This document shows, piece after piece, positions 1 to 64,000 of a stretch of DNA of 64,000 nucleotides. The notes under the pieces were generated by a model, which saw only the letters and a list, made by a program, of their open reading frames with translations, was not told where the DNA came from and did no database searches. A program made the position numbers and the translations under genes. How positions within the stretch are numbered: position 1 is the first letter of the stretch; every line of letters starts with the position of its first letter. Source of the stretch: Pseudomonas fluorescens (GTDB lineage Bacteria; Pseudomonadota; Gammaproteobacteria; Pseudomonadales; Pseudomonadaceae); NCBI RefSeq assembly GCF_019212185.1, contig NZ_CP078138.1, positions 2,648,501 through 2,712,500 of the forward strand, given 5' to 3'.

Positions 1-21
1 CAAAAACAACAGGGGACACCC

Positions 22-1320
22 ATGAGCACACTCAAGCAGCAAGCACTGCCGCTGGCTGACGACAGCCGTCCACGCAGTACGGTCAAGGGCTTCGCCAGCA
101 AGCGCTGGTGGTACCTGATACCGCTGATTTTCATCACTTACAGCCTGGCCTATCTGGACCGCGCCAACTACGGTTTCGCCAGTGCCGCCGGGATCGAGCA
201 GGACCTGGGCATCACCAAGAGCACCTCGTCGCTGATCGGCGCCTTGTTCTTCCTCGGCTACTTTTTCTTCCAGGTGCCGGGGGCGATCTACGCGCAGAAA
301 TACAGCGTGCGCAAGCTGGTGTTCTGCAGCCTGATCCTCTGGGGCATCTGCGCCATGGCCACCGGGCTGGTGACCAATATCCCGATGCTGATGGTGATCC
401 GCGTGTCGCTGGGCATTGTCGAAGCCGCGGTGATGCCGGCCATGCTGATCTTCATCAGTAACTGGTTCACCCGCAAGGAACGCTCGCGGGCCAACACCTT
501 CCTGGTGCTCGGCAACCCGGTGACGGTGCTGTGGATGTCGGTGCTTTCGGGCTACCTGATCCAGGCCTGGGGCTGGCGCGAAATGTTTGTCATCGAGGGC
601 GCGCCGGCGGTGCTCTGGGCGTTTGTCTGGTGGCGCATGGCGCGGGACAAACCGGAGCAGGTCGACTGGCTGACCCGCCAGGAAAAAGACCAGTTGGCCG
701 AGACTCTGGCGCAAGAGCAGAAGGGCATGCAGGTGGTGCGCAATTATCGCCAGGCCTTTACCCGCCCGGTAGTGTTGCAACTGTGCGCCGTGCATGCGCT
801 GTGGAGCATCGGTGTCTACGGTTTCATCATGTGGTTGCCGACCATCATCAAGCAGGCGGCTGCCGCCGATATCGTCACTGTCGGCTGGTTGAGCGCCGTG
901 CCTTACGTGGCTGCGGTCGCCGCCATGCTCGCGGTGTCCTGGGCGTCGGATAAAACCCAGCAGCGCAAACACTTTGTCTGGCCGCTGCTGGCCCTGGGGG
1001 CGCTGGCGTTTTTCTGCTCTTACCTGCTGGGTTCCAGTCACTTCTGGTTGTCGTTTGCCTTGCTGACCATCGCCGGTGCCGCGTTGTACGCACCCTATGG
1101 GCCGTTCTTTGCGCTGATCCCCGAGCTGCTGCCGGCCAATGTGTTCGGCGGCGCGATTGGCCTGATCAATGCTTGCGGTGCACTGGGCGCCTTCATCGGC
1201 TCGTGGATCGTCGGCTATCTGATCGGCCTGACCGGCAACCCCGGCGCGGCCTATATCTTCATGACCGCCGGTGTGCTGTCGTCGGCGCTGCTGATGGCCT
1301 GGGTCAAGGTCCGCCGCTAA
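22..1320 (+). CDS. MFS transporter (anion:cation symporter type)
   Basis: A 432-residue, 12-TM major facilitator of the ACS/DgoT-GudP-phthalate permease type, which import organic acids or sugar acids with protons. The N-terminus has a DRANYGFA motif just after the first membrane segment (about residues 46-53) and the loop after TM2-3 carries the basic VRKL signature, as in this family. The start at 22 has an AGGGG ribosome site 7 bases upstream. It is the last gene of whatever unit lies to the left, since a strong hairpin follows its stop, so its substrate must be read from genes outside the window. The family is sure; the substrate is unknown. Confidence 0.85.
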   Translation: MSTLKQQALPLADDSRPRSTVKGFASKRWWYLIPLIFITYSLAYLDRANYGFASAAGIEQDLGITKSTSSLIGALFFLGYFFFQVPGAIYAQKYSVRKLVFCSLILWGICAMATGLVTNIPMLMVIRVSLGIVEAAVMPAMLIFISNWFTRKERSRANTFLVLGNPVTVLWMSVLSGYLIQAWGWREMFVIEGAPAVLWAFVWWRMARDKPEQVDWLTRQEKDQLAETLAQEQKGMQVVRNYRQAFTRPVVLQLCAVHALWSIGVYGFIMWLPTIIKQAAAADIVTVGWLSAVPYVAAVAAMLAVSWASDKTQQRKHFVWPLLALGALAFFCSYLLGSSHFWLSFALLTIAGAALYAPYGPFFALIPELLPANVFGGAIGLINACGALGAFIGSWIVGYLIGLTGNPGAAYIFMTAGVLSSALLMAWVKVRR

Positions 1321-1324
1321 ATAC

Positions 1325-1354
1325 CCAACGGGCACTCCCTGGAGTGCCCGTTGG
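1325..1354 (+). terminator. Hairpin terminator after MFS gene
   Basis: A perfect 14-bp inverted repeat (CCAACGGGCACTCC and its complement) with a 2-base centre lies 4 bases after the MFS stop codon. It is followed by CTTATT, which is only weakly T-rich. The opposing strand carries the 3' end of the next remnant. Confidence 0.7.
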
Positions 1355-1372
1355 CTTATTGCCCGTCGGTGT

Positions 1373-1570
1373 TTACGCGCTGGCAGGTGCCAGGCGCCCG
1401 AGGCGCAGCCAGCCGATGATCACCGCGGCAATCAGCAGGAAGCCCAGGTAGCCGAACAGCGGGTAGACCTGGCCGACCAGGCTGATGAAGCCCACCAGGC
1501 TGCCGACGAAAGCCAGCGCACTCGCCGCTGCCGAGCCGAGGCGAAATTTTCGTGTGCCGGCCGGCAGCAA
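1373..1570 (-). pseudogene. C-terminal remnant of a YkvI-like membrane protein
   Basis: The open frame of 65 codons begins only at a TTG and encodes two hydrophobic segments (GSLVGFISLVGQVYPLFGY and GFLLIAAVIIGWL) followed by a short basic tail and a natural stop. It looks like the last about 60 residues of a YkvI-type polytopic membrane protein (normally about 350 residues), with all upstream helices missing. No ribosome site is visible. Upstream sequence switches to an unrelated remnant on the other strand, so I read this as a 5'-truncated gene. The family assignment is tentative. Confidence 0.45.
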
Positions 1571-1579
1571 CCCAGCGCC

Positions 1580-1762
1580 CGCGATCTATTGGAAGTCTTA
1601 GCCTCGATGTCGTTTGCAAACAGGGCCATTGATGCGGTAGGCGCAGTCATGCCGAGAGTCGAGCGAGACGCCCGGGCAGCCTGTTGAACCGACGAGGAAG
1701 CCGCTGCGTTTCTGGTGGAGCTGAGCAAGTCGATCAACCAAGAGTTAGAAGATCATGGATAA
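1580..1762 (+). pseudogene. Degenerate C-terminus of a MarR-like regulator
   Basis: One reading frame on the plus strand stays protein-like from about 1580 to TAA at 1760-1762, interrupted by a single TGA at 1685. The text around the stop (MPRVERDARAAC, stop, TDEEAAAFLVELSKSINQ) resembles the dimerisation helix of MarR-family repressors, where a TDEE-type turn precedes the final helix. There is no DNA-binding part upstream. I infer a decayed gene fragment. It overlaps the start of the next ORF by 8 bases, as real gene pairs often do. Confidence 0.35.
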
Positions 1763-1967
1763 TCCAAAATACACACCTGAACGCGTCCAAGGTATCGCTG
1801 CAATCCTGAGCAACGAGAGTCGCCCGACCGATGTCCGCTTGTTGGCAGACGCCGACCTGCTGGGCATCGCCGAGCCTGAGCTAGTCCATCAGTTGGCGGC
1901 GCCCTACGCAAAGGAAGCGCACGACTTGTACAACGAGCTGCGGGCCCTAGTTGGCGACGATGAGTAA
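1755..1967 (+). CDS. Hypothetical 70-residue protein
   Basis: A small acidic protein (70 residues) with predicted helices and no cysteine, signal or membrane segment. I do not recognise the family. It is followed 96 bases later by a nucleotidyltransferase-like gene on the same strand, so it may be its small partner; that is inference from position only. Base composition is lower in GC than the flanking core genes. The initiation site lies inside the remnant upstream and has only a weak GAAGA ribosome site. Confidence 0.45.
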   Translation: MDNPKYTPERVQGIAAILSNESRPTDVRLLADADLLGIAEPELVHQLAAPYAKEAHDLYNELRALVGDDE

Positions 1968-2063
1968 CGCGATGGCCTCGACGCTGCCAAGTGATAAGTT
2001 CCCAGGGCGCACGCGCATGTTCGTCCTGCTTCACCTATTGCGTTGCGCAGAGGGGGATTTGCC

Positions 2064-2537
2064 ATGCAAGGGATAGTTATTTGGGCACAAAACGGCCACC
2101 TCCTTGGAGAGCTGTTGAAGCATGGCGTTCGGTTCCTGGTCGTGGGCGGCACCGCTGTCCATCTTCATGACCCATCCCGAGACATCGCGGGTGCAGACTT
2201 GGATCTATTGATCGAGTCGAGCCCTGAAAACGCCAAGCATCTCATGTGTGCCTTACATGCACTGCAAGTCACACCGAATTTCACTGAGGCAGAAATCTCA
2301 ACCCCGGTTCATCCACGTCAGCAGATCAAGTTGGATTGCTGGGGCTTATTCACCGACATCCTCACTACTGGGCCCGACACCCACTTTGAGGACGAGTGGA
2401 GCGGTGCAGGCGAGGCATTCATAAACGGGCACCAGGTGCGTTTTGCATCTGTAGACCTTCTTCTTGCAATGAAGGGTGGAACGGGACGCGCCAAGGATTT
2501 GAACGATATTGAGCGGTTGGAGGCGCTTCAGATCTGA
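2064..2537 (+). CDS. Minimal nucleotidyltransferase-fold protein (AbiEii-like)
   Basis: About 157 residues. Near the N-terminus VVGGTAVHLH followed by ADLDLLI gives the GG-x-A and D-x-D pattern of the nucleotidyltransferase fold, and the C-terminus has GRAKDLNDIERLE, matching the KDxxDI signature of AbiEii/DUF6036-type proteins. Such proteins act as NTase toxins or as stand-alone domains of unknown target. I chose ATG 2064 rather than an upstream ATG at 2043 because GAGGGG stands 7 bases before it. It sits in the accessory patch with two unknown neighbours. Fold likely; toxin role not shown. Confidence 0.65.
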   Translation: MQGIVIWAQNGHLLGELLKHGVRFLVVGGTAVHLHDPSRDIAGADLDLLIESSPENAKHLMCALHALQVTPNFTEAEISTPVHPRQQIKLDCWGLFTDILTTGPDTHFEDEWSGAGEAFINGHQVRFASVDLLLAMKGGTGRAKDLNDIERLEALQI

Positions 2538-2610
2538 TTTCCATATCCTGACCGCCGCCGCTATGATCGCTGGCTATTTGCCACGGACGGAGTGGCGTCG
2601 AGCGAGTGGG

Positions 2611-3507
2611 ATGGCAATGGTGAGTTTGTGGGAGCCTGTCGGGGGCGTGTTCTGGAGCGCACCACCTGTGGTCGCACCGGATGAAGGATGGGCGTATTGG
2701 CCAACAATCCTTGTACTTTTAGCACTAGTCATCGCCAGCCTCATCGTGTGGCAGCGAATCAGAGCGAAACGCCAGCAGCCTGACTGGAATCTGCGCCAGC
2801 ACATAACCGAAATTGGCACCGCACTTACGGCGGTTTATCTGTTCGGCATGCTCGTACTGATCTGTGCACGTGGGGGTCAAGTATTAATCATGCCCCTCAA
2901 TGAAGTGGGTGATTTCCTCGCTGGCGTGTTCGGCCCGGTGGCGTTCCTCTGGCTTGTCCTTGGCTTCCTGCAGCAAGGCGAAGAGCTAAGGCAGAACACC
3001 AAAGCTCTTGAGCTTCAGGGCAACGAATTGAAGTTGAGCAGCGAAGCGTTGTTGATGCAGGCGGAAGAACTAAAAAATTCTGTAGAACAGCAGACTATCA
3101 TGGCGACGGCTGCGATCGAGCAGAGGGATGCGCTTCGTGTGGCGTCGGAAGTGGAGCGCAAAAAACGGGAACAAGAGGTCAAGGTAATCTTTTCAATGCG
3201 CACTCTTAGTAGCGGTGCCACGGGGGCGGGCGGCACAGTTATGAACGAGATTAGGATCAGCAACGACGGGCACCATGCCTACAACGTCGTTCTACACTTG
3301 GAAGCACCGATTTTAGATTGTGAGGCGGTTCGGATTGGTCACGTCAAAGCCAACAGTAGTGAGACACTCAAAGTGTTTTTGATCCGTTCAATCGGTTCGA
3401 CACCTGGCAAAGCCATCTTGAGGTATGAGGACGCTGACGGTAATGACAAGACTGAGAGCTTTGACTACCTCATCTCCAACAGTCGCGTTGAGTTCGGAAT
3501 ACTTTGA
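2611..3507 (+). CDS. Membrane protein with coiled coil, unknown function
   Basis: About 298 residues from ATG 2611; the frame is open upstream to 2509, and ATG 2563 or 2617 are also possible because no start has a strong ribosome site. The sequence shows two membrane segments (PTILVLLALVIASLIVW and a second around GVFGPVAFLWLVLGF), then a heptad-rich helix with repeated LxLQxxEL units, then a C-terminal beta-rich part. The block GDFLAGVFGPVAFLWLVLG with EELRQNT recurs in accessory-genome proteins of unknown role. The gene overlaps or abuts the NTase gene, suggesting co-transcription. Confidence 0.6.
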   Translation: MAMVSLWEPVGGVFWSAPPVVAPDEGWAYWPTILVLLALVIASLIVWQRIRAKRQQPDWNLRQHITEIGTALTAVYLFGMLVLICARGGQVLIMPLNEVGDFLAGVFGPVAFLWLVLGFLQQGEELRQNTKALELQGNELKLSSEALLMQAEELKNSVEQQTIMATAAIEQRDALRVASEVERKKREQEVKVIFSMRTLSSGATGAGGTVMNEIRISNDGHHAYNVVLHLEAPILDCEAVRIGHVKANSSETLKVFLIRSIGSTPGKAILRYEDADGNDKTESFDYLISNSRVEFGIL

Positions 3508-3767
3508 CGGGCGTCCCTACCCACCCTGCACGCTGTCATTTCCCCCTGCGACCTTTCCCTCGGCCGGTTTTCGCTTGGCTAGCGGCAGGGTTTGTGGGAA
3601 CTGTGTTTGATCCTTAACAGCCATCTGCTGGTGCTTGGTTTTTCGTCAAGTGTCATAGTCGATCACCTCTGCTAGGCGCCGTGGGCGCCCTCTACGGTTC
3701 GATTTTTCTGCACAGTCGGCCTGCTACGCGCGGATCAGTCGAGGGAAAGCATTAGGCCCAACCCACC
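3508..3767. other. Non-coding 260-bp gap
   Basis: Between the membrane/coiled-coil gene and the cupin remnant I find no convincing ORF or RNA gene. A short inverted repeat (AGGCGCC, GTG, GGCGCCT) lies near 3674-3690. A TAG stop just before 3768 closes the frame of the downstream cupin fragment. Confidence 0.4.
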
Positions 3768-4106
3768 GTGGTCAGCACCGCCATCGACAGTGCAGCGGGC
3801 TACAGCACCGGCAATTACGATTACCACCCGATGGCTGGCGATTTCCCCGGGCGCAGCATGACCCCCATGTACGCGCGGATTTTTGCCCGCGAACTGACCC
3901 AGTTCGAAGACTACATTCGGCACCCCGGGCAAGAGTTCGCCCTGGTGCTGTCGGGGCGTGTGCGGATTCAATTCGAGACCGGCGAATCGATCACCATCGG
4001 CTGCCGCGAAACCGCCTACTTCAACAGCAGCATTGGACATATCTACCTGGCGCTGGGCGAGGATGGGGCGGATGCGGAAGTGATGGTGGTGATGTCGGAG
4101 CGTTGA
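3768..4106 (+). pseudogene. Cupin half of an XRE-cupin regulator, 5'-truncated
   Basis: About 112 residues from a GTG with no ribosome site. The sequence MYARIFARELTQFEDYIRHP followed by GQEFALVLSGRVRIQFETGESI and a GH near the end is the sensor cupin found at the C-terminus of XRE-type repressors of about 180-200 residues. The N-terminal helix-turn-helix is absent and an in-frame TAG stands 9 bases upstream. It therefore seems to be the surviving 3' half of a regulator gene, opposite in direction to the truncated YkvI-like gene at the other end of the patch. Confidence 0.6.
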
Positions 4107-4370
4107 ACACAACATTGCAGGAGAGAGCTTGCTCGCGATGGGGCCAGCCGCTACACCGCATCAACTTCATCGCCAGCAGGCTGGCTCCTACAGTGGGATT
4201 TGCAAGCTCCCCGGAATCTGTGACCAACACAAAACCCACTGTGGGAGCGGGCTTGCCCGCGATGGGGCCAGCCGCTTCACCGCATCAACTTCATCGCCAG
4301 CAGGCTGGCTCATACAGGGGAATGCGACAGGACAACACAACATTGCAGGAGCGAACCTGCTCGCGAAGAT
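4107..4370. repeat. Cluster of REP/REPIN elements
   Basis: Two near-identical units (4117-4197 and 4240-4320) share GATGGGGCCAGCCGC and CATCGCCAGCAGGCTGGCT, each with REP-like arms, and a third partial unit (4334-4369) repeats AACACAACATTGCAGGAG from 4106. These are the non-coding palindromic elements scattered through Pseudomonas genomes. Short open frames here are by-products of the repeat. Confidence 0.8.
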
Positions 4371-4403
4371 TGCACAGACGCCCCGTTCATGGCCGTCAAG
4401 CTG

Positions 4404-5123
4404 TCAGAAACGCTCATCCAACAGTGCCGGAAGGGTGATCTCCCTGACGTAGCTGGCCGCGGACAGGCTCAGTACCGTGCGCACCACCTGCACCACATCG
4501 TGCAGCGGAATCAGTTGGCCGTCGCCGCGCTGCTCGGCGATTTCACGTGGAGTACTCAGCGGGTCTTCGGTGTTGAGGTAGCCGAGGTTCAGGCACGTCA
4601 CCGCCAGGCGCTGCTGCCGGTAGCCTTCGCGCAAGGCGTCGGCCATGCCGTGCAGGGCGAACTTGGAGGCGCCGAAGGCCACTTCCGGTCGACCGCTTTG
4701 CGCCAGGCCGGAGGTCGAGCCGGTGAGGATGATTCGCGGGTTGGCGCTGCGCAGCAGTGTCGGCAGCAGGCGTTTGATCAGCAGCAGCGGGGCGGTGATG
4801 TTGCAGTTGACGATGGCTTGCAACTGGTCGTCCTGGTCGGCGAGGAAGTTGTAGGCCGGATCGAAGGCGCGTTCTTCCCAGATGCCGAGGTTGTAGATCA
4901 GGGTGTCCAGGCCTTCATCTGCCACGGCTTGTTCGATGACCTGCGCGGCGGCGGCCGGTTCGCTGAGATTGGCGGCTACCCAGCGCAGTTCGACCCCCGG
5001 GCGCGGGTGCAGGTTTTGCGGGCAGCCGCGTGACACGCCGATCAGGCTGTCACCGGCTTCACCCAGGCCCTCGATCAAAGCCCTGCCCAGGCCCTGGCTG
5101 GCACCGACCACCATGGTTTTCAT
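4404..5123 (-). CDS. SDR-family protein, catalytic Tyr replaced by Phe
   Basis: 239 residues, a Rossmann-fold short-chain dehydrogenase/reductase. MVVGASQGLGRAL at the N-terminus is the nucleotide-binding loop and LTGSTSG carries the catalytic Ser. The expected YxxxK reads FGASK, so the proton-relay Tyr is Phe; the protein may be non-catalytic or use another residue. Start at 5123 is supported by AAGGAG 9 bases upstream; an in-frame extension to 5231 has no ribosome site. It is a single gene between REP elements. Substrate unknown. Confidence 0.8.
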   Translation of the reverse strand: MKTMVVGASQGLGRALIEGLGEAGDSLIGVSRGCPQNLHPRPGVELRWVAANLSEPAAAAQVIEQAVADEGLDTLIYNLGIWEERAFDPAYNFLADQDDQLQAIVNCNITAPLLLIKRLLPTLLRSANPRIILTGSTSGLAQSGRPEVAFGASKFALHGMADALREGYRQQRLAVTCLNLGYLNTEDPLSTPREIAEQRGDGQLIPLHDVVQVVRTVLSLSAASYVREITLPALLDERF

Positions 5124-5240
5124 TGTTTGTCTCCTTGACTGAATGAACATGCAGCGCGGATGCAAACAGAGCGGGTGGGGGATGGCAATGGGGAGGTGTT
5201 TCTGGATGTGTATCCATTGTTCAGCGCACACCGTTCAACG

Positions 5241-5288
5241 GTAGGAGCGAGCTGGCTCCGGGCGGCGGCCCGACAAGCCAGCTCCTAC
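5241..5288. repeat. Compact REPIN
   Basis: Inverted arms GTAGGAGCGAGCTGGCT and AAGCCAGCTCCTAC surround a GC-rich loop. It lies between the SDR gene and the 3' end of acoR. Confidence 0.7.
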
Positions 5289-5309
5289 AAGGGGTACACC
5301 GCAGGCCGG

Positions 5310-7202
5310 CTACGCCGGACTTCTCCCCGGCATTTCAATCCCATGCTGACGCACCCTGCGGTACAGGGTGGCGCGCGAGATGCCGAGGGCCTGGGCGGTG
5401 GCGCTGGGTTTCCAGCGGTGGCGGATCAGCGCATCGATCAGGGTCTGGCGTTCCGGGCTGCTGCCTTGCTCCGCAATGTCGTCGGCCGGTGGGGCGAGCA
5501 GGCCGGGGCTGCGCAAGGCTTCTGGCAAATCAGCCAATTGAATCACCGGGCCTTCGCACACCGCGCAGGCGTAGCGCAGGACATGGCGCAGTTGCCGCAC
5601 ATTGCCCGGCCAGCGATAACCGAGCAGGCATTCCAGGGCGGCGTCGCCCAGTTGCAGCGGCGCTGTGCTGTGCGCCGATTCTTCTTCGACGATGCGGTTG
5701 ATCAACGCCAGTCGGTCGCTGCGTTCGCGCAGCGGTGGTAAGGGGAAGCGCGCACCGGCGAGGCGAAAGTACAGGTCCTCGCGAAATGCTCCGGCGCTGA
5801 CCAAGGTTTCCAGGTCGCGGTGGCTGGCGCAGATCACCTGGATGTCCACTGCCTTGCGCCGCGATCCACCCAGCGGCGCCACTTCACCTTCGGCCAGCAC
5901 CCGCAGCAGCCGTGTTTGCAAACTCAGCGGCATGTCACCAATTTCATCGAGGAACAGCGTGCCGCCATCGGCCTGTTGCAGCAGGCCTTGCATGCCTTTG
6001 CTGGCGGCGCCGGTAAAGGCCCCGGCGACGTAGCCGAACAGTTCGCTCTCGATCAGGCCTTCCGGAATCGCCGCGCAGTTGATCGCCACAAAGGGCTGCT
6101 CGCGGCGTTGGCTGGCCTGGTGCAACTGACGGGCGAAGACTTCCTTGCCACTGCCGGTTTCGCCCTGGATCAGTACCGGCAGGTTGCGGTCCTTGACCCG
6201 CACCGCCAGGCGCAGACTTTCTGCCAATCGTGGGTCAAGTTCGGCAGGCGACAGCGCCAGGCGCGGGCGATTGCGCGGCAGGCGACGCGGCGCGCTGAGG
6301 CGTCCGTGCAGGACCTGGCCGAGGCCCGGGCTGGGCAACAGGCACAGGGCTTCGTCGCGGGCGGCGTGCAGGCGCTGCTGATCGAAGACCTGGCTGATGT
6401 GTTCGGGTAAGCGGCCAAAACCCTGCAGCAGCAGATGCCGCGCCGCCGGGTTGAGGGCCTGCAGGCGGCCGTCGTCATCCCAGGCCAGCAGATAGTCCGG
6501 CTGGCTGTCGACATAGCCCGGGCTGCTGTGGGCACGGAGGATCCAGTACCCCTCGGCGCTGTTCATGAAAAACGCCTGTTCGATCTGCCGTGCGCTCTGC
6601 ACCACCATTTGCCGGATCAGGTGCTGTGAACGGCGTTCATCGGGCGAACGCACCGCCGACACATCGAGCACCCCGAGCAGTTCGCCGCGGGGATCGAACA
6701 CCGGCGCGGCGGAGCAGGTCAGGCCGATAAAGGCGGCGCGAAAGTGATCGCGCTTGTGCACCGTCACCGGCGCCCGGGCGGTCAGCACCGCCGCCACCCC
6801 GCAGGTGCCTTCCTCGCCCTCGGACCAGCAGGTGCCGAGGTACAGGCCGGCCTTCTGGCAGTCGTTGCGAATGGTGCTTTCGACCCGGTAATCGATGGTC
6901 TGGCCCTGGGCATCGGTGAGCAGCACGCAGTAGTCGGCATCGCGCACGCGGCCGTGCAGGCGCGCGACTTCTTCGCTGGCGATGCGCAAAAACAGTTCCG
7001 AGCGTTCGCGGCATTCCTGCAGCACATGCTGGGAGAGGATGCGCGGCCCTTGCAGCGAACCGGGGTCCAGATGGTGTTGCTCCATGGAGCGGCGCCAGGA
7101 GTCGAGTATCAGGTCGGGCACCGGCAGTTGTGGCAGGTGGTCGGCGTTCTTCAGGACACGGCTGACGCAATCCACGTGCGCCCTTGAGTGTGCGGAAAGC
7201 AT
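5310..7202 (-). CDS. acoR: AcoR, sigma-54-dependent activator of acetoin catabolism
   Basis: 630 residues. An N-terminal GAF-type sensor region (about 60-210) senses acetoin or a related ligand in this family. The central AAA+ domain has Walker A GETGSGKE (about 347) and the sigma-54 contact loop GAFTGA (about 394). The C-terminus is a Fis-type helix-turn-helix ([16 protein letters not shown]). It is transcribed away from acoX, and the shared 330-bp interval holds a sigma-54 promoter and two TGA-N11-TCA dyads. Together these make the assignment firm. Confidence 0.92.
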
Positions 7203-7294
7203 TAAGGCCTCCGAGTGCAGCTTCTTGTCGTTGTGCGGTCATTAAGCGCCGTTCCCCGGCCGCCGACAAGCGCCAGGCGGCGTACGGCGGCGCG

Positions 7295-7354
7295 TGAGAC
7301 GCGACGTCTCAAGGTCGCGCCGACCCACCGTGCAGCCTGACATCCGACGTCTCA
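7295..7354 (+). promoter_or_regulatory. Two dyads, likely AcoR upstream activating sites
   Basis: TGAGACGCGACGTCTCA at 7295-7311 is an exact 6-bp inverted repeat with a 5-base centre. A second copy, TGACATCCGACGTCTCA at 7338-7354, keeps the right arm and centre. The starts are 43 bp apart, close to four helical turns, and both lie 80-140 bp before the sigma-54 promoter, where enhancer sites for this activator type sit. Confidence 0.65.
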
Positions 7355-7431
7355 GTCGCGGCCGTCGCGGGCATCTGTTGCGCACGACGAAAGCGCTCTA
7401 AAACAGGCTTTTCCAGTGGGTTTTTGCGAAC

Positions 7432-7447
7432 TGGCACCGGCCTTGCT
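7432..7447 (+). promoter_or_regulatory. Sigma-54 (-24/-12) promoter of the aco operon
   Basis: TGGCACCGGCCTTGCT matches the consensus TGGCAC-N5-TTGC-W at every defined position. It stands 87 bp before the acoX start, in the divergent region with acoR. Confidence 0.88.
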
Positions 7448-7533
7448 CAAGCCACGGCAAGACCAATAATAATTCGAGGTGCCTGTATGTCCTGTCCCTG
7501 TGAGTGGCTGCCCGTTGCCCGGCGGAGCGCCCC

Positions 7534-8610
7534 ATGAAGCACGCACCGCTGACCGTCGGCATCATTGCCAACCCGGCATCGGGCCGAGATGTACGGCGCC
7601 TGACCGCCAACGCCGGATTGTTCTCCAGCACCGACAAGGTCTCGGTGATCCAGCGCCTGCTCGCTGCCTTTGGCGCCACCGGGATCGAGCGGGTGCTGCT
7701 GCCCACCGACATGATTGGCATGGCGGCGGCGATCCTTAAGAACAGCCACAGTCGCCAGGCCCGCGACAGTCACTGGCCGGCCCTGGAGTTCCTCGATTTC
7801 ACCCTGCGCCAGAACGTCAGCGATACCCGTCAGGCCGCGCGCCTGATGGCCGAACGCGAGGTGGCGCTGATCGCCGTGCTCGGCGGCGACGGCACTCATA
7901 AGGCGGTGGCCGCGGAAGTCGGCGATATCCCGCTGCTGACCCTGTCCACCGGCACCAACAATGCCTTCCCGGAACTGCGCGAAGCCACCAGTGCCGGCCT
8001 CGCGGGCGGGTTGTACGCCAGCGGGCGGATTCCACCGGAGATTGCTCTGCGGCGCAACAAGCGCCTGCTGGTGCGCGAGGCCCGCCGTGGCCTGTGTGAA
8101 CTGGCGCTGGTGGACGTCGCAGTGTCGTCGCTGGCCTTTGTCGGCGCGCGGGCGATCAGTCGCGCGGCGGACCTGGCGGAAGTCTTCGTGACCTTCGCCG
8201 AGCCGCAGTCGATTGGGCTCTCGGCACTTTGCGGGCTCTGGCTGCCGGTGCCGCGCCAGGCGCCGCACGGGGCCTGGATGCGCCTCGATCCTCAGTCGCC
8301 CGAAGCCTTGCTGGTGCCGCTGGCCCCCGGCTTGCTGCAAGGCTGCGGGGTGGCGGCGGCTGGTCGCCTGGAGCCCGGCGTCGCCCATGGCCTGGCGCTG
8401 GCCAGCGGCACCCTGGCCCTGGATGGCGAGCGGGAAATCGAATTCAACGTGCATGACCGCCCCACGGTCACCCTCGATGCCGGCGGCCCGCTGAGCATTG
8501 ATGTCGAGGCGACCCTGGCCTGTGCCGCGCAGCAACGCCTCCTGGCCATCGGCCGCGAGCATCCGCAACACCCCATGAACCTTCAGTCCCAAGACACTCC
8601 TGGAGAATAA
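7534..8610 (+). CDS. acoX: AcoX, acetoin catabolism protein
   Basis: 358 residues with the NAD-kinase-like fold (GIIANPASGRD near the N-terminus and LGGDGTHKAVAAE with the GGDG motif around residue 115). AcoX is always the first gene of Pseudomonas/Ralstonia aco operons but its reaction is not established. The ATG at 7534 has GGAG upstream; an in-frame ATG at 7504 has none. The stop is 2 bases before acoA. Confidence 0.88.
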   Translation: MKHAPLTVGIIANPASGRDVRRLTANAGLFSSTDKVSVIQRLLAAFGATGIERVLLPTDMIGMAAAILKNSHSRQARDSHWPALEFLDFTLRQNVSDTRQAARLMAEREVALIAVLGGDGTHKAVAAEVGDIPLLTLSTGTNNAFPELREATSAGLAGGLYASGRIPPEIALRRNKRLLVREARRGLCELALVDVAVSSLAFVGARAISRAADLAEVFVTFAEPQSIGLSALCGLWLPVPRQAPHGAWMRLDPQSPEALLVPLAPGLLQGCGVAAAGRLEPGVAHGLALASGTLALDGEREIEFNVHDRPTVTLDAGGPLSIDVEATLACAAQQRLLAIGREHPQHPMNLQSQDTPGE

Positions 8611-8612
8611 AA

Positions 8613-9590
8613 ATGTCGACACCGCTGACTGCTGAGCAATTGCTGCATGCCTATCAGGTGATGCGCACCATTCGCGCCTTTGAAGAGCGCCTGCATGTGG
8701 AGTTCGCCACCGGCGAGATTCCCGGATTCGTCCACTTGTATGCCGGCGAAGAGGCGTCGGCCGCCGGGGTCATGGCGCACCTGCGCGATGACGATTGTAT
8801 CGCCTCCAACCACCGTGGCCACGGCCATTGCATCGCCAAGGGCGTGGATGTGTTCGGCATGATGGCCGAGATCTACGGCAAGAAAACCGGGGTCTGCCAG
8901 GGCAAGGGCGGCTCCATGCACATCGCCGATTTCGAGAAGGGCATGCTCGGCGCCAACGGCATCGTCGGCGCCGGTGCGCCGCTGGTGGTGGGCGCGGCGC
9001 TGGCAGCCCGGCTCAAGGGCACCGACGCGGTGGCGGTGGTGTTCTTCGGTGACGGCGGCTCCAACGAAGGCGCGGTGTTCGAGGCGATGAACATGGCCTC
9101 GGTGTGGAACCTGCCGTGCCTGTTCATCGCCGAAAACAATGGCTACGCCGAGGCTACGGCGTCCAACTGGTCGGTGGCCTGCGACCACATCGCCGACCGC
9201 GCCGCCGGCTTCGGCATGCCCGGGGTCACGGTGGACGGTTTCGACTTCTTCGCCGTCCACGAAGCCGCCGCTGCCGCCGTCGAGCGCGCACGGGCCGGGG
9301 AGGGGCCGTCGCTGATCGAGGTCAAGTTGACCCGTTACTACGGCCACTTTGAAGGCGACGCCCAGACCTACCGCGCGCCTGACGAGGTGCGGCATTTCCG
9401 TGAGCACAGCGACTGCCTGATGCAGTTCCGCGAGCGCACCACCCGCGCCGGTCTGCTCGAGGCCAGCCAGCTCGACCGCATCGATCAGGAGGTCGAGACG
9501 CTGATCGAGAACGCCGTGCGCAAGGCCAAGTCCGACCCCAAGCCGAGCGCCGCCGACCTGCTGACCGATGTCTACGTCGCTTATCCCTGA
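8613..9590 (+). CDS. acoA: Acetoin dehydrogenase E1, alpha subunit
   Basis: 325 residues. The thiamine diphosphate motif GDGGSNEG...ENN (about residues 145-175) and the HRGHGH active-site segment identify the alpha chain of the acetoin:DCPIP oxidoreductase. With AcoB it cleaves acetoin to acetaldehyde and a hydroxyethyl unit passed to the AcoC lipoyl arm. GGAG precedes the ATG. Confidence 0.94.
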   Translation: MSTPLTAEQLLHAYQVMRTIRAFEERLHVEFATGEIPGFVHLYAGEEASAAGVMAHLRDDDCIASNHRGHGHCIAKGVDVFGMMAEIYGKKTGVCQGKGGSMHIADFEKGMLGANGIVGAGAPLVVGAALAARLKGTDAVAVVFFGDGGSNEGAVFEAMNMASVWNLPCLFIAENNGYAEATASNWSVACDHIADRAAGFGMPGVTVDGFDFFAVHEAAAAAVERARAGEGPSLIEVKLTRYYGHFEGDAQTYRAPDEVRHFREHSDCLMQFRERTTRAGLLEASQLDRIDQEVETLIENAVRKAKSDPKPSAADLLTDVYVAYP

Positions 9591-9623
9591 ACGCCCCCTA
9601 TAACAAGAATCGAGAACTCAATC

Positions 9624-10640
9624 ATGGCGAGAAAAATCAGTTATCAGCAGGCAATCAACGAAGCCCTGGCCCAGGAAATGCGCCGCGATCCAAGCGTGTT
9701 CATCATGGGTGAAGACGTCGCCGGCGGCGCCGGTGCGCCCGGGGACAACGACGCCTGGGGCGGTGTGCTGGGGGTGACCAAGGGCCTCTATCACCAGTTT
9801 CCCGGACGGGTGCTCGACACGCCTTTGTCGGAGATCGGTTATGTCGGCGCGGCGGTGGGGGCGGCTAGCTGCGGCGTGCGCCCGGTGTGCGAGTTGATGT
9901 TCGTCGACTTCGCCGGCTGCTGCCTGGACCAGATCCTCAACCAGGCCGCCAAGTTTCGCTACATGTTCGGCGGCAAGGCGACCACGCCGCTGGTGATCCG
10001 CACCATGGTCGGTGCCGGCCTGCGCGCCGCCGCCCAGCACTCGCAGATGCTCACCTCATTGTGGACCCACATTCCCGGGCTCAAGGTGGTCTGCCCGTCG
10101 TCGCCCTATGACGCCAAGGGCCTGCTGATCCAGGCGATTCGCGACAACGATCCGGTGATTTTCTGCGAGCACAAGATGCTCTACAGCATGCAGGGCGAAG
10201 TGCCGGAAGAGCTCTACAGCATACCTTTCGGCGAGGCCAACTTCCTGCGCGACGGCAAGGACGTGACCCTGGTGTCCTACGGGCGCACGGTCAATACCGC
10301 GATGGACGCCGCCCGCAGCCTGGCCGGGCGCGGCATCGACTGCGAGGTAATCGACCTGCGCACCACCAGCCCGATGGACGAAGACAGCATCCTTGAAAGC
10401 GTCGAGAAAACCGGGCGTCTGGTGGTGATCGACGAGGCCAACCCGCGCTGCTCGATGGCCACCGACATCTCGGCGCTGGTCGCGCAAAAAGCCTTCGGTG
10501 CGCTCAAGGCACCGATCGAGATGGTCACCGCGCCGCACACCCCGGTGCCGTTCTCCGACGCCCTGGAAGACCTGTATATCCCTGACGCGGCGAAGATCGA
10601 GAGCGCCGTGCTCAAGCTGATCGAGTGGAGCAAGCGCTGA
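9624..10640 (+). CDS. acoB: Acetoin dehydrogenase E1, beta subunit
   Basis: 338 residues, transketolase-type pyrimidine-binding domain followed by the transketolase C-terminal domain, as in the beta chains of 2-oxoacid and acetoin dehydrogenases. The N-terminal FIMGEDVAGGAGAPGDNDAWGG and the DTPLSE segment are characteristic. It forms the E1 heterotetramer with AcoA. The stop codon overlaps the acoC start (TGATG), implying translational coupling. Confidence 0.94.
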   Translation: MARKISYQQAINEALAQEMRRDPSVFIMGEDVAGGAGAPGDNDAWGGVLGVTKGLYHQFPGRVLDTPLSEIGYVGAAVGAASCGVRPVCELMFVDFAGCCLDQILNQAAKFRYMFGGKATTPLVIRTMVGAGLRAAAQHSQMLTSLWTHIPGLKVVCPSSPYDAKGLLIQAIRDNDPVIFCEHKMLYSMQGEVPEELYSIPFGEANFLRDGKDVTLVSYGRTVNTAMDAARSLAGRGIDCEVIDLRTTSPMDEDSILESVEKTGRLVVIDEANPRCSMATDISALVAQKAFGALKAPIEMVTAPHTPVPFSDALEDLYIPDAAKIESAVLKLIEWSKR

Positions 10641-11752
10641 TGAGCCAGATCCATACCCTGACCATGCCCAAGTGGGGCTTGTCGATGACCGAGGGCCGGG
10701 TAGATGCCTGGCTCAAGGAAGAAGGCCAGGCCATCAGCAAGGGCGACGAAGTCATGGACGTCGAAACCGACAAGATCTCCAGCAGCGTCGAAGCGCCGTT
10801 CAGCGGCGTGCTGCGTCGGCAGATCGCCCGTCAGGACGAAACCCTGGCGGTCGGTGCGCTGCTCGGCATCGTCGTCGAAGGCGAAGCCAGCGAGGCCGAG
10901 ATCGACGCCGTGGTCGAGCAGTTCCAGGCCTCGTTCGTGCCCGGTGACGGCGCCGAGGAAGACCTCGGTCCGAAGCCGCAGAAGGTCGAACTCGATGGCC
11001 GCACGATCCGCTATTTCGAGCGCGGCAGCGGCGGCATTCCGCTGTTGCTGGTGCACGGCTTCGGCGGCGACTTGAACAATTGGCTGTTCAACCACGAAGT
11101 GCTGGCGGCGGGGCGCCGGGTGATCGCCCTCGACCTGCCCGGGCATGGCGAGTCGAGCAAAGCCTTGCAGCGTGGCGATCTGGATGAGTTGAGCGCGGTG
11201 CTGCTGGACCTGCTCGATCACCTGGACATTCCGCTGGCGCACCTGGTGGGGCACTCCATGGGCGGCGCGGTGTCGCTCAACGCCGCACGCCTGGCCCCGC
11301 GCCGCGTGTGCTCGCTGACCCTGATCGGCAGTGCCGGCCTCGGCCAGGAGATCAATGGCGATTATCTGCGAGGCTTTGTCGAGGCGAGCAATCGCAATGC
11401 GCTCAAGGCGCCGCTGATGCAACTGTTCTCCGACGCCGAGCTGGTCAACCGGCAGATGCTCGAAGACATGCTCAAGTACAAGCGCCTCGAAGGCGTGGAT
11501 GACGCGCTGCGGCAATTGTCAGTGAGCTTGTTTACCGATGGCCGCCAGCAGGCCGATCTGCGCGCCGTGGTGCAGCAGGGCGAGCGTCCGGTGCTGGTGA
11601 TCTGGGGTGATGCCGACGCGATCATTCCGGCGCGTCACAGCCAGGGCCTCAACGCTCGTGTCGAGATCCTCCCGGGCCAGGCGCACATGGTGCAGATGGA
11701 GGCGGCCGAGCAGGTCAACCGGCTGATCCTGGACTTCGTGCAGACCCTTTGA
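10640..11752 (+). CDS. acoC: Acetoin dehydrogenase E2 (lipoyl acetyltransferase)
   Basis: 370 residues. An N-terminal lipoyl domain has the modified Lys in ETDKISSS (K45). A linker leads to an alpha/beta-hydrolase-type acetyltransferase domain with nucleophile Ser in GHSMGG (about 206), the form found in acetoin complexes rather than in pyruvate dehydrogenase. It passes the acetyl group to CoA. No acoL (E3) gene follows, so the lipoamide dehydrogenase must come from elsewhere. Confidence 0.93.
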   Translation: MSQIHTLTMPKWGLSMTEGRVDAWLKEEGQAISKGDEVMDVETDKISSSVEAPFSGVLRRQIARQDETLAVGALLGIVVEGEASEAEIDAVVEQFQASFVPGDGAEEDLGPKPQKVELDGRTIRYFERGSGGIPLLLVHGFGGDLNNWLFNHEVLAAGRRVIALDLPGHGESSKALQRGDLDELSAVLLDLLDHLDIPLAHLVGHSMGGAVSLNAARLAPRRVCSLTLIGSAGLGQEINGDYLRGFVEASNRNALKAPLMQLFSDAELVNRQMLEDMLKYKRLEGVDDALRQLSVSLFTDGRQQADLRAVVQQGERPVLVIWGDADAIIPARHSQGLNARVEILPGQAHMVQMEAAEQVNRLILDFVQTL

Positions 11753-11812
11753 ACCGTTGCCCGGTGAGCGGCAACGGTGACCGGGCCGATCCGATTTCAT
11801 GGAGATGTGAAG

Positions 11813-12913
11813 ATGAGTGCAATCAATCCTGTGCAAAGCATGCGTGCCGCCGTCTGGCATGGTCGCAACGATATCCGCGTCGAAGACGTGCCGCTGCCGA
11901 TCGCGCCGCCCGCCGGTTGGGTGCAGATCCGTGTCGAGTGGTGCGGCATCTGTGGCTCCGACCTGCATGAGTACGTGGCCGGGCCGGTGTTCATTCCGGT
12001 CGAGGCGCCGCACCCGCTCACCGGGATCAAGGGCCAGTGCATCCTCGGCCACGAGTTCTGTGGCGAGATCGTCGCGCTCGGTGCCGGGGTCGAGGGCTTC
12101 AGCGTTGGCGAAGCGGTGGCCGCCGATGCCTGCCAGCACTGCGGTACCTGCTATTACTGCACCCACGGCCTGTACAACATCTGCGAGAACCTGGCCTTTA
12201 CCGGGCTGATGAATAACGGCGCGTTCGCAGAGTGGGTCAACGTGCCGGCCAATCTGCTGTACAAGCTGCCGGCCAACTTTCCCGCCGAGGCCGGGGCCTT
12301 GATCGAGCCGCTGGCGGTGGGCATGCATGCGGTGAAAAAGGCCGGCAGCCTGCTGGGGCAGAATGTGGTGGTGGTCGGTGCCGGGACCATCGGCCTGTGC
12401 ACCATCATGTGCGCCAAGGCCGCCGGCGCGGCCCAGGTGATCGCCCTGGAAATGTCCGGCGCACGCAAGGCCAAGGCGCTTGAAGTCGGCGCCAGTCATG
12501 TGCTCGACCCCAAGGAGTGCGACGCCCTGGCCGAGGTCCGGCGCCTGACCGGCGGGCTAGGAGCCGATGTCAGCTTCGAGTGCATCGGCAACAAGCACAC
12601 CGCCAAGCTGGCCATCGACCTGATCCGCAAGGCCGGCAAGTGCGTGTTGGTGGGAATCTTCGAAGAGCCCAGCGAGTTCAACTTCTTCGAACTGGTGGCC
12701 ACCGAGAAACAGGTGCTCGGTGCCCTGGCCTACAACGGTGAATTCGCCGATGTGATCGCCTTCATTGCCGACGGCCGCCTGGACATCACGCCGCTGGTGA
12801 CCGGGCGCATCCAGCTTGAGCAGATTGTCGGCCAGGGCTTCGAAGAGCTGGTCAACAACAAGGAACACAACGTCAAGATCATTGTTTCACCGAGCCGTAC
12901 GTTCAGCGCCTGA
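11813..12913 (+). CDS. 2,3-butanediol dehydrogenase, zinc-dependent
   Basis: 366 residues, medium-chain dehydrogenase. It has the catalytic zinc Cys in WCGICGSD, GHEF, four structural-zinc cysteines (CQHCGTCYYCTHGLYNIC) and the Rossmann loop VVGAGTIGL. It oxidises 2,3-butanediol to acetoin, feeding the complex encoded just upstream. ATG 11813 follows GGAGATG; an ATG at 11840 is also possible. Confidence 0.9.
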   Translation: MSAINPVQSMRAAVWHGRNDIRVEDVPLPIAPPAGWVQIRVEWCGICGSDLHEYVAGPVFIPVEAPHPLTGIKGQCILGHEFCGEIVALGAGVEGFSVGEAVAADACQHCGTCYYCTHGLYNICENLAFTGLMNNGAFAEWVNVPANLLYKLPANFPAEAGALIEPLAVGMHAVKKAGSLLGQNVVVVGAGTIGLCTIMCAKAAGAAQVIALEMSGARKAKALEVGASHVLDPKECDALAEVRRLTGGLGADVSFECIGNKHTAKLAIDLIRKAGKCVLVGIFEEPSEFNFFELVATEKQVLGALAYNGEFADVIAFIADGRLDITPLVTGRIQLEQIVGQGFEELVNNKEHNVKIIVSPSRTFSA

Positions 12914-12926
12914 AGCGGGCGACTTG

Positions 12927-12960
12927 GCGATGGCCGGCAGCGGCCATCGCATTTTTTATT
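12927..12960 (+). terminator. Terminator of the aco operon
   Basis: A stem GCGATGGCC/GGCCATCGC followed by ATTTTTTATT, 11 bases after the butanediol dehydrogenase stop and immediately before the convergent MocR gene. Confidence 0.85.
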
Positions 12961-12962
12961 GC

Positions 12963-14450
12963 TCAGCGCTGGCCTGGCTGCGCGTCGATCAGCCGGCACA
13001 GCGTCTGTACCGCGCCGCGCATCGACCCCGCCGGCGTGTTGCCAAAGCCCAGCAACAGTCCTTGTTGCACCCGGGAATGATGGCCGACGTATAACCTGGA
13101 CAAGGCCCCGGCGCCGATCTGCCGGTGGCGTGCGGCGTGGGTCAGGGCCTGGTCGTCGCAGCTGTCCGCCAGGTGCCCGAGCAGATGCAAGCCGGTGCTG
13201 GCGTTGCTGACCGTCAGCAGGCCGTGAGCCTCGCTGGCCAGTGCCGCGAGCAAGGCGTCGCGACGTTCGCTGTAGAGGGCCTTGGCACGGCGGATGTGGC
13301 GGCCCAGATGACCCTGGCTGATGAACTCGGCGGCGGTGGCTTGCAGGGCTTTCGGCACGCGGTATCCACTGCCGTTGCGCACCCGCTGCAGCACGTCGAC
13401 CCAGGCGTCCGGCGCCACCAGGAAGCCCAGGCGCAGGCCGGGTATCAGCAGCTTGCTCAGGGTGCCGATGTAGATCACCCGGCCGTGATTAGCGTCCAGC
13501 GCCTTGAGCGCCGGGGTTGGGGCGCAGGCGTAGCGGAATTCGCTGTCGTAGTCGTCTTCGAGAATCATTGCGTCGGCCTGGTCCGCCCACTTCAGCAGGG
13601 CCAGGCGGCGTTCCAGGCTCATGGTCACGCCGCTCGGGTATTGGTGAGAAGGCGAGACCAGCGCCAGCCGGGCCTCGGGCGCCAGCCGGCGGCCGGCCTC
13701 GACATCCAGGCCCTGGGCGTCAACCGGCACTCCCACACTGTCGAGCCCGGCCAACGCCAGGCTGCGGTGAGTGGCGTCATAGCCGGGGCTTTCGACCCAG
13801 GCCTGCTGCCCGTGATCGGCAATCGCCAGCGCGGCGATCGACACCGCTGCCTGGGCACCGGGGGTAATGATGATGTTGTCGGCACGGCAGGCGATGGCCC
13901 GTGACGCGCCCAGGTAATCGGCCAGGGCCTCGCGCAGGGAGAGCAGGCCCTGGGGATCGCCGTAGGCGGAGTGGGCCGCTGCCTGGTTGCGCCAGAAACG
14001 TCCCTCGAGCTTGCCCCATAAGGCATGGGGGAAGGCATCCAGCGCCGGCAGACCGGGGGTCAGCGGCCAGTCGGGAAGAGCCAGCGACATCGAGTCCAGT
14101 CCCGTCAGCAGGCGGCCGCGCTGAGAGCCGCGCAGGGCGGCGTGTGCGCTGGGCAGATCGGCAGGTACGGGAGCATCGATGCGTGCCGCGATATAGGTGC
14201 CAGCGCCTTGGCGCGCCTCGAGGAAGCCTTCGCCGATCAACTGCTCGTAGACCCCGGTCACGGTCATGCGCGACACGCCCAGTTCGTCCGCCAGCAGGCG
14301 CGAGGCGGGCAGGCGCACGCCGGCTGCCAGGCTGCCCTCGGCGACCCCCTTGCGCAGGAAGCGCAGCAGTTGTTCGCGCAATGGCAACGGGCTGTCGGGG
14401 GCGGGGAGAAAGGCGTTCCAGACCGGGTAGGCGGTGGCGCGGGTTTTCAT
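12963..14450 (-). CDS. MocR/PdxR-type regulator (GntR HTH + aminotransferase)
   Basis: 495 residues. The N-terminal winged helix of the GntR type (PASRLLADELGVSRMTVTGVYEQL, about residues 45-70) is joined to a fold-type I aminotransferase domain with the PLP Lys in YIGTLSKLLIPGLRLGF. MocR regulators bind PLP and often act on a divergent neighbour. Here that is the BenE-type transporter, with a repeated AAAGTGG motif between them. The effector is unknown. Confidence 0.88.
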   Translation of the reverse strand: MKTRATAYPVWNAFLPAPDSPLPLREQLLRFLRKGVAEGSLAAGVRLPASRLLADELGVSRMTVTGVYEQLIGEGFLEARQGAGTYIAARIDAPVPADLPSAHAALRGSQRGRLLTGLDSMSLALPDWPLTPGLPALDAFPHALWGKLEGRFWRNQAAAHSAYGDPQGLLSLREALADYLGASRAIACRADNIIITPGAQAAVSIAALAIADHGQQAWVESPGYDATHRSLALAGLDSVGVPVDAQGLDVEAGRRLAPEARLALVSPSHQYPSGVTMSLERRLALLKWADQADAMILEDDYDSEFRYACAPTPALKALDANHGRVIYIGTLSKLLIPGLRLGFLVAPDAWVDVLQRVRNGSGYRVPKALQATAAEFISQGHLGRHIRRAKALYSERRDALLAALASEAHGLLTVSNASTGLHLLGHLADSCDDQALTHAARHRQIGAGALSRLYVGHHSRVQQGLLLGFGNTPAGSMRGAVQTLCRLIDAQPGQR

Positions 14451-14470
14451 AGGGGCCGTCCTGGCAATTG

Positions 14471-14500
14471 AAAGTGGTCTAATTCAATGAGCAAAAGTGG
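14471..14500. promoter_or_regulatory. Direct repeat AAAGTGG, candidate MocR operator
   Basis: AAAGTGG occurs at 14471-14477 and 14494-14500, 23 bp apart in the same orientation, each followed by an AT-rich stretch. Tandem direct repeats are the usual MocR binding arrangement. The site lies between the regulator start and the transporter start. Confidence 0.45.
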
Positions 14501-14577
14501 ATATTTTAAGTAAGCCATTTTGACTCAATACTCGCGCCCTTGGTAACCCGTCATGCGCAACAGAAGGCCCTGCATTC

Positions 14578-15891
14578 ATGAAAACCACCGCGCTCACCCT
14601 GCCCATCAAATCCAGCGACCTGCTGCACCCGATTGTCGCCGCGCTGATCTCGGTGATCGTCAACTACGGCGGCACTTTCATTCTGGTGTTCCAGGGCGCG
14701 AAAGCCGCCGGACTCAGTCCCGAACAGACGGCGTCGTGGATCTGGTCGATCTCGATTGGCGTGGGTGTGACCGGAGCGTGGCTGAGCTACCGCTATCGCG
14801 CGCCGATCATCACCGCCTGGTCGACACCCGGTGCGGCGTTCCTGATCACCGTGCTGCCGGATGTGCCCTATGGCGAAGTCATCGGCGCCTACCTGCTGTC
14901 GGCGCTGGGTTTTGTCCTGCTGGGGTTGTCGGGCTGCTTCGAGCGGGTGGTGCGCCTGATTCCGCCAGGCATCGCGGCGGGCTTGCTCGCGGGCATCCTG
15001 TTGCGCTTTGGTGTGGACGCCTTTGGCGGGGCGAGTGTCGATCCGCTGCTGGTCGGCGTGCTGGTGCTCGGCTATGGGCTGCTGCGCCGGTTCACCGCGC
15101 GCTACGCGATCGTCGGCGTGTTGCTGATGGGCATCCTGTTGCTGCTCGGGCTGGGGCAGGTGAATTTCTCCGGCGTCGCGTTGAGCCTGGCCGAGCCGCT
15201 GTGGACCACCCCGCAGTTTTCCCTCAAGGCGCTGCTCAGCGTCGCCATCCCGTTGTTTGTGATCACCCTCACCGGGCAATACATGCCGGGCATGCTGGTG
15301 CTGCGCAACGACGGTTACGGCACCAGTGCCAATCCGATTCTCACCGCGACGGGGCTGGGCTCGCTGCTGATGGCGCCATTCGGCTCCCATGCGTTTAACG
15401 TGGCGGCGATCACCGCTGCGATCTGCACCGGTCCGCAAGCCCATGAAGAACCAGGCAAGCGCTACATCGCGGGCCTGGCCTGTGGTGTGTTCTATGTGCT
15501 GGTGGGGATTTTTGGCAGCACCCTGGCGACCTTGTTTGTGATCTTGCCGGCGACCTTTATCAGCACCCTGGCTGGGTTGGCGTTGCTGGGGGCGATTGGC
15601 GGCAGTTTGGCGACGGCGTTGGGCGATGTGCGTGGACGTGAAACGGCGTTGATTACCTTTCTCTGGCGACCGCGGCGAATGTCACGCTGTGTGGGGATTG
15701 GGTGGGGCGTTTTGGGGGCTGGTGCTGGGGCTGCTGATGCATGGATTGATCCATGCTCGGCGCGGCAGTTCAGGGGGTTGAGACACCTCTGGGAGCGGGC
15801 TCGCTCGCGAATAACTAGAGCCCGCCGCGTGCATTACGGCAGTGCGCGTTATCGTTCACGCTCTTCGCTAGCAAGCTCGCTCCCACAGTGA
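14578..15891 (+). CDS. BenE-family transporter with frameshifted C-terminus
   Basis: The first about 361 codons encode a polytopic BenE-type (benzoate:H+ symporter) membrane protein, with family segments such as AWSTPGAAFL and FGSHAFNVAAITAAICTGPQAHEEP. From 15661 the frame changes. The expected tail (LATAANVTL) is found two bases out of frame at 15663, and the last 24 codons (AFWGLVLGLLMHGLIHARR) are in the third frame, ending at TGA 15779-15781. The present frame instead runs on through a REP element to 15891. Either two small indels in G-rich sequence inactivated the last helix, or there are base-call errors. Confidence 0.75.
   Translation: MKTTALTLPIKSSDLLHPIVAALISVIVNYGGTFILVFQGAKAAGLSPEQTASWIWSISIGVGVTGAWLSYRYRAPIITAWSTPGAAFLITVLPDVPYGEVIGAYLLSALGFVLLGLSGCFERVVRLIPPGIAAGLLAGILLRFGVDAFGGASVDPLLVGVLVLGYGLLRRFTARYAIVGVLLMGILLLLGLGQVNFSGVALSLAEPLWTTPQFSLKALLSVAIPLFVITLTGQYMPGMLVLRNDGYGTSANPILTATGLGSLLMAPFGSHAFNVAAITAAICTGPQAHEEPGKRYIAGLACGVFYVLVGIFGSTLATLFVILPATFISTLAGLALLGAIGGSLATALGDVRGRETALITFLWRPRRMSRCVGIGWGVLGAGAGAADAWIDPCSARQFRGLRHLWERARSRITRARRVHYGSARYRSRSSLASSLPQ
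15788..15888. repeat. REPIN
   Basis: Opposed arms CTGGGAGCGGGCTCGCTCGCGA and GCTAGCAAGCTCGCTCCCACAG about 55 bases apart, lying between the transporter and the glycine-zipper gene. Confidence 0.75.
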
Positions 15892-15902
15892 CCGATCAAG
15901 CC

Positions 15903-16328
15903 TCAGTGATGCTTGTGCTTGTTTTTATGTTTGTGCTTGCCGTTATGGCTGTTGTGGCTGGAGTGGTTGTCGTCATCGGCCAGGTTGTTGCCGACGGCGC
16001 CACCCGCTGCGCCGCCGAGGCCGGCGCCGATGGTCGAACCGGTCGAGCCACCCAGCGAATTACCGACCACCGAGCCACCCGCGGCACCCAGGCCACCGCC
16101 GATGGCGGCTTCGTTGCGGTTGCCTTTGGGCGCGGCGATCGCGCCACCCGCCGCACCGCCGACGCCGGCACCAATAGCCGCGCCGGTGCTGCCGCCGAGC
16201 TGGCCGCCCACCACGTTACCCAGCGCACCACCCAGCCCGCCGCCGACCGCCGCGCTACCGTCGCCGGCAGCCAGCGCGCCTTGGGAGATCAGGATGCCCA
16301 TGACCAAAGCAGAGAATGTCAGACGCAT
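15903..16328 (-). CDS. Secreted glycine-zipper protein with His/Lys tail
   Basis: 141 residues. It starts with a signal peptide (RLTFSALVMGILISQGALA). The middle is two or three repeats of GAxxGGAAGGA-type glycine zipper (YMGG-like), and the end is a tail of alternating Lys and His (HKHKNKHKHH). Glycine-zipper proteins associate with membranes; the His-rich end could bind metal. Function unknown. A GGAAAA ribosome site precedes the ATG. Confidence 0.8.
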   Translation of the reverse strand: MRLTFSALVMGILISQGALAAGDGSAAVGGGLGGALGNVVGGQLGGSTGAAIGAGVGGAAGGAIAAPKGNRNEAAIGGGLGAAGGSVVGNSLGGSTGSTIGAGLGGAAGGAVGNNLADDDNHSSHNSHNGKHKHKNKHKHH

Positions 16329-16439
16329 GATGAGGTTTTCCGTGTGTGAGGGTGTTGCAGATGTAGAGTGTGGCGGCGTGGCAAAGTTCGATTCGAGGCT
16401 TGACGCCGATCACTGGATATCTCTAAACACCGCGCCCAC

Positions 16440-16518
16440 TGTCGGAGCGAGCCTGCTCGCGATGAGGCCGTCAGTAACACCGCATCAGCCTCATCGCCGG
16501 CAAGTCGGCTCCCACAGG
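16440..16518. repeat. REPIN downstream of metH
   Basis: Arms TCGGAGCGAGCCTGCTCGCGATGAGG and CCTCATCGCCGGCAAGTCGGCTCCCACAG flank a short loop, 28 bases from the metH stop codon. Confidence 0.75.
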
Positions 16519-16546
16519 GACAAGTGGGAGCACGCTCAAGCGCGTA

Positions 16547-20257
<3,711 letters not shown>

Positions 20258-20413
20258 GAAGGACTACCTGGTAAGCCTATTACGAAGGGCGGGAATCATA
20301 GCAAACCTGTGCGCTATTGGAGCATAAGGCGCTTTTGCATGAATATCGCTCATGTTGGGCAGGGTGCTGGCCCGGTAGAATCGCGACGATTTTTCACGAT
20401 CGGGACCCGGGAC
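20258..20413. promoter_or_regulatory. Divergent promoter region metH/cti
   Basis: 156 bases between two divergent starts. A TAGAAT hexamer (20376-20381) with TTGGGC upstream may be the cti promoter, though the 15-base spacer is short. No riboswitch-like structure is apparent. Confidence 0.3.
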
Positions 20414-22705
20414 ATGTCGTATCGCATTTTCACCAGCCTTTTTGCGCTGCTTATCAGCAGTTTCGCGGCAGCGCAGGACAGCGCCCCGGCGATCTCCTAT
20501 ACCCGCGATATCCAGCCGATCTTCACTGAAAAGTGCGTGGCCTGCCACGCCTGCAACGACGCCGCCTGTCAGCTCAACCTGGGCAGTGGCGAAGGCGCGG
20601 CGCGCGGGGCGAGCAAGGTCCCGGTTTATGACGGTGATCGCAGTACGGCGTCGAGCCCGACGCGGATTTTTTACGACGCCTTTGGCAAGCAAGCCTGGCA
20701 GAACAAGGGCTTCTACCCGGTGGTCGAGACCCAGGGCAGCCAGGCCGCGTTGATGGCGCGGATGCTCGAGCTGGGGCACCAGACCCCATTGCAACCCAAT
20801 GCCAAGCTGCCGGACGAAATCGTCCTGGGGCTCAACCGCAATAACATGTGCCCGCAGCCGGCGGAATTCGACGGCTATGCCAGCCAGCACCCGAAAGAAG
20901 GCATGCCGCTGGCGGTCACCGGGCTGACCGACGCGCAATACCAGACCCTGCAACGCTGGCTGGCCTCGGGCGCGCCCATCGATGAACAGGCCCTCGCGCC
21001 GAGCGCGCAAGAAGCCGCGCAGGTGGTGCAATGGGAAAACTTGCTGAATGCCCCAGGCGCCCGGGAAAGCCTGGTGGCGCGCTGGCTGTACGAGCACTTG
21101 TTTCTCGCCCATGTCTACTTCAAGGGTGGCGAGCCCGGGCACTTCTTCCAGTGGGTGCGTTCGCGCACCCCGACCGGCCAGCCGATCGACCTGATCGCCA
21201 GTCGCCGCCCCAACGATGACCCGGGCACCCAGGTGTACTACCGCCTGTGGCCGGTGCAGGGGGTGATCGTGCACAAGACCCACATCAGTTATCCGCTGAG
21301 CCCGGCCAAGCTGGCCCGGGTCAAGAGCCTGTTCTACAGCGGCAACTGGCAAGTCGACGCCTTGCCCGGCTACGGCCCGGAGCGCCGCGCCAACCCGTTC
21401 GAGACCTTCCAGGCGATTCCGGCTCAGGCGCGTTACCAGTTCATGCTGGATAACGCCGAATACTTCGTGCGCACCTTTATTCGCGGTCCGGTGTGCCGTG
21501 GGCAGATCGCGACCGATGTGATCCGCGATAACTTTTGGGCGCTGTTCCAGGCGCCCGAGCATGACCTGTACATCGTCGACCCGAACTACCGGCGCCAGGC
21601 CACGCCGCTGCTGGCGATGCCTGGGCAGAACGATGATGTCGGCAGCGTTCTGAGCCTGTGGCACACCTACCGCGACAAACGTAACGATTACGAAGCCCTG
21701 CGCCGCGATAGCTACGCCGACGCGCCGGCGCCGAGTTGGTCGACCCTGTGGGCGGGCAACAACAACTCGTTGCTGAGCATTTTCCGCCACTTCGACAGTG
21801 CCTCGGTGACCAAGGGCCTGATCGGCGATGTGCCGCAGACCATGTGGCTGTTCGACTACCCGCTGCTGGAGCGTACCTACTACCAATTGGCGGTGAACTT
21901 CGACGTTTACGGCAACGTCTCGCACCAGGCGCAGACGCGGCTGTATTTCGACCTGATCCGCAACGGCGCCGAGCTGAACTTCCTGCGCCTGATGCCGGCC
22001 GACTCGCGGGATGCCTACCTCGACGACTGGTACCAGAACAGCGGCAAGCTGAAGATGTGGATGGACTATGAAAACATCGACGATGACACCCCGACCGCGC
22101 TGAGCCTGGATGCCAAGGACCCGATGCGCGACTTCACCCACCAGTTGCTGGCACGCTACGGCGACCTGAATGCCCGGCCGGATCCGATCAACCGCTGCGA
22201 CGGCGCCTATTGCTCGCGGGCCAATATCGACCCGGCCCTGCAGGGCGCCGAGCAGGTCCTGAGTCGTCTGGTGTCGCGCCCGGCGGCAGGCTTGAAGGTG
22301 ATTGACCAATTGCCGGAAGCGACCATGCTGCGCATCGAAGTTCCTGGCGGCAAGCGCGAGATCTACAGCCTGCTGCGCAACCGCGCTCACAGTAATGTGG
22401 CGTTCATGCTCGGCGAATCGCTGCGCTATCAGCCGGGGCTCGACACCCTGACGCTGTATCCCGGCGTGCTCAGCAGCTACCCGAATTTCATGTTCAATAT
22501 TCCGGTGGCCGATGTGCCGGAATTCGTCGAGGACATGGAAAACGCCAAGGACGCCAACCGTTTCGAGCGCATTGTCGAGCGTTGGGGCATTCGTCGCAGC
22601 CATCCGCTGTTTTGGGTGTATTTCCACGATTTGAGCCGCTATATCCACGAAACCGACCCGGTGGAAGAGGGCGTGCTGGACATGAATCGCTACGAGAACC
22701 TGTGA
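20414..22705 (+). CDS. cti: Fatty acid cis/trans isomerase
   Basis: 763 residues. A signal peptide (about residues 1-20) leads to a cytochrome-c-type haem site CVACH at residues 41-45, followed by the Cti signature CNDAACQLNLGSGEGAARG. The enzyme is periplasmic and converts cis to trans unsaturated fatty acids in membrane lipids under solvent or heat stress. It is found in Pseudomonas and a few relatives. The ATG at 20414 directly precedes the signal peptide; the open frame extends upstream to 19985 only by chance. Confidence 0.95.
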   Translation: MSYRIFTSLFALLISSFAAAQDSAPAISYTRDIQPIFTEKCVACHACNDAACQLNLGSGEGAARGASKVPVYDGDRSTASSPTRIFYDAFGKQAWQNKGFYPVVETQGSQAALMARMLELGHQTPLQPNAKLPDEIVLGLNRNNMCPQPAEFDGYASQHPKEGMPLAVTGLTDAQYQTLQRWLASGAPIDEQALAPSAQEAAQVVQWENLLNAPGARESLVARWLYEHLFLAHVYFKGGEPGHFFQWVRSRTPTGQPIDLIASRRPNDDPGTQVYYRLWPVQGVIVHKTHISYPLSPAKLARVKSLFYSGNWQVDALPGYGPERRANPFETFQAIPAQARYQFMLDNAEYFVRTFIRGPVCRGQIATDVIRDNFWALFQAPEHDLYIVDPNYRRQATPLLAMPGQNDDVGSVLSLWHTYRDKRNDYEALRRDSYADAPAPSWSTLWAGNNNSLLSIFRHFDSASVTKGLIGDVPQTMWLFDYPLLERTYYQLAVNFDVYGNVSHQAQTRLYFDLIRNGAELNFLRLMPADSRDAYLDDWYQNSGKLKMWMDYENIDDDTPTALSLDAKDPMRDFTHQLLARYGDLNARPDPINRCDGAYCSRANIDPALQGAEQVLSRLVSRPAAGLKVIDQLPEATMLRIEVPGGKREIYSLLRNRAHSNVAFMLGESLRYQPGLDTLTLYPGVLSSYPNFMFNIPVADVPEFVEDMENAKDANRFERIVERWGIRRSHPLFWVYFHDLSRYIHETDPVEEGVLDMNRYENL

Positions 22706-22709
22706 TTGA

Positions 22710-23393
<684 letters not shown>

Positions 23394-23408
23394 GGCGTTC
23401 GCTGCGAC

Positions 23409-23441
23409 TAAAAAAACGGCGTCCGTGAGCGCCGTTTTTTT
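23409..23441 (+). terminator. Terminator of nfuA
   Basis: AAAAAACGGCG, TCCGTGAG, CGCCGTTTTTTT: a stem with flanking A and T runs that can work in both directions, 16 bases after the stop. Confidence 0.9.
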
Positions 23442-23447
23442 ATGCCC

Positions 23448-23511
23448 TGTAGGAGCATCTGGCTTTACGCGTCATCGTTGACGATTTTCGCTGGCAAGCC
23501 AGCTCCGACAA
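23448..23511. repeat. REPIN
   Basis: Arms CTGTAGGAGCATCTGGCT and AGCCAGCTCCGACA around a loop containing GCGTCATCGTTGACGA, between nfuA and cobM. Confidence 0.7.
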
Positions 23512-23533
23512 TGGCCGTGGTAGAGCAGAAACA

Positions 23534-24280
23534 TTACGGCCTATACAAATGCGCATGCCCCGCCCGATACAGCGATGACTCGCTGAAACTGTCACTGGCC
23601 AACACCCGGCCCACCAGAATCAGTGCCGTACGCCGGAACCCCTTGGCCTGCACTTTCTCGGCGATATCGGCGAGGGTTCCCAGCACCCAGTCCTGATCCG
23701 GCCAACTGGCCCGGTGTACCACGGCGATCGGGCAATCCGCGCCGTAATGGGGCAGCAGTTCGGCGACGATTTTCTCCAGGTGATTGACCCCCAGATGAAT
23801 GGCCATGGTGGTGCCGTGGGCGGCCAGGCTGCTGAACGACTCGCCGGCGGGCATGCTGGTCTTGTCGGCGTAGCGGGTGAGGATCACGCTCTGGGCGATG
23901 TCCGGCAGGGTCAGTTCAGCCTCCAGCAACGCCGCGCAGGCGGCGGTGGCGGTGACGCCGGGGATGATTTCGAAGGGGATGCCCAGCGCCCGCAAGTGGC
24001 GGATCTGCTCGCCGATGGCGCCGTACAGGCTCGGGTCGCCGGAATGCACGCGGGCCACATCCTGGCCCTGGACGTGAGCCACGCGGATCAGCTCGATGAT
24101 CTGTTCCAGGTGCAGTTCGGCACTGTTGATCACGTGTTCGGCCTGGTGGCCTTCAAGCGCGGCAGCCGGCACCAGCGAGCCGGCGTAGATGATCACCGGG
24201 CAACTGCGGATCAGCCGCTGGCCCTTGACGGTGATCAGTTCCGGATCGCCGGGGCCGGCGCCGATGAAGTAGACGGTCAT
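23534..24280 (-). CDS. cobM: Precorrin-4 C11-methyltransferase
   Basis: 248 residues of the SAM-dependent tetrapyrrole methylase family: YFIGAGPGDPELITVKG at the N-terminus and the HSGDPSLYGA motif at about residue 80 are diagnostic. CobM methylates C-11 of precorrin-4 in the aerobic cobalamin pathway. AGGAG stands 8 bases before the ATG. It is the last gene of the minus-strand riboswitch arm, 131 bases after cobE with a stray REP arm in between. Confidence 0.92.
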   Translation of the reverse strand: MTVYFIGAGPGDPELITVKGQRLIRSCPVIIYAGSLVPAAALEGHQAEHVINSAELHLEQIIELIRVAHVQGQDVARVHSGDPSLYGAIGEQIRHLRALGIPFEIIPGVTATAACAALLEAELTLPDIAQSVILTRYADKTSMPAGESFSSLAAHGTTMAIHLGVNHLEKIVAELLPHYGADCPIAVVHRASWPDQDWVLGTLADIAEKVQAKGFRRTALILVGRVLASDSFSESSLYRAGHAHLYRP

Positions 24281-24411
24281 GGCCGGCTCCTGAGGGTTCT
24301 AGGGAAGGGGCAGATGAGCGATGCTCATGATGAAAAGGGAATTATCGCAAGAATTGAAGGGGGCTAACGCAGGAACTCGCTCGCTCCTACAGGTGTGCGG
24401 GGTATTGCCCA

Positions 24412-24825
24412 TTATCCGGCACACGCCAACGCAAAGGTCGCTTGCGCATACTTCTGTCGGGAAATCAGCAAGGTCGCTGGCGCCTGGGCCAGTGCTTCGG
24501 CAAGGGCGAGGGCAGCGCTTTCGGCGACGCCGTAACAACCCGTGCGCTCGAAAGCGATCTGGGACTGGTGGCTAAGCCGTGCTTCGTAAGCGGACAATTG
24601 CTCGCTGCTGAACACGGTCAGGGGCAAGCCCAGTTGCTCAGCCAGTTCGATAAGCCCGGGTTCATCACGTTTCAGGTCGATGCTCGCCAGCGCCGTGATC
24701 GATTGCAGATCGATCCGCTGTGCCTGCAAGGCCTGGTCGAGTAACGCGCGCAGCGTGCTGGCCGGGCAGCCGCGTTGGCAGCCCAGGCCGACCACCAGGG
24801 TCGGCGCTGCGCGCGTTTCACTCAT
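24412..24825 (-). CDS. cobE: CobE, cobalamin biosynthesis protein
   Basis: 137 residues. LVVGLGCQRGCP at the N-terminus and TALASIDLKRDEPGL are typical of CobE/CbiG C-terminal domains, which take part in ring contraction or its product handling. The ATG overlaps the cbtA stop (ATGA), so the two are coupled. Confidence 0.88.
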   Translation of the reverse strand: MSETRAAPTLVVGLGCQRGCPASTLRALLDQALQAQRIDLQSITALASIDLKRDEPGLIELAEQLGLPLTVFSSEQLSAYEARLSHQSQIAFERTGCYGVAESAALALAEALAQAPATLLISRQKYAQATFALACAG

Positions 24826-25529
24826 GCCTGATAGTGGCCTGCGCTTTTGCGCCGGAACAACCAGGCACTGATCAGCCCAAGGGCCAGCCAGAACGCCACG
24901 TTGGTCAGATGCGAAGCGATCTTGAACTGCGCTTCGAGGGCCTCGGGGGCGAGCATCGAATGCACTTCCGGTTGCGGCGCGCCGACGATGTGCGGCACCG
25001 CCAAGATGGCCACGCCGAGTGCCTTCAGCAGCCAGTTCTTGCCGAAGGCGATCAGGGCGATACCGGCAGCAGTAGACGCGGCAGTACCGATCCACCACAT
25101 CTGCCGCTGCGCCAGATCCGCGGCGGCGGTGCCCGGCAACTCCGGCGGCAGGCCGAGGGTCGGCGCGAGGACGAAGGTGGCGTAGCCGGCCAGGCCCCAG
25201 AGCAGGCCCTGGGACGTGCGGGTCGGGGTGCGCAGGGTGTAGAGTCCGGCGAGCATCAGCGCGAAACCGACCGCCACCACCAGGTTACCGCCGGTGGTCG
25301 ACAGCACGCGCTGCCAGCCGTCTTCCGGCTCCCAGGCCTCGGCGTCGTGGCTGTGGGCAGCCATCGCCGAGTCGGCATGTTCATGCACTTGCTCGACGGC
25401 GGGCTCGGATTTCTCGTAGGTCTCGGCCTGCAAAATCAGCGGCGAGACCCAGAAGCTTTGCAGCAGGGTCAGCAGAAGGGCGGCCAACAGCCCGCTGAAA
25501 CCTGCGGTTTGAGCAATACGCTTGATCAT
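24822..25529 (-). CDS. cbtA: CbtA, predicted cobalt transporter subunit
   Basis: 235 residues with about five membrane segments and a periplasmic loop rich in His, Asp and Glu (HEHADSAMAAHSHDAE). CbtA is a predicted B12-regulated cobalt transporter seen next to cob genes. The start MIKRIAQT at 25529 is chosen because it leads into the first membrane segment; the frame upstream is not protein-like. Confidence 0.88.
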   Translation of the reverse strand: MIKRIAQTAGFSGLLAALLLTLLQSFWVSPLILQAETYEKSEPAVEQVHEHADSAMAAHSHDAEAWEPEDGWQRVLSTTGGNLVVAVGFALMLAGLYTLRTPTRTSQGLLWGLAGYATFVLAPTLGLPPELPGTAAADLAQRQMWWIGTAASTAAGIALIAFGKNWLLKALGVAILAVPHIVGAPQPEVHSMLAPEALEAQFKIASHLTNVAFWLALGLISAWLFRRKSAGHYQA

Positions 25530-25540
25530 CTGGGCAGGTC

Positions 25541-25732
25541 TCAGTGGCACGGGAAAGCGGCGCTGTGCCGGGTGTCGTGAGCGGCGTTGTGCACGGCTTC
25601 GATGTGCGAGAAGCCGGCGAAGTACACCAGGCACGCACCGAGGATCGAGGCGCTGAGGGCGGCGACCAGGCGTTGGCCCAGTGTGGTGGTGCCGGCGGCG
25701 GTGGCGTGGCGAGTGCTGCTGATGGTCGACAT
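25541..25732 (-). CDS. cbtB: CbtB, small predicted cobalt transporter subunit
   Basis: 63 residues with one membrane segment (LVAALSASILGACLVYFAGF) and a C-terminal HNAAHDTRHSAAFPCH, the His-rich motif of CbtB. It is the first gene after the minus-strand cobalamin riboswitch, with AGAGGT before its ATG, and lies 11 bases from cbtA. Confidence 0.9.
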   Translation of the reverse strand: MSTISSTRHATAAGTTTLGQRLVAALSASILGACLVYFAGFSHIEAVHNAAHDTRHSAAFPCH

Positions 25733-25841
25733 GGCGCTTACCTCTGGTCAGTCAGGGGTGATCCGTGCGCATGCAAGCCTCCGCGAGCAGGCCGCGGAAA
25801 CTGAAACAGCGCCCGCCCACCGCGGGTTTGTTATTCAAGTA

Positions 25842-26042
25842 TTGCGGGCCGGTCTCCGGGCTCACGAGGGGCTGGCGTTGGCCAAACCTTCAAGAATCGC
25901 CTTCCCATGCTGTACATCAGGCACAGTGGCTGTGATTCTTCACTCGCTTACCGTTGCGGGGGCAGCACCGGACTGACATGGGCTTGAAGTAAAGCTCATG
26001 ATTCACCGGTTTCCCGTTTCACCCTGTGAAGGGCACCCGTAA
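25842..26042 (-). ncRNA. Cobalamin riboswitch of the cbtB operon
   Basis: Read on the minus strand, the region runs from GGGTGCCCTTCACAGGGTG through GGGAAACCGGTG and the conserved core GCTGCCCCCGCAACGGTAAGCG to GAGCCCGGAGACCGGCC. These are the conserved blocks of the AdoCbl aptamer in the right order. It lies 110 bases before cbtB, so excess cobalamin should shut off cobalt uptake and cobE/cobM. Confidence 0.92.
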
Positions 26043-26101
26043 CAAGGTGTGTAGGAGAGCATGGGCGGGTGCTGGCGTCAATCTTGATACCGAGTTGACC
26101 C

Positions 26102-26130
26102 CTTCGCGAGCAGGCTCGCTCCCACAATGG
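26102..26130. repeat. Single REP arm
   Basis: CTTCGCGAGCAGGCTCGCTCCCACAATGG, one half of a REPIN, between the two divergent riboswitches. Confidence 0.6.
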
Positions 26131-26181
26131 ATTTGCGGTCACCAGAACCATTGACCGAGCCCAGTACGATGCGTAGCCTTG

Positions 26182-26366
26182 CACCTTCGAGGTTCTTCGG
26201 CCCCTGCGCCGAAGCTAAGAAGGGAACGCGGTCGATGCCGCGGCTGCCCCCGCAACTGTGAACGGTGTCGTTGCTGCCAGGCCACTGCACGCTCTTCCGA
26301 GCGGCGGGAAGGCGCAGTAATCGCCAGTCGAAAGACCGGCCCACCGTCAGCCAGGAGACCTGCCTC
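26182..26366 (+). ncRNA. Cobalamin riboswitch of the cobW operon
   Basis: Conserved blocks appear in order: GAGGTTCTTCGGCCCC, AAGAAGGGAACGCGGT, GCGGCTGCCCCCGCAACTGTGA, CACTG, GGGAAGGCGC and GTCAGCCAGGAGACCTGCC. It stands 115 bases before cobW. A 6-bp stem ATGCCC/GGGCAT (26452-26477) covers the cobW ribosome site and may be the translational switch. Confidence 0.94.
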
Positions 26367-26480
26367 GATCCAGATTCTCACTACAACCGGGCGGGGTGAT
26401 CCGGTGGCGAACTGCTCCCGCGCGCGTCTGCGTCGCTGGTTCTCGTCCCGTATGCCCGCCACCTTGCCAAAGGGCATCCG

Positions 26481-27548
26481 ATGAAAACACTGGCCAAACT
26501 CCCCGTCACCATCGTTACCGGCTTCCTTGGCTCGGGCAAAACCACCTTGCTGCGGCACATGCTCGACAACGCCCAGGGCCGGCGCATCGCGGTGATCGTC
26601 AACGAATTTGGCGAGCTGGGCATCGACGGCGAAATCCTCAAGCAGTGCTCCATCGGCTGCACCGAAGAAGAAGCCAGCGGCCGGGTCTACGAGTTGGCCA
26701 ACGGTTGCCTGTGCTGCACCGTCCAGGAAGAATTCTTCCCGGTGATGCGCGAGCTGGTGGCGCGCCGTGGCGACCTCGACCACATCCTCATCGAAACCTC
26801 TGGCCTGGCCCTGCCCAAGCCGCTGGTCCAGGCTTTCCAGTGGCCGGAAATCCGCAGCGCCTGCACGGTTGACGCGGTTATTACCGTGGTCGACAGCCCG
26901 GCCGTCGCCGCCGGCACCTTCGCCGCCTTCCCGGACCAGGTTGACGCCCAGCGCAAGCTCGACCCGAACCTTGACCACGAGTCGCCGCTGCACGAACTGT
27001 TCGCTGACCAACTGGCCAGCGCCGACCTGGTGATCCTCAACAAGACCGACCTGATCAACCCCGAAGACCTGGCCCGAGTGCGCCAGGAAGTCGCCGAGGA
27101 ACTGCCGCCGGCGGTGAAAATCATCGAGGCCAGCAGCGGTCGCGTGCCGCTGGACGTGCTGATCGGCCTGGGTGCCGGCTCCGAAGAACACATCGACAGC
27201 CGCCACAGCCACCACGATCACCACCATGACGGCGACGATCATGAAGACCACGATCACGACGCCTTCGATTCGATCTCCATCGAACTGCCGCAAGCCGATG
27301 AAAGCCTGCTGCTCGATGCCCTGACCCAACTGGTGGTGCAGCACGGCATCCTGCGGGTCAAGGGTTTCGCGGCGATCCCGAACAAACCGATGCGCCTGCT
27401 GATCCAGGGCGTGGGCACTCGTTTCGACAAGCACTTCGACCGTCAGTGGGGCGCTGAAGAAGCGCGCATCACGCGCCTGGTGCTGATCGGCCAGGAACTG
27501 GACGCGGCCTTGCTCGAAGCGCAACTGCGCGCCGCCCTCAGCGTCTGA
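26481..27548 (+). CDS. cobW: CobW, GTP-dependent metallochaperone
   Basis: 355 residues of the COG0523 GTPase family. GFLGSGKTT (residues 14-22) is the P-loop, GCLCC the metal-binding CxCC motif, and NKTD the guanine-recognition motif. A His/Asp-rich stretch (about residues 232-255) sits before the CobW C-terminal domain. It is thought to load Co(II) for the CobN chelatase. It is followed after 3 bases by cobN. Confidence 0.95.
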   Translation: MKTLAKLPVTIVTGFLGSGKTTLLRHMLDNAQGRRIAVIVNEFGELGIDGEILKQCSIGCTEEEASGRVYELANGCLCCTVQEEFFPVMRELVARRGDLDHILIETSGLALPKPLVQAFQWPEIRSACTVDAVITVVDSPAVAAGTFAAFPDQVDAQRKLDPNLDHESPLHELFADQLASADLVILNKTDLINPEDLARVRQEVAEELPPAVKIIEASSGRVPLDVLIGLGAGSEEHIDSRHSHHDHHHDGDDHEDHDHDAFDSISIELPQADESLLLDALTQLVVQHGILRVKGFAAIPNKPMRLLIQGVGTRFDKHFDRQWGAEEARITRLVLIGQELDAALLEAQLRAALSV

Positions 27549-27551
27549 TCC

Positions 27552-30500
27552 ATGCACCTGCTCAGGACCCAGCCCGGCGGATTCGTCTCCGAGGACAACA
27601 TTGCCGATCTCGGGCAAACCCCCGCCGAGCTGGTGATCCTGTGCAGCGGTGACTCCAGCCTGGCGCTGCTGGCCGAGGCGGCGCAGCAACTGCCCGAGGA
27701 CTACCCGAGCCTGCGCCTGGCCAACCCGATGCAGGTGCAGAATCACGCCTCGGTCGACCTGTATGTCGATCAGGTGCTGCGCCACGCCAAGGTGATCCTG
27801 ATCTCGCTGCATGGCGGGATCGCCTATTGGCGCTACGGCGTCGAGCGCCTGATGGAACTGGCGCAGCGCGGTGTGCAACTGATTCTGGTGCCGGGCGACG
27901 ACCGTCCCGACCCGGAGCTCAGCGACTTGAGCACCGTGCCGGCGGAAGACCGCGAGCGGCTCTGGCACTTCCTGCGTCAGGGCGGCAAGCACAATGCTCT
28001 GGAGCTGTATCGCTGCCTGGCCAGTCGCTGGCTTGACCGCGACTATGCCTGGGGCGAGCCGCAAGTGCTGCCACGCACGGCGATCTATCATCCGCATCAC
28101 GCCCAGCCGAACCTGACCGATTGGCAAGCCGACTGGCGGCCCGGTCAGCCAGTGGCGGCGCTGCTGTTCTACCGCTCGCACTTGCAGGCGGCCAACACCG
28201 CGTTCGTCGATGTGTTCTGCCAGCGCTTGCAGGTGGCCGGACTCAATCCCTTGCCAATCGCCGTCGCCAGCCTCAAGGAGCCCGGCTGCCTGACGGTCGT
28301 CGAAGACTGGCTGGACGAGGTGCAGGCCGCGCTGATTCTCAACACCACCGGCTTTGCCCAGTCCAGCCCCGAGGCGCCGCACCTGCGGCCGTTCCGCCGC
28401 GATATCCCGGTGATCCAGGCGATCTGTGCCCAAGACAACGAGCCGGGCTGGAGTGCCAGCGAACAGGGGCTCGGCCCGCGTGACCTGGCGATGCACATTG
28501 CCTTGCCGGAACTGGATGGGCGGATCATCAGTCGGCCCATCAGCTTCAAGGACCTGGCCTGGCGCAGCGAGCGCAGCCAGTGCGATGTGGTCTGTTACCG
28601 GGCGCACCCCGAACGCATGGATTTCGTCGCCGAACTGGCCCGGCGCTGGGCCGAGTTGGCGCGCGTGCCGAACGGCGAGAAACGGGTGGCGCTGATTCTT
28701 GCCAACTATCCGACTCGCGATGGACGCATTGGCAACGGTGTCGGCCTGGACACCCCGGCAGCGGCCTTGAATATTCTGCGAGCGCTGCAGGAGCAAGGCT
28801 ATCCGCTGCCGGTCGAACTGCCCGTCAGCGGCACCGCGTTGATCCAGCAACTGCTCGGCGGGGTCAGTAACGATCTCGACAGCATCGACCTGCGCCCCTG
28901 CCAGCAAAGCCTGGCGCTGGAGGATTACCGGGCGATGTTCGAGGCCTTGCCGGAAGCTAACCGCAGCGCGGTGCTGCAACGCTGGGGCGAGCCGAGCGCG
29001 GACCCGATGTACCGCGACGGGCGGCTGATGATCGCCGGCCTGCGCTTCGGCCTGACCTTTGTCGGCATCCAGCCGGCGCGCGGTTATCAGGTCGATCCGA
29101 GCGCGGTCTACCACGACCCGGACCTGGTGCCGCCCCACGCCTACCTGGCGTTCTACTTCTGGCTGCGCAAGGTCTACGGCGCCCATGCGCTGATCCATGT
29201 CGGCAAACACGGGAACCTAGAATGGCTGCCGGGCAAGGGTGTTGGCCTGTCCGAGCAGTGCTGGCCGGATGCGCTGCTCGGGCCGCTGCCGAACATCTAC
29301 CCGTTTATCGTCAACGACCCGGGCGAGGGCGCCCAGGCCAAACGCCGCACCCAAGCGGTGATCATCGACCACCTGATGCCACCCCTGACCCGCGCCGAAA
29401 CCTACGGCCCGCTGCGCAATCTGGAGTTGCTGGCCGACGAATATTACGAAGCGCAACTGCTCGACCCACGGCGGGCTCGCGAACTGCAGCGCGACATTCT
29501 GGCGCTGGTGCGTGAGACCCACATTGACCGTGAGCTGCAACTCGATAGCGACGCCGACGCGGCGATCTGGCTGCCGCGCCTGGACACCTACCTGTGCGAC
29601 CTCAAGGAATCGCAGATTCGCGATGGGCTGCATGTATTCGGCGAGTCGCCGAGTGGGCGTTTGCGCATCGACACCTTGCTCGCGTTGTTGCGCATTCCCC
29701 GGGGGGATGGTCGGGGGGCGCAATCGAGCTTGTTGCGGGCGTTGAGCAAAGCCTTTGCGCTGGGGTTTGATCCGCTGGATTGTGCCCTGGCCGAACCCTG
29801 GAGCGGACCGCGCCCGGAGGTGTTGGCCGCGATTACCGACGAGCCCTGGCGCACTGCGGGGGATAGCCGTGAGCGGTTGGAGTTGTTTGCCAGCCAACTC
29901 ATCTCCCAGACATTGAGCCCTGATACCTGTAGGAGCGAGCCTGCTCGCGATGGTGTATCAGACACATCGCAGTCGCCTGACACTCCATCGCGAGCAGGCT
30001 CGCTCCTGCAATGGTCTGCATCGGTAGAAGTCGAAGCCATCCTCGACCACCTGCGCGAAGTCGTCGCCCCGCGCCTGGACGCCTGCGGCCCGGCGGAAAT
30101 GCACGGTTTGCTCAGCGCCCTCGCCGGACGTTTCGTCCCCGCCGGCCCCAGTGGTGCGCCAAGTCGTGGGCGCCTCGATGTGTTGCCCACCGGGCGTAAT
30201 TTCTACTCGGTGGACGTGCGCAACCTACCGACCACCACCGCCTGGCGCATCGGTTTTCAATCGGCCAACCTGATTCTCGAACGGCACCTGCAGGACCACG
30301 GCGATCACCTGCGCCAGCTCGGCCTGTCAGTGTGGGGCACGGCGACCATGCGCACCGGCGGCGACGACATTGCCCAGGCCATGGCGCTGATGGGCGTGCG
30401 TCCGGTGTGGGCCACGGGCAGCCAGCGGGTCGATGACTTCGAAATCCTGCCGCTGAGCCTGCTCGACCGGCCACGGGTCGACGTGACCTTGCGCGTGTCC

Positions 30501-31385
30501 GGATTCTTCCGCGATGCCTTCGCCAACCTGATCCGCCTGTTCGACGCCGCCGTGCAAGCGGTGGCCGCGCTGGACGAGCCGGATGACCTCAACCCGCTGG
30601 CGGCCAAGGTGCGTCAGGAGCGCGAGACGCTGCTGCAGTCCGGACTCGATGCCGATGCGGCGGCGCGCCAGGCCGGCTGGCGGATTTTCGGTGCCAAGCC
30701 CGGTGCCTACGGTGCTGGCGTGCAGGGCGCGATCGACGGGCGCCTGTGGCAAAGCCGCGACGACCTGGCCGAGGTCTACCTGAACTGGGGCGGCTACGCC
30801 TATGGCGGCGCCGACGAAGGTACGGCGGCGCGCACACAGTTTGCTCAGCGCCTGAGCCAGGTGCAGGCGGTGGTGCAGAACCAGGACAACCGCGAGCACG
30901 ACCTGCTCGATTCCAACGACTACTACCAATTCCAGGGTGGCATGCTCGCCGCCGTGGAAAGCCTCAGCGGTGCAGCGGCGGCCAGTTATCACGGCGATCA
31001 CAGCCAGCCGGACCTACCGAAGATCCGCACCCTCAAGGAAGAACTGAACCGGGTGATTCGCTCGCGGGCTGCCAATCCGAAGTGGATTGAGGGGGTTAAG
31101 CGCCACGGCTATAAAGGTGCGTTCGAGCTGGCGGCGACCGTCGACAACCTGTTCGCCTTCGATGCCACCACGCAGCTGATCGACGATCACCAGTACGCCT
31201 TGCTGGCGGATGCCTACCTGCTCGATCCATCGACCCGAGCGTTCGTCCAGCAGCATAATCCCCATGCCCTGCGCGACATGACCGAGCGCCTGCTGGAAGC
31301 CCAGCAGCGCGGCTTGTGGCAGGAGCCAGGGGCCTACCGCGAAGCGCTGGAACACCTGCTGCTGGATATCGAGGAAGAGAGTTGA
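27552..31385 (+). CDS. cobN: Cobaltochelatase large subunit CobN
   Basis: 1277 residues of the CobN/BchH family. It contains the conserved HVGKHGNLEWLPGKGVGLS segment and the late NWGGYAYGG block. It inserts Co(II) into hydrogenobyrinic acid diamide, with ATPase partners encoded next. About 28 residues near 793-820 (CRSEPARDG...SRAGSLLQ) are encoded by a REPIN inserted in frame and are not part of the family core. Apart from that, length and order are normal. Confidence 0.95.
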   Translation: MHLLRTQPGGFVSEDNIADLGQTPAELVILCSGDSSLALLAEAAQQLPEDYPSLRLANPMQVQNHASVDLYVDQVLRHAKVILISLHGGIAYWRYGVERLMELAQRGVQLILVPGDDRPDPELSDLSTVPAEDRERLWHFLRQGGKHNALELYRCLASRWLDRDYAWGEPQVLPRTAIYHPHHAQPNLTDWQADWRPGQPVAALLFYRSHLQAANTAFVDVFCQRLQVAGLNPLPIAVASLKEPGCLTVVEDWLDEVQAALILNTTGFAQSSPEAPHLRPFRRDIPVIQAICAQDNEPGWSASEQGLGPRDLAMHIALPELDGRIISRPISFKDLAWRSERSQCDVVCYRAHPERMDFVAELARRWAELARVPNGEKRVALILANYPTRDGRIGNGVGLDTPAAALNILRALQEQGYPLPVELPVSGTALIQQLLGGVSNDLDSIDLRPCQQSLALEDYRAMFEALPEANRSAVLQRWGEPSADPMYRDGRLMIAGLRFGLTFVGIQPARGYQVDPSAVYHDPDLVPPHAYLAFYFWLRKVYGAHALIHVGKHGNLEWLPGKGVGLSEQCWPDALLGPLPNIYPFIVNDPGEGAQAKRRTQAVIIDHLMPPLTRAETYGPLRNLELLADEYYEAQLLDPRRARELQRDILALVRETHIDRELQLDSDADAAIWLPRLDTYLCDLKESQIRDGLHVFGESPSGRLRIDTLLALLRIPRGDGRGAQSSLLRALSKAFALGFDPLDCALAEPWSGPRPEVLAAITDEPWRTAGDSRERLELFASQLISQTLSPDTCRSEPARDGVSDTSQSPDTPSRAGSLLQWSASVEVEAILDHLREVVAPRLDACGPAEMHGLLSALAGRFVPAGPSGAPSRGRLDVLPTGRNFYSVDVRNLPTTTAWRIGFQSANLILERHLQDHGDHLRQLGLSVWGTATMRTGGDDIAQAMALMGVRPVWATGSQRVDDFEILPLSLLDRPRVDVTLRVSGFFRDAFANLIRLFDAAVQAVAALDEPDDLNPLAAKVRQERETLLQSGLDADAAARQAGWRIFGAKPGAYGAGVQGAIDGRLWQSRDDLAEVYLNWGGYAYGGADEGTAARTQFAQRLSQVQAVVQNQDNREHDLLDSNDYYQFQGGMLAAVESLSGAAAASYHGDHSQPDLPKIRTLKEELNRVIRSRAANPKWIEGVKRHGYKGAFELAATVDNLFAFDATTQLIDDHQYALLADAYLLDPSTRAFVQQHNPHALRDMTERLLEAQQRGLWQEPGAYREALEHLLLDIEEES
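29928..30010. repeat. REPIN inserted in frame inside cobN
   Basis: TGTAGGAGCGAGCCTGCTCG (and on to GATGG, 29928-29953) and its inverted copy at 29985-30010 match at 25 of 26 positions. The element is read through in the cobN frame with no stop. Confidence 0.9.
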
Positions 31386-31405
31386 ACCCAAGTACGAGAG
31401 CCGAG

Positions 31406-32413
31406 ATGACTGACGTCCCGCATTTTCCGCTGTCCGCCGTGGTCGGCGCCGATGCCTTGAAACTGGCGCTGTGCCTGAGCGCAATCGACCCGAAAATCGG
31501 CGGTGTGCTGATCGAGGGACCGCGGGGCATGGCCAAGTCGACCCTGGCCCGGGGCCTGGCCGATCTGCTGGCCAGCGGGCAGTTCGTCACCTTGCCGTTG
31601 GGCGCTACCGAAGAGCGGCTGGTCGGCACCCTCGACCTCGACGCGGCGCTGGGCGAGGGTCGTGCGCAGTTTTCCCCGGGCGTCTTGGCCAAGGCTGACG
31701 GTGGCGTGCTCTACGTCGATGAAGTCAATCTGCTGCCCGATCACCTGGTGGACCTGCTGCTCGATGTCGCCGCCAGCGGTACCAACCTGGTGGAGCGCGA
31801 CGGCATTTCCCATCGGCATCCAGCGCGCTTCGTGCTAATCGGCACCATGAACCCGGAGGAGGGCGAGTTGCGTCCGCAACTGCTCGACCGCTTCGGCCTC
31901 AACGTCGCCCTCGACGGTCACACTGAACCGCTGGAGCGTGGGCAGATTATCCGTCGCCGCCTGGACTTCGACAGCGATCCGCAAGGCTTCTGCGAACAAT
32001 GGCAAGAAGCGCAACAGCAACTGCGCGAGCGCTGCCAGCGTGCCCGTGAGGGGCTGGCGGCGATACCCCTGGACGACACGGCCCTGGCGCAGATTACCGA
32101 ACGCTGTTTTGCCGCCGGAGTCGATGGCCTGCGCGCCGACCTGGTCTGGCTGCGTGCCGCGCGCGCCCATGCCGCCTGGCGCCGTGCTGCAGCCATCAGC
32201 GAAGAAGATATCGACGCGGTGGCCGAGTTTGCCCTGCGTCATCGTCGACGCAACCCATCTGCGCAAAGCCACAGCCAGCCACCGGCCACCCAAGCCTCGC
32301 CCAACCAATCATCACGGCCCGACGAAGGCCAGGGCCAGTGGGGCGAGTTGCCGGCCCAGGCACTGCCCACTGGCGCTCGCCGTGAGGTGCCGAGCTGGCC
32401 AAAAAAGCCCTAG
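31406..32413 (+). CDS. Cobaltochelatase small subunit, ChlI/BchI-like AAA+ ATPase
   Basis: 335 residues by normal decoding. Walker A reads EGPRGMAKSTLARG, Walker B LYVDEVNLL, and the sensor region GTMNPEEGELRPQLLDRFGL, as in the ATPase subunits of magnesium and cobalt chelatases. It ends in a Gln/Pro/Ser-rich linker and a TAG just after the slippery heptamer A AAA AAG. This is the short product; a -1 shift gives the longer one. The ATG at 31406 lies 20 bases after cobN. Confidence 0.9.
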   Translation: MTDVPHFPLSAVVGADALKLALCLSAIDPKIGGVLIEGPRGMAKSTLARGLADLLASGQFVTLPLGATEERLVGTLDLDAALGEGRAQFSPGVLAKADGGVLYVDEVNLLPDHLVDLLLDVAASGTNLVERDGISHRHPARFVLIGTMNPEEGELRPQLLDRFGLNVALDGHTEPLERGQIIRRRLDFDSDPQGFCEQWQEAQQQLRERCQRAREGLAAIPLDDTALAQITERCFAAGVDGLRADLVWLRAARAHAAWRRAAAISEEDIDAVAEFALRHRRRNPSAQSHSQPPATQASPNQSSRPDEGQGQWGELPAQALPTGARREVPSWPKKP

Positions 32414-32448
32414 GCATTCGCCCTCGTGCAACGGCGGGGGCGAATGCC
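32384..32448 (+). other. Programmed -1 frameshift cassette
   Basis: Three elements lie in the expected order. An SD-like GAGGTG is at 32384-32389. The slippery heptamer A AAA AAG is in the zero frame at 32401-32407, 11 bases later. A hairpin follows, with exact 11-bp arms GGCATTCGCCC (32413-32423) and GGGCGAATGCC (32438-32448). The zero-frame stop TAG (32411) lies between the slip site and the hairpin. The -1 frame continues openly into the VWA domain. Confidence 0.85.
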
Positions 32449-33066
32449 AGGCCCCGCGCCGGGCACTTGAAACATGGCCGCCAGGGGCAACGTCAGGCCG
32501 CCAGCAGCGGCACGGTGAACTGGCCAGGGACCTTGCTCAATGGCCGTCCCCGGCAACGCGACGACCTGTTGTTTCACCTGCGTACACGCAGTCCTCATGA
32601 GTTGTGGCTGGTGATTGTCGACGCCTCGGCCTCGACCCGTCGCCATCACGCTTTGAGCGATGCCAAAGGCTTGTTGGCGCAGTTGTTCGACGACGCCTAC
32701 CGCCAGCGCGCGCGGCTGGCCTTGCTCACTGCCAGCGGCAGCGCGCCGCGTTGGCAAGTGCAAGGCCTGAAAGCCTCGGCCAGCTTGCGTGACTGGCTCG
32801 ATGCGCTGGGGGCGGCGGGCGGGACGCCGTTATCGGCGGCATTGGCTGAGGCCGAGACCTGGCTGGCGCGCCGGCAAAAGCGTTATCCGGCCGAACAGCA
32901 GCGCATCCTGCTCTTGACCGATGGCCGGCTGAAATCGATGCCCGAGGTGCCGGCCTTCGCCTGCCCGAGCCTGCTGGTGGACATCGAGCGCGGGCCGATC
33001 CGCCTCGGTCGGGCGCAAACTCTGGCTCGCGCGTTGAACGCCGAATATCGGCATATCGACGACTGA
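32407..33066 (+). CDS. VWA (ChlD/CobT-like) part of the chelatase medium subunit, -1 frame
   Basis: Reading -1 from the slip site gives 219 more residues, for a fusion of about 553 residues. A basic linker (ALGIRPRATAGANARPRAG) leads to a von Willebrand A domain with the complete MIDAS: DASAS, the Thr in GGTPL and TDGR. BchD/ChlD medium subunits have exactly this AAA+ - linker - VWA order. An independent start is poor: the first candidate is TTG at 32467 with no ribosome site. I therefore read it as the frameshift extension, not a separate gene. Confidence 0.82.
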   Translation, partial: ALGIRPRATAGANARPRAGHLKHGRQGQRQAASSGTVNWPGTLLNGRPRQRDDLLFHLRTRSPHELWLVIVDASASTRRHHALSDAKGLLAQLFDDAYRQRARLALLTASGSAPRWQVQGLKASASLRDWLDALGAAGGTPLSAALAEAETWLARRQKRYPAEQQRILLLTDGRLKSMPEVPAFACPSLLVDIERGPIRLGRAQTLARALNAEYRHIDD

Positions 33067-33080
33067 TTCGGCCTCAACGG

Positions 33081-33332
33081 CTAGCTGCCCTGATCGATGC
33101 AACCATCGCCATAAGCCTGATAGCGCAGGGTGTGCACCACGCCCTGGGAGTCAGCGTACGTCAGTTCCCGCGTGCCGATCCCGCAGTACCCGTAGTCGGA
33201 GGTCGAGATCACCCGGGCGATATCCAGGTGCATCCCCCAGTGATAGTCCTCTGCAGCAGGTGCCGGGGCGGTGGCGGCTGATACCAGGGGGCTCAGGCTG
33301 AGCAGGGCCAGGCCAAGCAAGGCGGTTTTCAT
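33081..33332 (-). CDS. DUF2790 small secreted protein
   Basis: 83 residues: signal peptide (KTALLGLALLSLSPLVSA) followed by the Pseudomonas-type DUF2790 core (YHWGMHLDIARVISTSD with two Cys further on). Such proteins are small, periplasmic and of unknown role, several being copper- or stress-induced. ATG 33332 follows AGGAA; the upstream ATG at 33368 would spoil the signal peptide. Confidence 0.85.
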   Translation of the reverse strand: MKTALLGLALLSLSPLVSAATAPAPAAEDYHWGMHLDIARVISTSDYGYCGIGTRELTYADSQGVVHTLRYQAYGDGCIDQGS

Positions 33333-33452
33333 GATGGGGTTCCTGTCTAGGCGTTTGAAGGATTTCAACGCCAGTACGACGTACCCCGAGGAGGTTTATT
33401 CCCGGATTGAGCAAGCAAATGCATCGGGATTTATGGCAGACTTTCTCGATTA

Positions 33453-33490
33453 ATTCCGTTAATGCGAACATGATTCCGCTATAGCGGAAT
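33453..33490 (+). promoter_or_regulatory. Palindromic operator, likely IclR-type site
   Basis: ATTCCGCTATAGCGGAAT at 33473-33490 is an exact 18-bp palindrome. A related ATTCCGTTAATGCGAAC starts 20 bp earlier at 33453. Both lie just before ridA, the first gene of a unit that encodes an IclR regulator, and TTCCG/CGGAA dyads are typical IclR-family targets. Confidence 0.6.
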
Positions 33491-33511
33491 CTATAGCCAG
33501 GAGAAAGCCCC

Positions 33512-33901
33512 ATGAGCATCACCCGATACGGTACCGGCAGCACCGCTGGTGGCGGCCAGCCACGTCCTTTCGCCCGCGCCGTCGAAGCCGACGGCTGGCT
33601 GCATGTGTCGGGCCAGGTGCCGGCGCTGGATGGCGAGATCATTGCCGGCGGCATCGTCGAGCAGACCCACCAGACCCTGCGCAATCTGATCGCGATCCTC
33701 GAAGAAGCCGGTTATGGCCTGGAAGACGTGGTGCGCACCGGCGTCTGGCTCGACGATCCGCGAGATTTCTGGAGTTTCAACAAGGTCTTCGCCGAGTACT
33801 TCAGCCCCGAGCACGCGCCGGCCCGCGCCTGTGTGCAGGCGAGCATGATGGTCGACTGCAAGGTCGAGATCGATTGCATCGCCTACAAGAAAAAGGCCTG
33901 A
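33512..33901 (+). CDS. RidA-family enamine/imine deaminase
   Basis: 129 residues of the YjgF/YER057c/RidA family, with the conserved Arg in ARACVQAS near the end. RidA proteins hydrolyse reactive enamine or imine intermediates released by PLP enzymes. It stands first in an operon with an IclR regulator and a PLP-dependent D-amino-acid enzyme, which fits that role. CAGGAG precedes the ATG by 9 bases. Confidence 0.9.
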   Translation: MSITRYGTGSTAGGGQPRPFARAVEADGWLHVSGQVPALDGEIIAGGIVEQTHQTLRNLIAILEEAGYGLEDVVRTGVWLDDPRDFWSFNKVFAEYFSPEHAPARACVQASMMVDCKVEIDCIAYKKKA

Positions 33902-33908
33902 GCCGGCC

Positions 33909-34673
33909 ATGAGCGAAGACCCGATCAAGCGCCGGGCCCGTGGCCTGGACCGGGCGTTCGATATCCTCGATTTCCTCAAGGAAATCGGCCAGCCGCTGCG
34001 GCCCAACGACATTGCCAACGCTATCGGCAGCCCCAAGTCCACGGTCTATGAGCTGGTGGCGTCACTGCTTGAGCGACGCATCCTCGAGCCGGTGGGCAAG
34101 GACGGTCACGTCTACCTCGGACGCCAGCTGTATTTCCTCGGCCAGGCGCACCTGCGTCATTTCGACCTCAGCCGCGAGGCGGACCAGGCCCTGCAGGAGA
34201 TCGTCCAGCAGACCCGCGAAACTGCGCAGATGTGCCTGCTCAATGGCCGCAAGTACACCGTGGCGCTGATGAAAGAGGGCGAGCGGCATTTCCGCATCTC
34301 CTCGAATATCGGCGAGAGCGCGCCGATTCCCTGGACCGCCTCCGGTCGCCTGCTGCTGGCGCATCTGAGCGACCAGCAGATTGCAGAGCTGATCGACGAC
34401 GAGGATTTCATCCTGCCCGACGGCCAGCGTCTACCGCTGGAGCAGTTCCTTGCACAAATCCGCCAGGCCGGCGCCGAAGGATTTTTCTCCTTCGACAGTG
34501 TCGCTGACACCTTCACCCATTGTTTTGCCGCCCCGGTCAAAGATCCCGGCGGCGTGGCGATTGCCACGCTGTGCATCGTCGCCCCAAGGGCCGACGCCGA
34601 ACGCAACCATGATGACTACCGCCGGGTGCTGATCGACAGCGCCAACCGCCTGGCCCGTCGCATCAACGAATAA
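33909..34673 (+). CDS. IclR-family regulator
   Basis: 254 residues. The N-terminal winged helix (AFDILDFLKEIGQPLRPNDIANAIG, then SPKSTVYELVASL) and C-terminal ligand-binding domain (PWTASGRLLLAHL) are those of IclR regulators. It starts 7 bases after ridA and presumably acts on the palindrome ahead of the operon. Confidence 0.9.
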   Translation: MSEDPIKRRARGLDRAFDILDFLKEIGQPLRPNDIANAIGSPKSTVYELVASLLERRILEPVGKDGHVYLGRQLYFLGQAHLRHFDLSREADQALQEIVQQTRETAQMCLLNGRKYTVALMKEGERHFRISSNIGESAPIPWTASGRLLLAHLSDQQIAELIDDEDFILPDGQRLPLEQFLAQIRQAGAEGFFSFDSVADTFTHCFAAPVKDPGGVAIATLCIVAPRADAERNHDDYRRVLIDSANRLARRINE

Positions 34674-34697
34674 CCCTGCCGAGCAAGGAGTTAACCC

Positions 34698-35912
34698 ATG
34701 TCTTCAACAGTGAATACGGTCGTGGAAAAAGGCGCGGCGCCAGCGGGTGCCCATTTGGTGCGCGACGTCAGTCTGCCGGCATTGGTGCTGCACCGCGAGG
34801 CGCTGGAGCACAACATTCGCTGGATGCAGCAATTCGTCACGGCCAGCGGCGCCGAGCTGGCGCCCCACGGCAAGACCAGCATGATCCCGGCTTTGTTCCG
34901 CCGCCAACTCGACGCTGGCGCCTGGGGCATCACCCTTGCCACTGCCGTGCAGACCCGCGCCGCCTATGCCCATGGCGTGCGCCGGGTGTTGTTGGCTAAT
35001 CAGTTGGTCGGCGCGCCGAACATGGCCTTGATCAGCGAGCTGTTGAGCGACCCAGACTTCGAGTTTCATTGCATGGTCGATCACCCGGACAACGTCGCCG
35101 AGCTCGGGGCGTTTTTCGCCGGGCGCGGTCAGCGCTTGAACGTAATGATTGAGTACGGCGTGGTCGGCGGGCGCTGCGGCTGCCGCACTGAGGCCGAGGT
35201 GCTGGCCCTGGCGGCGGCGATCAAGGGGCAACCGGCGCTGGCACTCACCGGCATCGAGGGCTATGAAGGGGTGATTCACGGCGAGCAGGCGGTCAGCGGG
35301 ATTCGCCAGTTTGCCCATTCGCTGGTGCGCCTTGCGGTGCAACTGCAGGACAGCGGCGCCTTTGCCAGCGAGCGGCCGATCATCACCGCCTCGGGCTCGG
35401 CCTGGTATGACCTGATCGCCGAATCCTTCGCCGCGCAGAACGCCAGCGGGCGCTTCCTTAGCGTGTTGCGTCCCGGCAGTTACGTGGCCCACGACCACGG
35501 CATCTACAAGGAGGCGCAATGCTGCGTGCTGGATCGACGCAGCGATCTGCACGAAGGCCTGCGCCCGGCGCTGGAAGTCTGGGCCCATGTGCAGTCGCTG
35601 CCGGAGCCGGGCTTAGCCGTCGTCGCACTGGGCAAGCGCGACGTCGCGTATGACGCCGGGTTGCCGGTGCCGTTGCTGCGTTACAGGGCTGGTGTTTTAC
35701 CGGCATCAGGGGATGACGTCAGCGCCTGTCAGGTCACCAAGGTGATGGACCAGCATGCGTTCATGACCGTTGCGCCGGGAGTCGAGTTGCGGATCGGCGA
35801 CATCATCGCCTTCGGTGCTTCCCACCCCTGCCTGACCTTCGACAAATGGCGCAGCGTCTTGTTGGTGGATGAGCAGTTGCAGGTGATCGAGAGCCTGGAC
35901 ACCTGCTTCTAG
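34698..35912 (+). CDS. D-amino-acid deaminase/aldolase (DSD1-like, PLP)
   Basis: 404 residues of the alanine-racemase-fold D-threonine aldolase/D-serine dehydratase family. The PLP Lys is in APHGKTSM (K59), and FGASHPCLTFDKW near the C-terminus supplies the His/Cys metal site of this family. It likely deaminates a D-hydroxy amino acid to a 2-oxo acid, with RidA removing the imine. AAGGAG precedes the ATG. Confidence 0.85.
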   Translation: MSSTVNTVVEKGAAPAGAHLVRDVSLPALVLHREALEHNIRWMQQFVTASGAELAPHGKTSMIPALFRRQLDAGAWGITLATAVQTRAAYAHGVRRVLLANQLVGAPNMALISELLSDPDFEFHCMVDHPDNVAELGAFFAGRGQRLNVMIEYGVVGGRCGCRTEAEVLALAAAIKGQPALALTGIEGYEGVIHGEQAVSGIRQFAHSLVRLAVQLQDSGAFASERPIITASGSAWYDLIAESFAAQNASGRFLSVLRPGSYVAHDHGIYKEAQCCVLDRRSDLHEGLRPALEVWAHVQSLPEPGLAVVALGKRDVAYDAGLPVPLLRYRAGVLPASGDDVSACQVTKVMDQHAFMTVAPGVELRIGDIIAFGASHPCLTFDKWRSVLLVDEQLQVIESLDTCF

Positions 35913-35922
35913 TCGGCATGCT

Positions 35923-36198
35923 TCAGTCGCGGAAAAACACCTGCACCAGGTGGTAGCCGAACTTGCTCTTGATCGGCCCGTGCACCACCCGCAACGGCTT
36001 CTTGAAGATCACCGCATCGATGGCGCCGACCATCTGCCCCGGGCGCACTTCGCCGAGGTCGCCACCGCGCTTGCCGGAGGGGCAGATGGAGAACTTCTTG
36101 GCCAGCACGTCAAAAGCTTCGCCCTTGGCGATGCGCTGTTTGAGCTGTTCGGCCTCGTCAGAGGTCTTCACCAGAATGTGGCGGGCTTGGGCTTTCAT
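35923..36198 (-). CDS. ppiC: Parvulin-type peptidyl-prolyl isomerase
   Basis: 91 residues, a stand-alone parvulin domain: ARHILVKT at the start, GGDLGEVRPGQMV in the middle and KFGYHLVQV at the end. There is no signal, so it is cytoplasmic. A paralogue occurs at 50521-50802. Confidence 0.92.
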   Translation of the reverse strand: MKAQARHILVKTSDEAEQLKQRIAKGEAFDVLAKKFSICPSGKRGGDLGEVRPGQMVGAIDAVIFKKPLRVVHGPIKSKFGYHLVQVFFRD

Positions 36199-36250
36199 GG
36201 GGCAAATACCTTGCAGCGGTGGTGACGGCGGGGCGCGATTATGCCTGATC

Positions 36251-38785
36251 TCAGTCGTTGTGGCTGATCATCTGACGAATCTTGCCGGCCAGTTGTTCAA
36301 TGGTAAACGGCTTGACCAGCAGGTCCATGCCCTCCTCGAGAAAGCCCTGGCGCTCGGCGGCCTTTTCCGCGTAGCCGGTCATGAGCAGCACCTTGAGCCC
36401 GGGGCGATGCTGGCGGGCGATCTCGGCCAACTGCCGGCCATTCATGCCCGGCAGGCCAACATCGGTGACCAGCAAATCGATGCGCGTCGGCGATTCCAGC
36501 AGCGGCAGGGCACTGTTGGCGTTTTGCGCTTCATGGGTGGCGTAGCCCAGTTCGTGCAGTACATTGAGCACCAGCAGGCGCACCGCCGGGTCGTCCTCGA
36601 CCAGCACCACGCATTCGCCGGCGGCGGCAAAATGGCTGTCGAGCTTCAGTGAGTCGTCCGAGATCGGCTGCGTCGGGTTGTGCAGGCGTGGCAGGTACAG
36701 GCGCACGCAGGTGCCCTTGCCGGGTTCGCTGTCGAGGGTCACGTGGCCGCCAGACTGCTGGGCAAAACCGTAGATCATCGACAGCCCGAGGCCGGTGCCC
36801 TGGCCAATGGGCTTGGTGGTGAAGAACGGATCGAAGGCCTTGGCCAGCACCCGCGCGGTCATGCCGGAGCCGTTGTCGCGCACGCCGAGCATCACATAGT
36901 CGCCGGCCTTGACCGGTTCCAGGGTGCTGATGTCGCTGCCGTCGAGGTAGCTGTTGGCGGTTTCGATCAGCAACTTGCCGCCGTCGGGCATGGCGTCGCG
37001 GGCGTTGATCACCAGGTTGAGCAGGGCGTTCTCCAGTTGCCCGGCGTCGGTGTTGACCGGCCACACGTCCGGCGCCAGTTCGAACGTGAGCTCGATGTGT
37101 TCGCCCTTGGTGCGGCGGATCAGTTCTTCCAGCGAGCGCACCAGGGTGTTCGGGTCCAGTGGCCGGCGGTCCAGCGACTGGCGCCGGGAGAACGCCAGCA
37201 GGCGGTGGGTCAGCGCCGCCGCACGGTTGGCCGAGGACACGGCTGCGTCGGCAAAGCGGCCGATGTCCTCGATGCGACCTTCGCCGATGTAGCGCTGGAT
37301 CATGTCGAGGCTGCCGATGATCCCGGTGAGCATGTTGTTGAAGTCGTGGGCGATACCGCCGGTGAGTTGCCCCACAGCTTCCATTTTTTGCGCATGGCGC
37401 AGGGCGTCTTCGGCCCGTTCGCGCTCGAACATTTCGTTCTGCAGGCGATGGTTGAGCTCGGCCAACGCCTCGGTGCGGGTGGCGACCCGTTCTTCCAGGG
37501 TTTCATTGAGATTGCGCAGGGCTTCCTCGGTCTGTTTGCGCTCGGTCTCGTCGATCACGAAGATATAGAAACCGTTGACCGCGCCGTCGGGACCGAAACG
37601 CGGCAAGTATTTCATCAGTGCATAGCGTGGCCGGCCATCGCGGTGCGGCGAGTAGGCTTCAAAGCTGCACGGCTTACCGGCCAGCGCGGCGCGTATGTGT
37701 TCGACGCGGGTGGCATAGATCTCCGGCCCGAGCACTTCGAGAATGGTCTTGCCGTACAGCTCCTGCGGGGTCTTGCCGTACCAGTCGAGGTAGGCACTGT
37801 TGTTCAGGCGAAAGCGTTGCTCGTGGTCGACATAGCTGATCAGCACCGGCATGGCGTTGATGATCAGTTGCAGTTCGGTCTGGCTCTGGCGCAGTGCCTG
37901 TTCGGTGTGCTTGCGTTCGGTGAGGTCGAGGGCCGCGCCAAGAAAGCGCATTGGCCGGCCATGGTGATCCTTGTAGCAACGGCCCCGAGCGAACACCCAA
38001 CGGACCTCGCCATCGGCTTGTTGCAGGCGGTATTCCTCGGCGTATTCGGTGCCTTGGCTGATGCAGTGCTTGATGCTGCGCGCGACGATAGCGCGGTCTT
38101 CCGGGTGGACGCCGTGCAGGTACTCGCTGATCGGTAGTTGATTGGCCAGCGTCGGGTCGACGCCGTGCAGCTGGGCGAAGTGCGCGTCGGCGATGAAGCG
38201 GTCGCTGCCGATATCCCAGTCCCAGGTGCCCACCGCTTCGGTGGCGGCGAGGGCCAGTTGCAGGCGCTGCTCGCTGTCCTGCTGGGCGCGCAGGCTGGCT
38301 TCGGAACGCTGCTTGAGTTCGAGGGCGATGCGTCGGCGTTCGTTGGTCTCGATAGCGGTGACCAGGATCCCGGCGACCTCGCCGAGTTCGTCGCGGATCG
38401 GGCTGTAGGTCAGGTCGAGGAAGAATTCCTGCTCGTGCTGTTCGCGTTGCAGGACGAAGCGCTGCTCGCTAAAGAAACGCACCTGGCCTTGTAGTACGGC
38501 ATCGTAGATCGGCGTGGTGAACTCGCGAAGCTCCGGCCAGGTGTCGTGGATCGGCTGACCGAAGGCATGCGGGTGCTTGTTGCCGGCCAGCAGGGCAAAG
38601 CCGTCGTTGTAGATCTGCGACAGCTGCGGGCCCCAGAGCAGGAGCATCGGCATCGGCGAGTGGATCACGATGTCGACGGCGGTGCGCAGGCTCTGCGGCC
38701 AGTGACTGGCGTCGCCCAACGGGCTGCGTGCGCCATCGAGTCGGGCAATCAGGGCCTGGGCGTCGCCGGTAGGGGATCGGTTCAT
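36251..38785 (-). CDS. Hybrid PAS sensor histidine kinase with receiver domain
   Basis: 844 residues. Three PAS/PAC units (about 25-170, 175-300 and 305-425) precede a short coiled coil, a HisKA domain with the phospho-accepting His in GGIAHDFNNMLTG, an HATPase domain (NLVINARDAMPDGG, GTGLGLSMIYG) and a C-terminal receiver with Asp in LLVTDVGLPG. No membrane segment is seen, so it is a cytoplasmic sensor. I chose ATG 38785, which has AGGA upstream, over ATG 38806. No response regulator gene is adjacent. Confidence 0.9.
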   Translation of the reverse strand: MNRSPTGDAQALIARLDGARSPLGDASHWPQSLRTAVDIVIHSPMPMLLLWGPQLSQIYNDGFALLAGNKHPHAFGQPIHDTWPELREFTTPIYDAVLQGQVRFFSEQRFVLQREQHEQEFFLDLTYSPIRDELGEVAGILVTAIETNERRRIALELKQRSEASLRAQQDSEQRLQLALAATEAVGTWDWDIGSDRFIADAHFAQLHGVDPTLANQLPISEYLHGVHPEDRAIVARSIKHCISQGTEYAEEYRLQQADGEVRWVFARGRCYKDHHGRPMRFLGAALDLTERKHTEQALRQSQTELQLIINAMPVLISYVDHEQRFRLNNSAYLDWYGKTPQELYGKTILEVLGPEIYATRVEHIRAALAGKPCSFEAYSPHRDGRPRYALMKYLPRFGPDGAVNGFYIFVIDETERKQTEEALRNLNETLEERVATRTEALAELNHRLQNEMFERERAEDALRHAQKMEAVGQLTGGIAHDFNNMLTGIIGSLDMIQRYIGEGRIEDIGRFADAAVSSANRAAALTHRLLAFSRRQSLDRRPLDPNTLVRSLEELIRRTKGEHIELTFELAPDVWPVNTDAGQLENALLNLVINARDAMPDGGKLLIETANSYLDGSDISTLEPVKAGDYVMLGVRDNGSGMTARVLAKAFDPFFTTKPIGQGTGLGLSMIYGFAQQSGGHVTLDSEPGKGTCVRLYLPRLHNPTQPISDDSLKLDSHFAAAGECVVLVEDDPAVRLLVLNVLHELGYATHEAQNANSALPLLESPTRIDLLVTDVGLPGMNGRQLAEIARQHRPGLKVLLMTGYAEKAAERQGFLEEGMDLLVKPFTIEQLAGKIRQMISHND

Positions 38786-38893
38786 CGAGGTTCCTGAGTC
38801 CTTCATCCAGTGCGTGTTGAGGATGTAGACGTCGGCGGGCGGGAAAAGTCTCGTTGGATGTGTATTTGAGTGTTGGGCGCGGCTCAGTTCCTT

Positions 38894-38981
38894 TGTAGGA
38901 GCCAGCCTGCTGGCGATGAAGTTGATGCGGTATGGCTGATGGCCTCATCGCGAGCAGGCTCGCTCCTACAGGGGGGGGGGG
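38894..38981. repeat. REPIN ending in an 11-G tract
   Basis: Arms TTTGTAGGAGCCAGCCTGCTGGCGATG and CATCGCGAGCAGGCTCGCTCCTACA, followed by eleven consecutive G (38971-38981), which end at the stop codon of the next gene. Confidence 0.75.
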
Positions 38982-40937
38982 TCAATCCCGCAATTCCGGG
39001 CGATCGCGGTATTGCTCCAGCGCCTCGGGATTGGCCAGGGCGTCGGTGTTTTTTACCTGCTGGCCATGCACCACATTCTTCACCGCCAGCTCGACGACTT
39101 TGCCGCTGATGGTGCGCGGGATGTCGGTGACTGCGACTATCTTCGCTGGCACGTGGCGCGGGGTGGTGTTGGCGCGGATCACCTGGCGAATCTGCTGCTG
39201 CAACTCGTCGTCGAGCACCACGCCATCCTGCAAGCGCACGAACAGCACCACGCGTACGTCGTCCTGCCATTGCTGGCCGATGGCGACGCTGTCGAGCACC
39301 TGCGTGACTTTCTCGACCTGGCGATAGATCTCGGCCGTGCCGATTCTCACCCCACCCGGATTGAGCACCGCATCGGAGCGCCCGTGGATCATCCAGCCTC
39401 CGTGGGCCAATTCCTCGGCATAGTCGCCTTGGGCCCAGACTCCCGGGAACTGGCTGAAATACGAGGCGCGCAGCTTTTCCCCGTCCGGGTCATTCCACAA
39501 GCCAATCGGCATGGCCGGGAAGTGGCGGGTGCAGACCAGTTCGCCTTTCTCGCCGATCACCGGCTGCCCGGCGTCGTTCCACACTTCGATGGCCATGCCC
39601 AGGCTCTTGCCCTGCATCTCGCTGCGGCGCACCGAGGTCAGCGGGTTGCCGTTGACGAAGCAGGAGACAATGTCGGTGCCGCCGGACATAGAGGCCAGGC
39701 ACAGGTCAGCCTTGATCTCGCGATAGACGTAGTCGTAGCTCTGCGGCGACAGCGCCGAGCCGGTGCAGAGCAGGGTTTTCAGGCTGCTCAGGTTGTGGCT
39801 CAGGCGCGGTTGCAGACCCTGGCTTTCCAGGGTGGCGAGGTACTTGGGACTGGTGCCGAAGACGGTGATCGACTCGCGGTCGATGAGGTCGAGCAGGCGC
39901 TGCGGCCCGGGCTCGAACGGCGAGCCGTCATACAGTACGACGCTGCTGCCCACCGCCAGGGCCGAGACCAGCCAGTTCCACATCATCCAGCCACAGGTGG
40001 TGTAGTAGAACAGTCGATCGTCATGGCCGAGGTCGGTGTGCAGGCCGTGCTCCTTGACGTGTTGCAGGAGCACGCCACCGGTGCCGTGGATGATGCACTT
40101 CGGCACCCCGGTGGTGCCGCTGGAATAGAGGATGTACAGAGGATGGGCGAAGGGCACCGGGACAAATTCCGGTTCGCCGCCGGCCTCGTAGAACGCGTCC
40201 CACAACGCCACTCGGGCCTCGGTGTGATAGTCCGTTGGCTGCGCCTCGGGGCGGGCGTAAGGGACGATCAGCAGTTGCCGCAGCGACGGCAGGCGGGCAA
40301 GGATTTCGTTGACCTTGGCGGTCTGGTTGAGGGTCTTGCCGGCATAGCGATAACCGGCGCAGGTCATCAATACCTTGGGTTCGATCTGGCCGAAACGGTC
40401 GATCACCCCCTGGGTGCCAAAGTCCGGCGAGGAGCACGACCAGACGGCGCCGAGGCTGGTGGTCGCGAGCATGCCGACCAGGGTCTGCCAGGTGTTGGGC
40501 ATGCACGCCGCGACCCGGTCGCCGACGCCAACACCGGCGGCTTGCAGGCTCTTTTGCAGGCCGGCGACGTGGGATGCCAGTTCGGAAAAGGTCAGTTGTT
40601 CGCGCTGGCCGTCCTCACCGATTGCCACCACCGCCACGCCGTCGTCGCGGCGGCGCAGCAGGTGTTCGGCAAAGTTCAGGGTCGCTCCGGGAAACCACTC
40701 GGCGCTGGGCATCTTTGGGCCTTCGCGCAAGACCGTAGCGGGCGGTTCGACGAAGCGCACATCGAAGAAATCAACGATCGCCTGCCAGAAGTCTTCGCGA
40801 TGCTCGATGCTCCATCGATGCAAGGCCGGATAGTCGTCGAGGTCCAGCCCGAGGCGCTGGTTGCACAGGCGCCGGAACCCATCCATGCGTGTGTTGGCGA
40901 TGCGCTCGGCGCTGGGTTGCCACAAGATCTCTGACAT
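38982..40937 (-). CDS. Acetoacetyl-CoA synthetase
   Basis: 651 residues, ANL-family adenylating enzyme. YSSGTTGVPK is the phosphate loop, and the N-terminal block LDLDDYPALHRWSIEHREDFW is typical of acetoacetate-CoA ligases. It activates acetoacetate produced by the dehydrogenase encoded just upstream, letting the cell use 3-hydroxybutyrate and acetoacetate as carbon. AGGGAAA precedes the ATG. Confidence 0.93.
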   Translation of the reverse strand: MSEILWQPSAERIANTRMDGFRRLCNQRLGLDLDDYPALHRWSIEHREDFWQAIVDFFDVRFVEPPATVLREGPKMPSAEWFPGATLNFAEHLLRRRDDGVAVVAIGEDGQREQLTFSELASHVAGLQKSLQAAGVGVGDRVAACMPNTWQTLVGMLATTSLGAVWSCSSPDFGTQGVIDRFGQIEPKVLMTCAGYRYAGKTLNQTAKVNEILARLPSLRQLLIVPYARPEAQPTDYHTEARVALWDAFYEAGGEPEFVPVPFAHPLYILYSSGTTGVPKCIIHGTGGVLLQHVKEHGLHTDLGHDDRLFYYTTCGWMMWNWLVSALAVGSSVVLYDGSPFEPGPQRLLDLIDRESITVFGTSPKYLATLESQGLQPRLSHNLSSLKTLLCTGSALSPQSYDYVYREIKADLCLASMSGGTDIVSCFVNGNPLTSVRRSEMQGKSLGMAIEVWNDAGQPVIGEKGELVCTRHFPAMPIGLWNDPDGEKLRASYFSQFPGVWAQGDYAEELAHGGWMIHGRSDAVLNPGGVRIGTAEIYRQVEKVTQVLDSVAIGQQWQDDVRVVLFVRLQDGVVLDDELQQQIRQVIRANTTPRHVPAKIVAVTDIPRTISGKVVELAVKNVVHGQQVKNTDALANPEALEQYRDRPELRD

Positions 40938-40976
40938 TGGATTTCCCTGATTTTTATTGTTGTCGGGTGTCGCTGT

Positions 40977-41750
40977 TTACTGCGCCAACCAACCACCGTC
41001 GATGTTCCAGGCTGCGCCACGCACCTGGCTGCCGGCCTCGCTGCAGAGGAACAGTACCAGCTCGCCGAGTTGCGGCGGGGTGACGAATTCCAGTGACGGC
41101 TGCTTCTCGGCCAGCAGGTCGTGTTGTGCCTGTTGCGGGTCGATGCCACTGGCGATGCGGTCGTCGATCTGCTTCTGTACCAGCGGCGTCAGCACCCAGC
41201 CGGGGCAGATCGCGTTGCAGGTGACATTGCTGGTGGCGGTCTCCAGGCCAACCACCTTGGTCAGGCCGATCACCCCGTGCTTGGCGGCGACGTACGCGGC
41301 CTTGCCCAGCGAACCGACCTGGCCATGCACCGAGGCAATGTTGACGATCCGCCCCCAGCCCTTGGCGCGCATGCCCGGCAAGGCCAGACGAGTGCTGTGG
41401 AACACCGACGACAGGTTGATCGCGATGATCGAATCCCAGCGCTCCACCGGGAATTCTTCCACCGCCGCGACGTGCTGGATGCCGGCGTTGTTGACCAGAA
41501 TGTCGACACCGCCGAACTCGCGTTCGGCGTAGGCGAGCATGTCGGCGATCTGAGTCGGGTCGCTGACGTCGGCCGGGTGATGGCCGACTTTTCCGCCAAA
41601 TTGTGCGACCTCGGCAATCACCTTCGAGGCGTCGCCGAAGCCGTTGAGAATCAGGTTGGCGCCAGCCTTGGCCAGGCTCAGGGCGATGCCCAGGCCGATG
41701 CCGCTGGTGGAGCCGGTGACCAGTGCGGTCTTGCCATTCAGGGTGGTCAT
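40977..41750 (-). CDS. 3-hydroxybutyrate dehydrogenase
   Basis: 257 residues, classical SDR. It has TGSTSGIGLG at the N-terminus, NNAG, the catalytic YVAAKHG and the C-terminal SEAGSQVRGAAWNIDGGWLAQ of D-3-hydroxybutyrate dehydrogenases. It oxidises D-3-hydroxybutyrate to acetoacetate with NAD+. GAGG precedes ATG 41750; the upstream extension to 41777 overlaps the permease gene. Confidence 0.94.
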   Translation of the reverse strand: MTTLNGKTALVTGSTSGIGLGIALSLAKAGANLILNGFGDASKVIAEVAQFGGKVGHHPADVSDPTQIADMLAYAEREFGGVDILVNNAGIQHVAAVEEFPVERWDSIIAINLSSVFHSTRLALPGMRAKGWGRIVNIASVHGQVGSLGKAAYVAAKHGVIGLTKVVGLETATSNVTCNAICPGWVLTPLVQKQIDDRIASGIDPQQAQHDLLAEKQPSLEFVTPPQLGELVLFLCSEAGSQVRGAAWNIDGGWLAQ

Positions 41751-41757
41751 GGTTGCC

Positions 41758-43149
41758 TCACACAATGCCGGTGGCATAGAAGGTTGCGATTACGACGAAG
41801 ACCGCCAGCGTCTTGATCAGCGTAATACAGAAAATGTCTTTATAGGCTTCGCGGTGGGTCAGCCCGGTGACCGCCAGCAGGGTGATCACCGCGCCGTTGT
41901 GCGGCAGGGTGTCCATGCCGCCGCTGGCCATGGCGGCGACCCGGTGCAGCACTTCCAGCGGAATGTTCGCGGCGTGGGCGGCGGCGATGAAGTCATTGGC
42001 CATGGCGGCCAGGGCGATGCTCATGCCGCCGGACGCGGAACCGGTGATACCGGCCAGCAGGGTCACGGTGATCGCTTCGTTGACCAGCGGGTTGGGGATG
42101 CTTTTCAGCCAGTCGGCCAGTACCAGGAAGCCTGGCAACGAAGCGATGACCGCGCCGAAACCGTATTCCGAGGCGGTATTCATCGCCGCCAGCAAGGCGC
42201 CGCTGACCGCGCTTTTGCTGCCTTCGGCGAGCTTGCTGCGAATCGCCTGGAAGCCAAACACCAAGACCATCAGGATGCCCACCAGCAACGCCGCCTGAAC
42301 CGCCCAGATCGCGGTGAGCTTGGCGATTTCGGTGGTCACCGGTGCGCTCATGCCCGGCAGGCTGAGGCTGTGGGTCTTGCCATACCACTGGGGAATCCAG
42401 TGGGTGAACAGCAGGTTCATGACGCCCACCGCCAGCAGCGGCGAGATCGCCAGCCAGGGGTTCGGCAGTTTCAGGTCTTCAGCGGTTTCCGGCTCGTTGC
42501 GCAGTTCAGTGCCGTAGCCTTCGCCGTTGCGCAGCGCCTTGTTGCGCTGGCGCTGGAGGAACAGCATGCCGGCGCAGAACACGAAAATCGTGCCGATCAG
42601 GCCCAGCCACGGTGCGGCCCAGGCGGTGGTGTTGAAGAAGGTGCTGGGGATGATGTTCTGAATCTGCGGGGTGCCGGGCAGGGCGTCCATGGTGAACGAA
42701 AACGCACCGAGGGCGATGGTCGCCGGGATCAGCCGCTTGGGGATATTGCTCTGACGGAACATCTCGGCGGCAAACGGGTACACCGCGAACACCACCACGA
42801 ACAGCGACACGCCGCCGTAGGTGAGCAGGGCGCAGACCAGCACGATCACCAGCATCGCCTGGCGGGTGCCGAGCACGCGGATGGCGGCGGCGACGATCGA
42901 GCGCGAGAAGCCGGACAGCTCAATCAGCTTGCCGAACACCGCACCGAGCAGGAATACCGGGAAATACAGTTTGATGAAGCCGACCATTTTCTCCATGAAC
43001 ACGCCGGTGAAGGCGGGCGCAACGGCGGAAGGGTCGGTGAGCAGGACGGCGCCAAGGGCGGCAATGGGGGCGAAGAGGATAACGCTGTAGCCACGGTAAG
43101 CGGCGAGCATCAACAGCGCGAGGGCTGCCAAAGCGATGATCACACTCAT
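41758..43149 (-). CDS. GntP-family permease, likely 3-hydroxybutyrate uptake
   Basis: 463 residues with about 12 membrane segments of the GntP gluconate-permease family, including the conserved block ITGSASGGMSIAL. It is first in the operon with hydroxybutyrate dehydrogenase and acetoacetyl-CoA synthetase, so hydroxybutyrate is the likely substrate. AGGAG precedes the ATG, and a sigma-54 promoter lies about 56 bp upstream. Confidence 0.9.
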   Translation of the reverse strand: MSVIIALAALALLMLAAYRGYSVILFAPIAALGAVLLTDPSAVAPAFTGVFMEKMVGFIKLYFPVFLLGAVFGKLIELSGFSRSIVAAAIRVLGTRQAMLVIVLVCALLTYGGVSLFVVVFAVYPFAAEMFRQSNIPKRLIPATIALGAFSFTMDALPGTPQIQNIIPSTFFNTTAWAAPWLGLIGTIFVFCAGMLFLQRQRNKALRNGEGYGTELRNEPETAEDLKLPNPWLAISPLLAVGVMNLLFTHWIPQWYGKTHSLSLPGMSAPVTTEIAKLTAIWAVQAALLVGILMVLVFGFQAIRSKLAEGSKSAVSGALLAAMNTASEYGFGAVIASLPGFLVLADWLKSIPNPLVNEAITVTLLAGITGSASGGMSIALAAMANDFIAAAHAANIPLEVLHRVAAMASGGMDTLPHNGAVITLLAVTGLTHREAYKDIFCITLIKTLAVFVVIATFYATGIV

Positions 43150-43204
43150 GGTGTGTCTCCTGGATTGTTATTTTTTTGAGGTGAAGCGTGTGGGAGAGTG
43201 CTAT

Positions 43205-43220
43205 AGCGGGATTTGTGCCA
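43205..43220 (-). promoter_or_regulatory. Sigma-54 promoter of the hydroxybutyrate operon
   Basis: On the minus strand TGGCACAAATCCCGCT matches TGGCAC-N5-NNGC-W, with the invariant GG and GC spaced correctly. It stands 56 bp before the permease start. Confidence 0.75.
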
Positions 43221-43226
43221 GGTTTA

Positions 43227-43239
43227 TAAGTTGTTGATT
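43227..43239 (-). promoter_or_regulatory. IHF-type site
   Basis: AATCAACAACTTA on the minus strand fits the IHF consensus WATCAANNNNTTR exactly. It lies between the sigma-54 promoter and the inverted repeat upstream, where DNA bending is needed. Confidence 0.6.
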
Positions 43240-43271
43240 TATAACAATTAGTTTCTATTATTGTGATGTTT

Positions 43272-43297
43272 TCTCAAGATTTATCTCTGTTTTGAGA
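43272..43297. promoter_or_regulatory. Inverted repeat, candidate activator site
   Basis: TCTCAA (43272-43277) and TTGAGA (43292-43297) form an inverted repeat with a 14-base centre, about 60-80 bp upstream of the sigma-54 promoter. This is a fitting place for the adjacent enhancer-binding protein. Confidence 0.45.
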
Positions 43298-43371
43298 TGT
43301 TTGTTGGCTGTTCCGGCCCTTTCGCTGCGATGCGGCGACCCGACAAACCAGCCAAGGGCACGCGCGGCCCC

Positions 43372-43398
43372 CTGTAGGAGCTGGCTTGCCAGTGAAAC
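43372..43398. repeat. Single REP arm
   Basis: TGTAGGAGCTGGCTTGCCAG, downstream of the sigma-54 regulator gene. Confidence 0.55.
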
Positions 43399-43435
43399 GC
43401 GTAAAGCGCGTCTCTAAAGGAAGACTTGGGTCTCT

Positions 43436-44851
43436 CTATTGAGACTCGCCAATCCCCAACGCCACCATCTTCTTATACAAGGTTGATCTGCCCAGCCCCA
43501 ACCGCGCCGCCGCCTCGATCACCTTGCCGCCACATTGCGCCAAAGCCTGCTCAATCAACTGCCGGTCAAAACGCTCGCGGGCGGCGCTGAAGGTCTCGTT
43601 CGCCAGCGGTAGAATGGCGGTCGAGGCGCTGTGCGACACCGGGACCAGGCTGCCAATCGCCGCACGAATTTCCCCGGCGTCAAGCACCAGGTCATCACTC
43701 AACAGCGCCGCCCGCTCCAGCACATTACGCAACTCACGAATATTCCCCGGCCAGGCATGCTGGCCCAGCAACGTCAGCGCTTCGCCATTGAGTTCATGTT
43801 GGCTGCGCAACTCTTCAAGAATCGCTTCGCTGAGTGCGGGCAAATCATCGAGACGTTCGCGCAGCGGTGGCACCTGGATCGGCAGGACATTGAGCCGGTA
43901 GTAGAGGTCGGCGCGGAACTCGCCACGGCGGATCGCCGCTTCGAGGTCGATGGAGGTGGCGGCGATGATCCGCACATCGCTCTGCAGCATTTCATTGGAG
44001 CCCACCGGTTCGAATTCCTTCTCCTGCAACACCCGCAGCAACTTGCTTTGCAGTGGCAGGGGCATGTCGCCGATTTCATCGAGAAACAGCGTGCCGCCCT
44101 GGGCGATCTGCAGTTTTCCTGGGCGGCCCTTGCGGTCGGCGCCGGTAAAGGCGCCGGGGGCGGTGCCGAAGAACTCGGCTTCCAGCAAGGCCTCGGGAAT
44201 CGCCGCGCTGTTGATGCTGACGAAGGCCTTGTGCGCCCGTGGCGACGCACCGTGGATCGCCTGGGCAAGCAATTCCTTGCCGGTGCCGGTTTCGCCCAGC
44301 AGCAACACCGGTGATTCGGTGCTGGCGCTACGTCGTGCGCGGCGCTTGACCTCGAGGCTGGCGGCACTGGTGCCGATGAAGTGGGCAAAGGTGTACTTGG
44401 CCTGGCGCGCCCGCAGCAGTGACCGGGTCGAGGCCAGTTCCTGTTGCATGCTCAGGTAGCGCTTGAGCATGGGCGACAGGCTGTGCAGCTCGTCGAACAA
44501 GGCAAAACCAATGGCGCCGATCACCGCGCCGGCGTCGTCGTGAATCGGCAGACGCATCACCACCAGCGGCTCTTTGGGGGTGTCCTGCATGTCCAGCAGG
44601 ATCGGCCGCCCGGTGCGCACCACCTGGCGCAACAGGCTGCCGGGGATCACGCTTTCACAGGGCTTGCCGATCGCCACGTCGGCCGACTCGAGGCCAAAGC
44701 GCCGGGCGTAGCGCTCGTTGATCCAGACGATATTGGCGTCACGGTCGACCATCACCGTGCCCTCGCTGGACTGCTCGATGATCTCGAACAACGAGCGGAT
44801 CGCCAGGCTGCGGACTCGTTCGTAGTCGGGGAGGGCGTCGGGGGTGGTCAT
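43436..44851 (-). CDS. Sigma-54 activator of hydroxybutyrate catabolism (HbcR-like)
   Basis: 471 residues. A PAS domain (about 15-130) is followed by the AAA+ domain with Walker A GETGTGKE and GAFTGA, and a Fis-type HTH at the end (GKVIEAAARLGLGRSTLYKK). Position next to the hydroxybutyrate operon and its sigma-54 promoter matches HbcR of P. aeruginosa. ATG 44851 is preferred to an upstream TTG at 44863. Confidence 0.88.
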   Translation of the reverse strand: MTTPDALPDYERVRSLAIRSLFEIIEQSSEGTVMVDRDANIVWINERYARRFGLESADVAIGKPCESVIPGSLLRQVVRTGRPILLDMQDTPKEPLVVMRLPIHDDAGAVIGAIGFALFDELHSLSPMLKRYLSMQQELASTRSLLRARQAKYTFAHFIGTSAASLEVKRRARRSASTESPVLLLGETGTGKELLAQAIHGASPRAHKAFVSINSAAIPEALLEAEFFGTAPGAFTGADRKGRPGKLQIAQGGTLFLDEIGDMPLPLQSKLLRVLQEKEFEPVGSNEMLQSDVRIIAATSIDLEAAIRRGEFRADLYYRLNVLPIQVPPLRERLDDLPALSEAILEELRSQHELNGEALTLLGQHAWPGNIRELRNVLERAALLSDDLVLDAGEIRAAIGSLVPVSHSASTAILPLANETFSAARERFDRQLIEQALAQCGGKVIEAAARLGLGRSTLYKKMVALGIGESQ

Positions 44852-44882
44852 GGGGGTGTCCAAAGGTTAATTGTGCTCAAGA

Positions 44883-46460
44883 TCAGGCGCCAGGATGCGC
44901 CGCCGCCAGCAATTCCCGGGTGTACGGATGCTGGGGCTTTTCAAACACATCATGACTGGCACCACTCTCCACCACTTTGCCATCCTTGATCACGATCATG
45001 TCATGGGCCAGGGCGCGGACGACCGAGAGGTCGTGGCTGATGAACAGGTAGGTCAGGCCGTGTTTGTCCTGGAGTTGGCGGAGCAGGGCGACCACCTGTT
45101 TCTGCACGGTGCGGTCGAGGGCCGAGGTCGGTTCGTCGAGCAGGATGAGTGCCGGCTTGAGCACCAGGGCGCGGGCGATGGCGATGCGTTGGCGCTGGCC
45201 ACCGGAGAACTCGTGGGGGTAGCGGTGGCGGCTTTGCGGGTCGAGGCCGACTTCCTTGAGCGCCTGGATCACCTGCGCATCGCACTGCTCGGCGCTGGAG
45301 TGGCTGTGCACTTCCAGGCCTTCGCTGATGATTTGCGCCACTGACATGCGCGGGCTGAGGCTGCCGAACGGGTCCTGGAAGACCACCTGCATTTTCTTGC
45401 GCCACGGCCGCAGTTGCTTCTGATTGAGGCGGTCGAGGGCTTCACCCTGGAAGCGGATACTGCCCTCGGAGTCGAGCAGGCGCAGGATCGCCTGGCCGAG
45501 AGTGGATTTGCCCGATCCCGACTCGCCGACGATGCCCAGGGTCTTGCCGCGCTGCAGGCTCAGGCTGATGCCGTCCACGGCCTGCAGCCACTGCTTGCGC
45601 TGGAACAAGCCGCCACCCAGCGGGAACCGCACGCTGAGGTTGTCGACTTCCAGTACCGCCTCTCGCTCGTCGCGGGCCAGGGCTTCGCCTTCCGGCTCGG
45701 CGTTGAGCAGCACGCAGCTGTAAGGGTGCTGCGGCGTGCTGAACAAAGTCTCGCAGGGCGCTTGCTCGACGATCTCGCCGGCGCGCATCACGCAGACGCG
45801 CTGGGCGATGCTGCGCACCAGGTTGAGGTCGTGGCTGATCAACAGCAACGACATGCCCAGGCGCTGCTGCAGCGACTTGAGCAGCAGCAGGATCTTGCGC
45901 TGCACCGTAACGTCCAGCGCGGTGGTCGGCTCATCGGCAATCAACAACTCCGGCTCGCAAGCCAGGGCCATGGCGATCATCACCCGTTGCCGCTGGCCGC
46001 CGGACAGTTGGTGCGGGTAGGCCTTGAGGCGCTCAACAGGTTTCTTGATGCCCACCAACTCGAGCAGTTCGAGGATGCGTTGTTGCGCCGCCTTGCCGCC
46101 CAGGCCCTTGTGCACCAGCAGGGTTTCGCCGATCTGCTTTTCGATGCTGTGCAACGGATTGAGTGAGGTCATCGGCTCCTGGAAGATCATCGCAATACGA
46201 TTGCCGCGCAACGAGCGCAGCACGCTCGGATCGGCGCCGAGCAATTGCTGGCCGCGATAGCGAATGCTGCCGGACGATTTGGTGCCGGTTTCGGGCAGCA
46301 GTTGCAGGATCGAGTGGGCCGTCACCGATTTGCCCGACCCCGATTCGCCCACCAGCGCCAGGCACTCGCCGGGACGGATATCCAGGCACAGGTTGCGCAC
46401 CGCCACCTGGCCGTTGAAGGCGACGCCGAGGTCACGGATTTCGATCAGGTTGTCGCTCAT
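44883..46460 (-). CDS. yejF: Peptide ABC importer, double ATPase YejF
   Basis: 525 residues with two complete ABC cassettes, each with Walker A GESGSGKS and signature LSGGQRQR / FSGGQRQR. Fused ATPases of this kind energise the Yej microcin C/oligopeptide importer. It is the last gene of yejABEF and starts 14 bases after yejE. Confidence 0.92.
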
Positions 46461-46474
46461 GGCTAAAGTCCGCC

Positions 46475-47497
46475 TCAAGACCTGGGATCATAGGCGTCGC
46501 GCAAGGCTTCGCCGATAAACACTAATAAAGAAAGTATCAGCGCCAGGGTAAAAAACGCCGTCAGGCCGAGCCACGGCGCTTGCAGGTTCTGCTTGCCCTG
46601 GCCGATCAATTCGCCCAGCGACGCGCTGCCGGCGGGCATGCCGAAGCCAAGGAAATCGAGGGCGGTGAGGGTGGAGATCGCCCCGGTGAGAATGAACGGC
46701 AGGTAGCTCAGGGTGGCGTTCATCGCGTTCGGCAGGATGTGCCGCACGATCACTTTGCGGTCGCTCAGGCCCAGGGCGCGGGCAGCCGTGACGTACTCCA
46801 GGTTGCGCCCACGGAGGAACTCGGCGCGCACCACGTCCACCAGCGCCAGCCAGGAAAACAGCGCCATGATCCCCAGTAGCCACCAGAAATTCGGTTCGAC
46901 GAAACCCGACAGAATGATCAGCAGGTACAGCACCGGCAACCCCGACCAGACCTCAAGCAGACGCTGGCCGATCAGGTCGACCCAGCCGCCGTAATAACCC
47001 TGCAGGGCGCCGGCGGCGATGCCGATCAGGGCGCTGATTAAGGTCAGCGCCAGGGCAAACAAGATCGACACCCGCGCGCCAAAGATCACCCGCGCCAGCA
47101 CGTCACGCGCCTGGTCGTCGGTGCCCAGCCAATTGACCCGGGACGGCGGACTCGGCGCGGGCTGGTTGAGGTCGTAGTTGGGTGTGTCGTCGCTGAACGG
47201 GATCGGCGGGAACAGCATCCAGCCGCCGTCCTGCTTGATCAGCTTCTGCACATATTCACTGCGATAGTCGGCCTGGAACGGCAGTTGCCCACCAAACTCC
47301 TGCTCGGTGTAGCGCTTGAAGGCCGGGAAATACAGGCTGTTCTGGTAGCTCAGCACCAGGGGTTTGTCGTTGGCGATCATCTCGCCGCCGAGGGTCAGCA
47401 GGAACAGGCCGATAAACAGCCACAGCGACCACCAGCCACGGCGGTTTTTCTTGAAGCGTTCGAAGCGGCGGCGCGCCAGGGGCGAGAGCGTGAGCAT
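46475..47497 (-). CDS. yejE: Peptide ABC importer permease YejE
   Basis: 340 residues. An N-terminal segment with one helix and a large periplasmic loop (WLGTDDQARDVLARVI is the OppC-type signature) precedes the five-helix permease core. The ATG overlaps the yejB stop, implying coupling. Confidence 0.92.
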   Translation of the reverse strand: MLTLSPLARRRFERFKKNRRGWWSLWLFIGLFLLTLGGEMIANDKPLVLSYQNSLYFPAFKRYTEQEFGGQLPFQADYRSEYVQKLIKQDGGWMLFPPIPFSDDTPNYDLNQPAPSPPSRVNWLGTDDQARDVLARVIFGARVSILFALALTLISALIGIAAGALQGYYGGWVDLIGQRLLEVWSGLPVLYLLIILSGFVEPNFWWLLGIMALFSWLALVDVVRAEFLRGRNLEYVTAARALGLSDRKVIVRHILPNAMNATLSYLPFILTGAISTLTALDFLGFGMPAGSASLGELIGQGKQNLQAPWLGLTAFFTLALILSLLVFIGEALRDAYDPRS

Positions 47498-48561
47498 CAG
47501 GCGTTCCTCGCGGCGAAGTCGATACGCGGGTCGACCAGGGTATAGCACAGGTCGCCCACCAGCTTTATCAGCAGGCCGAACAGGGTGAAGATGAACAGCG
47601 AACCGAACACCACCGGATAGTCCCGCGACACCGCCGCCTCATAGCTCATGCGCCCGAGGCCATCGAGGGAGAAGATCACCTCGATCAGCAGCGAGCCGGC
47701 AAAGAACACGCTGATGAATGCCTGGGGAATCCCCGAGACCACCAGCAGCATCGCATTGCGGAACACGTGGCCATACAGCACCCGGCGCTCGCTCAAACCC
47801 TTGGCGCGAGCGGTGACCACGTACTGGCGGGTGATTTCGTTGAGGAACGAGTTCTTGGTGAGGATGGTCAGGGTGGCGAAGCCGCCGACCACCAGCGCGG
47901 TCACCGGCAGCACCAGGTGCCAGAAGTAGTCGGTGATCTTGCCCAGGGTCGACAGCTGTTCGAAGTTTTCCGAGACCAGGCCGCGCACCGGGAACCAGTT
48001 GAGCGAGGTGCCACCGGCGAACACCACGATCAGGAACATGGCGAACAGGAAAGCCGGCATCGCGTAGCCGAGAATAATCGCGGTGCTGCTCCAGACGTCG
48101 AACGAGCTGCCGTGATGCACCGCCTTGCGGATGCCCAGCGGGATCGACACCAGGTAGGTGATCAGGGTCGCCCACAAGCCGAGGGAAATGGTCACCGGCA
48201 TTTTTTCGAGGATCAGATCGGTGACCGTGGCGCCGCGAAAGAAGCTCTTGCCGAAGTCCAGTTGCGCGTAGCTCTTGAGCATCAGCCACAGGCGTTCGTG
48301 GGCTGGCTTGTCGAAGCCGTACTGTTTCTCGATGTCCTTGATCAGTTGCGGGTCGAGGCCACGACTGGCCCGCGACCCTCGGCTCAGGCCATCCCCGGAA
48401 CTGCCGACGACACTGGCGCCGCTTCCGATCCCCTGAAGGTGGGCGATGGCTTGTTCCACCGGGCCGCCGGGTGCGGCCTGGACGATGATGAAGTTGACCA
48501 GCAGGATGATCACCAGCGTTGGAATGATCAGCAGCAGGCGCCGCAGGACGTAGGCCAGCAT
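47497..48561 (-). CDS. yejB: Peptide ABC importer permease YejB
   Basis: 354 residues, OppB-type permease: one N-terminal helix ([22 protein letters not shown]), a periplasmic loop and five more helices, with the cytoplasmic [19 protein letters not shown] coupling loop. It shares a base with the yejA stop codon. Confidence 0.92.
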
Positions 48562-50429
48562 CAGTGAGGTCCTCCGGGTTGGCCGCGCTTGATGCGCTCG
48601 GCGGCCATCTGCTCATTGGTCAGCGCGGTGCTGCTCATTTCCCACCAGGTCTCGATGGCTTCGTCGTTGCTCGCCGGAATCGCCGGCATGCCGAAGCGAT
48701 TCCACCACACGGTGGAAGTGCCTGGCGGGTAGTAATTGGGGATCCAGTAGTAGTTCCATTGCAGCACCCGATCGAGGGCATGGGCATGGCGGAGCATGTC
48801 GGTCTGAGTGGTGGCCCGAACCAGGCCGCTGATCAATCGATCGACCGCAGGATTTTGCAGCGCCATGTAGTTGTTCGAGCCAGGGTCGTTGGCCGCCGCC
48901 GAACCAAAATAGTTGAATAGCTCGCCGCCCGGCGAGGTGGTGACCGGGTAGCCGGTGACGATCATGTCGTAGTCGCGGCTCATCAGGCGGTTGACGTATT
49001 GCGAGGCGTCGATCAGGCGAATGTTGAGGTTGATGCCGATCTGCGCCAGGTTGCGTTTCCACGGCAGCAGCAGGCGGTCCATGCCGTTCTGGCTGATCAG
49101 GAAAGTGAATGCCAGCGGCTCGCCCCGGGCATTTACCAGGCGATCGCCGTCGGGTTTCCAGCCGGCTTCCTCGAGCAGGGCCAGGGCTTGCAGTTGCTTG
49201 TCGCGGATCAGCCCGCTGCCATCGGTTTTCGGTGCTTCGAAGACCTGGCTGAAGACCTCGTCGGGAATCTGCCCGCGCAGCGGTTCGAGAATCGCCAGTT
49301 CGGCGGCATCCGGCAACTGGCGGGCGGCCAGTTCGGTGTTGGAGAAGAAGCTCTGCTGGCGGATGTACAGGTTGCGCATCATCTGCCGGTTGCTCCACTC
49401 GAAATCCCAGAGCATCGCCAGCGCCTGGCGCACGCGGCGGTCGTGGAAGATCGGATTCTGCAGGTTGAACACAAAACCCTGGGACGGCTGCGGACCCTGT
49501 TTGGCCAGATGGGCCTTCTGCAGGCGGCCATCGCTCAGGGCCGGGCTGTCGTAACCGATGGAGTAGGCGGTGGCGGAGAACTCGCGGTTGTAGTCATAGG
49601 CACCGCCGCGCAGCACCTGGCGGGCGACGTCGGTGTCGCCGAAGTACTCGATGCTGAAGCGGTCAAAGTTGTGCAGGCCGCGGCTCACTGGCAGGTCCTT
49701 GCCCCACCAGTCAGGGTTGCGCTGGAAGCTGATGCTGCGCCCCGAATCGACCTTGCTCACCCGATACGGACCGCTGCCCAGCGGGGCTTCGTAGCCGCCG
49801 CCGTTGGCGAAGTCGCGGGTCTTCCACCAATGCTCGGGAAACACCGGCAGGGTCGCAATGTCCAGCGCCAGGGTACGGTTTTCATTGTTCTTGAAATCAA
49901 AGCGAACGACGCGCGGCGATTCGACTTCGACGCCTTTGACGTCGGCGAATTGTGCCCGGTAGCGCAGGCTGCCCTGGGTCATCAGCAGGTCGAAGGTGTA
50001 ACGCACATCCTCGGCGGTGATCGGGGTGCCATCGGCGAAGCGCGCCTTGGGATTGAGGTAGAAACGCAGCCACAAACCGTCTTCGGCGCGCTCCATTTTT
50101 TCCGCCACCAGGCCGTACACGGTGTAGGGCTCATCGAGGGAGCGCTGGGCCAGCGGCGAATAGACCATGCCGTCGAGCTGACTGACGCCGATGCCTTTGT
50201 CGATGTAGGGCGAGACATGGTCGAAACGACCGATTTCAATCGCCGAGCGACGCAGGCTGCCGCCCTTGGGTGCGAGGGGGTTGGCGTAGGCGAAGTGGCT
50301 GAAATTGGCGGGGTATTTGGCCGGTTCGCCGTACACGGTCAGGGCGTGCTGGGGACTTGCGTTCACGGCTGCGGCGTTCAGCAGCAAGGCCAGGGCGGTG
50401 AATATGAAGGAGGAGAAAGCCAGTCGCAT
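48561..50429 (-). CDS. yejA: Peptide-binding protein YejA
   Basis: 622 residues, extracellular solute-binding protein family 5. A signal peptide ([23 protein letters not shown]) precedes [24 protein letters not shown], typical of YejA. It delivers peptides to YejBE. AAGG precedes ATG 50429; the open frame to 50486 lacks one. Confidence 0.92.
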
Positions 50430-50471
50430 TGTCAGCCTTAAGAGCCGGGTGATCGATGGTCCTATACAAAC

Positions 50472-50501
50472 ACAACGGCCCACCAAAAGGTGGGCCGTTG
50501 T
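50472..50501 (-). terminator. Hairpin after the second parvulin gene
   Basis: ACAACGGCCCACC and its exact complement around a 4-base loop (13-bp stem), 20 bases after the parvulin stop and before yejA. The following sequence is only weakly T-rich. Confidence 0.7.
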
Positions 50502-50520
50502 TCAACTCAGGCGCGAGGGA

Positions 50521-50802
50521 TCAATCCTGGCGGCTGGTCACTTCCAGCAGGTGGTAGCCGAACTGGGTCTTGACCGGGCCCTGTACGGTGTTGACCGGTG
50601 CGCTGAACACCACTGTGTCGAATTCCTTGACCATCTGGCCAGGACCGAACGAACCCAGGTCACCGCCCTGGCGGCTCGATGGGCAAGTGGAGTTGGCTTT
50701 GGCAACTTCGGCGAAATCAGCGCCGCCTTCGATCTGGGCCTTGAGTTCGTTGCACTTGGCTTCGCTGGCAACCAGGATGTGACGGGCAGTGGCTTTGGCC
50801 AT
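50521..50802 (-). CDS. ppiC: Parvulin-type peptidyl-prolyl isomerase
   Basis: 93 residues, one parvulin domain (ARHILVAS, GGDLGSFGPGQMV, FGYHLLEVTSR). It is cytoplasmic, with AGGAG upstream. It is a paralogue of the gene at 35923-36198, sharing the overall pattern but with different surface residues. Confidence 0.93.
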   Translation of the reverse strand: MAKATARHILVASEAKCNELKAQIEGGADFAEVAKANSTCPSSRQGGDLGSFGPGQMVKEFDTVVFSAPVNTVQGPVKTQFGYHLLEVTSRQD

Positions 50803-50932
50803 GGGAAGAATCTCCTTTCAATGTTCGGTAAAGATGCTGAGCCTACCGGATTCAGTGGGCTATTTCTTGTCAATCTAACGCCTGATCCGCCAGCAACCGG
50901 CCGCTGGTCGAAAATAACCTGCAACAGGCGGA

Positions 50933-51814
50933 TCAAAGCCCCTGCTTTTTCAAGCGCTCGGCGTGTTCAAGGTACAGGTCGACGGGGTCGATGCCGCTGC
51001 GTACCAGGCCGGCAGTCTGGTTGATGCTGTCCATGTGGTCCATGGGGTAGTCGGAGCGCAGCACGGTGCCCAGGTGCGAGCTGAAGCGTCCGACCATGCC
51101 GTCGTTCTGCCCGGCTTCGCGATCGAAGAACTGCGAAAACCCACGACAGAATGTGTGAAGCGGGTCGAGGGCATTGAGGCCTTCCTTCCATATCGGTCCC
51201 TGCAGCGTTCCGCTCCAGGAATAGTAGTGAACCTCGTTGACGATTTGCGCGCCCTGGCCACCCCAGGTGCTCGGCAGCCCTTGGGGGTACTGTTCGTTGA
51301 ACAGGGCAACGCCTTCGGTGGTCAGGGCGTTGAGGGCGGCGATGGCATTGTGCGGGATCTGTTGCCGGCCACTGAGGTAGCCGAGGAATTCGACAAACAG
51401 CGTCGAGGCGGCGACGGCGATGTACTCGGGCAGCTCCCCGGGCTTGAGTGCCTTGCGCAGACAATCGGCCAGTTCCGAGCCGTGGTTGGGACCGCTCACC
51501 GAAGTGACCGAAGCCACCTTGTCTGGCGCCACCGCCCCGGCATAACGCGCCGCGAGAGCGCCCTGGCTGTGGCCGATCAGGTTGACTTTGCGTGCTCCTG
51601 TACCGGCCAGGACCCGGTCGATCTGCTCGAGCAATTGTTGCCCGCGCATTTCATTGCTATGGGTGGCCGAAAGGAACGGGATGAACACCTGGGCGCCGGC
51701 ATTTCTCAGGGCCTGGCGGATTCCATGGAAGAGATCGAATTTGCCGATGCTGTCGAAGCCGAAAAGGCCATGCACCAGCAGGATGGGATAGAGCGTGCTT
51801 GCATTCCGTTGCAT
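50933..51814 (-). CDS. Triacylglycerol lipase, family I.1 type
   Basis: 293 residues, alpha/beta hydrolase. The nucleophile is in GHSQG (Ser83); LVHGLFGFDS gives the oxyanion loop, EVHYYSWSG and DYPMDHMDSINQ carry the calcium and His segments of Pseudomonas family I.1 lipases. No signal peptide precedes the first strand, unlike P. aeruginosa LipA, and no lipase foldase gene is adjacent. ATG 51814 removes 12 unlikely residues from the open frame. Confidence 0.88.
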   Translation of the reverse strand: MQRNASTLYPILLVHGLFGFDSIGKFDLFHGIRQALRNAGAQVFIPFLSATHSNEMRGQQLLEQIDRVLAGTGARKVNLIGHSQGALAARYAGAVAPDKVASVTSVSGPNHGSELADCLRKALKPGELPEYIAVAASTLFVEFLGYLSGRQQIPHNAIAALNALTTEGVALFNEQYPQGLPSTWGGQGAQIVNEVHYYSWSGTLQGPIWKEGLNALDPLHTFCRGFSQFFDREAGQNDGMVGRFSSHLGTVLRSDYPMDHMDSINQTAGLVRSGIDPVDLYLEHAERLKKQGL

Positions 51815-52006
51815 AGGCGTGCCTGTTTGTGAGTTCTGAGGGGGTGTCACCGCCTAACTCTAATCCAGGCCCGCCAGGGGCGGCTGTGTGAAAAAGCCGC
51901 TGTCAATAGTCGAAGACGTAGCAGTGATAGTAGGAGCAATCGCCGAGGACGCCTGCCCAAGCCTGCTAACAGAGGCGAAAGCGGCATCCGTCGGTCGGCG
52001 TTGGAC

Positions 52007-53092
52007 TCAGGCGTTCGCCACCCTGGCGCATGCCCGCAATTGCTCGCTTGCGCCCCGCAGCATACGCTCGGTCGCCTCCCAGCCCAGGCAGCCGTCGGTC
52101 ACCGAGACGCCGTAGCGCAAGTGTGCGCCGAGCGGCTGGCAGCCTTCGAACAGGTGGCTCTCGATCATCATGCCGATCAGCGACCGATTGCCGCCCAAAC
52201 GCTGGGCCAGCACGTTGGCGAAGACCTCGGGTTGGCGCAGCGGGTCTTTGCCGCTGTTGGCGTGGCTGCAATCGACCATGATCCGCGACGTGATGTTCAA
52301 ACGCTGCAGGTCGCCCTCGATCTGCGCCACGCTCTGCGCGTCGTAGTTGGGGCCGCGATGTCCGCCGCGCAGCACCAAATGGGTGTCGGGGTTGCCCGGG
52401 GTCTGGATGATTGCCGGGTGTCCCTGGCTGTCGACGCCGAAGTGGCGGTGCGGATGGGCGGCCGAGCGCATGGCATCGGTGGCCACGCCAACACCACCGT
52501 CGGTGCCGTTCTTGAAGCCCACGGGCATGCCCAGGCCGCTGGCCATTTCCCGGTGAATCTGTGACTCGGTGGTGCGCGCGCCAATCGCCACCCAGCTCAA
52601 CAGGTCGTCGAAGTAGCTGGCGGCCATCGGTTGCAGTAGTTCGGTGGCAATCGGCAGACCGAGCCGCAGCATTTCACGCATCAGTTCGCGGGACAGGGTC
52701 AGGCCGCCGACCATGTCGTCGCTACCATCCAGGTGCGGGTCGTAGGCCAGGCCTTTCCAGCCCACGGTGGTGCGTGGTTTTTCGACGTAGGCGCGCATCA
52801 CGATCAGCATTTCATCGCTGACGTCGGTGGCCAGGCGAGCCAGGTTGGCGGCGTATTCGAGGGCTGATTGCGGATCGTGAATCGAGCAGGGACCGACTAC
52901 GACCAGCAGGCGCGGGTCCGTGCCGTCGAGGATGGCGCGTACGGCCTGGCGATGGGCGGCGACCTGTTGGCTCAGGGCCAGGGTCAGGGGCAGTTGTTGC
53001 TTGAGCTGCAATGAGCTGGGCAGACGCTGGGTCAGGGCTTCATTGGCCGAATTCAGGGTGGTCAGTGGCAACGCGCAGATGGACGAGTTCAT
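52007..53092 (-). CDS. DAHP synthase, class I (AroF/AroG type)
   Basis: 361 residues, 3-deoxy-7-phosphoheptulonate synthase. LLVVVGPCSIHD, YVEKPRTTVGWKG and IMVDCSHANSGKD are the family's substrate and metal sites. It catalyses the first step of aromatic amino acid synthesis. The 460-bp leader encodes two aromatic-rich short peptides and a terminator, so control by attenuation is likely in addition to feedback inhibition. Confidence 0.93.
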   Translation of the reverse strand: MNSSICALPLTTLNSANEALTQRLPSSLQLKQQLPLTLALSQQVAAHRQAVRAILDGTDPRLLVVVGPCSIHDPQSALEYAANLARLATDVSDEMLIVMRAYVEKPRTTVGWKGLAYDPHLDGSDDMVGGLTLSRELMREMLRLGLPIATELLQPMAASYFDDLLSWVAIGARTTESQIHREMASGLGMPVGFKNGTDGGVGVATDAMRSAAHPHRHFGVDSQGHPAIIQTPGNPDTHLVLRGGHRGPNYDAQSVAQIEGDLQRLNITSRIMVDCSHANSGKDPLRQPEVFANVLAQRLGGNRSLIGMMIESHLFEGCQPLGAHLRYGVSVTDGCLGWEATERMLRGASEQLRACARVANA

Positions 53093-53140
53093 GTTCAGGC
53101 TTCCTCGGCTGGCGGCGGGTTCATGCCCGCGCGCTCGGCC

Positions 53141-53290
53141 CTACAGGGGTGTTCGACAATTGGCCGTATTGGCCGGATGTGAGTGCGTGCCACCGATAGG
53201 CGACCGATCGGAGGCGGCAGGCTGTCCCGAACGGAGCTTGCTAAATCGCCAGGCGCTGAAGTCGTAACGGTAATAAGTGGCGTAGTTCAT
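53141..53290 (-). CDS. Tyr/Trp-rich leader peptide 2
   Basis: 49 codons beginning MNYATYYRYDFSAWRF, with four Tyr in the first nine codons, then Phe, Trp, Phe. AAGGA stands 8 bases before the ATG. It ends 48 bases before the DAHP synthase start. It could be a second regulatory leader or a small protein; the dense aromatic start favours a leader. Confidence 0.55.
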   Translation of the reverse strand: MNYATYYRYDFSAWRFSKLRSGQPAASDRSPIGGTHSHPANTANCRTPL

Positions 53291-53337
53291 GTCGTTGTTC
53301 CTTGAAGTCAGTGATGTCGCGAAAAGTTGAGGGGCTG

Positions 53338-53375
53338 AAAAAACAAAACCCCCGGTCGGGGAGCCGACCGGGGGT
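53338..53375 (-). terminator. Attenuator terminator upstream of DAHP synthase
   Basis: Minus strand: AACCCCCGGTCGG, CTCC, CCGACCGGGGGTT, then TTGTTTTTT. It is a 13-bp perfect stem with a 4-base loop and T-run, placed between leader peptide 1 and the downstream genes, i.e. well inside the leader and not after a normal gene. Confidence 0.88.
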
Positions 53376-53425
53376 TGAGAATTCTCTGGCAGGCGACCCC
53401 TTGAGTAGTGGCCGCCGTGTCGGTA

Positions 53426-53554
53426 TCAGGCGCGCCAGTGGCTAAACCAATACCCAAAATAAAACGCTGCCGGAGTGCAGACACCGTTCGCCCGCGCAGC
53501 CGCAACCGAGCGCAGGGCGCTGACGGTGGATAGCTGGGAAGGGCAATGCAACAT
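53426..53554 (-). CDS. Aromatic leader peptide 1
   Basis: 42 codons with GGAG 10 bases before the ATG. The last part reads FYFGYWFSHWRA and then stop: eight of the last twelve residues before the stop are Phe, Tyr, Trp or His. The stop lies about 50 bases before a strong terminator. This is the layout of amino-acid attenuation leaders, here apparently sensing Phe, Tyr and Trp charging. Confidence 0.7.
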   Translation of the reverse strand: MLHCPSQLSTVSALRSVAAARANGVCTPAAFYFGYWFSHWRA

Positions 53555-53705
53555 GGGGTCTGTCTCCGTTCAATTCGTCGAGCTTACTAGAGGCAGGTGC
53601 AGGGTTTCAATGGGAAATTGCTATCGCGGTGAATGACTGAAGTCGAGCAGCGCTTTATGCCAGACTCGGCGATTGCTTCACGCACCCCATCAAGGAAAAG
53701 CACTG

Positions 53706-54464
53706 ATGAGCACGTTGACGATCGCCGCGGCCCAATCGATCTCCATCGCCGGCGACCTGCCGGCCAACATCCTCCGGCACCAGCGCTTCATCCAGGCCGC
53801 CGCGGAGCAGGGCGTGCAGTTGCTGGTGTTTCCCGAATTGTCGCTGACCGGTTACGAGCCTGACCTGGCCGCAGACCTGGCAATCGCCCCGGACGCCGCA
53901 GTATTGCAGCCGTTGCGCGAACTGGCGCGGGAAATGGCTGTCACGGCGGTGGTTGGCATGCCGATTCGCCTCAACCCCGAGGGACCGGTGCTGATTGGCG
54001 CGCTGGTGCTGGCTGCAGATGGCTCATTGGCGGTCTACAGCAAACAGCATCTGCACCCGGGCGAGGAGCGGGCGTTTGCCGCGGGCAACGGTGGTGCGCC
54101 CTTGACCCTGGATGACACCCGGGTGGCGCTGGCGGTGTGCGCGGACTTCTGCCATGCCAGTCATCCCGCTGCGGCGGCGGCCGACGGCGCCCAGGTGTAT
54201 GCCGCTGGCGTGCTGATCAGCCCTGCGGGCTACGGGGTGGACAGCGCACTTCTGCAAGGCTACGCCGCCACGCACTCGATGCTGGTGTTGATGGCCAACC
54301 ACGGCGGTGCGACCGGTGGCTGGGAGTCGGCGGGACGCAGTGCGGTCTGGACGGCGGACGGCGCGTTGCTCGCTGCCGCTCCCGGCGTCGGCGATGGGCT
54401 GTTGATCGCCCGGCGTGAAGTGCAAGGCTGGGGCGCTGAGTGGCGCTCGTTGGCGGACGCTTGA
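53706..54464 (+). CDS. Nitrilase-family carbon-nitrogen hydrolase
   Basis: 252 residues. The Glu-Lys-Cys triad is visible: E44 in FPELSLTG, K113 in YSKQHL, C145 in AVCADFCH. It hydrolyses an amide or nitrile; the substrate is not evident. AAGGA precedes ATG 53706. It is divergent from the DAHP synthase leader and sits before gacA, with no operon partner. Confidence 0.87.
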   Translation: MSTLTIAAAQSISIAGDLPANILRHQRFIQAAAEQGVQLLVFPELSLTGYEPDLAADLAIAPDAAVLQPLRELAREMAVTAVVGMPIRLNPEGPVLIGALVLAADGSLAVYSKQHLHPGEERAFAAGNGGAPLTLDDTRVALAVCADFCHASHPAAAAADGAQVYAAGVLISPAGYGVDSALLQGYAATHSMLVLMANHGGATGGWESAGRSAVWTADGALLAAAPGVGDGLLIARREVQGWGAEWRSLADA

Positions 54465-54627
54465 AGATCGGTATCCAGGACTGTGACGAAACGTCTGTAA
54501 GGCGTTTGCCACAAGCGCTGCAAGTTGTGTCGAAAGCTTTTTTTATCGCGCCTGCCGCTAGGTCTGCCGGATGCTTTTTGCTAAGGTGTCCGGCAACCAA
54601 CAAAAGACTATATCGCGGGGTGTCTGC

Positions 54628-55269
54628 TTGATTAGGGTGCTAGTAGTCGATGACCATGATCTCGTTCGTACAGGTATCACGCGAATGCTGGCGGACATCG
54701 ATGGCCTGCAAGTAGTCGGCCAGGCCGAGTCAGGTGAAGAATCCCTGCTCAAGGCGCGCGAACTGAAACCCGATGTCGTGCTGATGGACGTCAAGATGCC
54801 TGGCATCGGCGGCCTCGAAGCCACCCGCAAACTGCTGCGCAGCCACCCGGACATTAAGGTCGTGGCGGTCACCGTCTGCGAAGAGGACCCATTCCCCACG
54901 CGCCTGCTGCAAGCAGGCGCCGCCGGCTATCTGACCAAGGGCGCCGGGCTCAACGAAATGGTCCAGGCGATCCGTCTGGTGTTTGCCGGCCAGCGCTACA
55001 TCAGCCCGCAAATCGCCCAGCAACTGGCGATCAAGTCGGTGCAGCCGAGCAACGACTCGCCGTTCGACAGCCTCTCCGAGCGCGAGATCCAGATTGCCCT
55101 GATGATTGTCGGCTGCCAGAAGGTGCAGATCATTTCCGACAAACTCTGCCTGTCGCCAAAAACCGTTAACACCTACCGCTACCGCATTTTCGAAAAGCTT
55201 TCGATCAGCAGTGACGTCGAGTTGACGCTGTTGGCGGTGCGTCATGGCATGGTCGATGCCAGCCTCTGA
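54628..55269 (+). CDS. gacA: GacA response regulator (TTG start)
   Basis: 213 residues, NarL/FixJ type. The receiver has D8-D9 and phospho-acceptor D54 (LMDVKMPG); the C-terminal LuxR-type HTH includes [12 protein letters not shown] and [17 protein letters not shown]. Partner of the GacS sensor, it switches on the Rsm small RNAs that control secondary metabolism. Family length fits only if TTG 54628 is the start, as known for Pseudomonas gacA; no ATG is suitably placed. uvrC follows after 2 bases. Confidence 0.96.
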
Positions 55270-55271
55270 CA

Positions 55272-57095
55272 ATGACTGATCCGTTCGATTCTGCTGCCTT
55301 CCTCTCGACCTGCAGTGGCCGCCCCGGTGTGTATCGCATGTTCGACAGCGATGCGCGCCTGCTCTACGTGGGCAAAGCCAAAAACCTGAAAAAACGCCTG
55401 GCGAGCTACTTTCGCAAGACCGGTCTCGCGCCGAAAACCGCCGCCCTGGTGGGGCGTATCGCCCAGGTCGAAACCACCATCACCGCCAACGAGACCGAGG
55501 CGCTGCTGCTCGAGCAGACGCTGATCAAGGAATGGCGGCCGCCCTACAACATCCTGCTGCGTGACGATAAGTCCTATCCGTACGTGTTCCTCTCGGATGG
55601 CGCGTTCCCGCGCCTGAGCATTCATCGCGGCGCGAAAAAGGCCAAGGGCAAATACTTCGGCCCGTACCCCAGCGCCGGTGCGATCCGCGAAAGCCTGAGC
55701 CTGCTGCAGAAGACCTTTTTCGTCCGCCAGTGCGAAGACAGTTACTACAAGAACCGTACCCGGCCGTGCCTGCAATACCAGATCAAGCGCTGCAAGGCTC
55801 CCTGTGTCGGCCTGGTGGAGCCCGAGGTGTATGCCGAGGATGTGCGGCACTCGGTGATGTTCCTCGAAGGCCGCAGCAATGCCCTGACCGACGAGCTGTC
55901 GGCGAGCATGGAGCAGGCGGCCAGCACCCTGGACTTCGAGCGCGCGGCGGAATTTCGCGACCAGATTTCCCTGCTGCGCCGGGTCCAGGACCAGCAGAGC
56001 ATGGAAGGCGGCACTGGCGATGTCGACGTGGTCGCCGCGTTCGTCAATCCGGGTGGCGCCTGCGTACACCTGATCAGCGTGCGCGGTGGCCGGGTGCTGG
56101 GCAGCAAGAACTTTTTCCCGCAGGTGGGTATCGAGGAAGAAGTCGCCGAGGTCATGGCGGCATTTCTCGGACAGTATTTCATCAGCAGTCCGGAACGCGA
56201 CTTGCCCAGCGAGCTGATCGTCAACGTGGTCCACGAGGACTTCCCGGCACTGATCGAAGCCATTCACGAGTTGCGTGGTCGCGAGTTGACCATCAGCCAC
56301 AGGGTGCGCGGCACGCGGGCGCGCTGGCAGCAGCTGGCGGTGACCAATGCCGAACAGGCGCTTAGCGCGCGCCTGGCCAATCGTCAGCACGTCGCCGCAC
56401 GCTTCGACGCCCTGGCCGAAGTGCTCAAGCTGGATGAGCCACCGCAGCGCCTGGAATGCTATGACATCAGTCACTCCAGCGGCGAAGCCACGGTGGCGTC
56501 CTGCGTGGTGTTCGGGCCGGAAGGGCCGCTGAAGTCCGACTACCGACGCTACAACATTGAAGGCGTGACCCCGGGCGATGACTACGCGGCGATGCACCAG
56601 GCCCTGACCCGGCGCTTCAGCAAACTCAAGGACGGCGAGGGCAAGTTGCCGGACATCCTGCTGGTGGACGGCGGCAAGGGCCAGTTGTCGATGGCCCGCG
56701 ATGTGCTCAATGAATTGGCGGTGCCCGACCTGATTCTGTTGGGCGTGGCCAAGGGCGCGACGCGCAAGGCCGGCTTCGAAACCCTCTACCTGAATGACGC
56801 CGCCCACGAATTCACCCTGCGCGGCGACTCGCCGGCGCTGCACCTGATTCAGCAGATCCGTGACGAAGCCCACCGTTTTGCGATTACCGGTCACCGTGCC
56901 CGTCGTGGTAAAACCCGTCGCACCTCGACGCTCGAAGGCGTGGCTGGGGTAGGGCCGACCCGTCGTCGCGACCTGTTGAAACATTTTGGTGGATTGCAGG
57001 AGCTGTCTCGTGCAAGCATCGAAGAGATCGCCAAAGCACCAGGGATCAGTAAAAAGCTCGCAGAGTTGATTTATGCAAACCTGCACAGCGAGTAG
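55272..57095 (+). CDS. uvrC: Excinuclease ABC subunit C
   Basis: 607 residues: GIY-YIG nuclease at the N-terminus ([10 protein letters not shown]...[14 protein letters not shown]), UvrB-binding UVR motif around residue 205, the RNase-H-like nuclease ([14 protein letters not shown]) and tandem HhH at the end. It makes both incisions in nucleotide excision repair. The gacA-uvrC-pgsA order is conserved. Confidence 0.97.
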
Positions 57096-57127
57096 AATGC
57101 CCCCTCACCTCGTAGCCAGTTGTGCCG

Positions 57128-57688
57128 ATGAATATCCCTAATCTGATCACCGTTCTACGCGTCCTGCTTATCCCGATCTTTATTTTGCTGTTCTACATGC
57201 CATACCACTGGAGCTATATGGCTGCCAGTTCGGTCTTTGCCTTCGCCGCGGCGACGGACTGGCTGGATGGTTACCTGGCGCGCCGGCTGGAACAGAGCAC
57301 ACCGTTCGGGGCGTTTCTCGACCCGGTGGCCGACAAGCTGATGGTCGCCGTGGCCCTGGTGTTGCTGGTCCAGGAGCACGCCAACCTGTGGCTGACTTTG
57401 CCAGCGGCGGTGATCATTGGTCGCGAAATCGTCATCTCCGCCTTGCGCGAGTGGATGGCCGAAATCGGCGCACGGGCCCAGGTGGCCGTGTCCAACCTCG
57501 GCAAATGGAAAACCGCTGCGCAAATGCTGGCGCTGGTGATCCTGCTGGCCAATCCGTCGGACTTCAGCTTTTGGGTGTTGGTGGGCTACGTCCTGCTGAT
57601 GCTTTCCGCCGGCCTGACCTTGTGGTCGATGGTGCACTACCTGCGCGCCGCCTGGCCGCACCTGAAAACCGATCTGGACAAAAAATAA
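57128..57688 (+). CDS. pgsA: Phosphatidylglycerophosphate synthase
   Basis: 186 residues, CDP-alcohol phosphatidyltransferase with the signature [27 protein letters not shown]. It is an inner membrane enzyme of phosphatidylglycerol synthesis. The start [11 protein letters not shown] at 57128 gives the usual length; a GTG two codons earlier is less likely. Confidence 0.95.
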
Positions 57689-57708
57689 AACTATTTTGAA
57701 TCAAGGGC

Positions 57709-57736
57709 TTGACGCGTATTCGAATTTCGCTAGAAT
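57709..57736 (+). promoter_or_regulatory. Promoter of tRNA-Gly
   Basis: TTGACG (57709-57714), a 16-base spacer and TAGAAT (57731-57736), 15 bases before the tRNA. Confidence 0.8.
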
Positions 57737-57750
57737 ACGCCCACCAAGAC

Positions 57751-57826
<76 letters not shown>

Positions 57827-57832
57827 AGTTCT

Positions 57833-57864
57833 AAAAAAGCCACTCAATCGAGTGGCTTTTTTTT
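57833..57864 (+). terminator. Terminator of tRNA-Gly
   Basis: AAAAAAGCCACTC, AAT, CGAGTGGCTTTTTTTT; a stem with T-run 7 bases after the tRNA. Confidence 0.93.
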
Positions 57865-57896
57865 GCCTGAAATTTGAGTTCAAGTGGACCCCCGCA

Positions 57897-57922
57897 CTGT
57901 AGGAGTGAGCCTGCTCGCAAAA
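57897..57922. repeat. Single REP arm
   Basis: CTGTAGGAGTGAGCCTGCTC in the 190-bp gap between tRNA-Gly and the decarboxylase gene. Confidence 0.55.
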
Positions 57923-58056
57923 AAACTACGGCATTTCCCCTCCCTCAAAGCCCCACCCACCGGCCCTGCAGACCGCTTGCAACCGAATGCCTTTCGATAT
58001 CCGTCCGTTGTAGGCACAATACCGCTCTTTTTTGGCTGGCCTAGCCGGAGGCTGGA

Positions 58057-59154
58057 ATGATCAAGACCCCTTACTACCTCATCGATAAAACCAAACTGCT
58101 GACCAATCTGCAGAAAATCGCCTACGTACGCGAGCAATCCGGGGCCAAGGCTCTGCTGGCGCTCAAGTGCTTTGCGACCTGGTCGGTGTTCGATCTGATG
58201 CAGGAGTACATGGACGGTACCACCTCGTCGTCGCTCTACGAGCTCAAGCTTGGCCGCCAGAAGTTTGCCGGCGAGACTCACGCCTACAGCGTGGCCTGGG
58301 CCGATGACGAGATCGAGGAGATGCTCGACAACAGCGACAAGATCATCTTCAACTCCATCAGCCAGCTGCAGCGTTTTGCCGAACGCAGCGAAGGCAAGGT
58401 GCGTGGCCTGCGCGTCAACCCGCAGGTGAGCAGCTCCGACTACCTGCTGGCCGATCCGGCGCGTCCGTTCAGTCGCCTGGGCGAATGGGATCCGGTGAAG
58501 ATCGAAGGCGTGATCGAGCAGATCTCCGGCTTCATGTTCCACAACAACTGTGAGAACGGCGACTTCAGCCTGTTCGACAAGATGCTGTGCACCATCGAAG
58601 AACGCTTCGGCGAACTGCTGCACAAGGTCAAGTGGGTCAGCCTCGGCGGCGGCATTCACTTCACCGGTGAAGGCTATGCCCTGGACGCATTCTGCGCGCG
58701 CTTGAAGGCGTTTTCCGAGAAGTACGGCGTACAGGTTTACCTGGAACCGGGCGAAGCGGCGATCACCAACAGTGCCTCGCTGGAAGTCACCGTGCTCGAC
58801 ACCCTGTACAACGGCAAGCACCTGGCCGTGGTCGACAGCTCCATCGAAGCCCACCTGCTGGACCTGCTGATCTACCGCCTGAACGCCAAGCTGGCGCCGA
58901 GCGACGGCGAGCACACCTACATGGTCTGCGGCAAATCCTGCCTGGCCGGCGATATCTTTGGCGAGTATCAATTCGACCGTCCATTGGCTATCGGCGACCG
59001 CCTGTCGTTCATCGACACTGCGGGCTACACCATGGTCAAAAAGAACTGGTTCAACGGCCTGAAAATGCCGTCCATCGTAGTGAAACAACTCGACGGTACA
59101 GTCGAAGTGGTTCGTGAGTTTGGTTACAACGACTACCTGTCCAGCCTTTCGTAA
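58057..59154 (+). CDS. nspC: Carboxynorspermidine decarboxylase
   Basis: 365 residues, alanine-racemase-fold PLP decarboxylase. The PLP Lys is in ALLALKCFA (K37); HNNCEN and GGGIHFTGEGY are typical of NspC. It decarboxylates carboxynorspermidine or carboxyspermidine, the alternative route to norspermidine/spermidine. The partner dehydrogenase gene follows after 28 bases. Confidence 0.93.
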   Translation: MIKTPYYLIDKTKLLTNLQKIAYVREQSGAKALLALKCFATWSVFDLMQEYMDGTTSSSLYELKLGRQKFAGETHAYSVAWADDEIEEMLDNSDKIIFNSISQLQRFAERSEGKVRGLRVNPQVSSSDYLLADPARPFSRLGEWDPVKIEGVIEQISGFMFHNNCENGDFSLFDKMLCTIEERFGELLHKVKWVSLGGGIHFTGEGYALDAFCARLKAFSEKYGVQVYLEPGEAAITNSASLEVTVLDTLYNGKHLAVVDSSIEAHLLDLLIYRLNAKLAPSDGEHTYMVCGKSCLAGDIFGEYQFDRPLAIGDRLSFIDTAGYTMVKKNWFNGLKMPSIVVKQLDGTVEVVREFGYNDYLSSLS

Positions 59155-59182
59155 GCTGGCGCAAGAAGGAGAGAGAGAGAAA

Positions 59183-60424
59183 TTGAAGAAGAACGTACTT
59201 ATCATTGGTGCAGGAGGTGTCGCCAAGGTGGTGGCCCACAAGTGCGCGCAGCACAACGACGAACTCGGTCGTATTGCTATCGCGTCGCGCAACATCTCCA
59301 AATGCCAGGCCATCATCGACAGCGTCAACCTCAAAGGCAGCCTTAAAGTGCCTGCCGAGATCAAAGCCTATTCGCTCGACGCGCTGGATATCGAAGCGAC
59401 CAAGGCACTGATCCGCGACACCGAATCACAGATCGTGATCAACGTCGGCTCACCTTTCATCAACATGTCGGTGCTGCGTGCCTGCATCGATACCGGCGTG
59501 GCTTACCTGGACACCGCGATCCACGAAGAGCCAGGCAAGATCTGCGAGACCCCACCCTGGTACGGCAACTACGAGTGGAAACACCTCGAGGAATGCCAGC
59601 AGAAGAACGTCACCGCCATTCTTGGCGTGGGCTTCGATCCGGGCGTGGTCAATGCCTATGCGGCACTCGCGCAACAACAGTATTTCGACAGCATTGATTC
59701 GATCGACATTCTCGACGTCAATGCCGGTTCCCACGGCAAGTATTTCTCGACCAACTTCGATCCTGAAATCAACTTCCGCGAATTCACCGGACAGGTATGG
59801 AGCTGGCAGAACAGCCAGTGGACCAGCAACACCATGTTCGAAGTCAAGCGCACCGACGACCTGCCTGTGGTTGGCGTACAGAACCTGTACCTGACCGGTC
59901 ACGACGAAGTGCACTCGATCTCGAAGAACCTCGGCATCGCCAACGTGCGCTTCTGGATGAGCTTCGGCGAGCACTACATCAACGTCTTCAGCGTCCTGAA
60001 AAACCTCGGCCTGCTCTCCGAGCAACCGGTCAAGACCGCCGAAGGCCTGGAAGTCGTGCCGTTGAAAGTGGTCAAGGCCGTGCTGCCGGATCCAGGCTCC
60101 CTGGCCCCGGGCTACACCGGCAAGACCTGCATCGGTAACCTGGTCAAAGGCACCAAGGATGGCCAGCCGCGCGAAGTGTTCATCTACAACGTCGCCGACC
60201 ACGAAGAAGCCTTCGCCGAAACCGACAGCCAGGGCATCTCCTACACCGCCGGCGTGCCTCCTGTCGCCGCCGCACTGCTGGTCGCCCGTGGCGATTGGGA
60301 CGTCAGCCGCATGGTCAACGTCGAAGAGCTGCCCGCCGAGCCGTTCCTCGCGGCACTGGAAGTCATGGGTCTGCCGACCCGCATCAAGGACGAAACCTCG
60401 GACCGCGCGCTGAACTTTGCCTGA
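59183..60424 (+). CDS. Carboxynorspermidine/carboxyspermidine dehydrogenase
   Basis: 413 residues of the saccharopine dehydrogenase-like family: VLIIGAGGVAKVVAHKCAQ is the Rossmann loop. It condenses a diamine with aspartate semialdehyde using NADPH, making the NspC substrate. The start is TTG 59183 with AAGGAG upstream; this gives the usual family length. Confidence 0.9.
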   Translation: MKKNVLIIGAGGVAKVVAHKCAQHNDELGRIAIASRNISKCQAIIDSVNLKGSLKVPAEIKAYSLDALDIEATKALIRDTESQIVINVGSPFINMSVLRACIDTGVAYLDTAIHEEPGKICETPPWYGNYEWKHLEECQQKNVTAILGVGFDPGVVNAYAALAQQQYFDSIDSIDILDVNAGSHGKYFSTNFDPEINFREFTGQVWSWQNSQWTSNTMFEVKRTDDLPVVGVQNLYLTGHDEVHSISKNLGIANVRFWMSFGEHYINVFSVLKNLGLLSEQPVKTAEGLEVVPLKVVKAVLPDPGSLAPGYTGKTCIGNLVKGTKDGQPREVFIYNVADHEEAFAETDSQGISYTAGVPPVAAALLVARGDWDVSRMVNVEELPAEPFLAALEVMGLPTRIKDETSDRALNFA

Positions 60425-60526
60425 TAGCAGACAAGGTTATTGAACGACGGTTTCCGGCCGACTGCTGCGCTTTGTGGGCGTGGTGGTTGGGCCGGGGGTT
60501 GAGTCCTGTCTCCGGCATCAAATCCC

Positions 60527-60641
60527 TGTAGGAGCGAATCTGTCGAATCGTCGCACCGTAGCGATGGACGTCAACGATAACGCGTGCTGTCTGTATGCAC
60601 GCGGCGGCCTCAGGTTCATCGCGAGCAGGCTCGCTCCTACA
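60527..60641. repeat. REPIN with diverged arms
   Basis: TGTAGGAGCGAATCTGTCG at the left and TCGCGAGCAGGCTCGCTCCTACA at the right, 65 bases apart; the left arm has diverged. Confidence 0.65.
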
Positions 60642-60670
60642 AAATGGTGCTGCTAGAACTTTTCGCGACG

Positions 60671-61177
60671 CTATCGCTCGAGCCGCAACCGCTCGACAAT
60701 AACCGCAACGGCTTGCGCTGCAGATGCTTGAGCAGTGTCCAGGCAAAACACCGCCTCATTCCACTGTTCATATTCGTGGCCCAGCACTGACTCCCAGGTC
60801 GGTGGCATCAGGCCCGGTATGTCAGAAATCCTGGTTTCGACACGGCGCCGGTGTTCATCTGCATCGGAGCAAATCACCTGCACATTGGCCAATTCCACCC
60901 CCGCGTTGGCGGCGATATCGCTCCATGCGCTTCGGCTTTCTGCGACGGGGTTGACGCAATCCACGACAACGGTTTGGCCAAGCAGAAGGTTGCTCAGCGC
61001 CAGCTCATTGGCGACTCGGTAGCCACTGCATCCAACGTCTCGCGCAAGTACCTCCGAATTGCGAATCGCTTGCTCGATCGTATCGACCCTCAGGTAAACG
61101 GCAGCCGTTGCAGCGGCGAGCGCCTTGGCGATGGTGGTTTTTCCTGTGCCGGGAAGTCCGCTGAAGACGATTAGCAT
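60671..61177 (-). CDS. Small P-loop kinase-like ATPase
   Basis: 168 residues. GLPGTGKTT (residues 7-15) is the Walker A, followed by a second acidic motif VVVDCVNP and an Arg-rich lid (DEHRRRVETR). It belongs to the AAA_33/zeta-toxin-like kinase group. There is no antitoxin-like neighbour. Substrate unknown. Confidence 0.8.
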   Translation of the reverse strand: MLIVFSGLPGTGKTTIAKALAAATAAVYLRVDTIEQAIRNSEVLARDVGCSGYRVANELALSNLLLGQTVVVDCVNPVAESRSAWSDIAANAGVELANVQVICSDADEHRRRVETRISDIPGLMPPTWESVLGHEYEQWNEAVFCLDTAQASAAQAVAVIVERLRLER

Positions 61178-61252
61178 GCCGTGCCCTTGGATTTATGAGA
61201 TGGCCCAGTGTACGCGGCGGACCCACCCCAACAGCAAGCCCGCACCCATCCA

Positions 61253-62992
61253 TCAAAGCTTCGGCAACTGCCCAATCCGCCCCATCATCTCGGTCACAAT
61301 CTGCAGATCCAGCATGAACTGTTCAACCGTCTTGAACTCGTTGTCGTTGTGCCCGGTGTATTTGACGTCGGGCATGGCCAGGCCGAATTGCACGCCGTTG
61401 GGCAGTTCGTGGACCGAGGTGGCGCCGGCGGAGGTGCCGAATTTGTGCGGCATGCCGAGGTTTTCCGTGGCCACGGCGAGCAGCGCCTTGACCCATTCGC
61501 CTTCGGGGTTGCGGTACATCGGTTCGGCGATGGAGTAGTCGAAGGTCACGGCGGTGTGGGTGCTCTTGCTCCAGGCGCTGAGTTTGTCGGCGATCTCGGT
61601 CTTGAGGGTTTCCGGCGATTTGCCTTTCGGTACGCGCAGGTTCACCGCCAGTTTGAAGGCCTTGTTGTCATTGCCGACGTAGGTTAGCGAGGTGGTCAGC
61701 GGGCCCATGAAGTCATCGGCAAAACCGACCCCCAGTTTGTTGCCCAGGTAGTCCAGGCCCCAGTTGTCGGCGGCGTAGCGTGCGGCGTCGGTGTAGGCGT
61801 TGTGCTTGAGGGCGACCTTGCCGTCGAGGCTGTTGAGCAAGTCGAGCATCCGCGCCACCGGGTTGACCCCTGACTCGGGCTCGGAGGAGTGGGCGGACAC
61901 GCCGGTGACGACCAACTGCACATCCTTGCCGACCACCTTGGCGCTGACCTTGAAGTCGCCGCCATTGCGTTTGGCGTAGTCACTACCGGCCTGTTGCAGG
62001 CTTGCCGCCAATTCGGCGGGCTGCTCAGTGACCAGGGTCACCACCGAGGTCGAGGGGATCTGGTTGGTCGCCAGGCCGCCGGTCATCGAAGTGATCTCGG
62101 CGCCTTTGCCCTCGGCCTTGCGCAAAGGGAAGTTGGCCATGACCGTGCCGTAGCCTTTCTCGGCAATCACCACCGGGTAGCCACCGTCCAGCGCCAAGTT
62201 GTAGTTGGGCGTCGGGTTGTGCTCGAAGTAGTAGGGGATGGCATCGCCGGTGGTTTCCTCGGTGGTGTCCACCAGCAGTTTGAAGTTGCGCGCCAGCGGC
62301 AGTTTTTCTTCCTTGATGATCTTCATTGCGTACAGGGTCACGACGATGCCGTTCTTGTCGTCTTCGGTGCCGCGCCCGTACATGCGGTCGCCGATCAGCG
62401 TGACCTTGAACGGATCGAGCTTGGTGCCGTCTTCCAGCACCCAGTTTTCCGGCGTCACCGGCACCACGTCGGCGTGGGCGTGAATGCCCACCACCTCGTC
62501 GCCGCTGCCGGGCAGGGAGATTTCGTAGACGCGGTTGTCGACGTTGCGAAAGCTCAGGTTGAAGGACTCGGCCAGGCTCTTGATCTTGTCGGCGATCTTG
62601 ATGAATTCGGGGTTGTCGTGCTGGGCCACGCCCTCGACCTGAAAGGTGGGGATGGCCACCAGTTCGCGCAGGGTCTCGGTGGCGGCACTGCCGTATTTCA
62701 CTCGGGCGTACAGGCCCAGCAGGCGATAGATTTCATTCTGCTGTTCGGCGCTCAGGCTCTTGTTGTCGAGGAAAGCATTGATGGCCGGGCGGAGGTCGTC
62801 AGTCTTGGACAGATCGCTTTTCGCCAGGCTACCGAGGAAATCGCGGAAGTCCTTCACTGATGGGTCGTTGAAGGTCTTGAGAATGGCCGCACTCTGTTGT
62901 GGGGTGATGTTGGCCTGGGCCGGCGTGGTGACCGCCGCGAGGCTGGCGAGCATCAGGGTGGTGGCGGCCAGGTGCTTGAGTGAAAAGTCCAT
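61253..62992 (-). CDS. Secreted M20-family dipeptidase
   Basis: 579 residues. A signal peptide (MDFSLKHLAATTLMLASLAAVTTPAQA) precedes an M20 metallopeptidase with metal ligands in GIHAHADVVP, GTEDDKNG and DTTEETTG. It is probably periplasmic and cleaves dipeptides. ATG 62992 is chosen because it begins the signal peptide; ATG 63004 sits on the AAGGA itself. Confidence 0.88.
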   Translation of the reverse strand: MDFSLKHLAATTLMLASLAAVTTPAQANITPQQSAAILKTFNDPSVKDFRDFLGSLAKSDLSKTDDLRPAINAFLDNKSLSAEQQNEIYRLLGLYARVKYGSAATETLRELVAIPTFQVEGVAQHDNPEFIKIADKIKSLAESFNLSFRNVDNRVYEISLPGSGDEVVGIHAHADVVPVTPENWVLEDGTKLDPFKVTLIGDRMYGRGTEDDKNGIVVTLYAMKIIKEEKLPLARNFKLLVDTTEETTGDAIPYYFEHNPTPNYNLALDGGYPVVIAEKGYGTVMANFPLRKAEGKGAEITSMTGGLATNQIPSTSVVTLVTEQPAELAASLQQAGSDYAKRNGGDFKVSAKVVGKDVQLVVTGVSAHSSEPESGVNPVARMLDLLNSLDGKVALKHNAYTDAARYAADNWGLDYLGNKLGVGFADDFMGPLTTSLTYVGNDNKAFKLAVNLRVPKGKSPETLKTEIADKLSAWSKSTHTAVTFDYSIAEPMYRNPEGEWVKALLAVATENLGMPHKFGTSAGATSVHELPNGVQFGLAMPDVKYTGHNDNEFKTVEQFMLDLQIVTEMMGRIGQLPKL

Positions 62993-63317
62993 CGTGGGGG
63001 GCATTCCTTTGCGGAGTATTGAGTAGGAAGTGTCGTGCAAATGAAACAGGACATTTCCAAGCTAACACCACGAAGATAAGTACGGCAGTCCCACAACTGC
63101 GATCTGTCCCACAGAAATACAAAAACGACGCATAAACCTACTGTCCGTGCAGCAACAGTCGTTCAACAGGCTGTTGTCGTGCAGGCATTGCTTCGGGCAT
63201 TTAAGAACTACATAACCTATTGAATATAAACAATTAAATTTATTGGCATGAATCCTGTTTAGCTGAATCAAGACGCGTCGCAAGATGCCATCAAGTTCAG
63301 CGAAAAGGAGCTGCACC
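62993..63317. other. 325-bp divergent intergenic region
   Basis: An AT-rich stretch (63205-63250) likely holds the promoter of the monooxygenase gene. A loose inverted repeat TGCAGCAACAG/CTGTTGTCGTGCA spans about 63148-63184. I see no coding or RNA gene. Confidence 0.4.
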
Positions 63318-64000
63318 GTGCCCCGTGAAATCCGTTTGAATGCCTTCGAGATGAACTGTGTCGGCCACCAGTCACCTGGCCTGTGGGCGCACCCCAAGGA
63401 TCGCTCCTGGCAATACAAGGACCTGGAGTACTGGACCGATCTGGCAAAGTTGCTGGAGCGCGGCAAGTTCGACGGGCTGTTCATCGCCGATGTGATCGGC
63501 ATTTATGACGTGCTCAATGGCAATGGCGAGGCTGCCATCCGCCAGGCCACCCAGGTGCCGGTCAACGATCCGCTGGCGCTGATTACGCCGATGGCGGCGG
63601 TCACCCAACACCTCGGCTTCGGCCTGACCGCCTCGCTGAGCTTCGAGCATCCGTATCCCTTCGCCCGGCGCCTGTCGACCCTCGATCACCTGACCAAGGG
63701 CCGCATTGGCTGGAACATCGTCACTTCGTATCTGGACAGTGGCGCGCGCAACCTCGGGCAGAAAGCGTTGAGCGATCACGATGCCCGCTACGACTACGCC
63801 GACGAATACCTTGAGGTGCTGTACAAACTCTTCGAAGGCAGTTGGGAAGACGACGCGGTGCTGCGTGATCGTGAGCATCGAGTGTTCAGCGATCCGAGCA
63901 AGATTCACGAGATCCGCCATCAGGGCAAATACTTCCAGGTGCCCGGCATCCACCTCTGCGAACCCTCGCCGCAGCGCACGCCGGTGCTGTACCAGGCAGG
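63318..64000 (+). CDS. LLM flavin-dependent monooxygenase (NtaA/SnaA/DszA type), partial
   Basis: GTG start with AAGGAG 7 bases upstream; 227 codons are present and the frame runs off the window end. The sequence IRLNAFEMNCVGHQSPGLW, FDGLFIADVIGIYD, GFGLTASLSFEHPYPFARRL and GRIGWNIVTSYL is that of the FMNH2-dependent monooxygenases acting on nitrilotriacetate, sulfones or similar compounds. Many of these genes answer to sulfur limitation. Substrate cannot be told from this part. Confidence 0.9.
   Translation, partial: MPREIRLNAFEMNCVGHQSPGLWAHPKDRSWQYKDLEYWTDLAKLLERGKFDGLFIADVIGIYDVLNGNGEAAIRQATQVPVNDPLALITPMAAVTQHLGFGLTASLSFEHPYPFARRLSTLDHLTKGRIGWNIVTSYLDSGARNLGQKALSDHDARYDYADEYLEVLYKLFEGSWEDDAVLRDREHRVFSDPSKIHEIRHQGKYFQVPGIHLCEPSPQRTPVLYQA

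What the first reader, a model, noticed from the sequence alone, without database searches (positions are those of the whole stretch)
31406..33066. One gene, two cobaltochelatase subunits by programmed -1 frameshifting
The ChlI-like ATPase frame contains A AAA AAG in the right phase, with GAGGTG 11 bases upstream and an exact 11-bp hairpin starting 5 bases downstream; the stop of the short product lies between. The -1 frame continues a basic linker and a VWA domain with full MIDAS, and the VWA part has no good start of its own. Family knowledge: BchD/ChlD have AAA+-linker-VWA architecture, and frameshifting in chlD genes near cobN has been proposed in earlier comparative work. Inference: the normal and shifted products are the small and medium partners of CobN encoded just upstream.
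Basis: partly seen in the sequence, partly recalled or inferred. Interest (0 to 1): 0.85.

Follow-up and report, generated by a model that had tools for sequence, protein, structure and literature searches.

The report
Known frameshifted cobalt-chelatase gene (chlD)
A bacterial vitamin-B12 gene almost certainly makes two enzyme parts from one message by a programmed slip of the ribosome, a device already published for this gene family, Pseudomonas included, so this is a well-conserved but ordinary example.

Summary
ORF1 (31406-32413, 335 aa, AAA+) ends at A_AAA_AAG (32401-32407) in the right phase; the -1 frame adds 219 residues with a VWA domain (553 aa in all); a hairpin spans 32413-32448. 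NNA AAA AAG is kept in 94 of 94 loci at >=64% identity, the hairpin covaries, and the -1 ORF is under purifying selection (median dN/dS 0.18). A model of the site matches 187 of 199 same-genus genomes. ORF1 is in 189 of 199; the other 10 have no or only a weak match to the CobN model TIGR02257. The own genome has no CobS or CobT over cut-off. The Shine-Dalgarno-like GAGGTG is not conserved: 6 of 89 distinct sites, with weaker pairing than synonymous resampling gives. The mechanism is in print, Pseudomonas named: PMC3711429, PMC5009743 (P. protegens stem-loop printed), PMC9227772. So: already known. No protein product was seen here; the slip and the subunit roles are inferred.

The parts
31406..32413 (+). 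[quoted passage not shown]
   Evidence: translation; TIGR02442 409.7 bits, TIGR02030 341 bits, both under their cut-offs; AAA_lid_2, AAA_5; ChlI/BchI structures, E 3.8e-81 to 8.4e-84
32401..32407 (+). slippery heptamer A_AAA_AAG, in phase for a -1 shift
   Evidence: kept in 94 of 94 loci at >=64% identity
32411..32413 (+). 0-frame stop codon (TAG) that ends the short product
   Evidence: in the 94 loci the stop is the first or second codon after the heptamer: TAG 74, TGA 17, TAA 3
32413..32448 (+). downstream hairpin, probably stimulatory
   Evidence: -34.2 kcal/mol, z -4.5; 91.2% of cells paired, 22 cells changed on both sides; slid controls 34.8-50.5% paired
32407..33066 (+). -1 frame continuation: basic linker and VWA domain with MIDAS-like motifs, C-terminal 219 residues of the predicted 553-aa medium subunit
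   Evidence: VWA_2; BchD chain 2x31_A, E 3.7e-07; median dN/dS 0.18; first 62 residues hold 12 K/R and 2 D/E; DxSxS in 91 of 93 copies
32384..32389 (+). GAGGTG, Shine-Dalgarno-like; present but probably not part of the signal
   Evidence: (not conserved, 6 of 89 distinct sites)
27552..31385 (+). cobN, large subunit of the aerobic cobaltochelatase, directly upstream
   Evidence: TIGR02257 1740.8 bits, cut-off 822.05
26481..27548 (+). cobW, upstream in the same cobalamin gene group
   Evidence: TIGR02475 533.7 bits, cut-off 332.1

Best explanation
This is a frameshifted chlD (fs-chlD) gene. Ribosomes that stay in frame end at TAG 32411 and make a 335-residue AAA+ protein that serves as the small subunit. 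A fraction slip back one base on A_AAA_AAG, helped by the hairpin just downstream, and continue to 33063, making a 553-residue AAA-linker-VWA protein that serves as the medium subunit. Both work with CobN, encoded directly upstream, to insert cobalt in aerobic B12 synthesis. Shown here: reading frames, heptamer, hairpin, their conservation and covariation, purifying selection on the -1 frame, and co-occurrence with CobN. Inferred: the slip itself, its efficiency, and the subunit roles.
For: Heptamer in 94 of 94 loci with the wobble A kept across three different codons. Hairpin 91.2% paired against 34.8-50.5% when slid, with C-G in 24, U-A in 18 and U-G in 10 of 55 sequences at one pair. Site model matches 187 of 199 genus genomes. 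Median dN/dS 0.18 for the -1 ORF; Walker and MIDAS-like motifs kept in 91 to 93 of 93. ORF1 in 189 of 199 genomes, each of which also has a TIGR02257 (CobN) match; of the 10 without ORF1, 6 have none and 4 a weak one. No CobS or CobT over cut-off in the own genome. Searching the own genome with the ChlI-ChlD model gives strong matches only at this locus; all others are <=34.9 bits. Reporter cassettes of three relatives gave 10, 40 and 63% frameshifting in E. coli (passage of PMC3711429).
Against: No product was observed here. The published 10, 40 and 63% are for runs of 7, 9 and 11 A; in the passages that I saw there is no test of A_AAA_AAG from a Pseudomonas. Against column shuffles the pairing advantage of the hairpin is small in size (91.2% against a mean of 89.3%, though 0 of 500 reach it), and the number of further pair types is not exceptional (10 against 8.6, 65 of 500 reach it). 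Nine relatives read AAA and VWA in one frame without a second ORF1-like gene in their records, so a separate small subunit is not demonstrably needed in every relative; 8 of those 9 have no CobN match in the held flank. The loci are related and partly reached twice (88 distinct strings of 94), so counts are not independent events.
Confidence: 0.9

Rival explanations
1. The VWA part is a separate protein, started on its own or by re-initiation after the ORF1 stop.
For: A TTG in the right frame begins 53 nt beyond the stop, at 32467. PMC3711429 says that in some of its experiments frameshifting was seen along with initiation at the downstream gene (passage).
Against: The first start codon varies in position and type over 93 copies (ATG 3, GTG 37, TTG 49, none in the first 55 codons 4), and 12 of 93 have any start with an SD-like tetramer there. 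It would not explain the invariant heptamer.
Confidence: 0.05
2. The frame break is a sequencing error or a decaying gene.
For: Nothing in the window. One relative (G164, L161) does have a frame break upstream of a retained heptamer.
Against: The same break sits at the same place in 94 of 94 loci; the -1 ORF is under purifying selection.
Confidence: 0.01
3. The A-run causes transcriptional slippage rather than ribosomal frameshifting.
For: The site holds six A in a row, and the fusion protein would be much alike.
Against: The run is short, and the conserved, covarying hairpin 5 nt downstream fits ribosomal frameshifting. The papers seen treat the family as ribosomal.
Confidence: 0.04

Closest known systems
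Frameshifted chlD genes (fs-chlD) of Antonov and colleagues: PMC3711429 (2013, passages seen), PMC9227772 (2022, two of four parts, passages and the table seen), Mol Biol Evol 2020 msaa081 (not held; reference entry seen, contents recalled)
   Same: AAA/VWA gene split by a -1 shift, slippery A-run, downstream structure, CobN without cobS/cobT; Pseudomonas is one of six genera in the 2013 cluster and P. aeruginosa is listed at stage 8 in 2022
   Different: Nothing of kind; this is another Pseudomonas member. Added here: genus-wide counts, a covariation test and evidence against an SD element
Pseudomonas protegens magnesium-chelatase frameshift site printed in PMC5009743 (2016 review, passages seen)
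   Same: A_AAA_AAR shift site and nearly the same stem-loop, from CTAGGCATCCGCC to GGGGGCGGATGCC
   Different: A few base changes in stem and loop. The review calls the sequence of the structure not strongly conserved; here its pairing is conserved and covaries
E. coli dnaX -1 frameshift signal (recalled, from no call)
   Same: A_AAA_AAG heptamer and a hairpin a few bases downstream
   Different: The upstream SD stimulator of dnaX is not conserved here; here the shift makes the longer product
CobNST cobaltochelatase of the cobS/cobT type
   Same: Same presumed enzymatic role and a CobN partner
   Different: No CobS or CobT over cut-off in this genome

Membership tests
fs-chlD (programmed -1 frameshift chlD) | AAA+ ORF followed by a VWA ORF in the -1 frame | tested here: met
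fs-chlD (programmed -1 frameshift chlD) | Conserved in-phase slippery A-rich heptamer at the junction | tested here: met
   94 of 94 loci at >=64% identity
fs-chlD (programmed -1 frameshift chlD) | Downstream RNA structure | tested here: met
fs-chlD (programmed -1 frameshift chlD) | CobN present, separate small-subunit gene absent | tested here: met
   own genome: CobN; no other strong ChlI-ChlD match; no CobS or CobT over cut-off
fs-chlD (programmed -1 frameshift chlD) | Frameshifting measured in cells | not testable with these tools
   Measured for three members of the cluster in print, not for this gene
dnaX-type signal with SD stimulator | Conserved upstream Shine-Dalgarno-like element (feature recalled) | tested here: not met
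   GAGGTG in 6 of 89 distinct sites; anti-SD energy -3.9 against -5.0 kcal/mol expected
CobNST with cobS/cobT | CobS and CobT genes over family cut-offs | tested here: not met
   own genome: CobS best 30.7 bits, cut-off 558.55; CobT no match at E<=0.001
TIGR02442 (putative cobaltochelatase, fused) | Score over the curated cut-off of 779.45 bits | tested here: inconclusive
   The two ORFs were scored apart: 409.7 and 75.3 bits; the joined protein was not scored. Six single-frame relatives score 451.5 to 492.6 bits, also under the cut-off

The most novel reading that the evidence does not exclude
Because both products carry the identical AAA+ domain with intact Walker motifs (unlike Mg-chelatase, where, as recalled, the AAA domain of subunit D has diverged from that of subunit I), they may co-assemble in one mixed ring. 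The frameshift rate would then set how many VWA arms each ring bears, rather than supplying two separate rings.
Probability: 0.3. Interest if true: 0.45.

Novelty: already known. Interest (0 to 1): 0.22.

Why it matters
It is a clean, nearly genus-wide example of recoding that stands in for a second gene: one gene supplies two chelatase subunits, and annotation splits it into two adjacent genes (PMC3711429 passage). The genus gives a ready set of natural variants for testing which parts of the signal matter, and it points to heptamer plus hairpin without an upstream SD.

Tried and rejected
SD stimulator as part of the signal: rejected on conservation and resampling.

Second site-model matches in many genomes: in the five sources with a second match (window, L016, L021, L059, L126) it is the same hairpin read on the opposite strand; the second matches of the other genomes were not looked at.

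Four genus genomes with a CobN-like match but no ORF1 (G060, G082, G180, G185) looked like exceptions; they pass the cut-off of the broad family PF02514. The one examined (L158, G185) is a 1438-aa protein with a hydrophobic N-terminus, 494.8 bits to TIGR02257 against a cut-off of 822.05, near a TonB-dependent receptor, so I take it as a paralogue. For the other three I have only scores.

Rfam: no family reaches its gathering score in 31000-33500. Paper searches gave nothing closer than the papers cited, which came. A slippery site shared by the single-frame relatives: heptamers of the X_XXY_YYZ kinds tried occur in 5 of the 9 scanned, at scattered places.

Full report
WHAT IS THERE. ORF1 runs from ATG 31406 to TAG 32411-32413 (335 aa) and is ChlI-like AAA+. 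Its last codons read CCA AAA AAG CCC TAG, so A_AAA_AAG (32401-32407) lies in the phase needed for a -1 slip. In the -1 frame the sequence stays open to 33066, adding 219 residues: a basic linker (12 K/R and 2 D/E in the first 62 residues) and a VWA domain, 553 aa in all. A hairpin of 11 Watson-Crick pairs plus two more pairs starts 5 nt after the heptamer (32413-32448; -34.2 kcal/mol, z -4.5). CobN (27552-31385) and CobW lie directly upstream.

IS IT MORE THAN CHANCE. I took loci L016-L125 (80, 30), 110 in all. Three end before the ORF1 stop (L063, L075, L078) and 107 could be read. Of these, 94 match ORF1 at >=64% identity. The 94 include the window's own copy and some genomes reached twice; they hold 88 distinct 85-nt strings. 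All 94 have NNA AAA AAG: CCA 88, GCA 5, ACA 1. The stop is the first or second codon after it: TAG 74, TGA 17, TAA 3.

HAIRPIN. On 55 distinct sites it is paired in 91.2% of cells against 34.8-50.5% when slid, with 22 cells changed on both sides. Against column shuffles the gain in paired cells is small (mean 89.3%, 0 of 500 reach 91.2), cells changed on both sides stand out (7.2 expected, 0 of 500), and further pair types do not (8.6 expected against 10, 65 of 500). The 55 were 55 of 72 distinct junctions; the 17 not used are all from L097-L125. Before that, six loci had been left out because their downstream sequence differs: L084, L087, L092 (<64% identity) and L074, L076, L079 (>=64%). Of the last three, L074 and L076 fold another strong hairpin (-30.9 and -31.7 kcal/mol) and L079 a weaker, irregular one (-20.3). 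Three of the 55 with a shorter loop (L053, L060, L062) count as broken because the alignment has no gaps.

THE -1 ORF. Over 93 copies (one of the 94 runs off its locus and was dropped) median dN/dS against the window's copy is 0.18; synonymous differences are large (mean pS 0.59), so the figure is rough. MIDAS-like DxSxS is found in 91, GG[TS]P in 93 and [TS]DG[RN] in 92 of 93; in ORF1 Walker A in 92 and Walker B in 93 of 93 (motif consensuses recalled).

THE SD ELEMENT. GAGGTG is present in the window, 11 nt upstream. It is in 6 of 89 distinct sites. Mean anti-SD duplex energy is -3.9 kcal/mol against -5.0 when codons are resampled synonymously, and 2% of sites reach p<=0.1. I therefore do not count it as part of the signal.

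PARTNERS. Across 199 genomes of the genus (the own one included, drawn evenly from a larger group), ORF1 is in 189 at E<=1e-40, the site model in 187 at E<=0.01, and TIGR02257 (CobN) in 193, of which 188 over cut-off. The six genomes without any TIGR02257 match all lack ORF1; the four other genomes without ORF1 have weak matches (best E 1e-63 to 1e-67, under cut-off as inferred from these values, the tally and the 494.8 bits of the one examined), although they pass the cut-off of the broader PF02514. Of the 12 genomes without a site-model match, 10 lack ORF1; the others are G027, whose diverged site still has the heptamer and scores 22.7 bits in a smaller search (L145), and G076, which was not examined. 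The own genome has no CobT match and only a 30.7-bit CobS match, and no other strong ChlI-ChlD match. CobN lies directly upstream on the same strand (gap under 400 nt) in 62 of the 80 loci, and somewhere in the held flank in 71 of 80.

RESULTS THAT DO NOT FIT NEATLY. Of 13 more distant loci (<64% identity), three keep a heptamer (L084 AAAAAAG; L087 and L092 AAAAAAA) with CobN upstream. Nine others encode AAA and VWA in one open frame; the tenth, L090, holds a masked stretch where the VWA part would be, so its layout is open. None of these ten shows a second ORF1-like gene at E<=1e-20 in its record (completeness not told). Of the nine, eight show no CobN in the held flank; L093 has CobN directly upstream. 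L090 has CobN downstream. So a single full-length protein may suffice in some relatives, or it does something else there, or the small subunit arises otherwise; CobS was not tested there. In the genus itself one genome (G164) has an ORF1 frame broken upstream of a retained heptamer.

WHAT IS KNOWN. PMC3711429 (passages) reports a cluster of 23 magnesium-chelatase genes with a -1 frameshift in six genera including Pseudomonas; three cassettes gave 63, 40 and 10% frameshifting in E. coli, for runs of 11, 9 and 7 A. PMC5009743 (passages) names Pseudomonas, gives the conserved A_AAA_AAR site and prints the P. protegens stem-loop, nearly the one here. PMC9227772 (two of four parts, passages and table; [quoted passage not shown] aeruginosa. 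The 2020 Mol Biol Evol paper that it cites is not held; I know its contents only by recall. Hence already known.

VERDICT. The frameshift reading is very likely right (0.9 for the whole statement), the SD element is not supported, and the finding is a further member of a published kind. What I add is modest: genus-wide counts, a covariation test, the negative SD result, and the single-frame relatives without a second gene.

Noticed in passing
window 29928-30010: Inside cobN an in-frame palindromic insert (34-nt arms, 91% complementary) that looks like a REP doublet and is translated from residue 793; some relatives (L027, L031, L034, L035, L039, L077, and L063 of another kind) show different translated inserts at about the same place. 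The REP label is recalled.
   Followed up: partly
L126 46-4788 (G176): cobN and the AAA ORF are one uninterrupted frame of 1582 codons, with heptamer and hairpin kept, so a slip there would give a CobN-AAA-VWA triple fusion.
   Followed up: partly
L161 8694-10376 (G164): ORF1 frame is broken a little upstream of a retained heptamer, and about 5 kb with other genes lies between cobN and ORF1.
   Followed up: partly
L082, L083, L085, L086, L088, L089, L091, L093, L094 (L090 masked): Single-frame AAA-VWA relatives with no second ORF1-like gene in the record, 8 of 9 without cobN in the held flank; how they supply a small subunit, or what they do, is open.
   Followed up: partly
L152, L153, L154, L155 (G041, G060, G185, G042): Of 20 genus genomes searched for CobT, four, all lacking ORF1, hold a CobT-like protein well below the family cut-off (265-297 bits against 759.05); two of them (G041, G042) have no CobN match.
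   Followed up: no
L158 4067-8383 (minus strand): CobN-like 1438-aa protein with a hydrophobic N-terminus near a TonB-dependent receptor, probably an exported paralogue rather than the biosynthetic chelatase.
   Followed up: partly
window 32401-32448, minus strand: Read on the minus strand the hairpin is followed by TAGGGC and six T, somewhat like a terminator; no use for it was seen, and it was not tested.
   Followed up: no
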